From Sacculina carcini (taxonomy: Eukaryota > Arthropoda > Thecostraca > Sacculinidae), in the NCBI GenBank assembly GCA_916048095.2, contig OU696584.1, forward strand, positions 2,747,317 through 2,811,316: DNA of 64,000 nucleotides, in the 5' to 3' direction. Shown piece by piece: positions 1 to 64,000 of the stretch. Under the pieces are notes generated by a model. It was not told where the DNA came from and did no database searches. It saw nothing but the letters and a program-made list of their open reading frames with translations. The position numbers and the translations under genes were made by a program. Position 1 is the first letter of the stretch. Each line of letters begins with the position of its first letter.

Positions 1-1
1 T

Positions 2-2821
2 CTGCGCGATGACGCGGTGCCGTACAACGTGACGGCTCCCCGCTCCGTGCCGTTCTGTCATCGCGCCCAGGCACAACAGCAGCTGGAGCTGCTTCAGCAG
101 CAGGGCGTAATCGAGCCGGTCTCCCACCCGACAGATTGGTGCTCACCCATCGTCGTTGTCGGCAAGCGCAAGGCAGACGGCACGCCAAACGGCTGTCGGC
201 TCACGGTGGACTTCACACGCCTCAACCGCTTCGTTCGCCGGCCTACACATCCGGTTCGCTCGCCTGTGGAGGCTGTCAGCAGTATGGGCCTCGGCAATCG
301 GTGGTTCACCCAGGTGGACGCATTACAAGGGTACTTTCAGGTGCCCTTGCGGCGCGAGCACCGAGACCTCACCACCTTCATCACCCCGTGGGGCCGATTC
401 AGGTTCTGTCGCGCGCCTATGGGCCTGGTCTCCAGCGGCGACGAGTTCAACCGACGCGGCGACGTCGCCTTGTCTGGCCTACCCGACTCCTGCAAGATCG
501 TGGACGACGTGCTGGTGTATACCGCCAGCTACGACGAGCATCTGCAGCGAGTCTGGCAGCTGCTACAACGCTTCGACGACGCCGGCGTTACGTTGAACCT
601 GCAAAAATTTATGTTCGCCGCCACTTCCGCCAATTTCTGTGGATTCCACATCAACGCCTCTGGATTCACCGTCGACCACAAGAAAATTCGAGCCCTCGCA
701 GAATTTCCCGCACCGACGGACCTTACATCCCTGCGGTCCTTTCTCGGTTTGGCGAACCAGTTCGGTGACTTCTCGGACTCCATCGCCTCCGCTGCTGAGC
801 CCCTGCGCCAGCTGCTTCGCAAAGGCGTTGAGTGGCAGTGGACAACACAGCACGATGCGGCTTTCACGGCGGTCAAGCGCGCGTTGGCCAGCCCTCCTGT
901 GCTTGGTCACTTCGACCCAACGCGGCCCACAATGCTGGAGACGGATGCAGCACGTGAGAAAGGTCTCGGATTCGTTCTTCGCCAGCGGGATGATCAAGGC
1001 CGTTGGCAGCTGATCCAGTGTGGGTCGCGATTTGTGTCCGACACCGAAAGCAGGTATGCTGTGTGTGAGCTGGAGATGCTGGCAGTTGTGTGGGCATGTC
1101 AGAAATGCCATCAGTATCTGGCTGGCCTCCCCACGTTCAGTGTGGTCACCGATCACAAGCCTCTCGTTCCGATACTGAACGAGAAGGCACTCGGAGACAT
1201 CTCCAACCCGCGCCTGCAACGTATGCGACAGCGTCTGCTGCACTTGACTTTTGTCGCTAGCTGGAGACCGGGTGCAAAGCACAACATCGCCGACGCTCTG
1301 TCGCGCGCACCTTCCCAGCCTGCTGATGCTGACGCTGACGTTGACGAGTGCTCGTCTGGATTCTTCGTCCAGACGCTGGACGCGTTCACAGACGCAGACG
1401 ACCTGGGTCATCGCACGTCACCGATTGACACCACCCTGGAGGCGGTGCGAGCTGCGTCTCTGGCCGACGATGAGTGTCGCCAATTGATGACGTACGTGCT
1501 GGGCGGTTTCCCTCAGCACAAACATCTGCTGCCCGCCAGTCTCCACCCATTCTGGGGCGTGCGCGACCAGCTCACTGCGGACCATGGGCTGATCCTGGTC
1601 GGCTGCCGCCTGCTTGTGCCCAGGTGTTTGCGGAAGGACACCCTCCGTCGGCTCCACGACGGTCACCAGGGGCAGGCCAGGACTGTGCAACGCGCACGGC
1701 AAACTGTCTTCTGGCCGGGCCTGAACAACGAAATCGCCACTGCCGTAGCATCGTGCCGAAAATGTCTGCAGTACAAAGACAGCCAGCAAAAAGAGCCATA
1801 CCTGACGGAACCGCACCCGACACGTCCTTTCGAATCGGTGTCCGCGGATTTTTTCCAACACGCAGGGAAGACCTACCTCGTGTACGCGGACCGGTTCTCC
1901 AACTGGCCACTGGTGTTCGACTGTGGCCGTGACACCTCGGCTCATCAGCTGGTGAAGATGCTACGACATGTGTTCGCCATGACGGGGGTTCCGACCATAC
2001 TGTCGTCAGACGGCGGTCCACAGTTCACGGCGCGCCACACCGCCGGATTTCTGCGACTTTGGCACATACGCCATCGTGTCTCCAGTCCGCACTTCCCGTC
2101 TTCTAATGGGCACGCTGAGTCCGCCGTGAAACGGGTGAAGCGGCTCATTCAGAAGGCGGCGCACGACGGGAACATCGACACAGACGCCTTTGTCGCCGGT
2201 CTGTTGGAGCTGTGCAACGCGCCGGGTGCCGATGGTCGCTCCCCCGCGCAGCTTTTGTACGGCCGCCCCGTGTCGTCCGCCGTTCCCGCGCATCCACGCT
2301 CGTTTCTGCCGGAGTGGCAGCCGCCCACCGCTGAGTGCGACCGGCGAGCGGCGAGCTTGCACAACAAGCGGGTCGCCCAATACAACCGGTCGGCTAAGGT
2401 ATTGCCGCCGTTGCTGCCCGGCACTACGGTGGCTCTCCAGGACCCGACATCCGGTCGCTGGGACCGGACTGGCGTGGTCGCCATGACTGGCCGTCGCCGC
2501 CAGTACGCTCTGCGCATGCCTCACGGCGGTCTCTACTGGCGCAACCGTAGACACCTGCGACCAGCAGCCAACACACCCTCGCCCGTGGTACAGCCGCCGC
2601 TCGAAGTGCAGCCGCCGCCATCTGTTGGCACGGCGCCGCTACCGTCGCAGGAGACCAGAAGCAGACCCGCATCACCGCCACCGCCGCCGGGGGAGAATGT
2701 GGGTGGTACATCGGAGGCCTCACGAACCCCGCAATTCCGCCGGAGCGCCCGAACACGCAGACCACCGTCGCATCTGAGCGATTACGTCTGCAGAGCCGAC
2801 AGCGCCCCCTCCACCACTTGA
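2..2821 (+). CDS. Ty3/gypsy retrotransposon pol polyprotein (5' partial): reverse transcriptase, RNase H, integrase
   Basis: The frame is open at the left edge, so the N-terminus (gag, protease) is missing. Domain order is RT, RNase H, integrase, as in Ty3/gypsy elements. RT begins near the edge and carries IVDDVLVY (around 490) in the place of the usual YxDD. RNase H shows TDHKPL (about 1150) and ends with IADALSRAP (about 1290). The integrase zinc finger has His-His-Cys-Cys spacing (1650-1770), and the catalytic core shows SADFF, SSDGGPQF and a downstream Glu in SNGHAES. The tail is Pro-rich and ends in an Arg-rich segment before TGA. No internal stop is present over about 940 codons, so this copy is young compared with the other gypsy remnants here. 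GC content is high compared with its surroundings, suggesting independent origin. It replicates via an RNA intermediate and integrates as cDNA. Confidence 0.93.
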   Translation: MRDDAVPYNVTAPRSVPFCHRAQAQQQLELLQQQGVIEPVSHPTDWCSPIVVVGKRKADGTPNGCRLTVDFTRLNRFVRRPTHPVRSPVEAVSSMGLGNRWFTQVDALQGYFQVPLRREHRDLTTFITPWGRFRFCRAPMGLVSSGDEFNRRGDVALSGLPDSCKIVDDVLVYTASYDEHLQRVWQLLQRFDDAGVTLNLQKFMFAATSANFCGFHINASGFTVDHKKIRALAEFPAPTDLTSLRSFLGLANQFGDFSDSIASAAEPLRQLLRKGVEWQWTTQHDAAFTAVKRALASPPVLGHFDPTRPTMLETDAAREKGLGFVLRQRDDQGRWQLIQCGSRFVSDTESRYAVCELEMLAVVWACQKCHQYLAGLPTFSVVTDHKPLVPILNEKALGDISNPRLQRMRQRLLHLTFVASWRPGAKHNIADALSRAPSQPADADADVDECSSGFFVQTLDAFTDADDLGHRTSPIDTTLEAVRAASLADDECRQLMTYVLGGFPQHKHLLPASLHPFWGVRDQLTADHGLILVGCRLLVPRCLRKDTLRRLHDGHQGQARTVQRARQTVFWPGLNNEIATAVASCRKCLQYKDSQQKEPYLTEPHPTRPFESVSADFFQHAGKTYLVYADRFSNWPLVFDCGRDTSAHQLVKMLRHVFAMTGVPTILSSDGGPQFTARHTAGFLRLWHIRHRVSSPHFPSSNGHAESAVKRVKRLIQKAAHDGNIDTDAFVAGLLELCNAPGADGRSPAQLLYGRPVSSAVPAHPRSFLPEWQPPTAECDRRAASLHNKRVAQYNRSAKVLPPLLPGTTVALQDPTSGRWDRTGVVAMTGRRRQYALRMPHGGLYWRNRRHLRPAANTPSPVVQPPLEVQPPPSVGTAPLPSQETRSRPASPPPPPGENVGGTSEASRTPQFRRSARTRRPPSHLSDYVCRADSAPSTT

Positions 2822-2829
2822 AGGGGAGA

Positions 2830-3044
2830 TGTAGTGTGTGCCTACACCGCCAGAGGGCGCGAGGGTATTAGGCGTGGGTGACGCTAACGGCCGTCAGCCA
2901 GTGTGTGTTCAGCAGTCTTGGTTTGTGTGTCGCTCCTGTGTATTTGGGTATCGTGTTCCCTATTATTGTATTGTTGTCTTTGTAGAATATATCGTACAAG
3001 CACAACACTTTCACTGTAACACGTATCACTGTATTCACTTCACA
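2830..3044 (+). repeat. Probable 3' LTR of the upstream gypsy element
   Basis: A purine-rich tract (AAGGGGAGA) follows the pol stop codon directly, and the next base starts TGTAGTGTG, the expected order of polypurine tract and LTR start. The segment ends near CACTTCACA, giving TG...CA ends. The 5' LTR is outside the window, so the boundaries cannot be confirmed by pairing. The right end is a guess within roughly 20 bases. Confidence 0.5.
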
Positions 3045-3049
3045 AAGTT

Positions 3050-3800
3050 CGACTGACTTGACGAAGCAAGGCATCGAAATTTACCCCATAATGGTGCTTA
3101 ACTTGAAACGGTCTAATGCAGGGCATAATGTTCACATAGTAAATGCACAAGTTTACACACATATAAATATTACACGTAGCGCAGCGACCAGGATTTGAAG
3201 CGTACATATATTGCAATGTAAAATAGTACAACGTGTGGCAATCAATTGTATAATTAATATATAATCATGAAAAACATTTGCTGTATATCGTGCTATTAGA
3301 CGTACTTATGCTTCGCTATCGCACAGTCACAGTCTATAAGGTCGAAAATCGCGCATACAAACAGTGAATATGTACACATTGCGCCATCTAGCGGTATTAG
3401 TACGACGCAACTGTTATGGACTGGGTCGCTACATGTATAAATCATGGTTATCCATTTAAATTTGAATTCCTTTCTTAATATGATGCTTTTTTCTTCAATA
3501 ATCACTCGAATGATATCTTGCAGGAACAAATGCTTCAGTATGATATCCAATTTGTCCCTCAATTGCAATTGTAACACAAGTTACAAGAGAAACAACTGCG
3601 CGGTAAAAGGCAAAATTGCGTTGTATCGGGCGCAATAACTTCATGTCCAATGCGGCAGGGTACAGAGATATTATAGACAAAAATTGTTGTGATCTTCAAC
3701 TTTTTCACGTCGAAAATAATGGGAAACCGTGCAGGAGGGTATGAGAATCGAAATCAGTTGTTTTTGAAGGAGTATATTTTAAGTTTTTTTAACACGTACA
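3050..3800. other. Non-coding stretch
   Basis: AT-rich sequence between the gypsy LTR and the R2-like copies. I see no open frame with protein-like composition, no RNA gene and no clear repeat boundary. Confidence 0.5.
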
Positions 3801-3804
3801 TAGT

Positions 3805-3808
<4 letters not shown>

Positions 3809-3885
<77 letters not shown>

Positions 3886-3900
3886 TGTATGTGTGTGTGT
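3809..3900. repeat. (TG)n microsatellite
   Basis: About 45 TG units with two TA interruptions, followed by T-runs. It abuts the 3' end (minus orientation) of the first R2-like element, whose tail reads as A-runs on the minus strand and then (CA)n. Confidence 0.95.
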
Positions 3901-4835
3901 TTTTTTTTTGTTTTTTTTTGAGACACAAACAAATATATTTACAAACGCGTATACATATTCACAATACTACTATAAAACAATGGAGGCGGCGTTGCCACGA
4001 ATGACGGCCAGACTTATTCGCTGCCGAAGCCAGGCCGTATCTCGCGGCTCCCCTGAACGCTCGCTGATTCTGCCGCCCAGGAGCTTCACGAAGTCGTCCA
4101 GGGATGCCCCCCTCACGCCGGTGGTCTCGATGGCCAGCGGCACGAAATCGTACCGCTGGCACAGTTCTGAGTAGCGCCGCCGCTTTCGTACTTCCGCCGC
4201 CTGCGCTGCTGCCCCGGGAGTGACCGCGCCGTCCAGCAGATGTGTGTCACAGAACGTGTTGACGCAGGTCACATCCCAGAGCAGCGACTTGCCGTGCCGC
4301 ACCGGAAACACGGTAATTCCGTCGGGTCGGCGGCCGTCGCCGCGGTCCAGGCCTCGTGGATCCAGCACCGCGGCGATTCCTGCCGACGCCAAACTGCGGC
4401 GAATGATGCTGTTCAGCGCCGTGTGGCGTGGCAGGCGGCCGGCATTGCGACTGCAGGAGAGGCTATGGTGGCCCCACCTGTCAGTTGTGGCACCGCAGCG
4501 ACATCTGTGCGGTTCCTGCACTGCGGCACCAAGTCGCAACGCCACGCCGACTCGGACGGCTTCGTCTGGCAGCAGCAGGCCGAGGCTGGCGACAGGCAGC
4601 GCTGACAGCCAAGCGCCGCTGTGAGGAGCGGCCGCGGCCAGGAGACGGGTTCGGCACAGCTGGTTCGCGCTTCCGAGGAGATGTTGTTGACGGACGGAGG
4701 AACATCGGTCATCCAGATGGCGCTGGTGCAGTGGCTCGCTCGTGCTGAAGTCCGGGCACATGGTGTCCACGAACTCCTCGATGGCTGCCACCAGAGAGCA
4801 GGGTCTGTCACCGCTTGTGCGGTGGTTAACGAGAC

Positions 4836-4837
<2 letters not shown>
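3901..4837 (-). pseudogene. R2-like LINE, copy 1: 3'-terminal fragment with zinc knuckle and restriction-like endonuclease
   Basis: On the minus strand an open frame of 289 codons (4839 to 3970) covers only the C-terminal region of the element protein. It carries a Cys-Cys-His-Cys cluster (CRCGATTDRWGHHSLSC) followed by RRPDGITVFP and LLWDVTC. This order of knuckle, then a PD...D-type nuclease motif, is typical of the R2/NeSL-type LINEs that use a C-terminal restriction-like endonuclease. The frame ends in a stop at 3970, and a short 3' UTR runs to A-rich sequence at about 3900. The RT domain is absent, so this is a 5'-truncated copy. The second copy next to it has the same orientation and 3' sequence. 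Assignment to the restriction-like-endonuclease group is firm; the exact clade is not. Confidence 0.8.
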
Positions 4838-4914
<77 letters not shown>

Positions 4915-4926
4915 TGTGTGTGTGTG
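4838..4926. repeat. (TG)n microsatellite separating the two R2-like copies
   Basis: About 44 units with one TA interruption. It ends in GTGTGATTCGC. The same GTGTGATTCGC string follows the (TG)n tract at 7448-7471, on the other side of copy 2, as expected of a target-site duplication. Confidence 0.95.
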
Positions 4927-4937
4927 ATTCGCGTTCG

Positions 4938-7446
4938 CGCTTTGTGTAGTTTACTGTGTTTATGGGCGTGTGTGTGCTCGTGTGCTCGTTTGTTTTTCTT
5001 TGTGATTCACAAACAAATATATTTATATACGTGTACACATATTCACAACACTAAAATGCAATGGAGGCGGCGTTGCCGCTAATGACGGCCAGGCTAATTC
5101 GCTGCCGAAGCCAGGCCATCTTTCGCGGTTCCCCTGAACGTTCACTCATTCTTCCGCCTAAGAGTTTGATGAAGTCGTCCAGGGCCCCTATCACGCCGGT
5201 GGTCTCGATGGCCAGCGGCACGAATTCGTACCACTGGCACTGTTCCGCGTAGCGCCGCCGCTTTCGTTCTTCCGCTGCCTATGCTGCTGCCCCGCGAGTG
5301 ACCGCGCCGTCCAGCAGATGTGTGTCGCAGAACGTGTTGACGCAGGTCACGCCTCAGACCAGCGACTTTCCGTGTCGTACGGGGAACACGGTAATTCCGT
5401 CCGGTCGGCGGCCGTCAGCGCGGTCCAGACATCGTGGCTCCAGCACCGCTGCGATTATTTCCGACGCCAAGCCGCGACGAATGATGTTGTTCAGCGCTGT
5501 GTGGCATGTCAGGCGGCCGGCATTGCGACAACAGGAAAGGCTATGGCCCCGGTCCCGGCTGTGGTCCCGCAGCGAGTCATGTGCGGTTCCTGCACTGCGG
5601 CACCAAGTCGCAACGTCACATCGCCTCGAACAGCTTCGTCCGACAGCAACAGGCCGAGGCTGGCGACAGGCAGCGCTGACAGCCAATCACCGCTGTGAGG
5701 AGCGGCAGCGGTAAGGAGACGGGCTCGGCACAGCTAGTCTGCGCTTCTAATGAGGTTTTTTCTGGCGGATTGAGGATGCTCCCTCATCCAGGTGGTGCTG
5801 GTTCAGCAGTCCGCTCGTGGTGAAGTCCGGGCACATGCTGTCCACGAACTCCTCGATGGCTGCGACCAGAAACCAGGACATGTCAGCGCTTGTGCGGAGC
5901 TTGAGACTGACCAGGTCTCTGGTGGCTTCCAGCGAGGTGATGTGGGCAGGTAGTGCCACGTTGCTCAGCCGCCTGGCTCCGATATCTCCATGGCGAACCG
6001 GGAGAGAAGCTTGCAGCCACTGTGCGTCAGTCATTGCGAGATTGCAGCAATCACTGATGGCCGATCTCAGCTGCTCGTCGATGGCACCCATTTGCTCACG
6101 GGCCTGGTACACCGGCGCTGCTCTCAGCACGTATATTGCCCGTGGTACCGAAGCATACCTGCTGAGAAAAAACAGCGCTGGGTGCGGGCCGATGTTGGGT
6201 GAGCGCTGGATCAGCAGGGACGTCTGGGCCTCGATTATGTTGAGCGCCTCTGCAATGCAGCCCAGCAGGCAGGGATGCAAAGCAGGGATGTGGCGGCAGC
6301 GTTTGAGTGTTGGGTCTCTGCTGGTTGTATGTCAGTGGCTGGACCCAAACTGTCAGGCTCACATTTACCGGCGTTGAGCTCAAGGACAATGCTGCCGAGG
6401 GCCGGGACCAAGCGGATCACGTCCGCAAGCATGACTTCTCGGGGGCCTGCTAGTGTAGCGTCGTCCAGGTACCACACGTTCAGAGGCGACTGGAGCGATT
6501 TGACCACTGGCGGGCCCAAGCGGATCTCCCTGCCGTGCACCGCGACGGGACCAGACTCGCGTGGTGCCGTGGTACATCATTTTGACTGGCCGTACGCCTG
6601 CTTGACGAGCGGCAATGCTGCTGTAAAACGACGGGCGATTTCGTCGATCAGCGAAAGCGCGCGTGGGGGCACGGCCGCTTCGCAGCCCAGTTCGCACCCC
6701 ACTCCGAGCTGAGCCCAACTGCTGTACGACAGCGCTCATCATCTTCCCGGCGACAAATTTGCTGGGGAGGCGACGTAGAACGCTGCCAACGGCTACTGGG
6801 CGCAACCCTCCGGATTTTTTTGCGCAGTGCGATCAGTCTCGCGCTGTAGAATGCGTCGAGTACGAAGTCGGGGATGTGACCGTGCACGCAACAGTTGCAC
6901 ACCTCCGTTAGAGCCCGCAAGAGTTGGACGCCAGCTTCCACTGTTTGTGGAGCGATTAATTGACGGAGGTGCAGCGGCCGAGTCCCGTGTAGTCCGCCGG
7001 AAGAGCATTTGAGCATCGAAATTATCACACTGCGGACCTCGTGCTTGTCAAAGGACAGCTCTGCTCCAACGGTGTGTGTTTGAAGCTGATCGTCCAAAGC
7101 CGGCGGGTGTTTGCTTTGCTTCTGCGTTGGCAGTGCCGCAGTGATGGCAGGCCTGCGCTGGGTCGAATCCTACGCTTGCGCTGTGGTGTCGCTCGGCCTT
7201 TACCCCAACCGTTATACAACGTGCTAGACGGCACGATGCGCACGATCTGTCGCGCGGAGTGAGACGGCAGCTACCCCGCGGTCGCACTGTCTCTCCCACT
7301 CACCGCTGTCCTGTTGTCGCCGCCAGAAAATGCCGCGCGCTCTGCAGAGAGCCACCTCGTTGTGCGTTTGCCGCACTCCGCTTGTGGAGTCACAAACGGC
7401 GCATGACAACTGCTGTTGCTCCTGTGTCATTACAGGCTATATTTTG
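4938..7446 (-). pseudogene. R2-like LINE, copy 2: RT plus endonuclease, multiply frameshifted
   Basis: On the minus strand, pieces in several frames make up one element. At the 5' side (7430-7100) there is a Cys-bearing segment (CAVC). RT follows with GARQGDPLGP (about 6560) and the catalytic WYLDDATLAG (about 6460). The conserved C-terminal half (6280-5750) comes next, then the zinc knuckle remnant and RRPDGITVFP (about 5420). The 3' UTR matches copy 1, including a shared AAATATATTTGTTTGTG string. At least four frame breaks and the loss of one knuckle Cys show it is dead. It is longer than copy 1 and probably near full length. Both ends touch (TG)n tracts and share GTGTGATTCGC. Confidence 0.75.
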
Positions 7447-7539
7447 GTGTGTGTGTGTATGTGTGTGTGTGATTCGCTTTGCAATAAATATATTCTCGCT
7501 TGCAGTAAATACATTCTCATGAAATCATTCTTCCGCCTG

Positions 7540-10500
7540 AAACATGCAACAAATATACACTTAGAAATCTATCACATAGTCTTCAAATCTGGCTGGCCTT
7601 CGTCTGGTTCTCACTGGTCACGGCGATGTTACACGATCTGCTCCTTCTCTCTCATCATCTTTACTAGTGCTGCTGCTTGCTGTATCGTCCTCATTTATCG
7701 GCATTTGCTCCTCGTTGTCTTCCAAAAATATTTTACGAATGTTCTTAACGTGTCGAGGGATACCATTGACGTCGACGCTTTTTGTCGAGTTGATTTCGGT
7801 CACACGACCATGATTCAAATGTGTAGTGCATCTCGCATCAGGCGGATTCGCCCACACGCACTGTCCAACTGACAACGAACCTGGATGATGCACCCTTTGA
7901 TCGCACTCGTCAGACGCATGATGCGGGTCTCTCCATGGGTACTAATACGTACGGCAGCACGGAGTTGTTTCGTTGTCGATGCCTTCTCGAAGTGAAAATT
8001 TAGCCAAAATACAGCCATCAGAGGAGATATACCGGCACGTTCGGCTGTCCTTTTCACAGTTCGGTGACTTGTTTCAGCTATTCCGTGGCCAGACAGTCTA
8101 TAGGCAGCTCGATAGATTCGACGAACAGACCAGCTGCGACACACGTCAGCGACTTGACCAGAACGGAATGATGCGCTGTTGTCCAATAAAATTTATCTCA
8201 TTGGTCCACGCTCTCTACATAACTCTTCAATCAACTTGGCAATAGTTGACGCATTATCGGAAGTTATTTCTTTCCACACCATGAATCTACTCGGGCCACT
8301 ATCAATCATCGTAAGGTAACTTTCTTTCGCGCAAATGTGTAACATCCATAGCGACGCGAACCCAATTCTCGTTCACTGATAACGAATTATCATCAGTTTC
8401 AGCGTAAAATCCCGGCGCTGGATCAACACTCTGACACTTTGACCAATATTTAACGCACTGCAAAACTTCTTCACAAGTCACTGTTGGATCACTTTTTTGG
8501 CTAACGCCAGTGTGCGATTTACACCAAGATGGTGACGAGCGAGTGACTGTTCAATCTTCAAAAAACAGGTTGATACGGGTTTTATCCAACGATTGGGCAC
8601 TCTGGTAAGTGCATCAGATTTGTTATCTTGGGATGACACTAGCTCCACCCGTATCTTGAAGTGAAACGTATCTATCATCTCTTCGAAGAGAGACAAGCGA
8701 CGACGAATTAGCATCTCAGCATTGCTCGTGCTTCTCACCCAGCGGCTACCCTCAATTGTCCATTTCAGCCAGTTCTTTGTCGTCACAGAATCGGTATATA
8801 TGGTTAATTCTTCCAGGCCCCATTTCAACGACGCATTGACACCTCGAAACACTGCGTCGAGTTCGGTAACGTTGATGTGATGCGAGTCATTCACTTTTTC
8901 GCAGCCAGCTAAAATCTTCAACAATTTCTTCATCGATATCAATTGCAACCCCGAACGCCAAACTACTCGCGTCACACCACACTGCTCCAACTTTAGTACT
9001 TGGAACATGCCACACGCCTTTAACAGGATCGTCAGAGTGTACGCGCTCCAACACGTATCGTAACATTGATGCACACTGTTCTCCTGCATAATCCGACCAT
9101 TTGGTGCCATCACAAGCCCTTTTCAAATAACTGCAGGCCACCCGCAGCCAATTCGCCACCGTGTAATGACCAATCAATTATCCGCAGATCGAAAACACTT
9201 CGCGTTTATTGATGTCTTCTGCAACAGTTGCTGGAATCTCATTCCCACGTGAAAATCTCAATTTGTTATCCATAAATTCCAATTGTAACCCAAGTACTTT
9301 TTGACCGTTCAGCTATTGCGGTTGTTTCGTGACCAAGCCATATTTGCTTAGATGTTCCAGCACGTTCTTGGCGGCCACTATTCCTTCGTTGACTATTATG
9401 CCGTCAATGTAGTTGTCGCAAGCAGCATTCATTCTCACGTCAACCGACAGTATCTTCTTGATAATATTGGTCATTATCTTTGGTGCGCAGTTTAAACCGA
9501 AGCCCATCCTGGTCAGATAGTAATACTTGCCGTTATACTTGACACATTTATACTTCCAGAGCGATTCCTCGACAAATATTTGCAAATATGCAGATTTGAG
9601 GTCCACTATTGCAAGTTTCCCACACATACGCCGCCACTTCCGCAACGTTTGGCCGCACACAGCCACATCACGACCGGGTTGGCTCTCCACATGGTCATTC
9701 AACTGGCGAAAATCCAATACCGGGCGCAGTTTGTCCTAATTTCATTGAACAACGACAATCAGTGGTATTACTTTATCAGGCGGTTCATTACACGGCGTCA
9801 ATATTCCCTCCGCGAACCACCGATTCACCTTATCGCCAAATCGAATACGCACAGTTTCATCTAAGCGTTCCAAATACCCTTCACATTGATTAGTCAGTCG
9901 AGGTGGACCTGTTTTCCACCTCCATTTCACGACCCACTGACGTCCGTCGAACTCTGCTTCATAGTTGTCATCAGTAATTCGACATTGCAGCGTATGCTCC
10001 ATATTATTCGCTTGTGCGACACAGACTGGTGATCGTGAATCTACCACCCTGCTGGAATGCAGGAATTTCACCACACCACCTTGAATCGAGACACCACCCA
10101 ACTTATTTATCAAATCCATGCCTAAAACGGCATCAACATCTGCATCCATTGTTGTCATAACGATACACGTCATCCAATGTGATACACCATCCTTAGACAC
10201 ACATACCCTCGAATTTCCTTCTCACTCAACATCTCTGCTATCAACCGTGCCAACTATGCAACGACCGGACACTTGACTGCATAATTAATTTTTAATAATC
10301 GAACGCGAGCAGCCAGAATCAACCAGCGCCGAAACCTCGAATTCATTGATAATGGCTTTGATCGTCGGCAGCGCACCTAAAGATTTTCTGGGGAAACCGC
10401 TGGCGCAACGGTTTCCTCTTGATCGTTTCCCGCACGACACGCTCTGGTCATGTGAGGTCCTTCGCAACGAAAACACAGAATCGAATACCTTCTAGAGTTT

Positions 10501-11170
10501 CCAGAGGTACATACTGTCTGCAATTTCTCTGAAAATGTCGCGTTGAGCCGCATTTCCGGCACCGTGAGCCCGAATTCAGAGTCTCTCGATGCTCACCTAT
10601 CCGCCCCGCAGACGCCGAACAACCACGCTTACAGCTGTTATTCAACTAAATTTGAGCTTTCTCAACAACAGAGGAAAGCGTCAATTTGTCATTCATCAAC
10701 AACTGAGCTTTCAAGTCCAGTTACACCGTCGACGGAAGTCCGCGGACAAACGCACGAAGAAGGAGAGCTTCAACATTATCGTGTAGACCAGCCAATTTCG
10801 CCGAACGACGAAGATCTGACAAATAGACGTCCACCTCTTCTCCTACGATCCAACTGCGCTGCACAAATAAAACATACGCGGAAAACGGATCGATGGAAAA
10901 AGTCGCCAACAATTTACTTTTTACTGCCGAGTAATCAGCCCTCTGCTCAGCCGTCATCTCAGAATATATCTGATACGCTTTTCCATCAAAAAAACAGCGG
11001 AACAAACCGCTGCAAATCCGTAAATCCACGCAAATTTGCGGCCATTTCAACTTTGTCGAGCCATTGACACACATCACCATCGCCACAAAAATTACTAACA
11101 ACATCACTTATATTAATGGATGGCTGCTCACTTGATCGACCAAGTGCCGAAATAGCTTGTCGCTCCATTC
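7540..11170 (-). pseudogene. Decayed gypsy-like retroelement: gag, CCHC, protease, RT, RNase H, integrase
   Basis: Read from high to low coordinates. Gag-like segments lie at 11170-10720. A perfect CX2CX4HX4C knuckle (CRKCGSTRHFQRNC, about 10600) is followed by a second, one-residue-short knuckle. A protease motif VDSGCS lies near 10330 and GMDLINKLGG near 10100. RT pieces are at 9990-9313 (AIVDLKSAYLQI; GFGLNCAPK). RNase H includes WCDASSLAFGV (8960) and YTDSVTTKNW (8790), and the segment closes with NKSDALTRVP (8610). Integrase remnants run from 8186 to 7618, with GHGIAETSHRTVKR. The pieces lie in different frames with many stops. The catalytic RT motif is degraded to NYIDGI. No LTR pair was found. 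Domain order supports Ty3/gypsy. Confidence 0.8.
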
Positions 11171-12150
11171 CGCAGCCAGATAAGCCAGTAATGGAGCAAT
11201 AACGTATATATATTGAATAACAATGAAATCAATACTGCGTAAGAAAGACACTGTCCACAAAATACACTCTCAAGCCAGGAAGTCGAACACAACTCCGATA
11301 TATGCCACACGATCAGGTTCTGCCACACACACCGCGCCCTTCGCGCTACACAACTGTCCTGGCGCCGGTCAAGGTTACACAGAACACAAGCAAACGCACA
11401 CGCACATACACTCACACACTATACGCGCTCATAGGCAGATCGAGACCCAGTTATTTACGGGTCAGCTCAACGTACAATACATGCAAATTCACATCACACC
11501 GCCCTCCAAATATCGGACTCCAAGGGACCGAGAATAAATTCGCTATTTGGTGGTGTGCTCCGCAACAAATGTTACCAACCTTTTTTTACTGTGAATAGTT
11601 CATTTTTCCTAAACTATTCCCCAATTATTTGCATTATCTCATATGATTCTACCAACATTTTTCATTACCCCACAAAATTATTCAGCTGTGCGGCGTTTTC
11701 CTCTGGATGCAATGGTTTTGGTATGCTCCAGTTTGCAGGAGAGACCCGTTTAATCAATGTTGAACACATCATTAGTGTCCGATGCAATAGTAATCGAAAT
11801 TCCAGTGGTTGCCGCGTGTGATAAAATTAGCGATAATTATCGTTGAGGTTAAACCTTTTATCGCGTATCGCAAAGTGTTCGAAAATTATCGCTCATTCAC
11901 TTACCGATAGTCACCAAAAATGAGGAACGATAAACGATAAATTCAAAAGACGACTTTTGTAGTCATTGAAAAATGTGCCTGGTGGCAATAGTCGCAACAG
12001 CCCGCCTAACAATTTCAGACCAGTTCAAGCTAAAAGTATATATAGGGTAGAGACTAGAGGGAGCAAACTGGCTTGAAAGTGAACCCTAAACCCCTCATGA
12101 GAGCTGCCAAGTGTGTTTGTAGCTGGCCAATCACATTATTCACAGCGGCA
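11171..12150. other. Non-coding, AT-rich spacer
   Basis: Short (CA) runs near 11390-11425 and generally AT-rich sequence. No credible coding frame or RNA gene seen. The left end of the plus-strand gypsy fragment is lost somewhere near 12,150. Confidence 0.5.
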
Positions 12151-12152
12151 GT

Positions 12153-13100
12153 GTGCCAGTCTCGCTGGTGCTCTGGAGGGTGTGTGCCGCTCTCTCATGC
12201 GCCTTGATCCACCTTAACGATGTCGGAGTGGGCGCCACCCTGATACACTTTCTGCCGGATCGAACGGAGAAACCAGTGATGTTTGCCTCCAGGAAGCTTA
12301 CACAAGCTGAACGGAAATACCCAGTCGTAAAAAAAGAGGTAGCTGCGTTATGTTTTGGTGTGACGCGGTTCCACTAATACCTGTACGGTCGGAGATTTAA
12401 TCTGGTGACGGGCAGCCGAGTATTGTCACGAAGCATCAGTCCAGACCGCGAGCTACCAGCATTCTCCGTCCAGCGCATGCAGCGGTATGCATTGCGTCTA
12501 GCTACGTACTGTTACGACGTGGAATTACGGCGGTCAGAAGACATGGTCATGTTGGATGCGCTATCTCGAGTGCCCAATCAGTCAGAGCAACCAGGATTCG
12601 CCGACGATGTAGACGGTACCAATTCGATAGCCTTAATCGAAAGCGCAGTAGTGACTTCTCAGGCTCTCGGGACGGCCACTCGTCAGGACCCGGAATTGGG
12701 TCGGGTACTGCTTTGGGTGCGCACTGGAAGTACGCTTTCCAACAGAGGAGAGTGCGCAAGGACCTTCTACGACAAAAGGGACGAACTATCCACTGACGGA
12801 GATTGTCTCTTTTGGGGAGGAAGAGTGATTGTTCCATCAAAGCTGAGAGATACAATTCTGGTGGAATTGCACTTGGGACACGTCGGTGTGACCCGGATGA
12901 AACAGCTGGCTCGACCAGTCATGTCTGTCGGCCTAGCATGGATAGTGACCTGGAATACATCGCTCGTGGGTGCCATGCGTGTGCAGTGAAGCGATCAAAT
13001 CTACCAAGGGCTGTTCTACATCCATGGAAACCACAGTCAGGTCCTTGGCAGAGGCTGCACATCGATTTCGCTAGTCCTGTGGATAACATCATGTTGTTAA
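12153..13100 (+). pseudogene. Decayed gypsy element, left part: RNase H and integrase N-terminus
   Basis: RNase H is recognisable from VGATLIHFLPD, ASRKLTQAERKYPVVKKE (about 12290-12340) and MLDALSRVPNQ (about 12550). A connection segment follows, then the integrase zinc-finger region split over two frames (LGHVGVTRMKQLA; RGCHACAVKR at about 12960-12990). It contains an in-frame TAA at about 12375 and a frameshift near 12,900. The start of the catalytic core (RLHIDFASPV) lies next to a TTAA at 13097-13100, where a piggyBac element interrupts it. The rest continues at 16,015. RT, protease and gag are missing on the left. Confidence 0.8.
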
Positions 13101-13311
13101 CCCGGGAATTCCTAGATGTACATATTTGTCTAGTTCACAAAAGACATGATTTAAAGACAAACTGTGTTACCAAGGCGTTTAGTATTGTTTTGCTTGAGTG
13201 AATTGGCAACCCTGGAATCCTGATGCGCATTCACGGCACTCTCCGTTCGTTTTTCTCAGTATTGCAGCTGTTTCCATACAGTGAATACCGTCCGTGCGCT
13301 CAACAAAAAAA

Positions 13312-15473
13312 ATGACTTCCAGCGATCGGTGAGTAATTAGAAATCATGGTCATGTTTATTGATTTTTTTTGTATGAATGCATTTGTTATAAATATGTCTT
13401 CCAAATTATATCGATATTTGAGTTCACATTCCAGTATCCTCTTGATTATACATGTTAACATACTGACTAGACATATATGTCTATCTAGGAATATCTGGGT
13501 ACAAAATTTCGTGTTTCTTGTTTCAGTCGGTGATTGACTGTGAATGATATACTGGATATCCTGGAGGTCGATGAGAATGATACGGAAAGTGTAGATGTTG
13601 TCATTCAGCCTCCGGAAGGTGACTTGTCGGATGGCTATTCGGGTTCTGAGGACGAAAAAGAAAAGGATCCAGAACATTTTTCTGCTGCTGTTCTTCAAGC
13701 CCCAACAGAAGTTTGGCATCCCCTTTCTGGCCATACCGACGAAGATTGTATTGCATCTGATATTGAAGACGATGAAACACCGACAACCTCATTTGGTGCA
13801 AGAAGTCAAGGGGGTATTAATAAACGATGCAGACGTTCTCAATCAACACGCCGTGTGCAGGGGAGATATATTCCAACTTGGAAGAGAGCGCAGTCAATTC
13901 CTCCTCGCAATCCAAGACCATTTCCTCAATTCAGCCACGACCGTTACATTGGAAAAACACATCAGGAACTGTTCTTTCTCTTCTGGGATGATGCCTTTTT
14001 GAACTTCGTTTGCATAGAGTCGAACGAGTACTCCCTTAAAAACGGCAGGCCAAATCTCAAGGTAAACCCTTTATCACACTCATAATTTGTAAGCTATCAT
14101 TCTTCTGTAAGTGCCAAATCATGTAATGTGCTGATGAAATTTACCATAAGACTAAGTGGACCACTATTTATGATATTCTTGTCCTTTTTCAGGTCTCTGT
14201 GGATGAAGTCAAAGTGTTTCTTGGAATCCTCCTTCTCTCCGGGTACGTGCCTCTGCCTTCATATCGCATGTACTGGCAATCATCTCCAGATACACACAAT
14301 CCGTTGGTAGCTGGCGCCATGACGAGAGACAGATTCGAACCCATCAAAAACAACCTCCACTTTGCTCATGATCCCTGTGACAGTGACAGTTTCTGGAAGT
14401 TGCGCCCTCTTATGCGCCACCTCCAAGAGAGATGCATGGCGAACTTCGTAGCTAGAAGGAATGTTTCACATGACGAATCCATGATCAAATATTTTGGGAG
14501 GCATTCGCTAAAGCAAGCAATAAGAACCAAACCAATTAGGTTCGGTTTCAAATCGTGGTGTCAAAACACTCCTGATGGCTACCTTTTCTCCTTTGACTTC
14601 TATCAAGGAAAAAGCATTGCGGAGAACGCTGCAACACATGTCAAGGTCTGTGGCAGGTCTGGAGCCTCTGTTCTGGACCTTCTGGAGAACATGAGACCCG
14701 ACTTCAAGGAATTACCATTCTATTTCTATGTCGACAACTACTTCACTTCCATGCAGTTGTTGAAGGAAATGACTTGTCGGGGGTATGACCTGACTGGGAC
14801 AATTCGGGCGAACCGTATTCCAGGAGCCCCTCCACTGACTGCGATAGATGCGTTTAAGAAAAAGTCTCGTGGGAGCACGGAAGTGGTAACCTCTCACAAT
14901 TTTATCCTTACCAGATGGAAGGACAATTCGGCCGTGACCCTGGCATCTACCAGTTACGGCGATAAACCTGTAAAACCTGTTCGAAGGTATTCCCGAACTG
15001 ACAGAAAGCACGTGAATGTCTCCCGACCCCACGTTGTCGCTAAATATAATGAGTGTATGGGAGGAACCGACCGCATGGACCAGCACATCAATCATGCAAG
15101 AGTGAGTGTAGGAGGAAAGAAGTGGTGGTGGAGCCCGTTCACATGGTTGTTGGATGTCAGCGCCCAAAACGCGTGGAGATTGCACATTGGTGCGGGAGGA
15201 AGACAAACGCAAGTTGCTTTCAGGAGAGACATTGCTGTTTCGATTTTGACGAATGCTGCCTCGAAACGGAACTCACGGACATTTTATCGGCGAGTTGGTA
15301 CTCCTGCTGCTAATGAACTCCGTTATGACAACATAGGTCATCTGGTCAGGAAAGCTGCAGAGAACAGGCGTGGGACATGTCGCTGTTGTCATATCTCGAG
15401 AGTGAGTTACATCTGCGTCAAATGCGAGGTTTTCCTTTGCATTGAGTGTTTTATTCAGTACCACACACGATAA
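13312..15473 (+). pseudogene. piggyBac transposase (three exons, one premature stop)
   Basis: Exons: 13312-13328 (ATG, ends at GATCG|GTGAGT), 13527-14061 and 14193-15473. Acceptors are TTTCTTGTTTCAG and TTGTCCTTTTTCAG, and phases match. The N-terminal region is acidic. The DDD transposase domain shows DESMIKYFGRHSLKQ (first Asp), FYVDNYFTSM (second Asp) and NECMGGTDRMDQH (third region), then KKWWWSPFTWLLDVS. The C-terminal Cys-rich ribbon CRCCHISRVSYICVKC ends the protein, as in most piggyBac transposases. In the spliced frame, codon 8 is TGA (13531-13533), directly before LTVNDILDILE. I found no other break over about 600 codons. Function is cut-and-paste transposition at TTAA. Either the copy is just dead from one mutation, or the true start lies downstream of the stop. 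Confidence 0.85.
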
Positions 15474-15621
15474 GCCAGGCTCGATCAGGATATTTTTGCA
15501 ACCGTATTGTTATGTTTTGTACAAGAATACATGTTTTGAAATCTATGTTTTTATATACATGAGAGATAATAATTACTCGTGACTGGTATGTATTATGGAT
15601 AATACTTGAGCAAATTAGAAT

Positions 15622-15747
<126 letters not shown>

Positions 15748-16014
15748 TAAGAGGAAGAGAGAAGGCATAAAATCCTTGCAAAAATGTCCGAGAATGAAAT
15801 AAGAAAAACAAGACATAATCCTAAGAGAATAGTACATATGATGAGATTTTGTACCCAGATATTCCTAGATGGACATATATGTCCACCTCTAGTATGCCAA
15901 AACCAAAAGAGTTGCAGTTACCATACTTCAGCTACTGCGTCAGGTGGTCAATTGAAGTAGTTGACGTAAATCTGAAGAAAATTGGTTGAAAAAAATACTC
16001 TAGGAAATGCCGGG

Positions 16015-17076
16015 TTAATCATGGTGGATAGTTACTCGAAATGGGTGGAATTTATTCCGATGCGGTCAATGAAATCGTAGTGCCTCATACGAGAAATGAG
16101 ACGTATATTCTGTTGTCACGGACTTCTGGTTGGGTGGTCAGTGATAACGGTCCCCAGCTGATTTCGTCGGAGTTTCAGAATTTTCTGAAACTTAATGGTA
16201 TCAGACATATTCGCACGGATCCATATCATCCAGCAAGTAACGGTGCAGCTGAGCGTATGGTCCAGTCAGTTAAGAAGTAGCTGGCTGCATCCAAGGCTGA
16301 TGGGTGCGCGCTGGATCAACGCATTGTTCGTTTTATTCTCGCGTACTGAACAATTCCACATGCTACAACGGGAAAAACACCCGCGGGACTTTTGTTTGGG
16401 CGTGCCCTTCGCACCCGTCTCAATCTCCTGAGACCAAATGTGAAAGCAGACGTTCGGGAAAAAACAGCTGATGCAGGCCGAAAATGCTGGTGGTCATAAG
16501 CGACCAGTGTTTGCAGCGGGAGATGCAGTGTGGGCACGCTGCTACGTAGGCGTCAAGTGGAGAAAGGCGGTTATCGTCGCTAAAGCAGGGCCGCTGTCGA
16601 ACGAAGTGGAGGTGGACGGTGCGATCTGGTCCAGACACGTGGATCAGCTTCTACCTGCTTCGACACCTGAACACGGAGACGTGGAGGAGAGGTCGAGCGC
16701 AGCAGCGAGGAAACAGACGAGGTATGTTATATTTCGTGAAACTCCGCATGTTACGTGCCGGTGATACTTGAGGGAGAGCGATGGAGACCTGGCGGTGGGT
16801 GAAGGCAGTCCGAGTTCGGAAATTGGAGACAGTCCAGGTGCCGCGAGTGAAGTCAGTCCGGGTGCTGCGAGTGAGTGTGGTCCTGGTTCCTCGAGGGAAG
16901 ACGGTCCTGGTGCTGCTGTCCTACCCGATAAAAGTGGAGTATCCTGTGGAGGTGGACAGCTGGACTTGGGGCAATGTGAAGCTGAGGATACAACAAAGGA
17001 CAACAGCTGGCGTCCGGCAGTATTGCGTCGCTCTGGCCGAGTGCGTAACCCACCACGCCGATTCATTGACGAATAA
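16015..17076 (+). pseudogene. Decayed gypsy element, right part: integrase core and C-terminus
   Basis: This continues the element interrupted at 13,100. Counting one TTAA only, the integrase reading frame runs on into VDSYSKWVEF. The catalytic core shows VSDNGPQLISSEFQNFLK (about 16135-16190) and a Glu in SNGAAERMVQSVKK (16240-16280), then a TAG. A frameshifted C-terminal domain (AGDAVWARCYVG, about 16520) follows. The Ser/Pro/Gly-rich tail closes with RRSGRVRNPPRRF (17030-17070) before TAA, like the end of the gypsy pol at the left of the window. No LTR was recognised to the right. Confidence 0.8.
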
Positions 17077-17355
17077 ATAGGTGACAATCGTGTTGCGGTA
17101 TAATTTGGATTTAAGTACAGGCTGAGTGATGCGTTCATTCAGTGTTCATTCAGTCTTTGCATTATGGTGTGGCGGAATTGCCGTGAAGTTGTATACTTTC
17201 CATTTATGTATCGTTGTTAACATGTGCGTTGCTTGGCGAAGGGGGTGTGTGGTGTGGTATCGCGACATTTGGTCTGGCAACTTTGGGGTTGTTGATAGTT
17301 GGCAACTCTCGTGGAAGGGGGTTTGGGATGAAATGGGTGTGTGTTGGGAGCGTGT
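17077..17355. other. Non-coding spacer
   Basis: Sequence between the gypsy stop codon and the LINE 3' end. It may hold the gypsy 3' LTR, but there is no second copy to confirm it. Confidence 0.35.
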
Positions 17356-17359
17356 TGAA

Positions 17360-18519
17360 TCATTAACAACAACAACAAACATGTATTTAATATAGCGCAC
17401 ACAAAAGTTACAAGCGCGCGACACGCAGAATACGACTGGAGCAAGTGGGAAATTGGGTCAACTGCGCAGGTTGGGTGAAGTATAGACATGCAGCGCAGAA
17501 CAGAAACACAAACATGTACAATTATGAGTCCGGAATATGTAACTAAATGTGCAAAACAGAAATAAATCATTAAATAAAAGGAAAAACGGATTAAATCAAT
17601 ATCGATAGTAAGAATAAATCAATTATAACATTGCAAACAAGTAAACTTAAGAAGACTCTGAGGCCAAAGATAGGAAATGTTTGTGGAGTTCAGAGGAGAA
17701 AGATGAGTAGGATTTCATTCGGAGGAGGCGAGGAGGAAGTGAATTATAAATGCGGGGTGCAGAAAAAAAGAATGATTTCGCAGACCAAGTGGATTGGTTC
17801 AACGCAGTGGGACAGATTTGAGGAGTAGGATGGCGACGTGAACCAGAAGTAGTCTCTTGAACCAGAAGTAGTGAGCGTAGATAGGACGGGGGTGAAGGGC
17901 AGTGAAGGATTTTGTACACCAAACAGCAAATTCTGTAGCGAATTCGGAAATGAGCAGTGAGCCAACCAAGGCGGTGAAGGTGAGCTGAAGTTGGCGTTTT
18001 GGGAGGAAGCTTAAGAACGAAGCGACAGGCAAGGTTGATAATGGATTGTAGATGGCGGATACTTTTGAGGGGAAGGTGAAAAAACAAGGAGTTACAGTAA
18101 TCTAGGCGAGTGAAAATGTAGGAATTGACGAGAAGAACAGCCGAAGATTCGTCCAAAAGAGAACGTATGGGATACAATTTTCTCAGAGTGAAGCGGCAAG
18201 AGCGAGTGAGTTGAGAAAAGTGTTGAGAAAATGATATTGTCGGATCAAATGTGATGCCAAGGCTGCGAATTTGAGAAGCTAGAGGCAAGGAGACAGTGGT
18301 AGGGGTTATCCTTGGAGGATGAAAAGCTAAGTAGACTGTTTTGTCGTGATTATGAAGTAGGTATCTGGAGGCAGCCCATGACGAAACATGAGAAAGAAGT
18401 TTAGATACCAAAGAAGAATTATGTAAAGATAGAATCACCAGATGTTTTGTTTTATTACCAAATGTGTTGCTTGAATTATCGGTTGCATTGCTGTGTTGAA
18501 ATATAGGTTTTTGTTTCAA
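17360..18519 (-). pseudogene. 5'-truncated LINE (L2/CR1-like): RT C-terminal region and 3' tail
   Basis: On the minus strand a 290-codon open frame (18519 to 17647) covers the region after the RT catalytic motif of a non-LTR retrotransposon: LGITFDPTISFSQH, FTRLDYCNSLFF, LQSIINLACRFVLK, RLGWLTAHFRIRYRI, then the closing segment SAPRIYNSLPPRL. The copy starts abruptly at about 18,520, the usual 5' truncation. The 3' UTR on the minus strand ends GCGCTATATTAAATACATG plus a short TTG repeat at about 17,360, the sort of short tandem tail seen in L2/CR1 elements. The frame is intact, so insertion is recent. A relic of the same family lies at 20,860. Confidence 0.85.
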
Positions 18520-18708
18520 CGTTCTCAGTATAATAGTGGTAACAATACATATTTGTTAAAAGGTACCTTCACATGTCTCACGATGGAATTGACGCCTTTG
18601 ATTGGCGTTATGAAAACATTAATGCTGCTGTTTTTGAAGTTGATATTTTTTAGCTTTTTTCGTCATTGGTTTGGCCTTATGTGGCTTTAGACTCCTGGCA
18701 ACCCTGAA

Positions 18709-18865
18709 CTGAATGCGTGTATGTGTGTGCTCCCGTATGTCACGGTATGAGCGTGAATGTGTCGTTTGGGAGTCTTGTTCGAGTTATGGTCGTGGTGTGA
18801 GGTGTTGTAGGCGTCTGGGGCACTCATGCCCCGTGTGCCTGTCTGTTAATATACTTCTGTTATTT
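18709..18865 (+). repeat. Diverged copy of the GC-hairpin repeat family
   Basis: The segment from GCGTGTATGTGTGTGCTCCC to the hairpin TAGGCGTCTGGGGCA / TGCCCCGTGTGCCTGTCTGT resembles the end of the repeats at 38.64-39.06 and 39.76-40.18 kb. The hairpin arms have drifted but still pair at both ends. Confidence 0.6.
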
Positions 18866-19640
18866 CTTTCTTTTACAAGTTGTTGTTCCTATCGTATCTC
18901 TTTCGGTTGTTAATATGTGGACTTACTGTAGTTTTCATCGCCTGATCTTCGCTAGATCTGATTTTATGTCGCAGTTATTGACAGTTCTAGTTGTCGCAGT
19001 TCTAGTTGTCGCAGTATTTGTTCTGCGAGCTCCTCCGGAGGAGTAGAACTAAAATATTTATAAAGAATAAAGTTAAACAAAACAAAGTGTGAATGGCTGG
19101 TGTTCTGGACTGTGTATGAATAGAACCGTGTATCAATTAATATATACATTTGCATATATTATATGAAACAACCGACATCCACAAATATTGTGAATATTGT
19201 TCTTTTTCCATCTCTAATAAATAACTGGACGTCAGCATTGCGGTGACCAAATGTTATTTCGTATGTGTGTCACTTTTTATGTCTCATCTCAAGAATGTTC
19301 TTGAAACACTGCTCTTGTGAAAAACCGTATATTCTCAGGTCAATTTGTCTTTGTTCAACACACAAAACACCGAGGTGCACATGTATATAAAATAACAGAT
19401 CACAAGTGTGCGATTAAATAGGTCACGTGAATCACTCGAGGCTAAATAAGGCGCGAATACCCACACTGCGTTTATTTGCCCGGGGGCTTGGTCATATGTA
19501 ACAACATCGATCTTGCCCCCCGGTGTTGGGATGGCATGAAGTGGGGGTGGATGGGAGAGGGGCAGACCGGCTGTCCCCGTGGCTCAACGAATAGACAGAC
19601 ACATACACACACACATATAGACAGACATTCATTCTCACGT
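18866..19640. other. Non-coding stretch
   Basis: Includes a short direct repeat (AGTTCTAGTTGTCGCAGT, twice near 18,975-19,010). No gene seen. Confidence 0.4.
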
Positions 19641-19648
19641 TCACACAC

Positions 19649-19732
19649 ACGCTTAATCAGTAAACGGAGGATGTGTTTGCGGTGATCACGCGTCATTCTT
19701 CGCTGGTACCACTGATCCGATTCCTGTTCCAT
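19649..19732 (-). CDS. Candidate coding exon of unknown gene
   Basis: On the minus strand a (TG)n-rich tract ending GTGTTACAG is followed by a frame starting ATG with strongly protein-like composition: MEQESDQWYQRRMTRDHRKH, then ILRLLIKR, a basic amphipathic helix. A GT follows at about 19,648. The layout (TG tract, AG, exon) matches every internal exon of the two assembled genes. An alternative phase gives a short terminal reading ending at 19,693. No partner exon could be linked with confidence, so this is only a candidate. Confidence 0.25.
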
Positions 19733-20859
19733 CTGTAACACGCACACACACACAGGCCATGTAAGACGTGGTCATGACTGCATACCGCGTTGTTTCCATG
19801 CCAGCGCTCGGCGTTTCGGTTGGCGTGGCAAGCGGCCATGTGGCAAGGCCGCGTGTGGTTAATCATTATGCAACGCTGATAAAAACACCGCCCAGATAAC
19901 GGCCGAAAGTGCAGCGTCACATGGTCGTCCTCTGTGCTGGAGGCTGGCCTATTTTTGCTCGTCAACTCTTTCTCTCCTGGCGTGTGTATGTTAGTGCCGT
20001 CCATCTAGCCTGTGTTCGTTCCACTGCCACAGGGAATCAATTGTTGTCGAGGTCATGCGCTCACGCGCACACGCGCGTATACACGGTTTATTAATTGGAA
20101 ATTGCTTGCCATTGACACTCAACACACTACAGAGCGTGAGAGCACACTGTTGGGCAACTACAGAGGTCGGGAGCGTATCATTTTAATTAATGTTCTTGCA
20201 TTTTGACACAACATTTGAATGTCCTGCCCAACGCTCCACTCAGCCGATATTAGTCCTAAGCTATTGGTCATTGTGAATAAAGTTAAGAAAAGTGTATACA
20301 CACATTTGGGCATTCCTAAGCTAAATTATCATTATGGTTATTCTTATTTTAACAATAAGAGTAATTAAACGAGGTGAAATGAGAAGAGCGTGAACACAAT
20401 AAATTACATGCCTGCAATCACCATGCACCTGGATTATCAACAGGCAGAGAATGAACAACAATAGTTTACTGATATAAATAACATATCTTAATATAAGAAA
20501 TTAGTAGTTTACTGGAAGTGAAATACGGTGGAAGTGTGATAATTATTTGTCTTATTTTGGAGTATTTCTGGTGTTTGGTTTTCTGCAAATTGTGCTAGAA
20601 CCGTCTGGCAACGCTGACAAGGCGAAGAAGAAATACTTTCTAGTTTTGACTTGGCTGAACAAGGTCTTGTGGCATTGCTTCAAATGTCAACTTCAAATTC
20701 CACTTGAACTTCAAATACTATTTCAACGCCATTCTCCAACTTTTAAATTATTCAATATTTTACTCGAAAACGCTATGTAAGAACCCTTTTTTTACAACGA
20801 CACGATCTACAAGTCAGTTTAACAATTATCAGGAAAATATTCAGAACTGGTCACGAACA

Positions 20860-21010
20860 CGTTGTGTCTCTAATTTGTTTTAGCGCTCTGCATACTTGGT
20901 TTGCGAAATATTTCTACTTTTTTGCTCCCCGACTTCACAACTCGCTTCATGGTCTGGAAGAAAACTCATTTTCTTCTGCGCTACATGAATATATATTGTC
21001 CCTAGGTTAT
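20860..21010 (+). pseudogene. Relic of LINE RT C-terminus
   Basis: The plus-strand reading includes FAKYFYFFAPRLHNSLHG and FSSALHEYILSL, which line up with SAKSFFFSAPRIYNSLPP and FSSELHKHFLSL at the end of the LINE at 17.6-18.5 kb. Same family, opposite orientation, about 150 bases left. Confidence 0.7.
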
Positions 21011-21513
21011 CCTCTGATTTCTCCCTTATGTATTCTTCCCTTCATACTGTCCTCATTGATGTCGTTCATACTGTGTACATGTTCATTACTTTTGTTTGCT
21101 GTTTAAATGTGATACACACCCCATATACATTAACATCGTTGGATTATTCATTGGTTACCAAATATATTTTTGTTAGTTTACAAGAATAGTTCATCTGCAG
21201 CAAGATGATTGAGTCATGATTTTGACTCACGGGTGTGTGGCATTCAATACAGCATTAAGAATATCAACCTCAATACACGACTCAATACAAGATTTAAAAT
21301 ATCAACGTCAAGTCAGATTTGTGTTGAATAGTGGCGATTCCTTCACCAGTTTTCGTGCAAATTCGACTGATTTGTTTACATTCAGTAGATTTTTGACATT
21401 TTTACGTTTTTAACATTGGTTATTTTTGGTAAATTTGTTATTTCCGTTGTTTTTTCTGAAGTTTCCCTGAAATCGGTTTGAGTCTGTTTTTGTTGAGTCG
21501 TTTTCGTGTTGAA

Positions 21514-21771
21514 CTAATTACGCGCGCGTCCTGCTCTCATAAAAGTCCTCGAGCGATACAAGCCGGCATCATCTGTCACTTTCTCTTTTCTCTCTTTTCT
21601 CGTGTCGTCCTCAAAAGCGACCACTGCTAGCCTCCGGGTCCAACTGGCCTCCATTTGCTGGTCAATTGGTACCTTCCCCTCCGATGTGTCCTTGAATCCT
21701 GGCTCGTCTTCACCTGCCATATCTATTAGATTTACTATCTCGGGCGTTTTTCTCGCGTCCCATCTATTCAT
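21514..21771 (-). CDS. Small open frame, 85 codons, unknown
   Basis: Starts with an ATG (context ACAACATGA) right after an in-frame TGA, and reads a charged, low-repeat protein: MNRWDARKTPEIVNLIDMAG at the start, DDTRKERKEKVTDDAG later. Composition is protein-like, unlike most frames here. No family recognised, no splice sites needed. It could be a real small gene, an exon, or a transposon remnant. Confidence 0.2.
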   Translation of the reverse strand: MNRWDARKTPEIVNLIDMAGEDEPGFKDTSEGKVPIDQQMEASWTRRLAVVAFEDDTRKERKEKVTDDAGLYRSRTFMRAGRARN

Positions 21772-21812
21772 GTTGTTTCGTCCAGAGTACTTGCGTCAAT
21801 GTCGTGTCTGTC

Positions 21813-21819
<7 letters not shown>

Positions 21820-21851
<32 letters not shown>
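21820..21851. repeat. (TG)n microsatellite
   Basis: About 16 units, followed by TTTGTCTGCAG on the plus strand. That looks like a 3' splice site, but no convincing exon follows. Confidence 0.9.
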
Positions 21852-21854
<3 letters not shown>

Positions 21855-22206
21855 TCTGCAGGTGTGTGTGTGCACTTTCTCTTGGCGTTATCGCAAATAA
21901 TCTCATTTCTACACGACCAGCTTGCTGTCAGTGAACTGCGGCATCGTTCTCATTTTTCTAATCATTGTCCTCTCTCGGTTCGACTCGACCTCAATCATTC
22001 AGTATCCGTCTTTCACCGGAGTGCACTTGAGGATGGCGTTTTATCACTCCTCCGTCGAACGCATATTATTTGGACATAGACATAGACATTGACATAGAAT
22101 TCTGGGGCTCCAATGGCGATTAAAATTACTCGTTGCAGACGACAATGTAGAATGAACTGTAGCTTTTGAAACGTTTTTTTCCTACTTCATCATCACTGTC
22201 TCTCAC

Positions 22207-22620
22207 CTTGCAGCACCTCGTTTAGTTGATTTTCGTGCTAGTTCTATGCATATATCTGCATTATACACGTTGTTTTTCCGAGCCATATATTTCCATGTAT
22301 TATTTCCTCTACCACTTGTCAACCCTTCACACAGTCGGTGTAAAACGATCTTGCAAATGTCCGTCAAATTTTGTCCGATATGTGATAGTCTCGCCTGATC
22401 TTGCTTTTCCGCGGCCCTCGGTTCAGCGCCTAGTGTTCGATATCGAGAACAAATGCGGAATGGGCAAGCAGTCGTACGTAGACAGGGCGCTGGGTGGTCT
22501 TCTACTATCGACTTGTGGACACGTGTTGTTTGCGGTCTAGCTAGCATTTGTCGCAACACCGTCGCACATTTCAAACCGTGTGTGTATGTATGTGTGTGTC
22601 TGTGTATGTATGTGTATGTC

Positions 22621-22655
<35 letters not shown>

Positions 22656-22712
22656 ATGTGTACATCACATTGCATGTGCGTTGGATAGCAACTTTAATGA
22701 CGGCTTGCGTCA
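22207..22712 (-). CDS. Unresolved coding candidate: two phase-compatible minus-strand exons
   Basis: Minus-strand exon 22712-22664 (49 nt) sits between (TG)n plus CAG upstream and GTACACATACACAC downstream, the TG-exon-AC layout of the YVT gene. It reads [16 protein letters not shown] second open segment, about 22525 to 22207, can be joined in phase at GCTAG|ACCG and reads [20 protein letters not shown] before ending at a good donor (GCAAG|GTGAGAG). Against it: the plus strand also offers a reading after CGGTTCAG at about 22,425 ([20 protein letters not shown]). I cannot say which strand, if either, is coding. No family recognised. Confidence 0.2.
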
Positions 22713-22714
22713 CT

Positions 22715-22733
22715 GACACACACACACACACAT

Positions 22734-22785
<52 letters not shown>

Positions 22786-22806
22786 ACCCACATACACACA
22801 CACATG

Positions 22807-22862
<56 letters not shown>
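22715..22862. repeat. (CA)n microsatellite, imperfect
   Basis: About 148 bases of CA units with a few T and C interruptions, next to (TG)/(TA) runs at 22,580-22,660. Confidence 0.95.
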
Positions 22863-22868
<6 letters not shown>

Positions 22869-22929
22869 AGTTCACACGCAGGTAGTCCGACTATGCTGCT
22901 ATAGTGTTACGCAATCTAAAGACTAATTG

Positions 22930-23890
22930 TATGTATGTATGTATGTGTGTGTGCCTGTGTGTGTACGCATGACTAGGCATGACCACATGTCAAGGATAAA
23001 CAGTGCTCAAAAATGGGCTGAAATTTCGTTGTGGGAGAGTATCGATGATAATTCACACATGCACACACACACACACGCTAACATACATGTGTGTGTGTAT
23101 CCAGTGGCTATGATAATCGCAATATGAGCAGCTGCGCTTTCCAAACAAAAAAAACAGTTGTAAGTTGTGTCGTAGTGCTTTGACGGAAGGTTAGAATTTG
23201 CGCATTGTGCAAGGGCTAGTATATATATGTATATAACATAGGGCTAGTATACATATGTATGTATATGTACATAACGCAACTGTGATGTGTGCATGTGTGT
23301 AAGTCACTTTGTTGGCTCCTCCGAGATCAAATTCGCTGCGACCGCCCCTGAATTCGAGTTTTCGGGCGGTTTTGCATCAACCCTCGTAGATTGGCATCAA
23401 TCATTTCGGGATATAGTAAGCCCGGGAGGATATGAATTAGTTGAACAGCTCTAGTTTTTCCTGTGATCTGTTCGCTCACCAAAGCAGCCGTTATTGTTGA
23501 CATTTTTGCTGCATGTCATTGCATTCCTGGCCAAGGCACCAGCTGCTTATGGCCAGGTCAGGTCACGCGAATTATACATCAAGTCGTCTGCTATGTAAAA
23601 GCCTCAATGGTGAAAGTGGTCGTTTTTTCCGCCGTCCATACTGCTCAGTGAAAGCCACGCCATGATGTGGGGAGAGGGTATTGAGCTGGATTGTCTCCGC
23701 TGTTTTTACTGATACTGAGAAATGGTTCCGCTCCCGGCGCAGATCGTCGGGTCAAATCGTCAATAATTGACAGTGGCTCTCAAACATACATCAGCCGTTT
23801 GTGCACGTGACATTTTTGTTCATAATTGTTTTGTTCCTGGCTCCTGATATTGCTCTTGTATTTGTGCTGTTCTGCTGCGTGTATATGTGT
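22930..23890. other. Non-coding stretch
   Basis: Short TG and GTAT runs at 22,930-22,965, 23,080-23,100 and 23,220-23,300. No gene seen. This lies downstream (minus sense) of the YVT gene and may include its 3' UTR, but I saw no AATAAA within about 280 bases of the stop. Confidence 0.4.
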
Positions 23891-23891
23891 T

Positions 23892-23898
<7 letters not shown>

Positions 23899-23949
<51 letters not shown>
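23899..23949. repeat. (TG)n microsatellite just past the YVT gene stop codon
   Basis: About 25 uninterrupted TG units on the plus strand, thus (CA)n in the 3' UTR of the minus-strand gene. Confidence 0.95.
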
Positions 23950-23951
<2 letters not shown>

Positions 23952-23978
23952 AGTGACTACCTGACGTAGCGGAATCCT

Positions 23979-26900
23979 CTACTTTTTGCCGTAGTTGTTG
24001 TAGCTAGGGTAGGTAGGCTTGGGGCACACAGTCACATACTGGTTCTGTTGCTGAGTCTGAAATACACACACACACACACACATACATATACACATACATA
24101 TAATTGCACAGACACTAGCGTGGTAATATATTGTTATGTATTATCTATTATTTGTTTACAGTCTATTTTTAAATACAACAGGCATTCATTGTAGTGAAGT
24201 TTGAAGCGTTTTAAATGTCCAAATGGAGCATTTTTCACTCGCAGTGATTGACAATGAAGTTATATGTCTATGAGCACATACAGGGGCGCCTACGATGTGT
24301 ACGTATATGCACGTCATGTTTTTATATCCAGAATTGTTACTGACAAACATTAGCTAGCGTCCTAACGTTTTACTTGTTTATTTATAATTACATAATTTAT
24401 ATAGCCCTTCTATTTATTGCTATATTTGTTAAATATATATATGCTGATAAATAATGTTAGATAACATTTTAAGAAGCGGACGGCGTTGTGTAGTTGTTCA
24501 CTTCTACTGCCAAAGATATCTGATATGATCTGGTCAGATGCAGTAGAATACTGAGATAAGACACGAAGTTATTTGATCTGATCACGGCCATGTGACGTCA
24601 TTCTCACCTTGGTCACGGTGACGTACTGGTTCTGGGTCTGTGTCTCAGTGACGTATTTGTACTCGGGATAAGCTGACGTGACCGTTTGCGTGACGTAATG
24701 CGGCACGTTCTGCGTCTCGGTGACGTATTCGTAGCTCACCTGCACACACACACACACACATGCGCGTATATTATCCTCCACACGGACAAACATAAATTCA
24801 TATAATTCAAACTGAATAGATATACAAAAATATGGATTCCCTTAGGGAATTATCGGAAAATTCAATACATTGTCGGCGAAAACAGTGAATCAATAAATGA
24901 TTGGAAGATTCAAGGAAACTTTTTGATAAATGGAAGCCGGGGCATATGAATGTATGACTTGCTCCCCGTGACAAAAGCCTGGCTACATATACACTCACAT
25001 ATAATTCCACAGAGATGAAAGAACATTTAGCAAGTATGAAACAGGTAGCATTGGAAGCGAATATAATAAGATTCTAAAATGAAACAGGTAGCATTGGAAG
25101 CGAATATAATATTATTCTAAAATAAAACAGGTAGCATTGGAAGCGAATATAATATTATTCTAAAATGAAACTGGTAGCATTGGAAGCGCATATAATATTA
25201 TTCTAAAATGTCCTAATGACATGGGTCTTAGGGAAACTTTTGTCCGAAATGTCCGAACGTTTACCTGAAAATGTGAGAAATTAATGCATATATTTATACT
25301 GTACGAGCCACGCAATTTAGTACCGGTACATAATGTTGGTACAATCAAAACAATCGTAATGTACTTCTAATATGACCAGAAATTTTTCATCAGATAATTA
25401 GGATGATAAAGATGTTATTCGTGTAATCATTAATATCAAGAGCTATTTGTGTTTTTCTATCTGGTTGAGATTATTCAGCGAGAAATCTTAGGATTTCGTG
25501 ATATCGAGTATTGTGAGGCAGTATTGTGATATCAAGTATTGTCGCAGTTCGGCGAGAAACTGCAATGCACAACGGCAAGATAACTACCGCCATGCATGCG
25601 TGGGTGCGTATTGAGCTGTGTACAAGAACCATATATTGAATATATTGAATATCCGCTGAGAATCTGATAATGTAGCTTTCAAAAAGCCACATTTTTGATA
25701 AAATTCACATCATTGACCTTGGACCCATTCTGGACCAATTTATACATGATGAAATTACATGGATGGAAATTATAATCGATAAATATAATTATCTATAAAT
25801 ATAATCTATAGATAAATGAGGTTGCAATTGTATTGGAAAAGTATCTTGAAGTTTGGTTTATGGATAAAATTTAACTCGTAACTCCATGCATTCGGACTTG
25901 ATTTATTTCCTATACGGCAGTAAAGTTGACGGGAACATTTCGTTGAGCATATCATATTTGGAACATTTGTATGTATCACAGTGTGTGTGTGTGTGTGTAC
26001 GTGTGTGTGTGTGTTCACCTGTGTCTGCGTGACGTATTTGTACTCGGGGTAGGCCTGGGTCTGGTAGGCGGTCTTGGTGACGTAGTATGGCACCTGGGCG
26101 GTCTCAGTGTAGTACTTGTTGACCACCTCAGTCTCGGTGTAGTAGGCCTTCTCTGTCTTGGTGACGTAGGCCGTCTCTGTGAAGTATTCGTGCTCGGTCA
26201 CGTACTGAGTGTCGTACAGCACCTTGGTCGATATCTGGTCGCAGCGAAATCAAACCACACACACACACACACATGTACACGTAAACACATTGAAATATGA
26301 AGTGGCAATATTTGCGATTATGCCACACCGTACTTTCACTGCCATATCTCCGGCTCAAAACAAAGTTGAAACTTTTTCCACGTGCAGAAATATTTTCCAA
26401 ATGTTGAGAGAAAATTCACGTGCGTGCATATATGTTTGTGTGTGTGTGAGTGTGTGTGTTTGTGTGTGTTACCTTGACATCGGGAGCAATGTAGCTGGTG
26501 ACGTACTGAGTCTGGTACTGAGTGCTGGGGTAGTAGAGGGTCTCCGTGATTTGTTGATACAGTGTGGTTGGCTGCAGAGCTGTGTATGTGTTGTAGCGGG
26601 TCTCGTAGCCAATCTTGGTAGAAGTCACTGTACACACACACACACACACACATACACATACACGTCAAAAAGATAGCCAAATATACATTTTTGCTGATAA
26701 GGGCATTGATGGTTGAAATAGGATACCAGAATTTATTGTCAACCAAAAGATAACACATATATTCAAGAAATATTACGACAAATGGACGGCAGGACAAACG
26801 AGTGTTTGACTGTCATTCCTGTGTAGGACAGCTAGGTGATAACACACACATACACGTATGCACACAAATGACGGTGCATCATTGCAGCTCGTGCAAACAA

Positions 26901-27385
26901 AAAGTGATTTCTACCGTTGTGGAATCAATGTGTATCTTAAGAGCTTTGTCAAGCATCACTGGCTACATGAGGACGGTGCAACATGGTGAATGTGTATATA
27001 TTGGTGATTCTCACTCGCTCGCACTCTGCGGGTATTTGGCGAATGTCAACCATGGATTCATGAATTTCAAACTTGAACAACTCAAACAGAACTTGTATAT
27101 CATCTTTGATTACGAGTCAACATGCTGGCTGGTGCGGTGCATTTATATTTAACATGTTTGTCTCTTTTAATTTTCCTCACCGGTGACATAGTGAGTCTCT
27201 GCCTTGCACGGCGGCGTTCCATAGCCTGTCGATGGAGCCGGCGCGTCATACGAGGGGGCAATGGGAGGCGGCGCTCCATATTGGGCGTCAGGGGCGGCCT
27301 TAGCAGCGGCATCTGGGGCGGGCACTGCCACCACAGCAGCCACCAAGCACGCCACCACACACGCCACCACACTCATCGCGTTCAT
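23979..27385 (-). CDS. Secreted Tyr/Thr-rich YVT-repeat protein (novel, five coding exons)
   Basis: Minus-strand exons: 27385-27181, 26627-26473, 26234-26019, 24739-24608, 24056-23979. All acceptors are AG, all donors GT, and phases match (1, 0, 0, 0), giving about 261 residues. Residues 1 to about 21 are a signal peptide (MNAMSVVACVVACLVAAVVA). A Pro/Ala/Tyr segment follows (YGAPPPIAPSYDAPAPSTGYG). Exons 2-5 are repeats of Tyr-Val-Thr-x-Thr type; I count about 38 Tyr in all. A module VPxYVT...AYPEYKYVTxTQ occurs in exons 3 and 4, and NQYVTV occurs in exons 4 and 5. Beyond the signal peptide only two Cys remain, one on each side of the repeats (PPCKAE and TVCPKP). No enzyme domain or transmembrane segment is visible. 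It is likely an extracellular structural, matrix or adhesive protein, by inference from composition only. I do not recognise the family. Confidence 0.85.
24742..24758 (-). promoter_or_regulatory. (TG)n tract at the 3' splice site of YVT exon 4
   Basis: On the minus strand the intron ends in (TG)n directly followed by CAG. The same intron begins with (AC)n right after the donor (25981-26016 region), so the two ends are complementary. Confidence 0.7.
24812..24962 (+). pseudogene. Relic of LINE C-terminus and tail in YVT intron 4
   Basis: With one frameshift the end reads FKETF then DKWKPGHMNV before TGA. That matches the terminal FNDSFDQWKAGQTS at 33.2 kb and the relic at 26.7 kb. It lies antisense to the gene, just upstream (minus sense) of exon 4. 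Confidence 0.5.
25038..25209. repeat. Tandem repeat, 43-base unit x 4
   Basis: Four copies of a unit beginning GAAACAGGTAGCATTGGAAG and ending TATTCTAAAAT, with a few substitutions, inside the YVT gene's exon 3-4 intron. Confidence 0.95.
26255..26273 (-). promoter_or_regulatory. (TG)n tract near the 3' splice site of YVT exon 3
   Basis: Lies 20 bases above the acceptor GCGACCAG in a 238-base intron (26472-26235). The intron's donor side reads GTAACACACACAAACACACA, so an AC-GT duplex across the intron is possible. Confidence 0.7.
26715..26812 (+). pseudogene. Relic of LINE C-terminus in YVT intron 1
   Basis: Reads RIPEFIVNQKITHIFKKYYD then KWTAGQTSV and a stop, the same closing motif as the LINE fragment at 32.8-33.2 kb. 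About 100 bases remain. Confidence 0.6.
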
Positions 27386-28051
27386 TTTCTGCAAGGCGCA
27401 AAAGCACGCACACAAACGTGTGTGTCAACTTGTGCTCTCTCATTTAGAACAGTGGTTCGTACAGATCAGTTTTTATCAGAAGAGACTGCGGTTTTTGTGC
27501 GTATGTCTGTGTATATATGTGTGTGTGGGTATGTGCTTGTGTGTGTGTGTGTTCGTTTGTGTGCGTGTGTGTATTGTGAAATGTTTTACGCGGCGTGGTC
27601 GCAAACAATTGTGATTTCTCTGTCAACTGTGTAACAAACTTGACAAAGACAAACGTGCAAATACCCCGGCATACCATCAATCACACATATACATACACAC
27701 AGGCACACGCGCGCACACATGCACAGCACACACTGGTACACATACACGTTGGTACATAAACATATGAACATTCTCTGATACACACACGCACATACACACA
27801 CTCCTACTCAAACTTTGTATAAGACTGGAAGCTATAAGAATTTAAACTCTGAGATTGATAAATTTTGCTTAAAATTAGTAACAATGGCTATCAGACGACA
27901 ATAATTGAATTTAGGGAATTCAGGGAAGAACACAATTCATTTTATGGAAATCACTGTCTAATTATGCATCATAATTATTAAATTCAAGTTCGTTTTTACG
28001 ATATTCGGTTACAATAAGCTGCCAAAAATTGGGCTGGAAATGTTGGCTTAC

Positions 28052-28195
28052 CTTTTTCAGTTGAGGAAAGGGTAATCACAAAGCTATAGCCGTTTGTAGT
28101 GTACAAGGCTCACTCACGCACTCGCACACGTACAAGCACGCCGACAGACACGCACACACGCACGTACTAGCGCTCCACACAATGTCACACTGGTG
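28052..28195 (-). other. Probable 5' UTR exon of the YVT-repeat gene
   Basis: A strong donor (CTGAAAAAG|GTAAGCC, boundary at 28052) lies upstream of the first coding exon, which itself starts right after a CCTTGCAG acceptor at 27389, three bases before the ATG. An intron of 662 bases would join them. The upper limit is estimated from the TATA box about 30 bases further up. Confidence 0.5.
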
Positions 28196-28221
28196 TCTGG
28201 TAGCGCGTGTGCGTGCGTGCG

Positions 28222-28228
28222 TTTTATA
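28222..28228 (-). promoter_or_regulatory. TATA box for the YVT-repeat gene
   Basis: Minus strand reads GGGTATAAAACGC. It lies about 175 bases above the 5' UTR donor, a fitting distance for a short leader exon. TATA promoters are common for strongly, tissue-specifically expressed secreted proteins, but this use is inferred from position. Confidence 0.45.
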
Positions 28229-28659
28229 CCCATGAAAACACACGCACACACGCACACACACACACTCACACCAGCATGTTCACCATACTTGGTACTTTCG
28301 CTTTTGTTCAAACGTCTTGTCTGTCTGTCTGTTTGTCCGAGCTGGTGTGTGTGCGTGTACATGCATGTGTGTATGCGTGTGTGTGAGTGAGTGTGTGCGT
28401 GCGTGTGTGTGTGTGTGTGAGTGTGTGTGTTAGTGAGTTTGAGCGTGTGTGTGTGTGTGAGTGTGTGTGTTAGTGAGTGTGAGCGTGTGTGTGTGAGTGT
28501 GTGTGTTAGTGAGTGTGAGCGGCGATAGTGAGAATGTGCAGGCAAATGCGACACACTGCTCGCTGGCCTTGTTGACGTGATATTTGCTCGCCTAAATCTC
28601 GCGCTAATTTGCAACCAGCCTCTCTGGTCAATACGAATGGTAATTTTGAGTGGCAAATG

Positions 28660-28930
28660 ATCGCTGTTGTTGTTGTTGTTGTTGTTGTTGTTGACGTTTC
28701 TCAGGTGGTCTGGCCAAACAGCCTCGTGCTACTGAGGAAAGACACGGCTTTGAGACCGGGTTATTTCAGAAATATTTGGTGAATTTGATGTTGCGGTAAC
28801 TTCTGAGTTGAGAGTGTGCTATGCAGTGTTTGATGATGTGTGTGATGGTGTGTGGTGCTGAATTGCAATCTGCAATGTGAGTTTTGCCATATGTAGCCTG
28901 GCCGTAGGGTGAGGAAGGTGTCCATAAAAT
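28660..28930 (-). pseudogene. 3' end relic of the (AAC)n-tailed LINE family
   Basis: Read on the minus strand this matches the end of the LINE at 60.95-61.13 kb: GATTGCAATTCAGCACCACA, a run ending in CCGTGTC...CCTCAG...AACGTC, then an AAC repeat (eight GTT units on the plus strand at about 28,663-28,692). It holds the Cys/His-containing C-terminus in decayed form. Confidence 0.75.
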
Positions 28931-28989
28931 GCAAAAATTCGACGAGAAAACAATGGATATCAATTCAACATCACAATAACTTTAACCCT

Positions 28990-30390
28990 CTACTTATGTT
29001 TTGTCTGCAGCCAAATCGTGCTTGATTAAACCGAATTTGATGGTATTTTGTCAAATGAGTGAGCTATCGTGCATGTGCTATTATTGTTGATGAGATATGA
29101 CCGCTTTTGACTGCTGCATATTGGCTACGTAACCTTTTCTCTCGGATTCCTCACTTTTCAATGAGCCAACTCTTCATTTTCCACAACAGCGCTGAGAATC
29201 CAAGCAACTCAGTTGACGTAAATGTCAGTGAGAAACGAAAATGAACAAACTTGACTTGCTAAAAACACACTGTTTTCTGTTAGGCCTTGAATTTTCCACT
29301 TGACATCCCCTCGATTCCCCACCAGTGGGGAGTTCCTCACATATCACGGATCACTGTTCCAAACAGAAGTGACTGCCGCTCCTAAAGCTCTCGCCTACGC
29401 CTTTCGTTTCTCTTCAGCTTGTTTTGAGGCATACGAGCGACTTTACAAATTTAACATACAATCAAACACTGTTTTCGCAATCTCTTTTTTATTTGGCTTG
29501 TACATATATTTCTGTTTTGGCGGCGATAATTTCTAGGCAGACGAGACGTTGCCAACATCTAGGTCACGGGCGATATCGGACAACCATTCAGTGTGTGTGT
29601 GTGTGTGTCGGTGAGTATGCCTGTTTAATGGACTCACCCTGGAAGCCATCTGGCGCTTATTGTTGCAAAATTCACGGCAAAAAAACTCGCTAGATGTTTG
29701 ATCAGCATTTACGGAGCAAGAAAGTGGGTAGAACAGAGATATCAGATAAGAAACGATGCGAGCATAAAACGTAACTCTATTTCACATGTGCCCGCTGATA
29801 AAGCAACATCAACTTCTTTCACTGTGTCCTACGATAACTACAAATCCATAGTCAAAAACTGACTGTCATTTTAGAAAAGAGGGTTTTTTGCCGGACATGT
29901 TACTGAACGAATGAAGATTTGCTCATTTTATGCATTAACTACATAATTTGTCTGAACTCATTCAAGCTCATAGTGGAGTGATTGATTAGCTCAGTGAAGT
30001 TTATGTAGCCAATCGCGAAATTTTCTTCTAAACACACGAGACTGAAATTGATTGCGCATTTGCAGTTGACAAGTTTCTTTCTCGTTGTCTCGATGTTTGT
30101 TGTGAGTTGTTGTTCGCTTGTATCAAGTCTTTTAACAGCAATTTACCAATGTTGTGTTGGCGTAACGTTTTGGATTTAATTATCTACATCATCAGACACT
30201 GTATGCTCATCTAATGTCTCAATTGCAAATTGTTCGGACGCTTCATATTTACCGTCGTTGCGTCAAAAACTCGGCAACACACACCCTCATATACACACGA
30301 ACACCTTATTAATGCATTTTATTACATAAAATTAGTGAAACATTCCAAACGCTAGAAAAAATTGAATTGGAGTTCCAATTTTAGCCTCAC
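28990..30390. other. Non-coding stretch
   Basis: No credible coding frame. A short (TG)n lies at 29,590-29,608. Nothing else supportable. Confidence 0.4.
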
Positions 30391-30512
30391 TGTATATGCA
30401 GATACAGTATATGTTGCATATGAGTATATACACTTTATGCTCAGAACCGTATGCGTATGTATATATTCGTGTGAATGTTGTGTATGTGTGTGTATGCGTG
30501 TGTGTCGTCCAC

Positions 30513-30558
30513 ATGAATGTTTATCATTGCTTCGGTGATGCAACCGGCATCGTATGGA
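30513..30558 (-). CDS. Candidate exon of an unidentified minus-strand gene
   Basis: After ACATGCAG on the minus strand comes a 46-base segment reading PYDAGCITEAMINIH, ending at CAT|GTGGAC, followed by (AC)-rich sequence. Its entry phase fits the exit phase of the candidate exon at 31210-31268. The preceding (TG)n (30721-30840, plus strand CA) is about 160 bases upstream rather than adjacent. Family unknown. Confidence 0.25.
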
Positions 30559-30583
30559 CTGCATGTGACGCAGGTGTGTCTGT

Positions 30584-30676
30584 CTGTGTGTGTGTGTGTG
30601 TGTGTCTGTGTGTGTGTGTGTGTGTGTGTGTCTGTGTGTGTATGTGTGTGTCTGTGTGTGTATGTGTGTGTGTGTT
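30584..30676. repeat. (TG)n microsatellite, imperfect
   Basis: About 45 units with C and A interruptions. Confidence 0.95.
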
Positions 30677-30714
30677 CAACTGCATTCCTCAACCTCGTTG
30701 ACTACCTGTCTTGG

Positions 30715-30880
<166 letters not shown>

Positions 30881-31209
30881 GTTTGAGAAAGTGTAATTGG
30901 AGTGACCTGTATGCTTACAACAAAGCACTCAATGTGTATGCGTGTATGCATGTGTGTATGTGTGTTGCGTCAGCGACAATCGACACGGGAATTGCAAACA
31001 ATGCGACCAGTTCAACTAGCACCTCCATACCATGCTATACCATACCACGTGAACGCCACAGTAGCCCATCATCGCTGTCATGACTGCTCATCGCTTGTGA
31101 CCAGGTCGCTCCAATGTCCACGCACTGCCAGCTCATTGGCTATTCATCCACCGCCTCGACCGCCTGTATGTATGTGTGTATGTGTGTGTATGTACATGTG
31201 TGTTTTGAC

Positions 31210-31268
31210 ATGACGTCCTTGCTGGTGTAGAAAGTGGCATGTGAAGCTTCTAGCTCGAGATTCGCTTG
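31210..31268 (-). CDS. Candidate exon of an unidentified minus-strand gene
   Basis: A minus-strand (TG)n tract ending GTGTGAG leads into a 59-base segment reading QANLELEASHATFYTSKDV. It ends at GTCAT|GTCAAAACACACATG, and (AC)n follows. TG before, AC after, and a protein-like reading match the layout of YVT exons 2 and 3. Splicing to 30558-30513 keeps the frame open (junction codon ATT). No family recognised. Confidence 0.3.
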
Positions 31269-31269
<1 letters not shown>

Positions 31270-31313
<44 letters not shown>

Positions 31314-31352
31314 ACACACATACACACACACATACACACACATACACATATA
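31270..31352. repeat. (CA)n microsatellite, imperfect
   Basis: About 40 units with T interruptions. Confidence 0.95.
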
Positions 31353-31399
31353 CACATGCACAAATTCATACAGACAAGAACAAATTACGTTCGGGTTTT

Positions 31400-32700
31400 C
31401 ACTTTTCATTCAGGTTGAGTATTGAGTTTTCTTTAAGAATGTTTCTCATATTATTTAGCTGTTGTCTTGCTAAGCTGTGCTTTCACCGCACCAGCAAAAC
31501 ACTCACATGCAACATTTGCACTCTGCTGCTTCTCTCTGGCGATTCAAGAGATCAATAATCATTAGAGATTCAAGAATATCAAGAGATTTCTGGACATGCC
31601 GTCCGTGTACGAACTGCGGTGGTATTGTTGTTTTCACTCGGAATTGTCGTGCAGCCGTGCACAAACTATTCATGATCGCAGTCCGAACCTTGAGCTAGTG
31701 AACACGTTGAGATAGGTACAATATCTGAAGAAGATATCAGCCGGTGCATAAGTACAGCATTCATACATTCTGGTTGACTTTGATGAAGGTGTGACATTTG
31801 CTTGACGTGGTCTGGTTTCATGTGCTAGTATGGGACAATATTCTATTTTTATGGGGCAAGATTCTATTGGATATATTTTCTTCTGGTATGGCCAAACGTT
31901 GATTCGTACTCTGCAAACCGTGTTTGGTACCGCGGTTATAGCGTTGGTTTGACCTGGGATTGTCCCCAGGACATGACCCTGGTAGAATGACCACCGGTTG
32001 TTCTTCAAGGACATCTGCTTGTTTGTCGCTAGGGTGTTGTCCATTATGATTTACGACGATGACATTTCGCCTCTCGTGCGCCGCTTTCACTCACATTTGC
32101 CGACAAATGGCGCCCGAAAATCCGATTCAGCCGATGATGACAATCCCTGAGGGTATTTGCGCGGGCTATTTTCTCGCCTAACATAATGACGTCAACCAAA
32201 CTGACTACTGACCAGGAGGGCTTAAATGCCCGTGTGTTCAGGAGCGTTTCAGCCATTTGCTAGAAATCATGTGTATTAAATGGAGCGATATTGTTGAACG
32301 ATATTATAAAATAGATTTTGATCAGCATATATTTATTAACGACCAGGATATTATTCAGTTGAAATGTCACTCGACGATTACTGACGTCAAGGACACACAA
32401 GACCTGCTGTTAATCCAGAGTGGAACTGCTTTCATTTCGTCATTATGCGCGCCTCATCACGCGCACTTGTCTGTACAGGATCTGTGCACTTGAATAGATG
32501 AACTGATAGACAGATCAGAGAGAAAGGAAATTGCATAGTGGTTTGCGTCCAGCCAAATTTGCTCAGCTCGAAAAGTGATTTTGAGCAAAAATTTGTACAT
32601 TTTCGTACTGTCATTGTAATTCATATAAAAATCAATGAACAAGTTTAAAAGGGAAAACATTAGACGTCATTAATTGCATTGCTGCAATCTCCATTCATCT
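31400..32700. other. Mostly non-coding; two TGACGTCA palindromes and a short open frame
   Basis: TGACGTCA (CRE-type) occurs at about 32,187 and 32,377. Between them GGGCTTAAATGCCC could serve as an AT core, and an ATG at 32,269 opens 74 codons (MCIKWSDIVERYYKIDFDQH...). A minus-strand frame at 32,090-31,818 has some LTR-element flavour (LPGSCPGDNPRSNQRYNRG). Neither is convincing alone. Confidence 0.2.
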
Positions 32701-32702
32701 TG

Positions 32703-32740
32703 ATCATCAAATCACACATACACACAAACACACACACGCA

Positions 32741-32807
<67 letters not shown>
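32703..32807. repeat. (CA)n microsatellite, imperfect
   Basis: About 50 units. It abuts the 5' truncation point of the LINE fragment that follows. Confidence 0.95.
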
Positions 32808-32808
<1 letters not shown>

Positions 32809-32809
32809 A

Positions 32810-33245
32810 TCAGACCTCTGCTAGAATACGCTGCACCGGTATGGAGCCCACATCTTCAAAAACACTTGACGGCGATTGAGAGAGTACAAGGGACATTCAC
32901 AAAATGTATTGCGGAACTGAAACCCTGAACTATGAGCAGAGATTCCAAAAAATTGACTTGCCAACGCTAGAATAAAGAAGAAAAATAGATGTCATAATGA
33001 TTTACAAATGTTTAAGTAGAAAAGACACAATCCAACATGAGGGAATGTTTTAAATATCAAAATCTACCAGGGGACATGGCAAAAAACTATTGCTAAACAC
33101 AATAAAACGGGATCTGAAAAATATAATTTTCCATATAGAGCTATAACACATTGGAATAAGTTACCGGCCAATATCACAAACAAAAATACCATCAAAGGAT
33201 TTAATGACTCATTTGATCAATGGAAGGCGGGACAGACGAGCTGAC
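32810..33245 (+). pseudogene. LINE fragment: RT C-terminal region
   Basis: Reads RPLLEYAAPVWSPHLQKHLT at the start, then IERVQGTFTKCIAELK, HWNKLPANI and a closing FNDSFDQWKAGQTS before TGA. These are the standard post-RT motifs of CR1/jockey-type LINEs. Several stops and frameshifts. It is truncated exactly at a (CA)n tract. Confidence 0.8.
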
Positions 33246-33459
33246 TCAGTCCTGCCTACTACAATTCGGTGAGAACAATTCGGTGAGAACACACAGATGA
33301 TGGGTCGAATAGAGCAATAACGTACGCTAACAAACATATACGGCAAATGAATTCAGATTAATGTGAATATCGTTAATAAATACACTGTGGAGCAAAGAGC
33401 TATCAATAAATGTATCAACAGTTTTCCATGTATCCACACAAATGACACTCAACTAGCTT

Positions 33460-33465
<6 letters not shown>

Positions 33466-33500
<35 letters not shown>

Positions 33501-33511
33501 GACACACATAC

Positions 33512-33546
<35 letters not shown>

Positions 33547-33552
33547 CACATA
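33466..33552. repeat. (CA)n microsatellite, imperfect
   Basis: About 43 units with several interruptions. On the minus strand it reads (TG)n and ends TTTGCAAG, an acceptor-like context. Confidence 0.95.
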
Positions 33553-33603
33553 CACGCGTATATGCTTACGGGGTGCTATAAATCAGACTTGTTTACGCGT
33601 TGG

Positions 33604-33826
<223 letters not shown>

Positions 33827-34104
33827 TGTGCGTATATACAAGAGTTCTGGTAGTTACGTGGCGATTGCGCGATATGCCGACATACTCTCATGTGTGTGTG
33901 TATGTGTGTGTGTGTTTGTATGTGTATATGTGTGTGTCAGTGTGTTTGTAATGTCATTCACGTTTGTGTAAGCACGTTTCGATGCTAATTGAGAGAATCT
34001 GCCTGCCTCTCACGCTCTCCTTATCTCTGTCCTGTTCTCTGCATCTCCTTGTCTCTGTCCTGTTGTCCTGCCAGTTCTCTGAACTATCATTCTCTCTCCC
34101 TCTG

Positions 34105-34247
34105 TCATTCTCTTATTCTGTTCGTCGTCGTGATTGTCCACTGTTCGCCACAGTCATTGGCGGGCCGGCCGACCATTTTAGCCATGTCCTCGACGGTGAC
34201 GTGACCAGATTCTAGGACACTCTCATCCTGATCCACACGCACTTTCA
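34105..34247 (-). CDS. Candidate exon of an unidentified minus-strand gene
   Basis: On the minus strand a (TG)n-rich tract ending GCTGGCGAG leads into a frame reading VKVRVDQDESVLESGHVTVE, then DMAKMVGRPANDCGEQW, strongly protein-like with alternating acidic and hydrophobic residues. The frame closes at TGA (34105), though a donor at ATG|GTCGGC or ACA|GTGGAC could end the exon earlier. The plus strand also has a pyrimidine-rich run and CACAG at about 34,154, but its reading is poorer. It may be a 5' exon of the same gene as the candidates at 31.2 and 30.5 kb. Confidence 0.35.
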
Positions 34248-34615
34248 CTCGCCAGCGCACACACACACACGCCCACACACACATACACACAAACACACAG
34301 ATACAGACACATGTATGTGAGATTACGCATTGTGTGTGTATGCGTGTGGAATAGGAGGAAACTTGAATGATAAATCGCCAGAAGCGTGTTTGTGTGTATT
34401 TTCAGCAATATCAGTATTATTGAATGTATTTTTTCACATGGTGTGAATATCAATAAATAAATTAATTAATTTGACTGTTACAGCGCCGTAGCAACTGCCC
34501 CCGAACCTCCCGGTCGGAGGGCCGATTGTTGAGGGACCCCATTGCCTCACGCATGCTATTAAAATGTATCCTAAAGTAGCGCATAAATGTCACCAGCTTG
34601 ATGGAGACCTTAAAG

Positions 34616-34926
34616 AAGTGGTTCCCAACCTGGGGTAAATTACCCCCTGGGGGTAATTTAGCAATTGTTCGGGGGTAATGTAGGTGTGACAGGAAAATGT
34701 TAAGAATTCGTATTGTATTGGGATTAATGTTAACTTAGCATATTATGTTTATTGTTTGCATTGTGTGGATATCGTATTGCTCATATGGCGTGTTATATAT
34801 AGTTGTGTGTGCACGCGTGCGTGTGTGTGTGAATGCTTACAGTAACATGTACAGTAACAAAGGGGTAACATGCTTAATATGGGATGCTAAATTGGGTAAC
34901 AAGCTGAAAAAGGTTGGGAACCACTG
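34616..34926 (+). mobile_element. hAT-type MITE, 311 bp, with 8-bp target duplication
   Basis: Ends are AAGTGGTTCCCAACC and GGTTGGGAACCACTG, inverted repeats of 14-15 bases resembling widespread hAT termini. Both sides carry CCTTAAAG (34608-34615 and 34927-34934), a perfect 8-base duplication as hAT transposases make. No coding capacity. Confidence 0.93.
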
Positions 34927-35237
34927 CCTTAAAGGGACTGCTCTTAGCTTCATTTTTCCCCAGTATTTCTTTTGAGGAGCGGGCATAGGACCTCGCATCG
35001 GCTCTGAGCGCTGATATGAGCACAAGCGCAGAAATGGCAACACGGATCAAGTGGCAAACACAAGGATGCAAACAAACATACACCAGTAAGAACACAGAGC
35101 ACACACAGGAACATCATAATTTGAAATGGGCAGCAAATCACACTGAATCAGTAACAGACAGTTGAACATGCAGGATACAGAATACAGAACAAGCATGAAG
35201 AGTAAGGATGATACAGGGAAAATAATGACTGTGATCA

Positions 35238-35460
35238 GTGGCGGTGCTAGGACTTTTACGGTGTGGGAGCTACCGAAAAAAATGTGATGGCTTGGTGGAA
35301 AATAGGGTGATTGTAGGAGCAGAAAACAATTTTAAGAAAACAAAAACAATATGTATTAAAACACAGGCGCGCGTGGGACGGCGATGTCCCACGCGCGCCT
35401 ACAAGACCACACCGCACAGCGAACACGCCCGAACACGACTCTCCCATACACATCAAAAGC
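35238..35460 (-). repeat. GC-hairpin repeat family, inverted copy
   Basis: Contains a perfect 15-base inverted repeat AGGCGCGCGTGGGAC / GTCCCACGCGCGCCT (35365-35379, 35386-35400) with a 6-base loop. On the minus strand the flanks (GTGGTCTTGTAGGCGCGCG) match the end of the repeats at 39.0 and 40.1 kb. Confidence 0.7.
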
Positions 35461-36470
35461 AAAAAGCTTATCCAATAGAAAAATCTAAATTTGTGAATTT
35501 TTGTGTTAATTATTGTCTGAGTTTTTTCCCTCAACACTGCTCAAATTTGAACCCGTCCTTCGTGTGTAGTAATTCAGAAGTGTAACACTATCAAAACAAT
35601 GAAGTGTCTAAGTGTCCTAAGTGTGACACTATCAAAAAAACTTTCTGGTATCTCTATAATTCCAGGTTAATGCTTCCGCTAAAACAGCATATGCATATAG
35701 TTGGCATTACATGATATTGCAGCCCATATCTTTATGCAGCTTATGCTTATGCAGCTTGAAGTTAAACCAATTAAATTACACAATTAAATTCAGTAGTTTA
35801 CCTTGTTCCCAGTAGCATTTTACCCGCCCGTCGTGCGGAACAATTCATGTGTAAATATTGAGGACAACCATTGAAACCCTTCCGTTTCGCGGAACAATTT
35901 TTCAAGTAAAATAAATATGGGATTCATAAAATAAAACGAATACAAATTAAAAAAGAAAAAAGTAAATCAATAAAAAGTCTAAATGTAAATGTTTATTTTA
36001 GATGTGGCAAAATATTTCCCCTCGAACAGCCTCGTATTCAAACCCACCCGTCGTGCGGAACTATTAATATAATATAATGAATCAAAAAAGCAAAAAGCTT
36101 ATCTAATAGAAAAATCAAAATTTGTAAATTCTTGTTTTAATTATTGACGAAAGTTTTTTCCCTCAACACTGCTCAAATTCACACCCGTCCTTCGTGTGTA
36201 GTAATTCAGAAGTGTAACACTATCAAAACAATGAAACTTTCTGTCATCTCTATAATTTCAGATTAATGCTTCCGCTAAAACAGCATATGCATATAGTTGG
36301 CATTGCATGATATTACAACCCTATCCTTATGCAACTTAAGCGTATGCAACTTGAAATTAAACCAATTAAATTACACAGTAAAATTCAGTAGTTTACTTTG
36401 TTCCCAGTAGCATTTTACCCGCCCGTCGTGCGGAACAATTCATATCAAATATTGAGGACAATAAAGACTT
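35455..36470 (+). repeat. Local tandem duplication, about 0.6 kb unit
   Basis: The block starting AAAAGCAAAAAGCTTATC at about 35,455 returns at about 36,085. The block starting GCTTCCGCTAAAACAGCATA at about 35,672 returns at about 36,268. First and second copies differ by scattered substitutions and a 34-base insertion. CCGTCGTGCGGAAC or close variants recur four times. Non-coding. Confidence 0.85.
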
Positions 36471-36837
36471 TCTATTCAGTATAGTGTAGCATTAATTAAA
36501 CTGTACCCAATAAAACCACACCATCCATGCTTGGAACTAATATGATGCATTATCAATTGTGATTGGGCTTCAGTGAAATTTAATCGGTGTATATTCCTGT
36601 GTAATCGCAAGTGCGCATAATAGCTGTCAAATTGGCAATATGTCCTTTTGACTTTACACCGCCGTAACTTCCTTCAGATACACTTTGGAGAATTAAAAAT
36701 TATAGCGCATTGTAGAAAACAATATTTCCAGCACGATGGTATAATTTATTTTAATGTGTGACAAATAGTTACTGAGAAATAGGTACAAAAATGAATTTAT
36801 TGTAGTCGCCCGGTGTTCAAGTGTAATTTTGGATGTA

Positions 36838-38170
36838 TTTAACAACAACAACAACAATATATTTGTGGTCCTGGAGCTGCGACGTCTACGTCGTGGGACC
36901 ACTCTCCAATCTGGAGGCCAAACCGCAGCAACAACCCTTCCAGCCTCGTCAGAACGGCGGGGCTGTCGAGCTCCTGGGATCGTCTTCGGTCACCCGGGTT
37001 CCACAGGTCTTTTTTTCTTCTTTTTTTCAGCTCAGTGCAATTGGTACGAATCGTGACGCCACGCTACACATACACAAACAACAGACACTGTACCAGCACC
37101 GCTCGCCTCACACTTTCATTTCCACGCATGTCACCGTCGTGCGGGTGCGTCGAGATGTGACCCGCTCGCGATCATATCTCGTATGCTCATACTCGCAGGA
37201 GACGTAGAACCACATCCAGGCCCGAGACACACATACACCTGTCACATATGTACACAGCCACTCACTAAACGCCGACACACGAAAGGCTCAGTTCAGTGCA
37301 ACTCCTGCATGAACTGGTGCCACACCACATGCACATCACTCCACAACATCACACAATACACGCGCTCATTCATCTGCTAATTATGCGCACCAAACTCAAC
37401 AACACCTGCACGTACACCGACACTGGCACATTCACCAACATCAGTCACCTCTGTTTCATCACCATCAACATCATCGCGGTCATCAGCACCACCGACATCG
37501 CCATCATTCCCATCTTCACATACAACTCGTTCATCCTCACACTCACCAACAACTTCGTCCTCCCCACAAGCATCACTATCACCATCAGCACCATCCTCAC
37601 TATCATCACCATCAGTTCTGCCATCATCATCACACTCACCACCTACATTAACAACTCAACAACACTCTCACTCGCATAAACACCAACTTACACCGCACAC
37701 ACAACATCAACATTCTCCAGCTCAACATCGACGGCATCAACACAAAGAAACACGAACTAACACACTTCCTCACACGACACTCCATTCACATAGCACTCAT
37801 ACAAGAAACAAAGTTACAACAGCACCACAAAACACCCACCTTTCATAATTACACCACCATCCGCCAAGACCGCACTAGCGGTCGAGGCGGTGGCCTCATC
37901 ACACTTATACACAGAACTATCAACTACACAAACACCAGCACACAGACACAAGCACTACTATCGCCAAACGACACCACAACAGAACAACAATCGATCCAAA
38001 TACGCACTGGCACACAATCACACATTTCAATCATCAACGTATACATTCCACCACAAACTTCACCAACAGTACCTCGCAACTACACACCAGATATACGCAA
38101 CCCCACAAACACACCTAACATAATACTGTGCGGCGATTTCAACGCCAAAGATCCTGCCTGGTACAGACAC
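36838..38170 (+). pseudogene. LINE 5' part: leader, 2A-like motif, Cys/His finger, AP-endonuclease
   Basis: A frame at 37183-37380 reads LILAGDVEPHPGP, close to the 2A-like DxExNPGP found at the start of several LINE proteins, but with His for Asn. A Cys/His finger follows (CHICTQ...CNSCMNWCHTTC). The apurinic endonuclease domain begins near 37,690: ILQLNIDGINTKK, ALIQETKL, GRGGGLITLIH, ISIINVYIPP and ILCGDFNAKDPAW (about 38,130-38,160). A stop and frameshift lie between finger and endonuclease. The copy is cut off at 38,170, before RT. Composition (C/A-rich) and style match the RT part at 56.4-61.1 kb, so both are probably one family. Confidence 0.75.
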
Positions 38171-38640
38171 AATCTCATGTGCCAATGTGGCACCTACATA
38201 ATGAAACCTATGCGGCAAACAGTTGTTACAAAATTATCACCTATGCGTCAAGGTCGATTGGTGTCGCATGGATGGGAGGGCGACATCTGGCTGTTGTTGA
38301 ATTTTAATTTCACAATTTTTTCATTAATAAATACAGCTTCAATTATTTTGAGCCTACTGGTGTCATTTTCTCTGTAAATGATTTCGGTTTTCTCATCCAT
38401 AGTCTTTCGGTCCAATATGATTTGATGGCTCCGTCTTGAAGGTGTGCTGAAATTCGTTTGGAAGAGCTAGAGAGAAGCTATCGTACCAGCACAACAGTGC
38501 CCAGATTGCTGTTGCACTGGGCACTGTTGTTATAATCGTGCATATATATATATTGAATTGCTTGGCTCGTAATAAACATTAGTGGTGGGGCAAATTGTAT
38601 GTACAAGCTGATCTTTTTCATCTCTAAAAATGAAGTATAA
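38171..38640. other. Non-coding, with one perfect hairpin
   Basis: A 14-base perfect inverted repeat, ACAACAGTGCCCAG / CTGGGCACTGTTGT (38491-38504, 38517-38530), with a 12-base loop. No gene seen. Confidence 0.6.
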
Positions 38641-39055
38641 TGTGGTGTGATCGTGTGCAGTGAGAGAGTGTGTGTGTGTGAAAGATTGTGTGTGCGTGAA
38701 CGTGTTAGTGTGTCTATATGTGATCGTGTATGGTTGAATTGTATATTGCGTGCGAGAGTGTGTGAGCGAGTGTGTATAGCTGTGTCGGTGAGCGTGTGCA
38801 GTTGTTTCGGTGTGTGTGTGTGTGTATGTGTTTGTAGAGTATGGTTGCCCCGCGGCGGCGAGCGATTGACCGGCTCGCCGCTGATGGGCTGTTGCGGCGG
38901 GTGAGGACTGTGTGCGCGTATGTGTGTCCGTGTGTGCTCCCGTGTGACACGGTGTGAGCGTAGAGTCCTGTTTGAGCTGCGGTTGTGGCGTGACGTCTTG
39001 TAGGCGCGCGTGGGGCAGTGATGCCCACGCGCGCCTGTCTGTAATATATTTTAGT
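38641..39055 (+). repeat. 415-bp direct repeat, copy 1 (LTR-like, with GC hairpin)
   Basis: Starts TGTGGTGTGATCG and is nearly identical to 39762-40178. It contains an 8-base stem (GGCGAGC.../...GCTCGCC, about 38,867-38,884) and near its end the hairpin AGGCGCGCGTGGG...CCCACGCGCGCCT (39002-39036). Confidence 0.9.
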
Positions 39056-39761
39056 GTTTTGGTTTTGTTTACAAGCTATTTCGGCCTTTTAGTTTGGAAG
39101 TGGTTTTTTGTCTGCGACCCGGCTTCAGCAGCGGAGATGGTGCCCTCCAGTATTAGCAGCGGCCTGGAGGAAGTGGTGGAGGTGCTCGGCGGCGTGTCAG
39201 GTTGGTGTGCAGGGGGACGGCAGTAGGGCATGGTGCCGGCAGGAAGCAGCGGAGGAGCTGCAGCCGAGGGTTGCTCGTCGTCCCGCCTGCACTGGTGTTG
39301 GACTCGTCGCCGGGCAGATAGAAGATCGCTGGTGGATACTGCTGGTGCTGGAGGGCATGTGAGAGAAAGGAGCTGCTGAAGCCGGAGGAGAAATGACGAA
39401 CGACGACGATGGTGCGGCTTGCGTGTGCGGCGGAGTCACGGCTGTCTGCGACGGGGTGCTGAATAGCACGGGTGTCGGCGGGAGCACAGTGGGTGCTGGG
39501 GCCGAGGTGTTGTGCCCTGTCGCGGCAGCCTGTGATAAAGAAGACGGAAGGCTGCGGCGAAGCACTGAAGAGCACGGGCGGAGGCGGGAGCGCGGTGGAC
39601 GCTGGGGCCTGACGTGTTGTGCTTCGCCGCAACCACGGTGTGTTCATCTGGTGGAGGCCGTCGTCGAGTTAGGTTTTTTCATTGGTTCCTGGTTTGCTTG
39701 GTTCGCGTTTTTTGATTGTCTGTTCTTTTGTTGATTTATGTTTCTTTAAAACAGGTGGAGG
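39056..39761 (+). other. 706-bp sequence between the direct repeats
   Basis: GC-rich. It ends AACAGGTGGAGG directly before repeat copy 2, a possible polypurine tract. If the flanking repeats are LTRs, this would be the interior of a small non-coding TRIM-type element. Open frames on both strands look like GC-rich by-products; none matches gag or pol. Confidence 0.4.
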
Positions 39762-40178
39762 TGTGGTGTGATCGTGTGCAGTGAGAGAGTGTGTGTGTGT
39801 GAAAGATTGTGTGTGCGTGAACGTGTTAGTGTGTCTATGTGTGATCGTGTATAGTTGAATTGTATATTGCGTGCGAGAGTGTGTGAGCGAGTGTGTATAG
39901 CTGTGTCGGTGAGTGTGTGCAGTTGTTTTGGTGTGTGTGTGTGTGTGTATGTGTTTGTAGAGTATGGTTGCCCCGCGGCGGCGAGCGATTGACCGGCTCG
40001 CCGCTGATTGGCTGTTGCGGCGGGTGAGGACTGTGTGCGCGTATGTGTGTCCGTGTGTGCTCCCGTGTGATACGGTGTGAGCGTAGAGTCCTGTTTGAGC
40101 TGCGGTTGTGGCGTGACGTCTTGTAGGCGCGCGTGGGGCAGTGATGCCCACGCGCGCCTGTCTGTAATATATTTTAGT
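39762..40178 (+). repeat. 417-bp direct repeat, copy 2 (LTR-like, with GC hairpin)
   Basis: Same as 38641-39055 apart from a few substitutions and a 2-base length difference in a TG run. The hairpin lies at 40125-40159. No target duplication was found outside the pair. Confidence 0.9.
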
Positions 40179-40179
40179 T

Positions 40180-41600
40180 TGTGGCTTCTGTTTACATATA
40201 ATATAATTTGATTTAGTGTAAAAATACAGAAATGAAGTTATGTTTATAAAATTGGGACTATATTTATAATATAACATTTTTAGCAGTAGTAAATTTATAT
40301 ACCTCTAGACGAGGCGAGCGCAGAGTTTTTGTGGCGTGCCTATATAACCATGTGTTGTGTTTGATCGCTTCGAGTTTTCTGTAAGTAGTTTTATAACCCG
40401 TTTAGGGTTTTGTATTATTGATTTCTCTTTTGTTGCATTAATGAATCAATTTAATTCATTTGGTAGTATGACTCGTGTCGTGTTATTTGTTGCTAGTTTT
40501 TCCCGGCATGAGTGCGTCGTTAGATGAGCCAAGCTGATCTGACTGTTGTTAAAAGGTTATAATAAATTTCATTTATTGTGTTAAATTGACAGTTTTTGTG
40601 CTGTCATTATGTTCTGCGTCATTATCTATTTTCTTATGCTTAATTATTTTCATTTTTTAGCTCATGCCTGGTTGTAACAGTATGTTGATGAGATTCATTG
40701 CCGTTGTCTGTTTTTGGTCGTGAAGTCGTGGAGAAGGCCTCTTAGAATTGTGTGCCGCGATAACTTGATGTCCAGCTTATACACAGTAGATTGTAGAATA
40801 ATTGTATTGAGTCGGTTGAATTATATTGTAGCCCAACTTTTTTAATGTTCCTGTTCTGTTCTCCTAAACAGTCTTGTCAGCCTTATCGCCTTAACCTAAT
40901 CCTGCTTTGTCTCCAGCCTAAGCTTGCCTTGTTTCCAGTCTCCAGTCTCCGTACAGTCTTCTACACACACGGTGTATGTTTCTCTAACACTGATGCTTCT
41001 ATTCTATTCATCTGTTCTGCATCAGAGCTCCACTCAGCTCCATCAGCCCCACCACAAACTCAGCCGCACCAACTATCGTCCGAGACATCATCCGACCGCT
41101 TATATAGCCGCTTATAACAGCCGCTTATATACCACTAACACGCGCCAGCTACTAAACTTTCCAGCTACAGACTGAACACGACCCCATTAATTACAGCAAG
41201 GTCAGTACAGCACACAACAGATAGGAAATACGCTGCTCCGAGCTGGTTACTATGAAAACAACTTCACCACTAGCTGTGCGGCTGGAATCTATCTAGTGTT
41301 GGTATCTACTGGGTTTGCAAATATAAATGTCTGTATGCCTGTGCAATGTTTATGACAGACGCTCCAACTTCTAGTCTCTTGCTGCAATACGGATCTAAAC
41401 AGTTGAGAACGAAAAACAACCTACTGTGTTTACGAATGTGCATATGAGTGTGCAAGGCCAACGCTGTAACCTCTTGCTGAGACAATGCAAGCAGCTTACA
41501 ATCCGCGATTATTACATAAATATTTACATACGAACAATTAAATCAAAATGTAGGAATACAAATAACATAGCACAAAATAGGAACTCTTACACTGGCCATG
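40180..41600. other. Non-coding stretch
   Basis: AT-rich. Short echoing phrases (CCAGTCTCCAGTCTCC; TATATAGCCGCTTATA). No coding frame or element recognised. Confidence 0.4.
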
Positions 41601-41602
41601 AA

Positions 41603-41654
41603 AGGGGCGGGTAAACTAGAAAGCTAGAACCCGCCCCTAGAAACGAGGGGCGGG
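41603..41654. promoter_or_regulatory. Cluster of three GC boxes in a palindromic layout, upstream of ELAC2
   Basis: GGGGCGGG at 41604-41611, CCCGCCCC at 41630-41637 and GGGGCGGG at 41647-41654. The first two form a 10-base inverted repeat. GC boxes bind Sp1/KLF factors and are common in housekeeping promoters. They lie about 530 bases above the proposed RNase Z start codon. They could equally be a MITE remnant. Confidence 0.35.
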
Positions 41655-42183
41655 TTTTTTAAAAAATACCTTCCGAGGTGATTGTTTTCTATTTATCACC
41701 AAATAACGTCTGATTTTACCTAATTCTTAAAATGGTATTTTGATCGCATTCGACTCATCGAACAATATGAAGTTTGATTCCAATATCAAATCTAAAAATG
41801 AATTCTTTTTGGATTCTGATATGGAATCTTGCAGTCACCGCACAGCCCTGCACTTGTCTGTTTTGGGCGCTGCATAAAGCCTGGACGAGGCATGTAGCAA
41901 ATATTCGACTGACTTGTTTGATGCGCTCATTTACTGGATACCGGTAGTTTATTTCAGCGATGAGTGTGTATTCTGAGGAAGTTTCACAAACTAATTCTGT
42001 TTCAATTTTGTCGCTTCAGTTGATGCGCTATTTTGCGGACAGAGATTGTTTGAACTATTTTCAGGCATGGTTTGTCTAGTTGTATGTGGCGCGCCACCGA
42101 ACAATTAGCTGGCGTCAGTGTTTGTTTCTCGTTGACTGGTGTGTCATTGGTTGCCAGTGTTGTTTGGCCGGGCTGTTGTGTTG

Positions 42184-45100
42184 ATGTTGGCGGCACAGTT
42201 GTCTGTTGGCTGGGGCGGCTCGTGTCGCTGTCTATTTTTGTCTGCCGCGCGTCACGGCTGGCGCATGCAGCCGCGTCACGAGCAGTTGGCGCGCGTGCGT
42301 AGCGCACAACAGCAGAACCAGCAGAAGCGGCTGCAGCGCACTGATGAGCGACATTTTCACCTGCAAGTTGTCGGCAATGGCCGGCAGGGGGCGCCACTGG
42401 CTCTGAAACTTTTCTCCCACTCAAGCAGGTGTCACATTCGTCTCTCCCTCTCTCTCTTTGGCGTTCATATCTCTGTATTTCTCTCTCTCTGCGTGTGTAT
42501 GTTTTGATCGTGTTTGTATTGTATCATTTATCTACGTTTTGCTTTTCTGCAAAACTACATTGTCTTTTTAAACCTGGATAATTGTGTTTTATTTTACAAT
42601 TGATTGTATTTCATTCATTCAATTGTGTTTTCGGTTTATGACTGTGCATTTCAATTCAGTTCCAATCCCAATATTATGAATAAGTCCAAGTCACCCTGTG
42701 GAAAAGTCCACCGCCTGGACATGTGTGTGCTCTGTAGGCCACGCCATCACATCGGTCCACCAACTCATAGTCGGGTGTGTGTATGTGTGTGTGTGTGTAT
42801 ACATGTGTGTGCGTGTGTGTGTGTGTGTGTAGTTACCTGTTCAACTGCAGCGAGGGTGTGCAGCGCATATCTGGTGAGATTCGCTCGCGACTCACATGGC
42901 TGGACGGCGTGTTGCTGACTTCTTGTGAGTGGCGCGCCATGGGCGGTTTGTGTGGCCTGCTGCTGACATGCTCGGCGTCGGGCATGAGTCGCGTGCAAGT
43001 TCACTCGCCGCCCGGACTGGTACCTCCGCCTCTCTGTCTCTCTCCCCACCCTCCTCTCCTCTAACTCCCATGTCGTCCTCGTCGGTCGGCTGTTTGTTCT
43101 CATTGAATTATTGTGTCTTGGCTGTATGTATGACTTGGATTTTTACGATGAATGACGTTTGGCTTATGTTAAATCAATCAAATTATCAATTACTTATTTT
43201 GACTTGGTCATGATGTGAGAGTTTAGTGTTTTTATTATGTTTTATCATTGTGTTTGGTTGACTAAGTGGCGTAATATGGTCTGACAGGCCGGTGCCAAAT
43301 CCATGCAAATAATATCCATGCATTTTGATCATCGACACACAGAGAGAAAAACACAATGTTTTCAAAAAGTGGAAAATGTATTGCAAATGAAACAAAATAC
43401 TACAAACAAATGCACTGTGTGTGTGTATTTTGTATTTATTTGTAATTGTATTTAACCATGTATTGCCACAAACAAATATACTATTGGAAAAAGACCCGTC
43501 GAGCTAATGCTCATAGACAGGCTTACATTTCACTTGTACAGGTGGAAATAATGCTATCAAGCCAGGTTATATACACAAGTACATACATACACACACATGC
43601 GCGCGCGATCACATACAAACACTATTCATATACAATGATACACAACAAACATATAACCATACCTACCACAGTCTACCATACATATTCTTACACATATTCT
43701 CATACTCATATACACATGAAACAATAAGCAAACATACAACTATATGCAAACAAAGTGCACGCGTATACAACCTCCATACGCGTATCCGCACATATTACCA
43801 TACAACACCTAACACGTATTCAAGTACATACACACATTTGATAAACATACCCACACATACACACAATGCGCAATCAGACGAATATTTTGGAAGCAAACAC
43901 ATAAAGACACATAGATACACACAACATAACAATACCTCATGCATAAACACATTCATACATATCTATTCTCATTCCCGGATTCATATTTATTCATAAATTC
44001 ACGAATACGTAACAATTGATAGCAAAACAAAACTACATCATACAACTTTTGACCTGAGTTAATTAGGTAAATTTTTATAATAAGCATTTATAGCTTGTTT
44101 TATTTTCTCCACGTCGCTCTCAATATATAACAATTCCTTCAAAAACATCGGCAAACCATTCCACAACTGCGGCCCGTAATACAGAATACTGTCCTTGAAT
44201 AACATTCTTCGAAATCTTGGTGGAGTTAAATTATAACTACTTCGTGTACTAATTACCGTGCTTTCCCGAGTGAATATTTTGTGTTTACAGGTTTTTGCAT
44301 CTGAGATTTTTACTGATGAGTAAGATCAAGAATTTCTTCCGAATTGTGTTGAATTTTTAAATATTGGTAAATATCGCTGATAGATCCGAATTTATTTTTG
44401 TGAGCAATGCATCGTAAAACTCTGTTTTGGATAAGTTTGATTCTAAGAAGGAAGGAAGGCCATGTGCAAGACCAATTAGCGCTACAATATATTAGATGAG
44501 GATATATAAGAGTATAGTAGATACTAATTAAGGCTTCTGTCGTTAACTGGTATCTTACTTTATATAAAACACCACAAATTTTGGAAATTTTGCCAAATAC
44601 ATGCTCAATATGGTCTTTCTAATTTATATTTTGTCGATATGTTTGTTTTATGTTGTTTGATGTTTATGTGTTTTGTTTGATGATATATGTTTGATTTATG
44701 TTTTCGTGTGTGTGTGTGTGTGTTTGTCGGTACAGCGTACGATGATGAATTCGGTGTCGAGTTTTGTCAATCTGAAAAACGTTGATGTACAATTGAACAG
44801 CGATCCAGACAGTGTCATACTGGACCGCGGACTGGAGGTGCTTCAACCCAGGACACACACACACACACACACATACATTTTTCATTTCATTTATTGAAAC
44901 ATTTATATTGCGCAATCTCTACACAATGTCTCAGATGCGCAGACAGTACAATATTTACAATGCGGCATTGTACAGACACATACATGTACAAATATTCACA
45001 AGGACACAAACACATATACATTCAGAGGAAGTGTGGATATATCACTGTCAACGACAGGTCAGCTCGCATTCTTCGGCATTCCGGCAGGTGAACATGATGT

Positions 45101-45245
45101 ATGGGCAAAAGGACCACACGCACATATATACAGGTATAAGCGGACAGACAGGTGGAAAAACATCGCTGACAGCCACTAATCCTTCTTCGTTTCAAAACAG
45201 GTGTTATTCACACCATGCATGACCAAAACATCACACCAACGCGCC

Positions 45246-45302
<57 letters not shown>

Positions 45303-45325
45303 GCACACACAAGCATAAATCAAAC

Positions 45326-45367
<42 letters not shown>

Positions 45368-48300
45368 GCACACACAAGCATAAAACAAACCCACACACAC
45401 ACACACACACACATACACATACATACATACATACACACACACTGGTAGCACATGCACAAAGGCCAGTGACAGCGGCGATACAACATGATAACATGCTGAC
45501 GCGCGAAAGTAAACGACATTTAAAAATGAAAAGCGAAATAAATAAACATTGGTCAAAGTAAAAGCAAGACAATACACATGCATCGAATCCGACAATTCAA
45601 GTTATATGGAATGATAGTAATTATTTACAACAATGGTAACATACACATTCAAAATGATTTCATTCACAGCGAATACTCCGGCTTTATGCAGGAATTTACA
45701 CGATCATAAGATTGTTGAAGCAAGTGTTTTTTTCAACCTGTTCTTGAAGACATACACAGATCGGGACGATCGTATGGAGAGTGGTAATTTGTTATATAAT
45801 CTGGGAGCCATGTAACTAAAACATCGATTATAATGGGTGTGGCGGGTGGGAAACGCTGGCTCATGAAGTAGATGCTGATGGTTTCGACGAAAATCATAAT
45901 CTACAGAAACTTGTTTATAAGACAACATATTTCTTAGATAAAGCGGTGATTCATATACAAGGACAGAATGTACCATACACAGTAGGTTGTATTCAATGTC
46001 AGCCTTGACCGGTAGCCAGGCTAGTGTGATAAGATATTCCACTACAGAAGTTCGTCTAGGGACATTGAATATAAGGCGACAGGATTTATTTACAATGCTC
46101 TGAAGTTTCCGTAGAATACGGTGATTGATATTGAAGAACAAAACAGAACAATATTGCAGTCTAGATATGATAAGAGAATCTACAAGTTTTATAGTGGCTC
46201 CAATAGTTAAATTCTTCCTTATAAAATACACACGGCGCAGATGATAATTACAGGTTTTCACAAGTTCAGACACATGAGCCTCAAACGTTAGGCGACTATC
46301 AATTGTAACACCCAGATGTCTGCTTTTATGTACAAAATCAAAGTCATTACTAGCGGGGATTGCCAGCTCGTTTTTTGTTAAAACCATGAATTTAGTCTTT
46401 TCCTGGTTCAATTTCAGAAATTTGGTCGCTGCCCAGGTTGTTATGTCATGCAGTATTTTGCTGACACCTGAATGAGCTGGTTGAAGATCGTCAAACTCAA
46501 AATATACAAGGATATCATCAGCGAAACTCTGGTATTGAACATTATATCTGTCGAGAACTTGTTTTATTGATTATATATACACATTATAGAGAAGGGGACC
46601 AAGAACTGAGCCTTGCGGAACACCAGACATCAGAGGGAAACTCTGGCTCTGGGCTGCATTCACAATAACTGTTTGCGAGCGATCTTTGAGGTAATCTCGA
46701 AGAAGCGAGAGTGCACCTCCAGATATACCGCAGTTTGATAAATCTTGCAGCAATATTTCGTGGCTCACAGTATCAAAAGCCGACGAAAAATCAAGCTGCA
46801 TAAGAATAACATTCTGGCCACGTAGGAGCGCAGACAGGAAGTAATTGTATGTACACAACAACGAGGTGGCACACGAGTGATGTTTTCTGAACCCTGATTG
46901 CTGAGGTAGAAACAGTTGATTTTCTTCCAGGAAGGAAGACAACTGCTCATACATAGCCGATTCAAGGAGCTTTGATACCCATGGAATTTGCGACACATGC
47001 CTATAATTGTTCAGACACTTCGCGTCCAGTCCAGTTCTTTTCAAAATAGGAGAAATAATTGCTTCTTTCGATGCTAAAAACTTATTATGAACAAAGCTGG
47101 TATTTACAAGATAGACAATAAACGGCACAATGAGCACTACAAACGATTTGATACGGCTATATTTAATCGGATCCAAGAGATTGACCTTCATACTAGTGTT
47201 GTTGACTAGTTGCAGACAGGAGTTGTAATCAATTGGCTGGAAACAAGTGAGGCTCTGAGAGCAGTCAGGTGTAATACTTGCATATCTTTTGTTGTCCGTA
47301 ACCTGGATAGAAGCATGCAATCTAATGATTTTTTCTTGAAGAAAAATACGGAAACTATCCGGCATGTGAGCTTCATTCTCGGGATGCGCATTTGGACTGG
47401 GCCTATTACCAAGTAGGTTGTTCAGTACTTTCCAGAGTGTATCCGGCTGCGAATCTAAGATTTTTTTGTTGTAGTACGTCTGTTTGGTCTCAGTGATCTT
47501 ATGAGTGTAGCTGGACCTAGCACTGCAAAACTCGGTCCAGTGTTCAAGTGAACGAGAGCGGTGCCAGCGGCGTTCACATTGCCGTTTCACTCTCTTCAAT
47601 TTGTTTAGTGAGCCATTAAACCAGGGAGCAGATTCATATAGTTTAACATGTTTTGAGATATATGGAACACATCGATCACGAATTTCACGAATGTTTTGAT
47701 AGAAGTATGTGTACAATGTATCTATTGGGAGGAAGCAGTAGTTGATAAGGTGAAATTTTTCACAGAGTCCGTGTGTTAAATTTTCAGTGTCAATGTGGTC
47801 GTAGTCATAGAAAGATATTGTTTTTCGTATTTTCTGAGGAATAGGAATAGCTAAATTAAATCTGATGAGACTGTGGTCCGATGCATTTCTATCAATTGGA
47901 CTCACCATTACTTCACGAATTTCGTTATTACGAGTGGTGGGCGAGATAAGCAAGTCTAGTATGTGATTATGAGCATGAGTTGGACTATTAACATGATTCG
48001 TCAATCCATTCAGCTCCATATTTTCCAAAAATGATTGTGAATGGGCCTTCAAATGGGGCTGGTCTATCCACAAATTGAAATCTCCACATATGTACAAATT
48101 ATCATTAAATCTTACAAGTAGATATTCCACTACAGCAAAAAATTCCTCAATAAATACAGAACCAGAGGTATAACCAGGTCTATAGATAGCGAGCACACAG
48201 AAATTAATGTCATGTCCTTGATTTCCAACACGCACACAAACATATTCAAATGTGGTGATAGACAGTGATAGGGATATATTTTGTACAACAAAATTTGTGT

Positions 48301-50934
48301 TGTACACAAAAACAATACCCCCACCTGTTGTATCACGGCAATAATGTATGGCTGCAAAGTTATTCGGAAGAGATGCAGAAAATGCTGCACTCTCTTCATC
48401 AGCATGCCAAGACTCAACAATACAAAACAAATCTACGCCATCAGTAAGGATATCATGAACCAGCGATAATTTTTTCCTCACTGACCGCATATTCCAAAAG
48501 GCACATGATGTCTGTGCTTTATCAGCATGCAAATTCGACTGTAGTCAATCCATCTTTTTAGTAGATTGCCGAGGTTGACGCCAGCTCCTGTAGAAACAGC
48601 CCCTCGGCCAGATCTCCCGCTGCAGAACTGCTGCGCGGTCGGTGCACTGACACGACACCTTAAAGCTGTTGTAGGAGTCGTGCCTTGTCTTCAATTTTTC
48701 AACGGATACTTTGTTGGCATCAATCGCCAACGAAGTCGACAGGTGATCGACGAGATTTTCACACGTCACACCAGTGTGAAATCGCGTCACAAAAACACTG
48801 ACGACTGATGATCGAGACACCGTCGCCAGCTCACTAGTGACAGATGTTCCCGACGACATTGTCTTCTTCTTGTTGGAATGAGCATGATTCAACTGAGAAG
48901 TGTCCTTCTTTTTTCTCGGTGTCTTCTTCCTTCTTGTGGCTGTGGTCCATTTTCCGGCATCATTCCGGTTAACAGGATCCACGTCGCTGTCAGACTCACT
49001 CTGGTCGCTATTTGACCGGTCCGGAGTCGACGATGATGTCACAGCAGCAAAAGTCTTGTGCCCAGCAGCAACGCAGGAAATCTCCTGCTTGAAGAGGTTG
49101 AGGGCTATCTCAACCCTCCGGTCAATTCTCGAATCCAAATCCACGGATATAGGACAATTTTTTGTTCTGTTCATGTTTCGCCAGCGTGTCGATTGCCAGC
49201 ACTGTCATGCTTGTGTGATTCATGGCAGAATCGACAATGCCAGAAAACACCGCTTTTGAGCAGCATTCTCTCCAGAGTGGCCGTGAATCCCACGCAGGAT
49301 AAAATTTAATTGGGCAGGATTTATTTAATTGGGCAGGATAAAACTATTCAACATCGATTCAAACTATTCTATTTTGTTCGCTCGTGTTGGTTTGTCGCCG
49401 TGCAGCGCATTTCGGTTTATACCAGTCGTCCATCTAACCTGTGAGTAATTCCTCACTGGTGGGAAATGGAGGATTACCAAGTGCGAATTAAAGGTCGGAC
49501 ACAAGGATAAATGTGGGTTTTGTCAATCCCAATTCATTTAATTCAGTTTCTAGTGGTTTACTGGTATTTAATTTGGTGCATCAACTGAATTGATGGTATT
49601 TATCAGCGCTGCTGTGCAAAATGTAGAGTTTGCTCATTAAGAAGTGGGTAATTAGAAAGAAAAAACGTTATGGACTTCTGGTGTGTACAATGCGTGTGCG
49701 TGTGTTTATTTTGATAAATAATAATTGCATATGTTGCAATTGCGAATATTGCGCTTTTCATTGAAATTTCGAGTGTGTCTGTCTGTTTGTCGGTGTATGT
49801 AGATTCGCAAGGTGCCGTTGTGGGGCGCAGCTCGCGACCCTCCTAGTGCGGCTTTCATGGAGAAGACCCGCCTGTACAACAACGTCATTTGTCCACTGGA
49901 CTTCAACACTTTTAAATCTCACAAACAACAGCATCAACAGCAATTTGGAGCGTCGCAAGCGAGTGAGTGATGCGTGCACTGGTGCGCCCACTGTCGTACT
50001 CTCATCTGTTGACCGCACTCACTCGATGTGTATAAATTTGTAAATTTGAGCGTATTGTCATTCACAAGAAAAATATACAACAAGTATGGCAAGGAACGAG
50101 CAATTCAGACAGCTCAGTTTTTTTTTATAGTTTAGTTCGGGGTAGAGGGATAGGACAGGAGACAGCTGCATTAATCCAAGGGGGGTGCCAACCCTGTTGA
50201 TTATCGCCCCCCCCCCCTCGGTGTGGCAGTACAGGGAGGGAAGAAGCAGAGGGTCCGCTTTTAGTCGCCTCTTACACGACACGCAGCGGATACGGCGGCA
50301 GTATTCTTATCCCCTGAACGCAGGGTTTAGTTCAATTGGTCGAGCGATAGTTCATAAACAAACAGACACATTGTAAACAAATATCAAGTGTATGTTATGA
50401 AGAATTACTAGTCTAGGCTTGACATTGAACAATAGGTCAATGGCTCATATACAATATCAACAACTAAACGTTTGAATACATGCCTGCAAATAGGTGTGTG
50501 TGTCTGTGTGTGCGTGTGAGTGTACGTATGGCTGTGAGTGTGTGTGCGTGTGGGTATGAGTGTGTTTGTGTGTGTGCGTGTTGAAGTCCGGTGAAATATC
50601 GGCTCTAAATATGGTTTTCGTGCGTCACTTAAGGCAGATGTGTCTGTGTTTTGTTTTTTATATTTATCTAGCTACATGGCTGATGCATGACGTGGTGTAC
50701 ATGTTTTGCGTTCAGATGAAGTACTTGTCTGTACTGGTGTGTATATGTCCATAGAACAATTGATGTGTGTATGTATGTGTGTGTGTTGTGCAGTTGGTGA
50801 GACTGCGGAGCAGTTTCTTGATCAACACGTCACATATGCGTACTTGTGCACTTTGCCCACCATTCAGGCCAACATTGACCTGCGGTTGTGTGTTGACGTG
50901 GGACTGCCGCCGGGACCACCACTCGGCAAACTCA

Positions 50935-50969
<35 letters not shown>

Positions 50970-53900
50970 CTTGCTCTCTTCATTTCCCTGTTGCTAGTTC
51001 AGTTTTTCTCCCACTGTACTTTTTCCAGTGTATGATTCGTTTAGAAAACACCGGCCTCCGTGGTGATGTTTTGTTTTTGTTTTGGCGCTGAATTATATTT
51101 TCTCAGACGCACAGTCTCCTATTGGGACGTGTTGTTTTTGTGCCCTGGAATTGTACACCTGTCAGGAGGATTGTACACCTGGCAGGAGGATTGTACACCT
51201 GGCAGGAGGATTGTACACCTGGCAGGAGGGTTGTACACCTGTCAGGAGGATTGTACACCTGGCAGGAGGATTGTACACCTGGCAGGAGGGTTGTACACCT
51301 GGCAGGAGGGTTGTACACCTGGCAGGAGGGTTGTACACCTGTCAGGAGGATTGTACACCTGGCAGGAGGATTGTACACCTGGCAGGAGGGTTGTACACCT
51401 GTCAGGAGGGTTGTACACCTGTCAGGAGGGTTGTACACCTGGCAGGAGGGTTGTACACATCAGATGTGTTGTTTCTCTGAGTCCGCTTGTTAGCAGATGA
51501 ATGTCCTCATAATTGCTCACTATCCCCATATACAAGTGGCTTTAATTGGGGAGTTGTGTAGGAATTGGATATTTTTGTAGTCGTATCTCTTGTAGCATTT
51601 CTGCTATTGGTTCATGATCTATATAAAACTACATATAAGAATTAAGATATTGTAATCAATTCGTATTTCGAGTGTTGGACCAGTGTTGCATATATGACGG
51701 AGCATATGTGCAGTGCACATGCAGGTCTGCTATTTTAGCGCTTCACAGTCACGTTCTAATTTACTTTGATCAAAATACATTAAAATTAATTTAATAAATT
51801 TGATTAAAATAAATTGAGTGTTGTAATAAATAGTTGCTTTCTTGAGAGAAATGTGCGTTGATAACTACGAATGATTAAACTCAGCTGTGTTTGGCTAAAC
51901 GTGAATCATTTTGCAATTGCTCACGAATTTTTGGATAGGCTTTCAGGCTATTTTTTGGCAAAATATTGAGTTGCATTCTCTCTGCTGTGCGTTGTTGTTG
52001 AATTTTTCCACTAATGCTAATCCTGACCGTTTTATCGCCGAAAATGTGGCAGGTAAATTGGCACTAATTGTGCCTTATATAACACCATATTTACCACTCT
52101 TCATCACATCAAACACCGATTGACATAAAATTCAGTGTATTGTCAACATAATCAGTGGCAGTATAACATCCGTGAAGTTGACATTGAGACAGAAGGTTTC
52201 TCCTTACACGATTTCAAGGCTCGTGCACATGAAGAACAATGTTGACTGGGTGAAGGTGAATGATGAATTGAAAGCAATTAAAGTTTCAAATCTGCAGCAG
52301 ACGGAATGCCCCATCGATGCATTGAACAAATACATTACCGATGTCATCTCAAGGAGAGTGCCTACTAAAAAACTACGTTTTCGCTCTGATGACAAAGCCT
52401 GGTTCACCAACGAATGTCGCAGCGCTCGTGAATCCAAGCAGGAGGCTTACCACAAGTGGCTCCAATCACGCTCAGCCGATTCATGGAATGTCTACACTGA
52501 GGCCAGACGGCATGCTGAGCATGTGTATTCAGAAGCGGAAACACGTCACTCAAAGAAACTTGCTGAAAAACTAACATCTGCCAATGACGCCCACAAATGG
52601 TGGTCAACGTTGAAATCGTCAGTGTTTGGACATGACCTGTCTGTCCCTCCTTTATTTTCAGCGAACGGTGAGCTCAAAATCAACCCAACAGAGAAGGCAG
52701 AGTTGCTTATGGATTACTTCAATACCAAGCAATGTCAAGGGTCCATTCCGTCTGACGATTCATCTGTCCTCGCCCCGAAAATCAAAGGCATTGCCTTCCG
52801 ATCAAAAGAAGTGGCGAATCTCATGAAAGACCTTGATGCCCACGGAGGAACAGACCCTCTGAATATGTTTCCGCTATTTTTCAAGAACACGGCAGATACT
52901 CTAGCTCCGAAGCTCAGTGCTCTTTTCAGGCGCTTGATGAAGACTGGTTCGTTTCCATCATGTTGGCGGGTTGCGAATATCACGCCCATACCAAAAGGAA
53001 CCAATTCAGCTGATGTTGCAAACTACCGGCCAATATCAATTACGCCGATTCTGTCCAAAATATTCGAGCACTTGATATCTTCCAGACTGTCCAAGTACCT
53101 GGAGAGCAACAATCTGCTGTCGGAAAACCAATTTGCATACCGCAAAAAACTCAGCACGACTGACGCTCTGCTTACTATCACGCATGAGCTCCAGCAAGTG
53201 CTAGACAAAGGCAGTGAAGCCTGGATTGTGCAGTTGGATTTCTCGGCAGCATTTGACCGTGTGAGCCACCAGGGCTTGTTGCAAAAACTGAGAAAGATTG
53301 GAGTCGGCGGCCGTTTGCTAAGTGTTTTGCATCAATTTCTATCCAATCGCGTACAACGTGTTGCCATCGATGGAGCATACAGTGGCTGGCAGAGCATTGC
53401 GTCCGGTGTCCCGCAGGGAAGTGTGTTGGGTCCTATTTTGTTCAACATTTACACCGCTGACCTGTACACAACCACACGCAACCCTGTATATGGATATGCT
53501 GATGATATCACCTTGATGGCTGTAATTTCATCTCCTTCGGACAGACCACAGGTACGTCAAACGGTCAACGACGATCTCAGCAGCGTCCTGAAGTGGTGTG
53601 AGAGGTGGAATATGATGCTGAACACTTCGAAATCTAAATGCTTGTTGGTTTCTAGGTCACGTACCGTTCAGCCTTCACATGGAGCTATCCTCATAAATGA
53701 CGCCCAACTCAACGTGTGTGATGAGCTCAAAATATTGGGAGTACATGTAGACTCAAAGCTCACGTTTGAGAGTCACATTCGGAAGCTAGTTTGTTCGGCA
53801 TCGCGGAAACTGGGAATTATAAGAAAGGCATATCGGATGTTCGGTAGCAGCACAATCTCAAAAAGTTGTTTTCGCTGTTTCATTTTGCCAATTCTGGAGT

Positions 53901-56900
53901 ACTGCGCCCCCGTGTGGTCTTCTGCTGCGGATTGTCACCTCAATCTCATCAACAGAGTTGTTAGAACTTGCAAGTTCCTCTGTGGTGACTTGGTTCTTGG
54001 TGATCTTTGCCATCGTCGAAAGGTCAGCAGTGTGTGCATGCTGTACAAGATCAAGCACAACGACCATCATCCGATGAGCAAGTCAATTCCTGATGATTTC
54101 GTGGCAGCAAGAAGCACACGGTTTACATCCAAACAGCATTCCCAGTGCATGGCTCCAATTCGTTGTCGTACAAAACAATTCCAACGTTGCTTTCTTCCGG
54201 CCACTGTGTCTACTTGGAACACGTTGAAGGAGGAGGCTTTCTTGCAGAGCAATTTGAACAAATTCAAGGCCAAAGTAAATGAAATGCTACTGAAAGAGCG
54301 GAATTGACTGTTGAGTCTTATTAATTGTTTATTTATTCATATTTATTGTTATTTATTCATGCTTATTGTTATTTATTTTCTATTTATTCATATTTATTCC
54401 TATTTTACTCTCTATTTATTACTATTTATCATTGGTTGTTGTTATTTATTAAATTATACTTTTACTCAGTGTTGGCTGTTGTTGTTTATTGAATCATATT
54501 TATTGTTGTTGCTGTTTATTGAGTCATATTTATTGTTGTTGTTGTTTATTGAATCATATTTATTGTTGTTGCTGTTTATTGAATCATATTTATTGTTGTT
54601 GTTGTTTATTGAATCATATTTATTGGTGTTATTGTTTATTGAAACATATTTATTTGTGTTGTTGTTACTTATTGAATCATATTTATATTTATTGTTGGAT
54701 GTTTCTTTTTTGAATCATATGTATTGTTCTTGATTGTTATTTATTACTTATTTATTAATATTTATTCTTATTTATTGATGGCTGTTTTTTAATGAATCAC
54801 ATATTTATTGTTGATTGTTATTATTTATTGAGAAACGTGGGCGGAGTGAAATTATGGATTGTTATCGGATGATGGTTTATTATTTATTGTTATTTATTTA
54901 TTATTTTCTTTCCAACTCTCTTTCTAGACTTATTTCTCTTCGAACTCTCTTTCTCTCTTAATCTTTAGGGCGCTTCCGGTACATGGGGCCACCTTAGGGT
55001 GGTAATAGTGCTTGCACTCTTCCCATGCTACTGGATTTGCCTGTAATTAATAATAATAACATGATACATTGAGTTGATGTGTCCTGGTTGTGATGGCAAT
55101 GTGTGCATGCCAGTGTATGCATAGTTGAGTGATTGCAGAGAGTGTGTGAGAGAGAGAGGGGTGTGTGTGCGGATGACTCCATTGTATATGAGCTCCATTG
55201 CGGCGAGCAGTGTGCAATATTGCAAGTGTCGAGATGGCGTTGGTGTGAACGGGCTTACTACTACCGTTGCGGCCAATGATCTGCGACCGCAATACCATGC
55301 GATGAATATCGACGTTGGCTAAAATGGTGCATGTCGTCAGTGCATATGACAGTGGCGTATGTAGTGACTGAAAGTTAAGCGAGTGACCATCTTGGCCAAT
55401 TTTTTCAGCTGTATGTAGTTCATGCAAGGGTATTGGTTTGGTTATGTTTAATATATCTGTACTAAGGTTCTGATACAGCACATGCTAGACATAGACACTA
55501 GACATACAATGTTATTGTCGGGCTTAGAATTGTACATGCAAGCGTTAAATTGTTTGAAAGATGGGTCAAGATGGTCACTCGCTTAACTTTCAGTCACTAG
55601 ATACGCCACTGTCATATGCACTCACGACATGTAACATTTTAGCCAACGTCGATATTCATCGCATGGTATTGCGGTGGCCGATCATTGACCACAAAGCTTG
55701 GATGGCCGCAACGGTAGAAGATCCTGTTTTATCTGCAAGTGTTTGTGAGTGTGTGTGCACTGCTGGAGAATGGTGTGCTTGCTTTGTCGTCTGAGTTCGT
55801 TGAGAGAGTTGTGTTGGCAAGTGGTGTGGTCTTGTAGGCGCGTGCGAGCGACTGCGATGTCGTCGCGCGTCAGGCTGTGCGTGCGAACACGTGTGTGTGT
55901 GTGTGTGTGTGTGCGCATGTGTGTAAGTAAATATAGCCATAGACGTGTACGACTAAGCGTGCAAACACACACCCACACACACAAAGAGGCAAATTTACAC
56001 GCACGCATACACATATATATATATATATATATAGGCACACACATCTAAGTGTTTAGTAGTCCTTCGTACACATGCGAAGCCGCCAATAAGCAAGTAATTC
56101 CTATGGACAGCCGGATAAACACGCACACACAGACATGCGTACACACACACACGCACACATGCTCCCGAGTAGCTCAGTGGTTAGGCGCTGAACTCTCGTG
56201 TGAGAGGTTCGCGGTTCGAATCCTGGCCCAGGTTCGTTCATCAACACCTCCGCTTGGGTCTACCGGGAGTCACCACTGTAGATGGACACACAGTGGGGCG
56301 CGCCATATAATCTGAACTGGCTGGGGCGCGCTTACAACACCAATAACAACAACAACGCACATACACGAACAACAATCACACAACTAGCACAACTTCATAA
56401 ACTACACTAGATCACATATCAAACACCAAAAGAACATACACATACAACACACTCAAAAGCATCACACTCTCAAACAGCAATATAACACGCACACTAGGGC
56501 TGGGCAGGAACCGTGAAAATTGATACTCACGGTTCCGGATCCGTAGGGCAGTGGAACCGTTGGAACCGGTTCCGCTTGGATGAAAAAATATATTTTCTGT
56601 GCGCATGTTTAGAGATCACCCAAAGGGAAAAGACACAAAAGAGAGTTGGCATAGATGAACGTGTGACTGGGAAAATAACAAATGTTTATATAAATTCAAA
56701 ATTTTATTCAAAGTCAAAGTTCTATCAGTTTCATTATAGTGGGTATTCTCACAAAATTAAATTCAACATTTCATAAGTTTCATTTTTGTAGGGGATCCTC
56801 CTTTTGTTTTTTTTGGGTGAGTGAGGCATATAACTCTTGACTACGGCCCTGTAATTTGAAGAAAAGCTTTAATATTCAATGAAGACATGTACAAGGCATT

Positions 56901-59900
56901 AACATCTCTATATTTAACAACAGAAAAATGCATACAATGCTGACACAATAATGTGGCTAATGTTGCAAAAATGTGCTAAATAGTCAATGTACTTTCCAAT
57001 ATAAACAATGTTTGCGTATCACCTGTTACATAATATCTCAAACAAACAATAATTTGATTTCGGCTATTGCCCGAAAACGTTCGCTTATTCCGTAACGCAC
57101 ACGCTCACACACACATACACAAAACGCGTATATATTACACATCATTATATTATTCAAAAAGAGAATCATATTTATGTTTTTTTTTTGAGACTGTTCCGTC
57201 TGTGTGATATCCATTCATCGGCTTTTGAAAATAAACGTTCAGATGGAACGGAAGATGCCGGTGTGCACAAATATTTTGTCGCCACTTCATGTAGTCGAGG
57301 CAGTAACAACGCTCGGTCCCTCCACCATGATAATTGATTCACTTCTCGGGAGACGTGAAATGGAAAATATGAAAAATATGTATTTGAATAGTTCTATATC
57401 GAGGCATATTGGCAATTTCACAACAATTCCATATTAGCGATATAATGGGCGTTCTCGGGTAAAAAAAGTTACATTTGGGAAGAAGTATGTTAGCTATTCG
57501 TATGACTAAATGCTTAAATGATAAAGTATACGCCGAGTTCAATAAAAGAGTGATTTTCCCCTTAACGACCTCATTGAGTGATAATTATTAGATTCAATGA
57601 TGAATATTGTCAACATTTTCGTAATAATCGCAAGGTTACTAAGGCCCTCTGCTACGCTACTAATGTTGGAGCACTACAAGAATAAATTGAAACTAAAAAA
57701 TAAGAGGGAAATTGATAAAAATGCCATTTTAATAAGTAGAAACAATTTCTAATATTAAACATTTATGCATGATAATGTATAGAAATAAAGCAAAATCAAA
57801 TTTTACTCACCACTCAAGTGTACACGGTGGACCTCACTAGATTAAACTAAACAGCTCAAACACTATTTGAGATGTTGGCGCTGGCAGTTTGACTGACAAA
57901 TTATTTGTTCTTAGCCGCGTACAACCAAGGCAGCCTGCTGATTTCAGTCATAACAGATTCTGAGTGAAAACACGGTTTCCACCCAAATATGACCAGATTC
58001 ATCAATGTCCACACAATCTGACTTCCATCCATCACGATTCATCGATCCGATTATCACGCACATTTCGTTCGATACAAACAAACTTAGCAGGCATCTTTCT
58101 CGCCTGGTTCACACCTGTATGGGTTTTCACATTCTTTGTGGGCGACACGTCAAATGTGATCGATGTGCCGTGATCACAGCTTTGGTCATGTATGCTTGTG
58201 TGTATTAGAATGGGTGGATTCTTTACTTTTCCAAAAGTTTAACTAGTACCAAGTTGCGGTAGATACATTTTTTCATGCTGATTCCGAAAATGTATATTTT
58301 ATTGGATTTAATGAGGAAACCTTTTCCGGAAGTCAAGTTGAAACATCCATTTTGTCGTGAAATTGCGATGGTGTAGCGTTTAATTGGCTGCCTTTGATTT
58401 TAAAATTATTGTTGTTTGTTTGTTTGTTTGATTGTTGAATTGTAATTGAAGTCACCATGGAAAGGATGCAGTTTTCACGCAGATTTAGAAAAATGTTGTA
58501 TCAACATTCATGCGATACTTTTTCGCTCAAATTAGCTGAAAATGCGGTTATTTAATCAAATTCCGGTAATCATACACCAAAAATAATATATTAATAATAT
58601 ATTTAATAAAATAAGCGTAATAAGTAATATGTATTAAATTTAGTATTATACCTCGTGTAATATGACTCTGCGCGCTCAGACTTACTTGCAAATAATGTAC
58701 ATGTATTTCAGAAAAAAGAAGACAATATAATACGCATTTTTTAAATACACGTGAAAAACTGCATTCACCGCAATTTCATATTAGCGTTAATTCTAAAACG
58801 CACCGTAGTGTTCATGTAGTGTGTGCGCAAGGCGCATACATTTTCCTGTCAGTCCTGATACTAATATCCGTGTGGACCCGGGTCCGAGAATCGGAACCGT
58901 GTGGACTCGGATCCGTGTGGACCCGGGTCCGAGAATCGGAACCGTGTGGACTCGGATCCGTGTGGACCCGGGTCCGAGAATCGGAACCGTGTGGACTCGG
59001 ATCCGTGTGGACCCGGGTCCAAGAATCGGATCCGTGTGGACCCGGGTCCGAGAATCGGAACCGTGTGGACTCGGATCCGTGTGGACTCGGATCCGAGAAT
59101 CGGAACCGTGTGGACTCGGATCAGTGTGGACCCGGTTCCAGAACCGATTCCGAGTCTCGGACCCGGTTCCAATACCCACGTAGCAGAACCGTCAGAACCG
59201 GTTCCTGCCCAGCCCTAACGCACATACGCAGCCATCACGACCGACACACCATCAGTACCATCAAATCAACAACAGGCAAACACAATCATTAATCATTACT
59301 CACACATCAGCCACATCACTCCTTCACATGAAGACAGAAAAATCATCTGACGAAAACACACATCCAGCACAGATCCACTATACACACCATTCACACAGGC
59401 GCAGACACGACACATCAAACAACATCAAACAATCATTAGCCTGTGGTCCAGATGGAATAAGTAACATCCATCTGAAGCATCTTGGACCACAAGGCATACA
59501 GACACTCACCAACATATCCAACTATAACTACTCACACAACACAATACCTCACATCTGGAAAACGGGCATCATCATCACCCTTCACAAACAAGGCACAGAT
59601 CCGACGCTACCTTCTTCACATCGTCCAATCACATTGCTCTGCACACCATCCAAAATCACAGAACGCCTCATACTCAAACTCATCACATCACAAATCCCAC
59701 TCTCAATCACAACACGGCTTCAGATCACTGCACTCTACAACTAAACTGCTCACAAAACTCACACAGACCATGATGGGTAACATAAACACAACAAAACCAC
59801 CACACCGAACACTACTCATAACACTCGACGTCAGCAAAACCTTCGACAGAGTTCCACGACACAATCTGACAAACAAAATACTAAACACCACACTTCACAA

Positions 59901-62900
59901 TAACACAAAGAGATGTTTGGCCAACTACCTCGCTGGCAGATGCGCCCATGTGAGGTACAACGGACAATCATCTCACACACGCAATATATCAAACGGAGTC
60001 CTTCAGAGCTCCGTTTTAGCACCAACACTATTTTATCTATACCTACATGACATGCCAGCACCAAACACTCCATCCATTCAGATATCATCATATGCAGACG
60101 ACATCACAATCACAAGCACACACAGACACGCCGACACAGCAGTGCACACACTACAACCTTATATCAACACACTATAACAATGGTTCTCCACAAACAAACT
60201 GAACATTGCACCTGCCAAATCCACAGCCACACTTATCACCATCTGGACATCCGAACACAACTACACACCACAAATCACTATCAACAACACGATCATCCTA
60301 CACACACACACCAAAAATACTAGGCGTCACATACGACACACACCTCTCATTCAAACAACACATCACCAACATCAAAACCAAAGTCACCCAACGCCTCAAC
60401 ACACTGAAAGCACTCTCACACACAACTTTTGGACACAACAAAGACACCACAACCACCATATACAAACAATACATCCGACCCGCGATAGAATATGCTAGCC
60501 CCGCATGGGCTAGCAATCTCGCAACATGCCACACCAACACACTCCAAACACTTCAAAACACCGCACTCAGAACAATCACAGGATGCACAGCCACCACACC
60601 AGTAGACCATCTCCATCACGAAACTAAAATCCTCAAATTGACACACCACCTAGACCTGAGAGGCACACAAACACTCGCAGCAGCAGTCACCAACACATCA
60701 CATTCACTACATCACCTCACAACACAAGACAACACAGACAGAAACATGAAAACAACACCAAGCACACTTTACCACAGACAAATTTTCAAATCACTTACAC
60801 CAGCTCCCCCACGCACATCAATCAAGAAACACATACACAAATCAGAAAACACACTCACACGCGTATACAAGGTGCGTCTGGCCAGGTTGAGATGCGGTCA
60901 TCATCCTGCCCTTGTCATATCAGAAAAGGTTGAATGACTCAATCGATGACACCTGTCCAGATTGCAATTCAGCACCACACACACATCATGGAACACTGCA
61001 CAGCACACACACAACTCAGACGACAACACAAAATCAATTCAGTCAGAGACCTGTGGAACAACCCGGTCGCTGCCGTGTCAACCTCAGGAGCTCGAGGTTG
61101 CTCGGCTTGACCTGAGGAACGTCAACAACAACAACAATGAACACATGCGTACATGTACACACACGCGCATACATACACATAAATGCACACAGACAAGCAC
61201 ACGCATATCGGTGCAATGTTGTCATGTGTACTTTATTTTATTTATTGTTGGTTGTTTCTTATTGAATCATATTGATTGTTCTTGATTGTTATTTATTACT
61301 TATTTATCCAATTCGGCCCTTCTGGCCGAATCGATGGTATTTTTTGTTCAATGCACTGATTGCAAATTTTCTAAATGTTTGTTTGTACCTTATCTCCTCC
61401 TAAACCACTGGACCGATTTTGATGAAACTTGGTCCCTAGGGGTGAAATGGAACGGTCCGCTCGGAACGGTTTTTTCAATATCATCAATATATCATGAAGA
61501 AGATTGGTGCGAGCACAGTGCCCTGAGGCACACCACTTTTAACTTTCCGTCAAGACGAGAAATGTCCTCTGAGACACGTTCTCATTCGTCTATTTTTCAA
61601 AAAGTCTCCAATCCATGTTTCCAGTTACTCGTTGATTCCTCCGATGGCCCTCAACTTGTAGAGTAATTTATCGTGAGGGACCGTGTCGAATTCTTTTTCA
61701 AAATCTATGTAAACAGCATCCGGCCCTTGTCCTCTTTCCTGTATGTTCTCAGTAATACGACTGTAAAAAATGATAAGATTTGCTGCTGTAGATCTATTAC
61801 TTCTAAATCCGAATTGACTTCGATTAATAATTTGGTTGCTTTCCAGATAATTGACCCACTGTTTTTTATAATTTTCTCCATAATTTTGCATGCGACACTT
61901 GTCAGCGAGATCGGTCTATAATTTTTCGGATCTTCATCGTTGCCCTTTTTAAGCAGCGGTGTAACGTTGGCTTCTTTCCATAGTGTTGGCAATTTGTCAT
62001 TTCTCATTGAGTTTTCCATAATTATTTTCAAAGGCTTGCATAGTATTTCGGCGCATTCTTTCAGCACATAGCTCGCTATGTCATCAGGTCCGCTCGATTT
62101 GTATCTTTCCAGCGACACCATTTCTGTTTGCACTTGATATTCGGTAATCACAATCGCCTCCATTTCTCTAGTCGGTGAATTCTCTCCTTCCATTGTGCAG
62201 TCTAGTTCATCTGTGAATACCGATTGGAAATGCTCGTTTAAAATCTCACATATATCATCGTCAGTCGTATAGATTTGTCCATTCACCGCTATACATTAAA
62301 TTTTGTTTTTTATTTTGGTACGGCTGTTGATATAGCCGTGAAACAATTTCGGTTCAACCTTGTACTTTTCCAGTATGTCTTTTTCATATTGTTTCTGTGC
62401 TTCTCTTCTGACCTTTGTATAGTTGTTTCTACTCTTTTTGTATCTCTCGTAACTGTCAGAATCTAAGACTTTTCTGTAGTTCTTCCATAGTTTATCTCTC
62501 TCTCTTTTCGCTTCCATGAAATTTTTGTTGAACCATTGCTTTTTTCTTCTTCGTATGTTTCTTGATCGGAACATACGCTTATACGCATACGTATACGTAT
62601 ATACGACAAAAGGCGTTATACTGCACATCAATGTCTCCTTCCAATGCTTCTTCCCAATTTATATTTCTGAAATACTCATTCAACTTTTTGTAGTTTCCTT
62701 TGTTATAGTCCAAGAAGTGCATCTGTTCTACTCCATGCAAAATTACATCTCTAGTCAATACATAGTTGAAAGAGATCACCATGTGGTCACTTTTGCCAAA
62801 TGGTGGCTCATATTTGATACCTTGTTATTCTTCCTTTCGTTTTGTAAACACTACATCGAGCATTGACGGTCGATCTTTCCCTCTTTTCTGAGTTTCTTCT

Positions 62901-63555
62901 CCGATGTGCTGCGTGAGAAAAGAGTCTTGGTTCAATTTCATCAAATCATTTCTCAGTGTATCCGTTGTTCCCTCAGAGTAATACTCGTTCCACTTTATGT
63001 TGCAGTTGAGGTCACCGGTTATGATTATGTTTTTCTTGTTTTTGCGTTCAGATCTATCTAAAATTGATTTCATGCCATGAACTGTTGAGTTCCTCAGATC
63101 TTCGTAGTCATCTTGGGTACAGGCTTTCGTCTTTGGTGGCAACAGTCACTGTGTCTTCTTCCAATACATCTACCACGAGTAATTCATTTATGCCTTCTGA
63201 AATGTCACATTTTCTCGCCTTGAGGTGCTCTGCTGTCATTATCATCACACCACCTCCCTGTTTCGACTGTCTATCTTTCCGCCATATGTTATAATTTTGA
63301 AATTTTATAACCGCGTCTGAAATATCTGGGTTCAATTTGGTCTCAGTAAGACACACAATTTGTGTGTTTGTGATTGTGTTTGTGCTTGTATATGTGTGTT
63401 TTTGCGTGTTTGTGCATGTACATGTGTGTTTTCGCGTGTTTGTGCATGTACATGTGTGTGTGTTCAGGCAGGAGAGAGTGTGACACTTGAGGACGGTCGT
63501 GTGATTCACCCCTCTGACGTCATTCCTCCGTCTGCTCCGCGTGTCAAAGTGCTGG
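42184..63555 (+). CDS. ELAC2: Long-form RNase Z (tRNA 3'-endonuclease), N-terminal half, six exons, 3' partial
   Basis: Exons: 42184-42428, 42833-43019, 44736-44837, 49803-49962, 50794-50936, 63468-about 63555; phases agree at each junction. Exon 1 ends in HLQVVGNGRQG...LKLFSHSS; exon 2 opens YLFNCSEGVQR and continues MGGLCGLLLTCS...VHSPPGL, the degenerate lactamase fold of the ELAC2 N-half. Exon 5 (VTYAYLC...DVGLPPGPPLGKLK) and exon 6 (AGESVTLEDGRVIHPSDV) carry the Gly/Pro flexible-arm region that grips tRNA. The enzyme removes 3' trailers from precursor tRNAs in nucleus and mitochondria. The start region (MLAAQLSVGWGG..., Arg-rich) could target mitochondria; a GTG lies in frame upstream. 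The exon 3 end is less certain, exon 6 may run past 63,555, and the zinc-binding catalytic half is outside the window. Confidence 0.88.
42777..42832 (+). promoter_or_regulatory. (TG)n-rich 3' splice site of ELAC2 exon 2
   Basis: A TG-rich run ends in GTGTGTAG directly at the exon, with no pyrimidine tract. Equivalent TG-rich runs precede exon 3 (44705-44735), exon 4 (49772-49802), exon 5 (50763-50793) and exon 6 (about 63,445-63,467). Confidence 0.7.
43400..43960. other. A/C-rich low-complexity stretch in ELAC2 intron 2
   Basis: Dominated by ACATAC-like words. Possibly the 3' UTR of the LINE relic to its right (minus strand). No coding content. Confidence 0.4.
44040..44640 (-). pseudogene. 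LINE RT C-terminal relic in ELAC2 intron 2
   Basis: Minus-strand reading in pieces: ISIYYTLIYPHLIYCSANWS, IQNRVLRCIAHKN, SISDIYQYL, GPQLWNGLP, then FLKELLYIES. This is the usual post-RT tail of a non-LTR element. Frames are broken. It lies antisense to the host gene and ends about 100 bases before exon 3. Confidence 0.75.
45249..45440. repeat. (CA)n microsatellites in the LINE 3' UTR
   Basis: Three imperfect CA arrays separated by the repeated phrase AAGCACACACAAGCATAAA. Confidence 0.95.
45704..46411 (-). pseudogene. Frameshifted C-terminal part of the LINE ORF2
   Basis: Reads LGVTIDSRLTFEAHVSELV, YCSVLFFNINHRILRKLQSI, CRLIFNVPRRTSVVEYL and APRLYNKLPLSIR, ending in a stop at 45704. These are the usual post-RT motifs and complete the ORF2 protein above after one indel. 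Confidence 0.85.
46571..48532 (-). CDS. LINE ORF2: AP-endonuclease and reverse transcriptase (frameshifted at the catalytic motif)
   Basis: 653 codons. The endonuclease domain covers about residues 1-230 (FWNMRSVRKK, FCIVESWHADEE, TTGGGIVFVYN, LYICGDFNLW, NASDHSLIRF). RT covers about 430-650 (QQSGFRKHHSC, LQLDFSSAFDTVSHE-type motif, SGVPQGSVLGPLLYNVYI). The frame then stops at 46571. One base out of frame, QSFADDILVYFEF (about 46,510) and the remaining C-terminus run to 45704. A single indel near 46,565 therefore separates the FADD active site from the rest. Otherwise intact, suggesting fairly recent insertion. It nicks DNA and copies its own RNA. Confidence 0.88.
   Translation of the reverse strand: MHADKAQTSCAFWNMRSVRKKLSLVHDILTDGVDLFCIVESWHADEESAAFSASLPNNFAAIHYCRDTTGGGIVFVYNTNFVVQNISLSLSITTFEYVCVRVGNQGHDINFCVLAIYRPGYTSGSVFIEEFFAVVEYLLVRFNDNLYICGDFNLWIDQPHLKAHSQSFLENMELNGLTNHVNSPTHAHNHILDLLISPTTRNNEIREVMVSPIDRNASDHSLIRFNLAIPIPQKIRKTISFYDYDHIDTENLTHGLCEKFHLINYCFLPIDTLYTYFYQNIREIRDRCVPYISKHVKLYESAPWFNGSLNKLKRVKRQCERRWHRSRSLEHWTEFCSARSSYTHKITETKQTYYNKKILDSQPDTLWKVLNNLLGNRPSPNAHPENEAHMPDSFRIFLQEKIIRLHASIQVTDNKRYASITPDCSQSLTCFQPIDYNSCLQLVNNTSMKVNLLDPIKYSRIKSFVVLIVPFIVYLVNTSFVHNKFLASKEAIISPILKRTGLDAKCLNNYRHVSQIPWVSKLLESAMYEQLSSFLEENQLFLPQQSGFRKHHSCATSLLCTYNYFLSALLRGQNVILMQLDFSSAFDTVSHEILLQDLSNCGISGGALSLLRDYLKDRSQTVIVNAAQSQSFPLMSGVPQGSVLGPLLYNVYI
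48545..49174 (-). CDS. LINE ORF1 protein (gag-like)
   Basis: 209 codons from an ATG. The N-half is Ser/Asp-rich and has a basic stretch (RRKKTPRKKKD). The C-half SVFVTRFHTGVTCENLVDHL, VSVEKLKTRHDSYNSFKV and EIWPRGCFYRSWRQPRQS is the RRM-like module shared by ORF1 proteins of CR1-related LINEs. It binds element RNA. It lies 12 bases upstream of ORF2. Confidence 0.75.
   Translation of the reverse strand: MNRTKNCPISVDLDSRIDRRVEIALNLFKQEISCVAAGHKTFAAVTSSSTPDRSNSDQSESDSDVDPVNRNDAGKWTTATRRKKTPRKKKDTSQLNHAHSNKKKTMSSGTSVTSELATVSRSSVVSVFVTRFHTGVTCENLVDHLSTSLAIDANKVSVEKLKTRHDSYNSFKVSCQCTDRAAVLQREIWPRGCFYRSWRQPRQSTKKMD
50100..50340. repeat. Possible dispersed repeat with an 11-C run, ELAC2 intron 4
   Basis: Contains an uninterrupted C11 (50207-50217) and the phrase AGTCGCCTCTTACACGACAC followed by GGATACGGCGGCAGTATTCTT, which resembles tails of invertebrate repeats I have seen before. 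No second copy in the window, so unconfirmed. Confidence 0.3.
51151..51460. repeat. Minisatellite, 20-base unit x 15
   Basis: Fifteen exact-length copies of TTGTACACCTGGCAGGAGGA with two variable positions (G/T in GGCAGG/GTCAGG, A/G at the last base), in ELAC2 intron 5. Confidence 0.97.
51480..52100. other. Non-coding intronic stretch
   Basis: AT-rich sequence between the minisatellite and the LINE. The last 200 bases may contain degraded LINE sequence. Nothing else seen. Confidence 0.4.
52118..54307 (+). CDS. LINE reverse transcriptase ORF, 5'-truncated, frame intact
   Basis: Open for over 710 codons and without an endonuclease domain, so the 5' part is lost. The linker region includes KAWFTNECRSARESKQEAYH. 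RT follows with ANYRPISITPILSKIFEH, AYRKKLSTTDALL, VQLDFSAAFDRVSHQ, ASGVPQGSVLGPILF and the catalytic YGYADDITLM (about 53,490). The C-terminal part has LGVHVDSKLTFESHIRKL and LPILEYCAPVWSS. It ends TGA at 54307. The intact frame suggests a young insertion. It sits in sense orientation inside ELAC2 intron 5. CR1/jockey-like group; the clade was not fixed. Confidence 0.88.
54310..54900 (+). repeat. LINE 3' UTR with a 30-base tandem repeat
   Basis: After the stop codon, TTTATT-rich sequence turns into about eight copies of a 30-base unit around GTTTATTGAATCATATTTATT (about 54,477-54,700). A related phrase (TTTATTGTTGGTTGTTTCTTATTGAATCAT) reappears at 61,230-61,290, so this tail is shared with another insertion. 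Confidence 0.85.
55285..55675. mobile_element. Foldback (inverted-repeat) element
   Basis: About 113 bases at 55,285-55,398 return as the reverse complement at 55,563-55,675 (for example GTTAAGCGAGTGACCATCTTG against CAAGATGGTCACTCGCTTAAC), with about 165 bases between. Weaker pairing extends further out on both sides. No coding content. Likely a foldback MITE or an inverted duplication. Confidence 0.8.
55890..56040. repeat. (TG)n, (CA)n and (TA)n runs
   Basis: TG run at 55,889-55,925, CA runs at 55,967-55,985, TA run at 56,014-56,031. Confidence 0.9.
56161..56356 (+). mobile_element. tRNA-derived SINE with (AAC)n tail
   Basis: The head contains an A box (TAGCTCAGTGGTTAG, 56170-56184) and a B box (GGTTCGAATCC, 56213-56223), the internal pol III promoter of tRNA genes. 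Acceptor and T stems do not pair properly, so it is not a working tRNA. A tRNA-unrelated body of about 110 bases follows and ends in (AAC)n, like the 3' end of the LINE family at 61.1 and 28.7 kb, which probably supplies the reverse transcriptase. Confidence 0.85.
56495..59217. mobile_element. hAT-like non-autonomous element, 2.7 kb, with TIRs and 8-bp duplication
   Basis: Ends are TAGGGCTGGGCAGGAACCG and CGGTTCCTGCCCAGCCCTA, near-perfect inverted repeats. Flanks are ACGCACAC (56487-56494) and ACGCACAT (59218-59225), an 8-base duplication with one mismatch, as hAT elements make. I found no transposase frame; the interior is AT-rich apart from a minisatellite near the right end. Subterminal GGAACCG words recur at both ends, possible transposase-binding repeats. 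Confidence 0.85.
58869..59150. repeat. Minisatellite, 45-base unit x about 6, inside the hAT-like element
   Basis: The unit combines GTGTGGACCCGGGTCCGAG, AATCGGAACC and GTGTGGACTCGGATCC. It is GC-rich within an AT-rich element and is built from the same GGAACCG/GGATCCG words as the element's ends. Confidence 0.93.
61305..61335. other. Small perfect hairpin
   Basis: ATTCGGCC CTTCT GGCCGAAT, an 8-base stem beside the end of the minus-strand LINE. It may be the terminus of that insertion. Confidence 0.5.
61340..63370 (-). pseudogene. LINE with endonuclease and RT, antisense in ELAC2 intron 5
   Basis: From high to low coordinates. The endonuclease part has IVCLTETKLNPDISDAV (about 63,350), SKQGGGVMIMTAEHL and KNIIITGDLNCNIKWNEYY (about 63,020), then MLDVVFTKRK. 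The linker has KKQWFNKNFMEAKRERDKLW (about 62,540). RT has KSSGPDDIASYVLKECA (62,090), WKEANVTPLLKKGN, PKNYRPISLTSVACKIMEKI (about 61,900), FGFRSNRSTAANLI and VYIDFEKEFDTVPHDKL (about 61,700), then SGVPQGTVLAPIFFMIYIDD (about 61,500). Frames shift at least four times. The 5' end is cut at the TG-rich tract before ELAC2 exon 6. The 3' end follows RT directly, so the C-terminus is missing. Confidence 0.82.
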
Positions 63556-63679
63556 GTGCGTCCGACACCAGCCTTCTGCTCGCCTCACTGTTATACATTA
63601 TCAGACACACAGTGCTGGCTTTGCCGTATTGTCGCTGTTCTTTGGTAGCAGACTATGGTGCCGCATTTCAGCCGATGCA

Positions 63680-64000
63680 TTGTTAATTTATTTCATTTAA
63701 GGTCTTATCTTCCTCGTAGAACTCAGTGTACAAGGCAGATGTTAGAGAACATACTATATGTGACTGTGTGTGCTATTATTGTTGATGCTGTTCTTGATGT
63801 CATTATGAAGGTTTTTGTTTAATGTAAAAATGTTGGATTCTTGATTTTGATGTTTTTGATGATGCGGTTGAATTTTTATGTTCTCGATATTATTTTTATT
63901 ATTGATTTTACTGTTCTTGACGCTCTTATTAATACTGCTATTGATTCTAACGCCCTTGGTGCTGTGATTAATGTCGTTCATTGTAATTTTTGATGCTGCT
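63680..64000. other. Intronic, AT-rich stretch
   Basis: After exon 6 there is GATG/TTGATG-rich sequence. No further ELAC2 exon can be recognised before the right edge. Confidence 0.4.

Follow-up and report, generated by a model that had tools for sequence, protein, structure and literature searches.

The minus strand of the window (the whole 64-kb stretch of DNA that was analysed) carries a five-exon gene encoding a crustacean-like protein with YVT repeats. Its coding part is composed of the following exons, introns and dinucleotide tracts.

23979-27385, minus strand: five-exon gene (coding part), YVT-repeat protein, crustacean-like
27181..27385, minus strand: exon 1, coding part from the ATG; aligns with P0001-P0004
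26628..27180, minus strand: intron 1, 553 nt, phase 1; opens with GTGAGG without AC and ends with (GT)10 plus ACAG
26632..26652, minus strand: (GT)n tract of the intron 1 acceptor, in the sense strand
26473..26627, minus strand: exon 2, 155 nt; skipping leads to a frameshift
26235..26472, minus strand: intron 2, 238 nt, phase 0, AC..GT
26437..26470, minus strand: (AC)n tract just past the intron 2 donor, interrupted, with perfect runs of 9, 10 and 12 nt
26256..26273, minus strand: (GT)9 tract near the intron 2 acceptor
26019..26234, minus strand: exon 3, 216 nt; skipping would preserve the frame
24740..26018, minus strand: intron 3, 1279 nt, phase 0, AC..GT
25981..26014, minus strand: (AC)n tract just past the intron 3 donor, with perfect runs of 14 and 18 nt
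24743..24760, minus strand: (GT)9 tract directly before the CAG of intron 3
24608..24739, minus strand: exon 4, 132 nt; skipping would preserve the frame
24057..24607, minus strand: intron 4, 551 nt, phase 0; opens with GTGAGA without AC and ends with (GT)n plus ATTTCAG
24064..24082, minus strand: (GT)n tract of the intron 4 acceptor
23979..24056, minus strand: exon 5, coding part; the stop codon is TAG

The spliced product counts 261 residues with many YVT/TET repeats, and exon 1 encodes what appears by eye to be a signal-peptide-like start. A protein search with this product yielded 19 relatives, with an identity of 58-63% for the four best full ones. Relatives with a named organism are found in the amphipod Hirondellea gigas, the crab Scylla paramamosain and the barnacle Amphibalanus amphitrite (two proteins), and a weak one (E 2e-4) in the lobster Homarus americanus, so that the host is most likely a crustacean. 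Their source names include 'Extensin-2-like' and 'adhesive plaque matrix protein-like', and no Pfam match above the cut-off was obtained for this YVT/TET-repeat protein family of crustaceans. The four coding introns are backed by the alignment of the spliced protein with P0001-P0004, which is free of gaps at all four exon junctions; exons 2, 3 and 4 are all kept in these relatives. P0001-P0004 come from short contigs (1.1-4.5 kb) that are presumed to be transcripts. In the same alignment, the more distant relatives P0006, P0008, P0009 and P0010 display gaps at other places, and P0005 resembles a chimera with an unrelated enzyme.

The window contains no known RNA families (at the gathering threshold) and no tRNAs. 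Among the open frames listed, the other long ones look by eye mostly like mobile elements, and this reading confirmed no other spliced gene in the window. A Pfam search with ten frames, including one within intron 3, gave one clear match. The long open frame at 14127-15470 (plus strand) contains a DDE_Tnp_1_7 transposase domain (E 2e-66) and is piggyBac-like by family usage. At 52124-54304 (plus strand) lies an open frame of 727 codons. Its best relatives are of the LINE type, with domains for reverse transcriptase and endonuclease; among the 7985 candidates scored, 4259 relatives were found at E<=1e-30. A 20-bp unit is repeated about 15 times at 51150-51458, with 95% matches.

For the four coding introns, a tract was defined as a perfect AC or GT run of at least 10 nt, neighbouring runs being merged. 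GT tracts are then found at all four acceptors and AC tracts at two of the four donors; within 50 nt, none of the four donors has a GT tract and none of the four acceptors an AC tract. All six merged tracts lie at most 25 nt from a splice site and obey a single sense rule: acceptors carry GT, donors AC. Among the four coding introns of this gene, the only spliced one that could be confirmed in the window, two have the AC..GT arrangement and none the reverse, GT..AC. With a cut-off of 8-9 nt, intron 1 gains one interior 9-nt GT run. The repeat placement that defines (AC)m-(GU)n introns, with AC near the 5' splice site and GU near the 3' splice site, is found in introns 2 and 3; introns 1 and 4 display only the GU side.

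It had been claimed in the initial annotation that introns 2 and 3 open with (AC)n and close with (GT)n, and this proved correct, as did their coordinates. Intron 2 opens with GTAACACACACAAACACACA (also given as GTAACACACACAAAC). Its (GT)9 tract stops 21 nt short of the exon. Intron 3 opens with GTGAACACACACACACACGTAC, which contains one AC more than had been quoted, and closes with (TG)n followed by CAG. The location on the minus strand was absent from that description, as was the fact that introns 1 and 4 also end with (GT)n, without AC at the donor.

The possibility that the introns were copied from each other or from a mobile element was discarded: BLASTN with a low-complexity filter, against each other and the window, revealed no shared body. 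The only matches were a 43-bp tandem array, some short repeat-like fragments and a 30-nt stretch shared by introns 3 and 4. The array lies within intron 3 (25036-25210) and consists of a 43-bp unit present 4.1 times with 95% matches. The 30-nt stretches, which are 90% alike, are located at 24984-25013, some 245 nt ahead of the intron 3 acceptor, and at 24083-24112 in intron 4, just before the GT tract. This match is perhaps the trace of a duplication.

Two further introns may be present in the untranslated parts of the gene.

22713..23960, minus strand: candidate 3'UTR intron, 1248 nt; opens CAG/GTAGTC, then (AC)27; ends with a long (GT)n plus CAG
28051..27389, minus strand: inferred 5'UTR intron, derived from sequence alone; donor AAG/GTAAGCC

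The candidate 3'UTR intron begins shortly past the stop codon, and its GT-rich end stretch is very long and closes with GTCAG. Between its first 80 nt and its last 170 nt, 70 pairs are predicted, and it is possibly an AC..GT intron of the 3'UTR. No tract of at least 10 nt is found near the ends of the inferred 5'UTR intron. AC runs of 15 and 10 nt are situated at 149 and 129 nt from its acceptor, and an 8-nt AC run lies 29 nt before the acceptor, contrary to the sense rule. A TATAAAA-like promoter motif is located at about 28228-28222 (minus strand), upstream of the likely 5'UTR donor.

When the six tracts were placed at random in the four coding introns, all of them came to lie at most 25 nt from a splice site in 0/200,000 placements, judged by position alone; when the inferred 5'UTR intron was added together with its tract of 15 nt, six of seven were likewise reached in 0/200,000. 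Sliding the gene rigidly over both strands of the window gave at least two AC..GT introns in 0.02-0.04% of 20,000 draws (the true position included) and four GT acceptors also in 0.02-0.04%; all of these probabilities are optimistic, because the gene was picked for its striking look. The pinning of the repeats to the splice sites of the YVT gene is hardly random.

Perfect AC/GT tracts of at least 12 nt occur 53 times in the 64-kb window, and about 6-12% of the 50-nt windows around the gene carry a given tract type, depending on the cut-off. A motif scan of the 53 tracts on both strands detected a donor-like NAGGTR at most 24 nt upstream for AC in 4/53 and for GT in 1/53 cases, and a YAG at most 8 nt downstream for GT in 7/53 and for AC in 5/53. 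As two of the four donor-like sites and four of the seven YAG sites are the YVT gene's own or belong to its 3'UTR candidate, the scan provides no independent support. One donor-like site at 42836 (minus strand), CAG/GTAACT right before an (AC)n tract, has no adjoining coding exon that could be recognised by eye.

The two donors followed by AC (GTAACA and GTGAAC) have no G at position +5. Their U1 duplexes (-6.5 and -8.4 kcal/mol) are the two weakest of five, the other three donors reaching -8.8, -9.5 and -9.6 kcal/mol; with five donors, one of which stems from the inferred 5'UTR intron, such a pattern has a chance of 1 in 10. The weak AC donors would fit a need for help at these sites. On the acceptor side, 10-12 pyrimidines are present among the 21 nt that precede the final three bases of introns 1-4, so that none of the acceptors has a plain polypyrimidine tract at this place. 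The last 45 nt of these introns hold 14-18 G, and the longest strict G-N chains at the four acceptors comprise 9-10 G, where the pattern of the pUG fold asks for at least 12 G. The spacing of the G residues in this fold is said to be flexible (PMC12636285). A looser pUG quadruplex fold may form at the acceptors, the strict chains being too short.

When each intron is folded alone, 36 end-to-end pairs are predicted for intron 2, 23 for intron 3 and none for introns 1 and 4. The 36 pairs of intron 2 are interrupted, and about 19 of them connect tract to tract. This end pairing was equalled by dinucleotide shuffles in 2/200 cases for intron 2 and 0/40 for intron 3, in agreement with the earlier claim that the intron ends are complementary. 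The z values of the minimum free energy (MFE) amount to -2.2 for intron 2 and -3.2 for intron 3, compared to +0.4 for intron 1 and +0.3 for intron 4. The inferred 5'UTR intron forms 5 end-to-end pairs and reaches a z of -2.4 without any repeat bridge, so a low folding energy alone is not special. Predicted end pairing together with unusual stability is found in introns 2 and 3, with shuffles rather than the other introns of the species as the reference for stability.

The GT tracts of the other introns are competing partners for the AC tracts. The AC of intron 2 pairs with the GT of intron 1 at -38.5, of intron 4 at -37.2, of its own intron at -32.6 and of intron 3 at -29.4; for the AC of intron 3, the values are -40.6 (intron 1), -40.2 (intron 4), -35.4 (own) and -33.5 (intron 2), the stretches compared being unequal in length. 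For both AC tracts, the own GT is thus third of four, and the GT of two other introns pairs more strongly. By these duplex models, the AC-GT match is not intron-specific, and each of the AC tracts is able to pair with each of the GT tracts.

In the full pre-mRNA, the partition function predicts 18.6 expected pairs between the GT of intron 1 and the AC of intron 2, versus 11.6 between the AC and GT of intron 2 itself, and 18.4 between the AC of intron 3 and the GT of intron 4. With 300 nt as the largest span, exon-crossing pairs are predicted for both AC tracts (20.0 and 17.6). The MFE structures with a span of at most 400 or 600 nt contain exon-spanning pairs as well, with 20 + 20 of them at 400 nt and 0 own-intron pairs. 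At a span of at most 1400, intron 3 obtains 18 own pairs and the AC of intron 2 is divided, with 19 pairs across exon 2 and 12 own. The idea that each intron is looped out by its own repeats, as put forward in the initial annotation, is partly supported: the isolated introns are predicted to pair end to end, and in the models of the full pre-mRNA exon-spanning or cross-intron pairing is preferred.

In nascent RNA from which nothing has been removed, the pairing across exon 2 appears first, with 24 pairs, as soon as the AC of intron 2 has been passed. Just into exon 3, the MFE structure is the own bridge of intron 2 (19 pairs). From the AC of intron 3 on, the pairing across exon 2 counts 19 pairs versus 12 own at all three later stages, and exclusively own-intron pairing is not seen past this point in such RNA; the own bridge of intron 3 is absent in nascent RNA that reaches exon 4 with nothing removed. 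In total, 18 nascent or partly spliced states were folded (three span limits by six stages), and 12/18 display own-intron bridges only. Where intron 1 or introns 1 and 2 have been removed, this applies to 10/15 states. The remaining six of the 18 comprise three mixed or cross-intron states, one exon-spanning state and two unpaired ones, the latter being unable to form the intron 3 bridge by construction because of the span limit of 400 nt. In these models, the own-intron bridge is possible and is favoured under ordered splicing, yet it is not dictated by the sequence itself. Such an order cannot be assumed, as human splicing order reportedly does not follow a simple kinetic model (PMC5766209).

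Put tentatively, the single most likely reading places introns 2 and 3 as candidates in the (AC)m-(GU)n class, here in an arthropod, with bridged ends that would aid splicing. The (GU)n that immediately precedes the 3' splice site would be the standing acceptor element of this gene, replacing a clear polypyrimidine tract. Where the donor lacks a G at +5, as in these two introns, (AC)n would let the intron ends pair and would thereby draw the splice sites together. As any AC can pair with any GU, the bridge to the right partner would form mainly if the introns leave approximately in the order of transcription. The gene structure, the positions of the tracts and the pairing predicted for them are results of the analysis, from a single gene that was picked for its look; cellular formation of the bridge, a benefit for splicing and a role of the order are inferred. 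Close to this reading stands another one, possible and somewhat less probable, in which the repeats are recognised by proteins and no pairing is involved. The (GU)n at the acceptor would then substitute for the polypyrimidine tract or bind UG-binding proteins of the TDP-43 or CELF type, and the (AC)n at donors would be bound by CA-binding proteins of the hnRNP L type or simply tolerated. The complementarity would be a by-product, since GT at the donor side would create decoy donors and AC would make a poor acceptor tract. The presence of GT at 4/4 acceptors versus AC at 2/4 donors argues for recognition by proteins, as does the AC-GT matching that is not intron-specific. From introns 1 and 4, with their (GT)n acceptors and no AC, it also follows that GT needs no AC partner. 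What recognition by proteins does not predict, however, is that AC tracts are pinned a few nucleotides from two donors, and that these are the two weakest ones.

Exon looping is unlikely by comparison. In this case, the GT before exon 2 or 3 would pair with the AC after it, resulting in skipping or circular RNA. The pairing across exon 2 is stronger than that within intron 2 and is favoured by the partition function; the GT involved is also the earlier one to be transcribed, and the MFE structure at 400 nt is made up of exon-spanning instead of own pairs. Moreover, exon 3 would be skipped in frame, and in C. elegans complementary matches that flank exons promote back-splicing and skipping alike, as for zip-2 (PMC8330042). 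Against this, the own-intron pairing leads in RNA that just reaches exon 3, and skipping is not the sole product in the relatives, given that P0001-P0004 keep exons 2, 3 and 4. A slightly lower probability still was assigned to coincidence, in which a striking gene was picked among many in a microsatellite-dense genome. The density of perfect AC/GT tracts and the share of 50-nt windows that hold one are in line with this, but none of the 200,000 random placements matched the gene, and six of six tracts obey one sense rule. The most improbable of the readings is a switch set by splicing order: the AC would bridge its own intron if the upstream introns leave in order, and otherwise the exon in front of it, so that the in-frame exon 3 is skipped or a circle is formed. 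Repeat length and order would then tune the number of YVT repeats, and the 3'UTR would add an AC..GT intron with far longer tracts.

If introns 2 and 3 are indeed spliced with the help of a repeat bridge, structure-assisted splicing would reach beyond fish into arthropods. It would then be either an old trait or one that emerges in any place rich in AC/GT repeats. Within the gene, setting introns 1 and 4 (GT only) against introns 2 and 3 (AC and GT) offers an internal comparison for the contribution of AC, and the competing exon-spanning pairs make a role of splicing order testable.

The closest known system is formed by the (AC)m-(GU)n introns of zebrafish, reportedly treated by Lin et al. 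2016 (Genome Res. 26:12-23). That AC-GT introns have been described in fish, as the initial annotation stated, is confirmed by three sources. In zebrafish, introns with AC repeats near the donor and complementary GU repeats near the acceptor have a lower folding energy and are spliced without U2AF (PMC9024468), and dinucleotide hairpins mediate U2AF2-free splicing (PMC9198270); the UG repeats have CA partners in fish, unlike the human intronic ones (PMC12636285). In a literature search judged by titles and the opening lines of abstracts, AC..GT introns were not reported for any crustacean or other invertebrate, which is weak evidence of their absence. Like the zebrafish introns, introns 2 and 3 have AC near the donor, GU near the acceptor and predicted end pairing. 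The YVT gene differs from the zebrafish class by its crustacean-like host, by its additional GT acceptors without AC, and by the cross-intron and exon-spanning partners that compete with the own ones; the likeness is one of sequence and predicted fold.

Reverse complementary matches as in zip-2 of C. elegans provide a second comparison. Complementary tracts likewise flank exons 2 and 3 of the YVT gene, but here they consist of simple repeats placed right at the splice sites, and a circular or skipped product is hypothetical. Introns 1 and 4, on the other hand, are similar to the human splice-site UG (pUG) repeats, such as the TG repeat of CFTR, as they have (GU)n before the acceptor without AC at the donor; their strict chains of 9-10 G remain below the 12 G of the pUG fold, but a looser fold may form. 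In the terms of PMC12636285, introns 2 and 3 resemble the fish introns and introns 1 and 4 the human ones.
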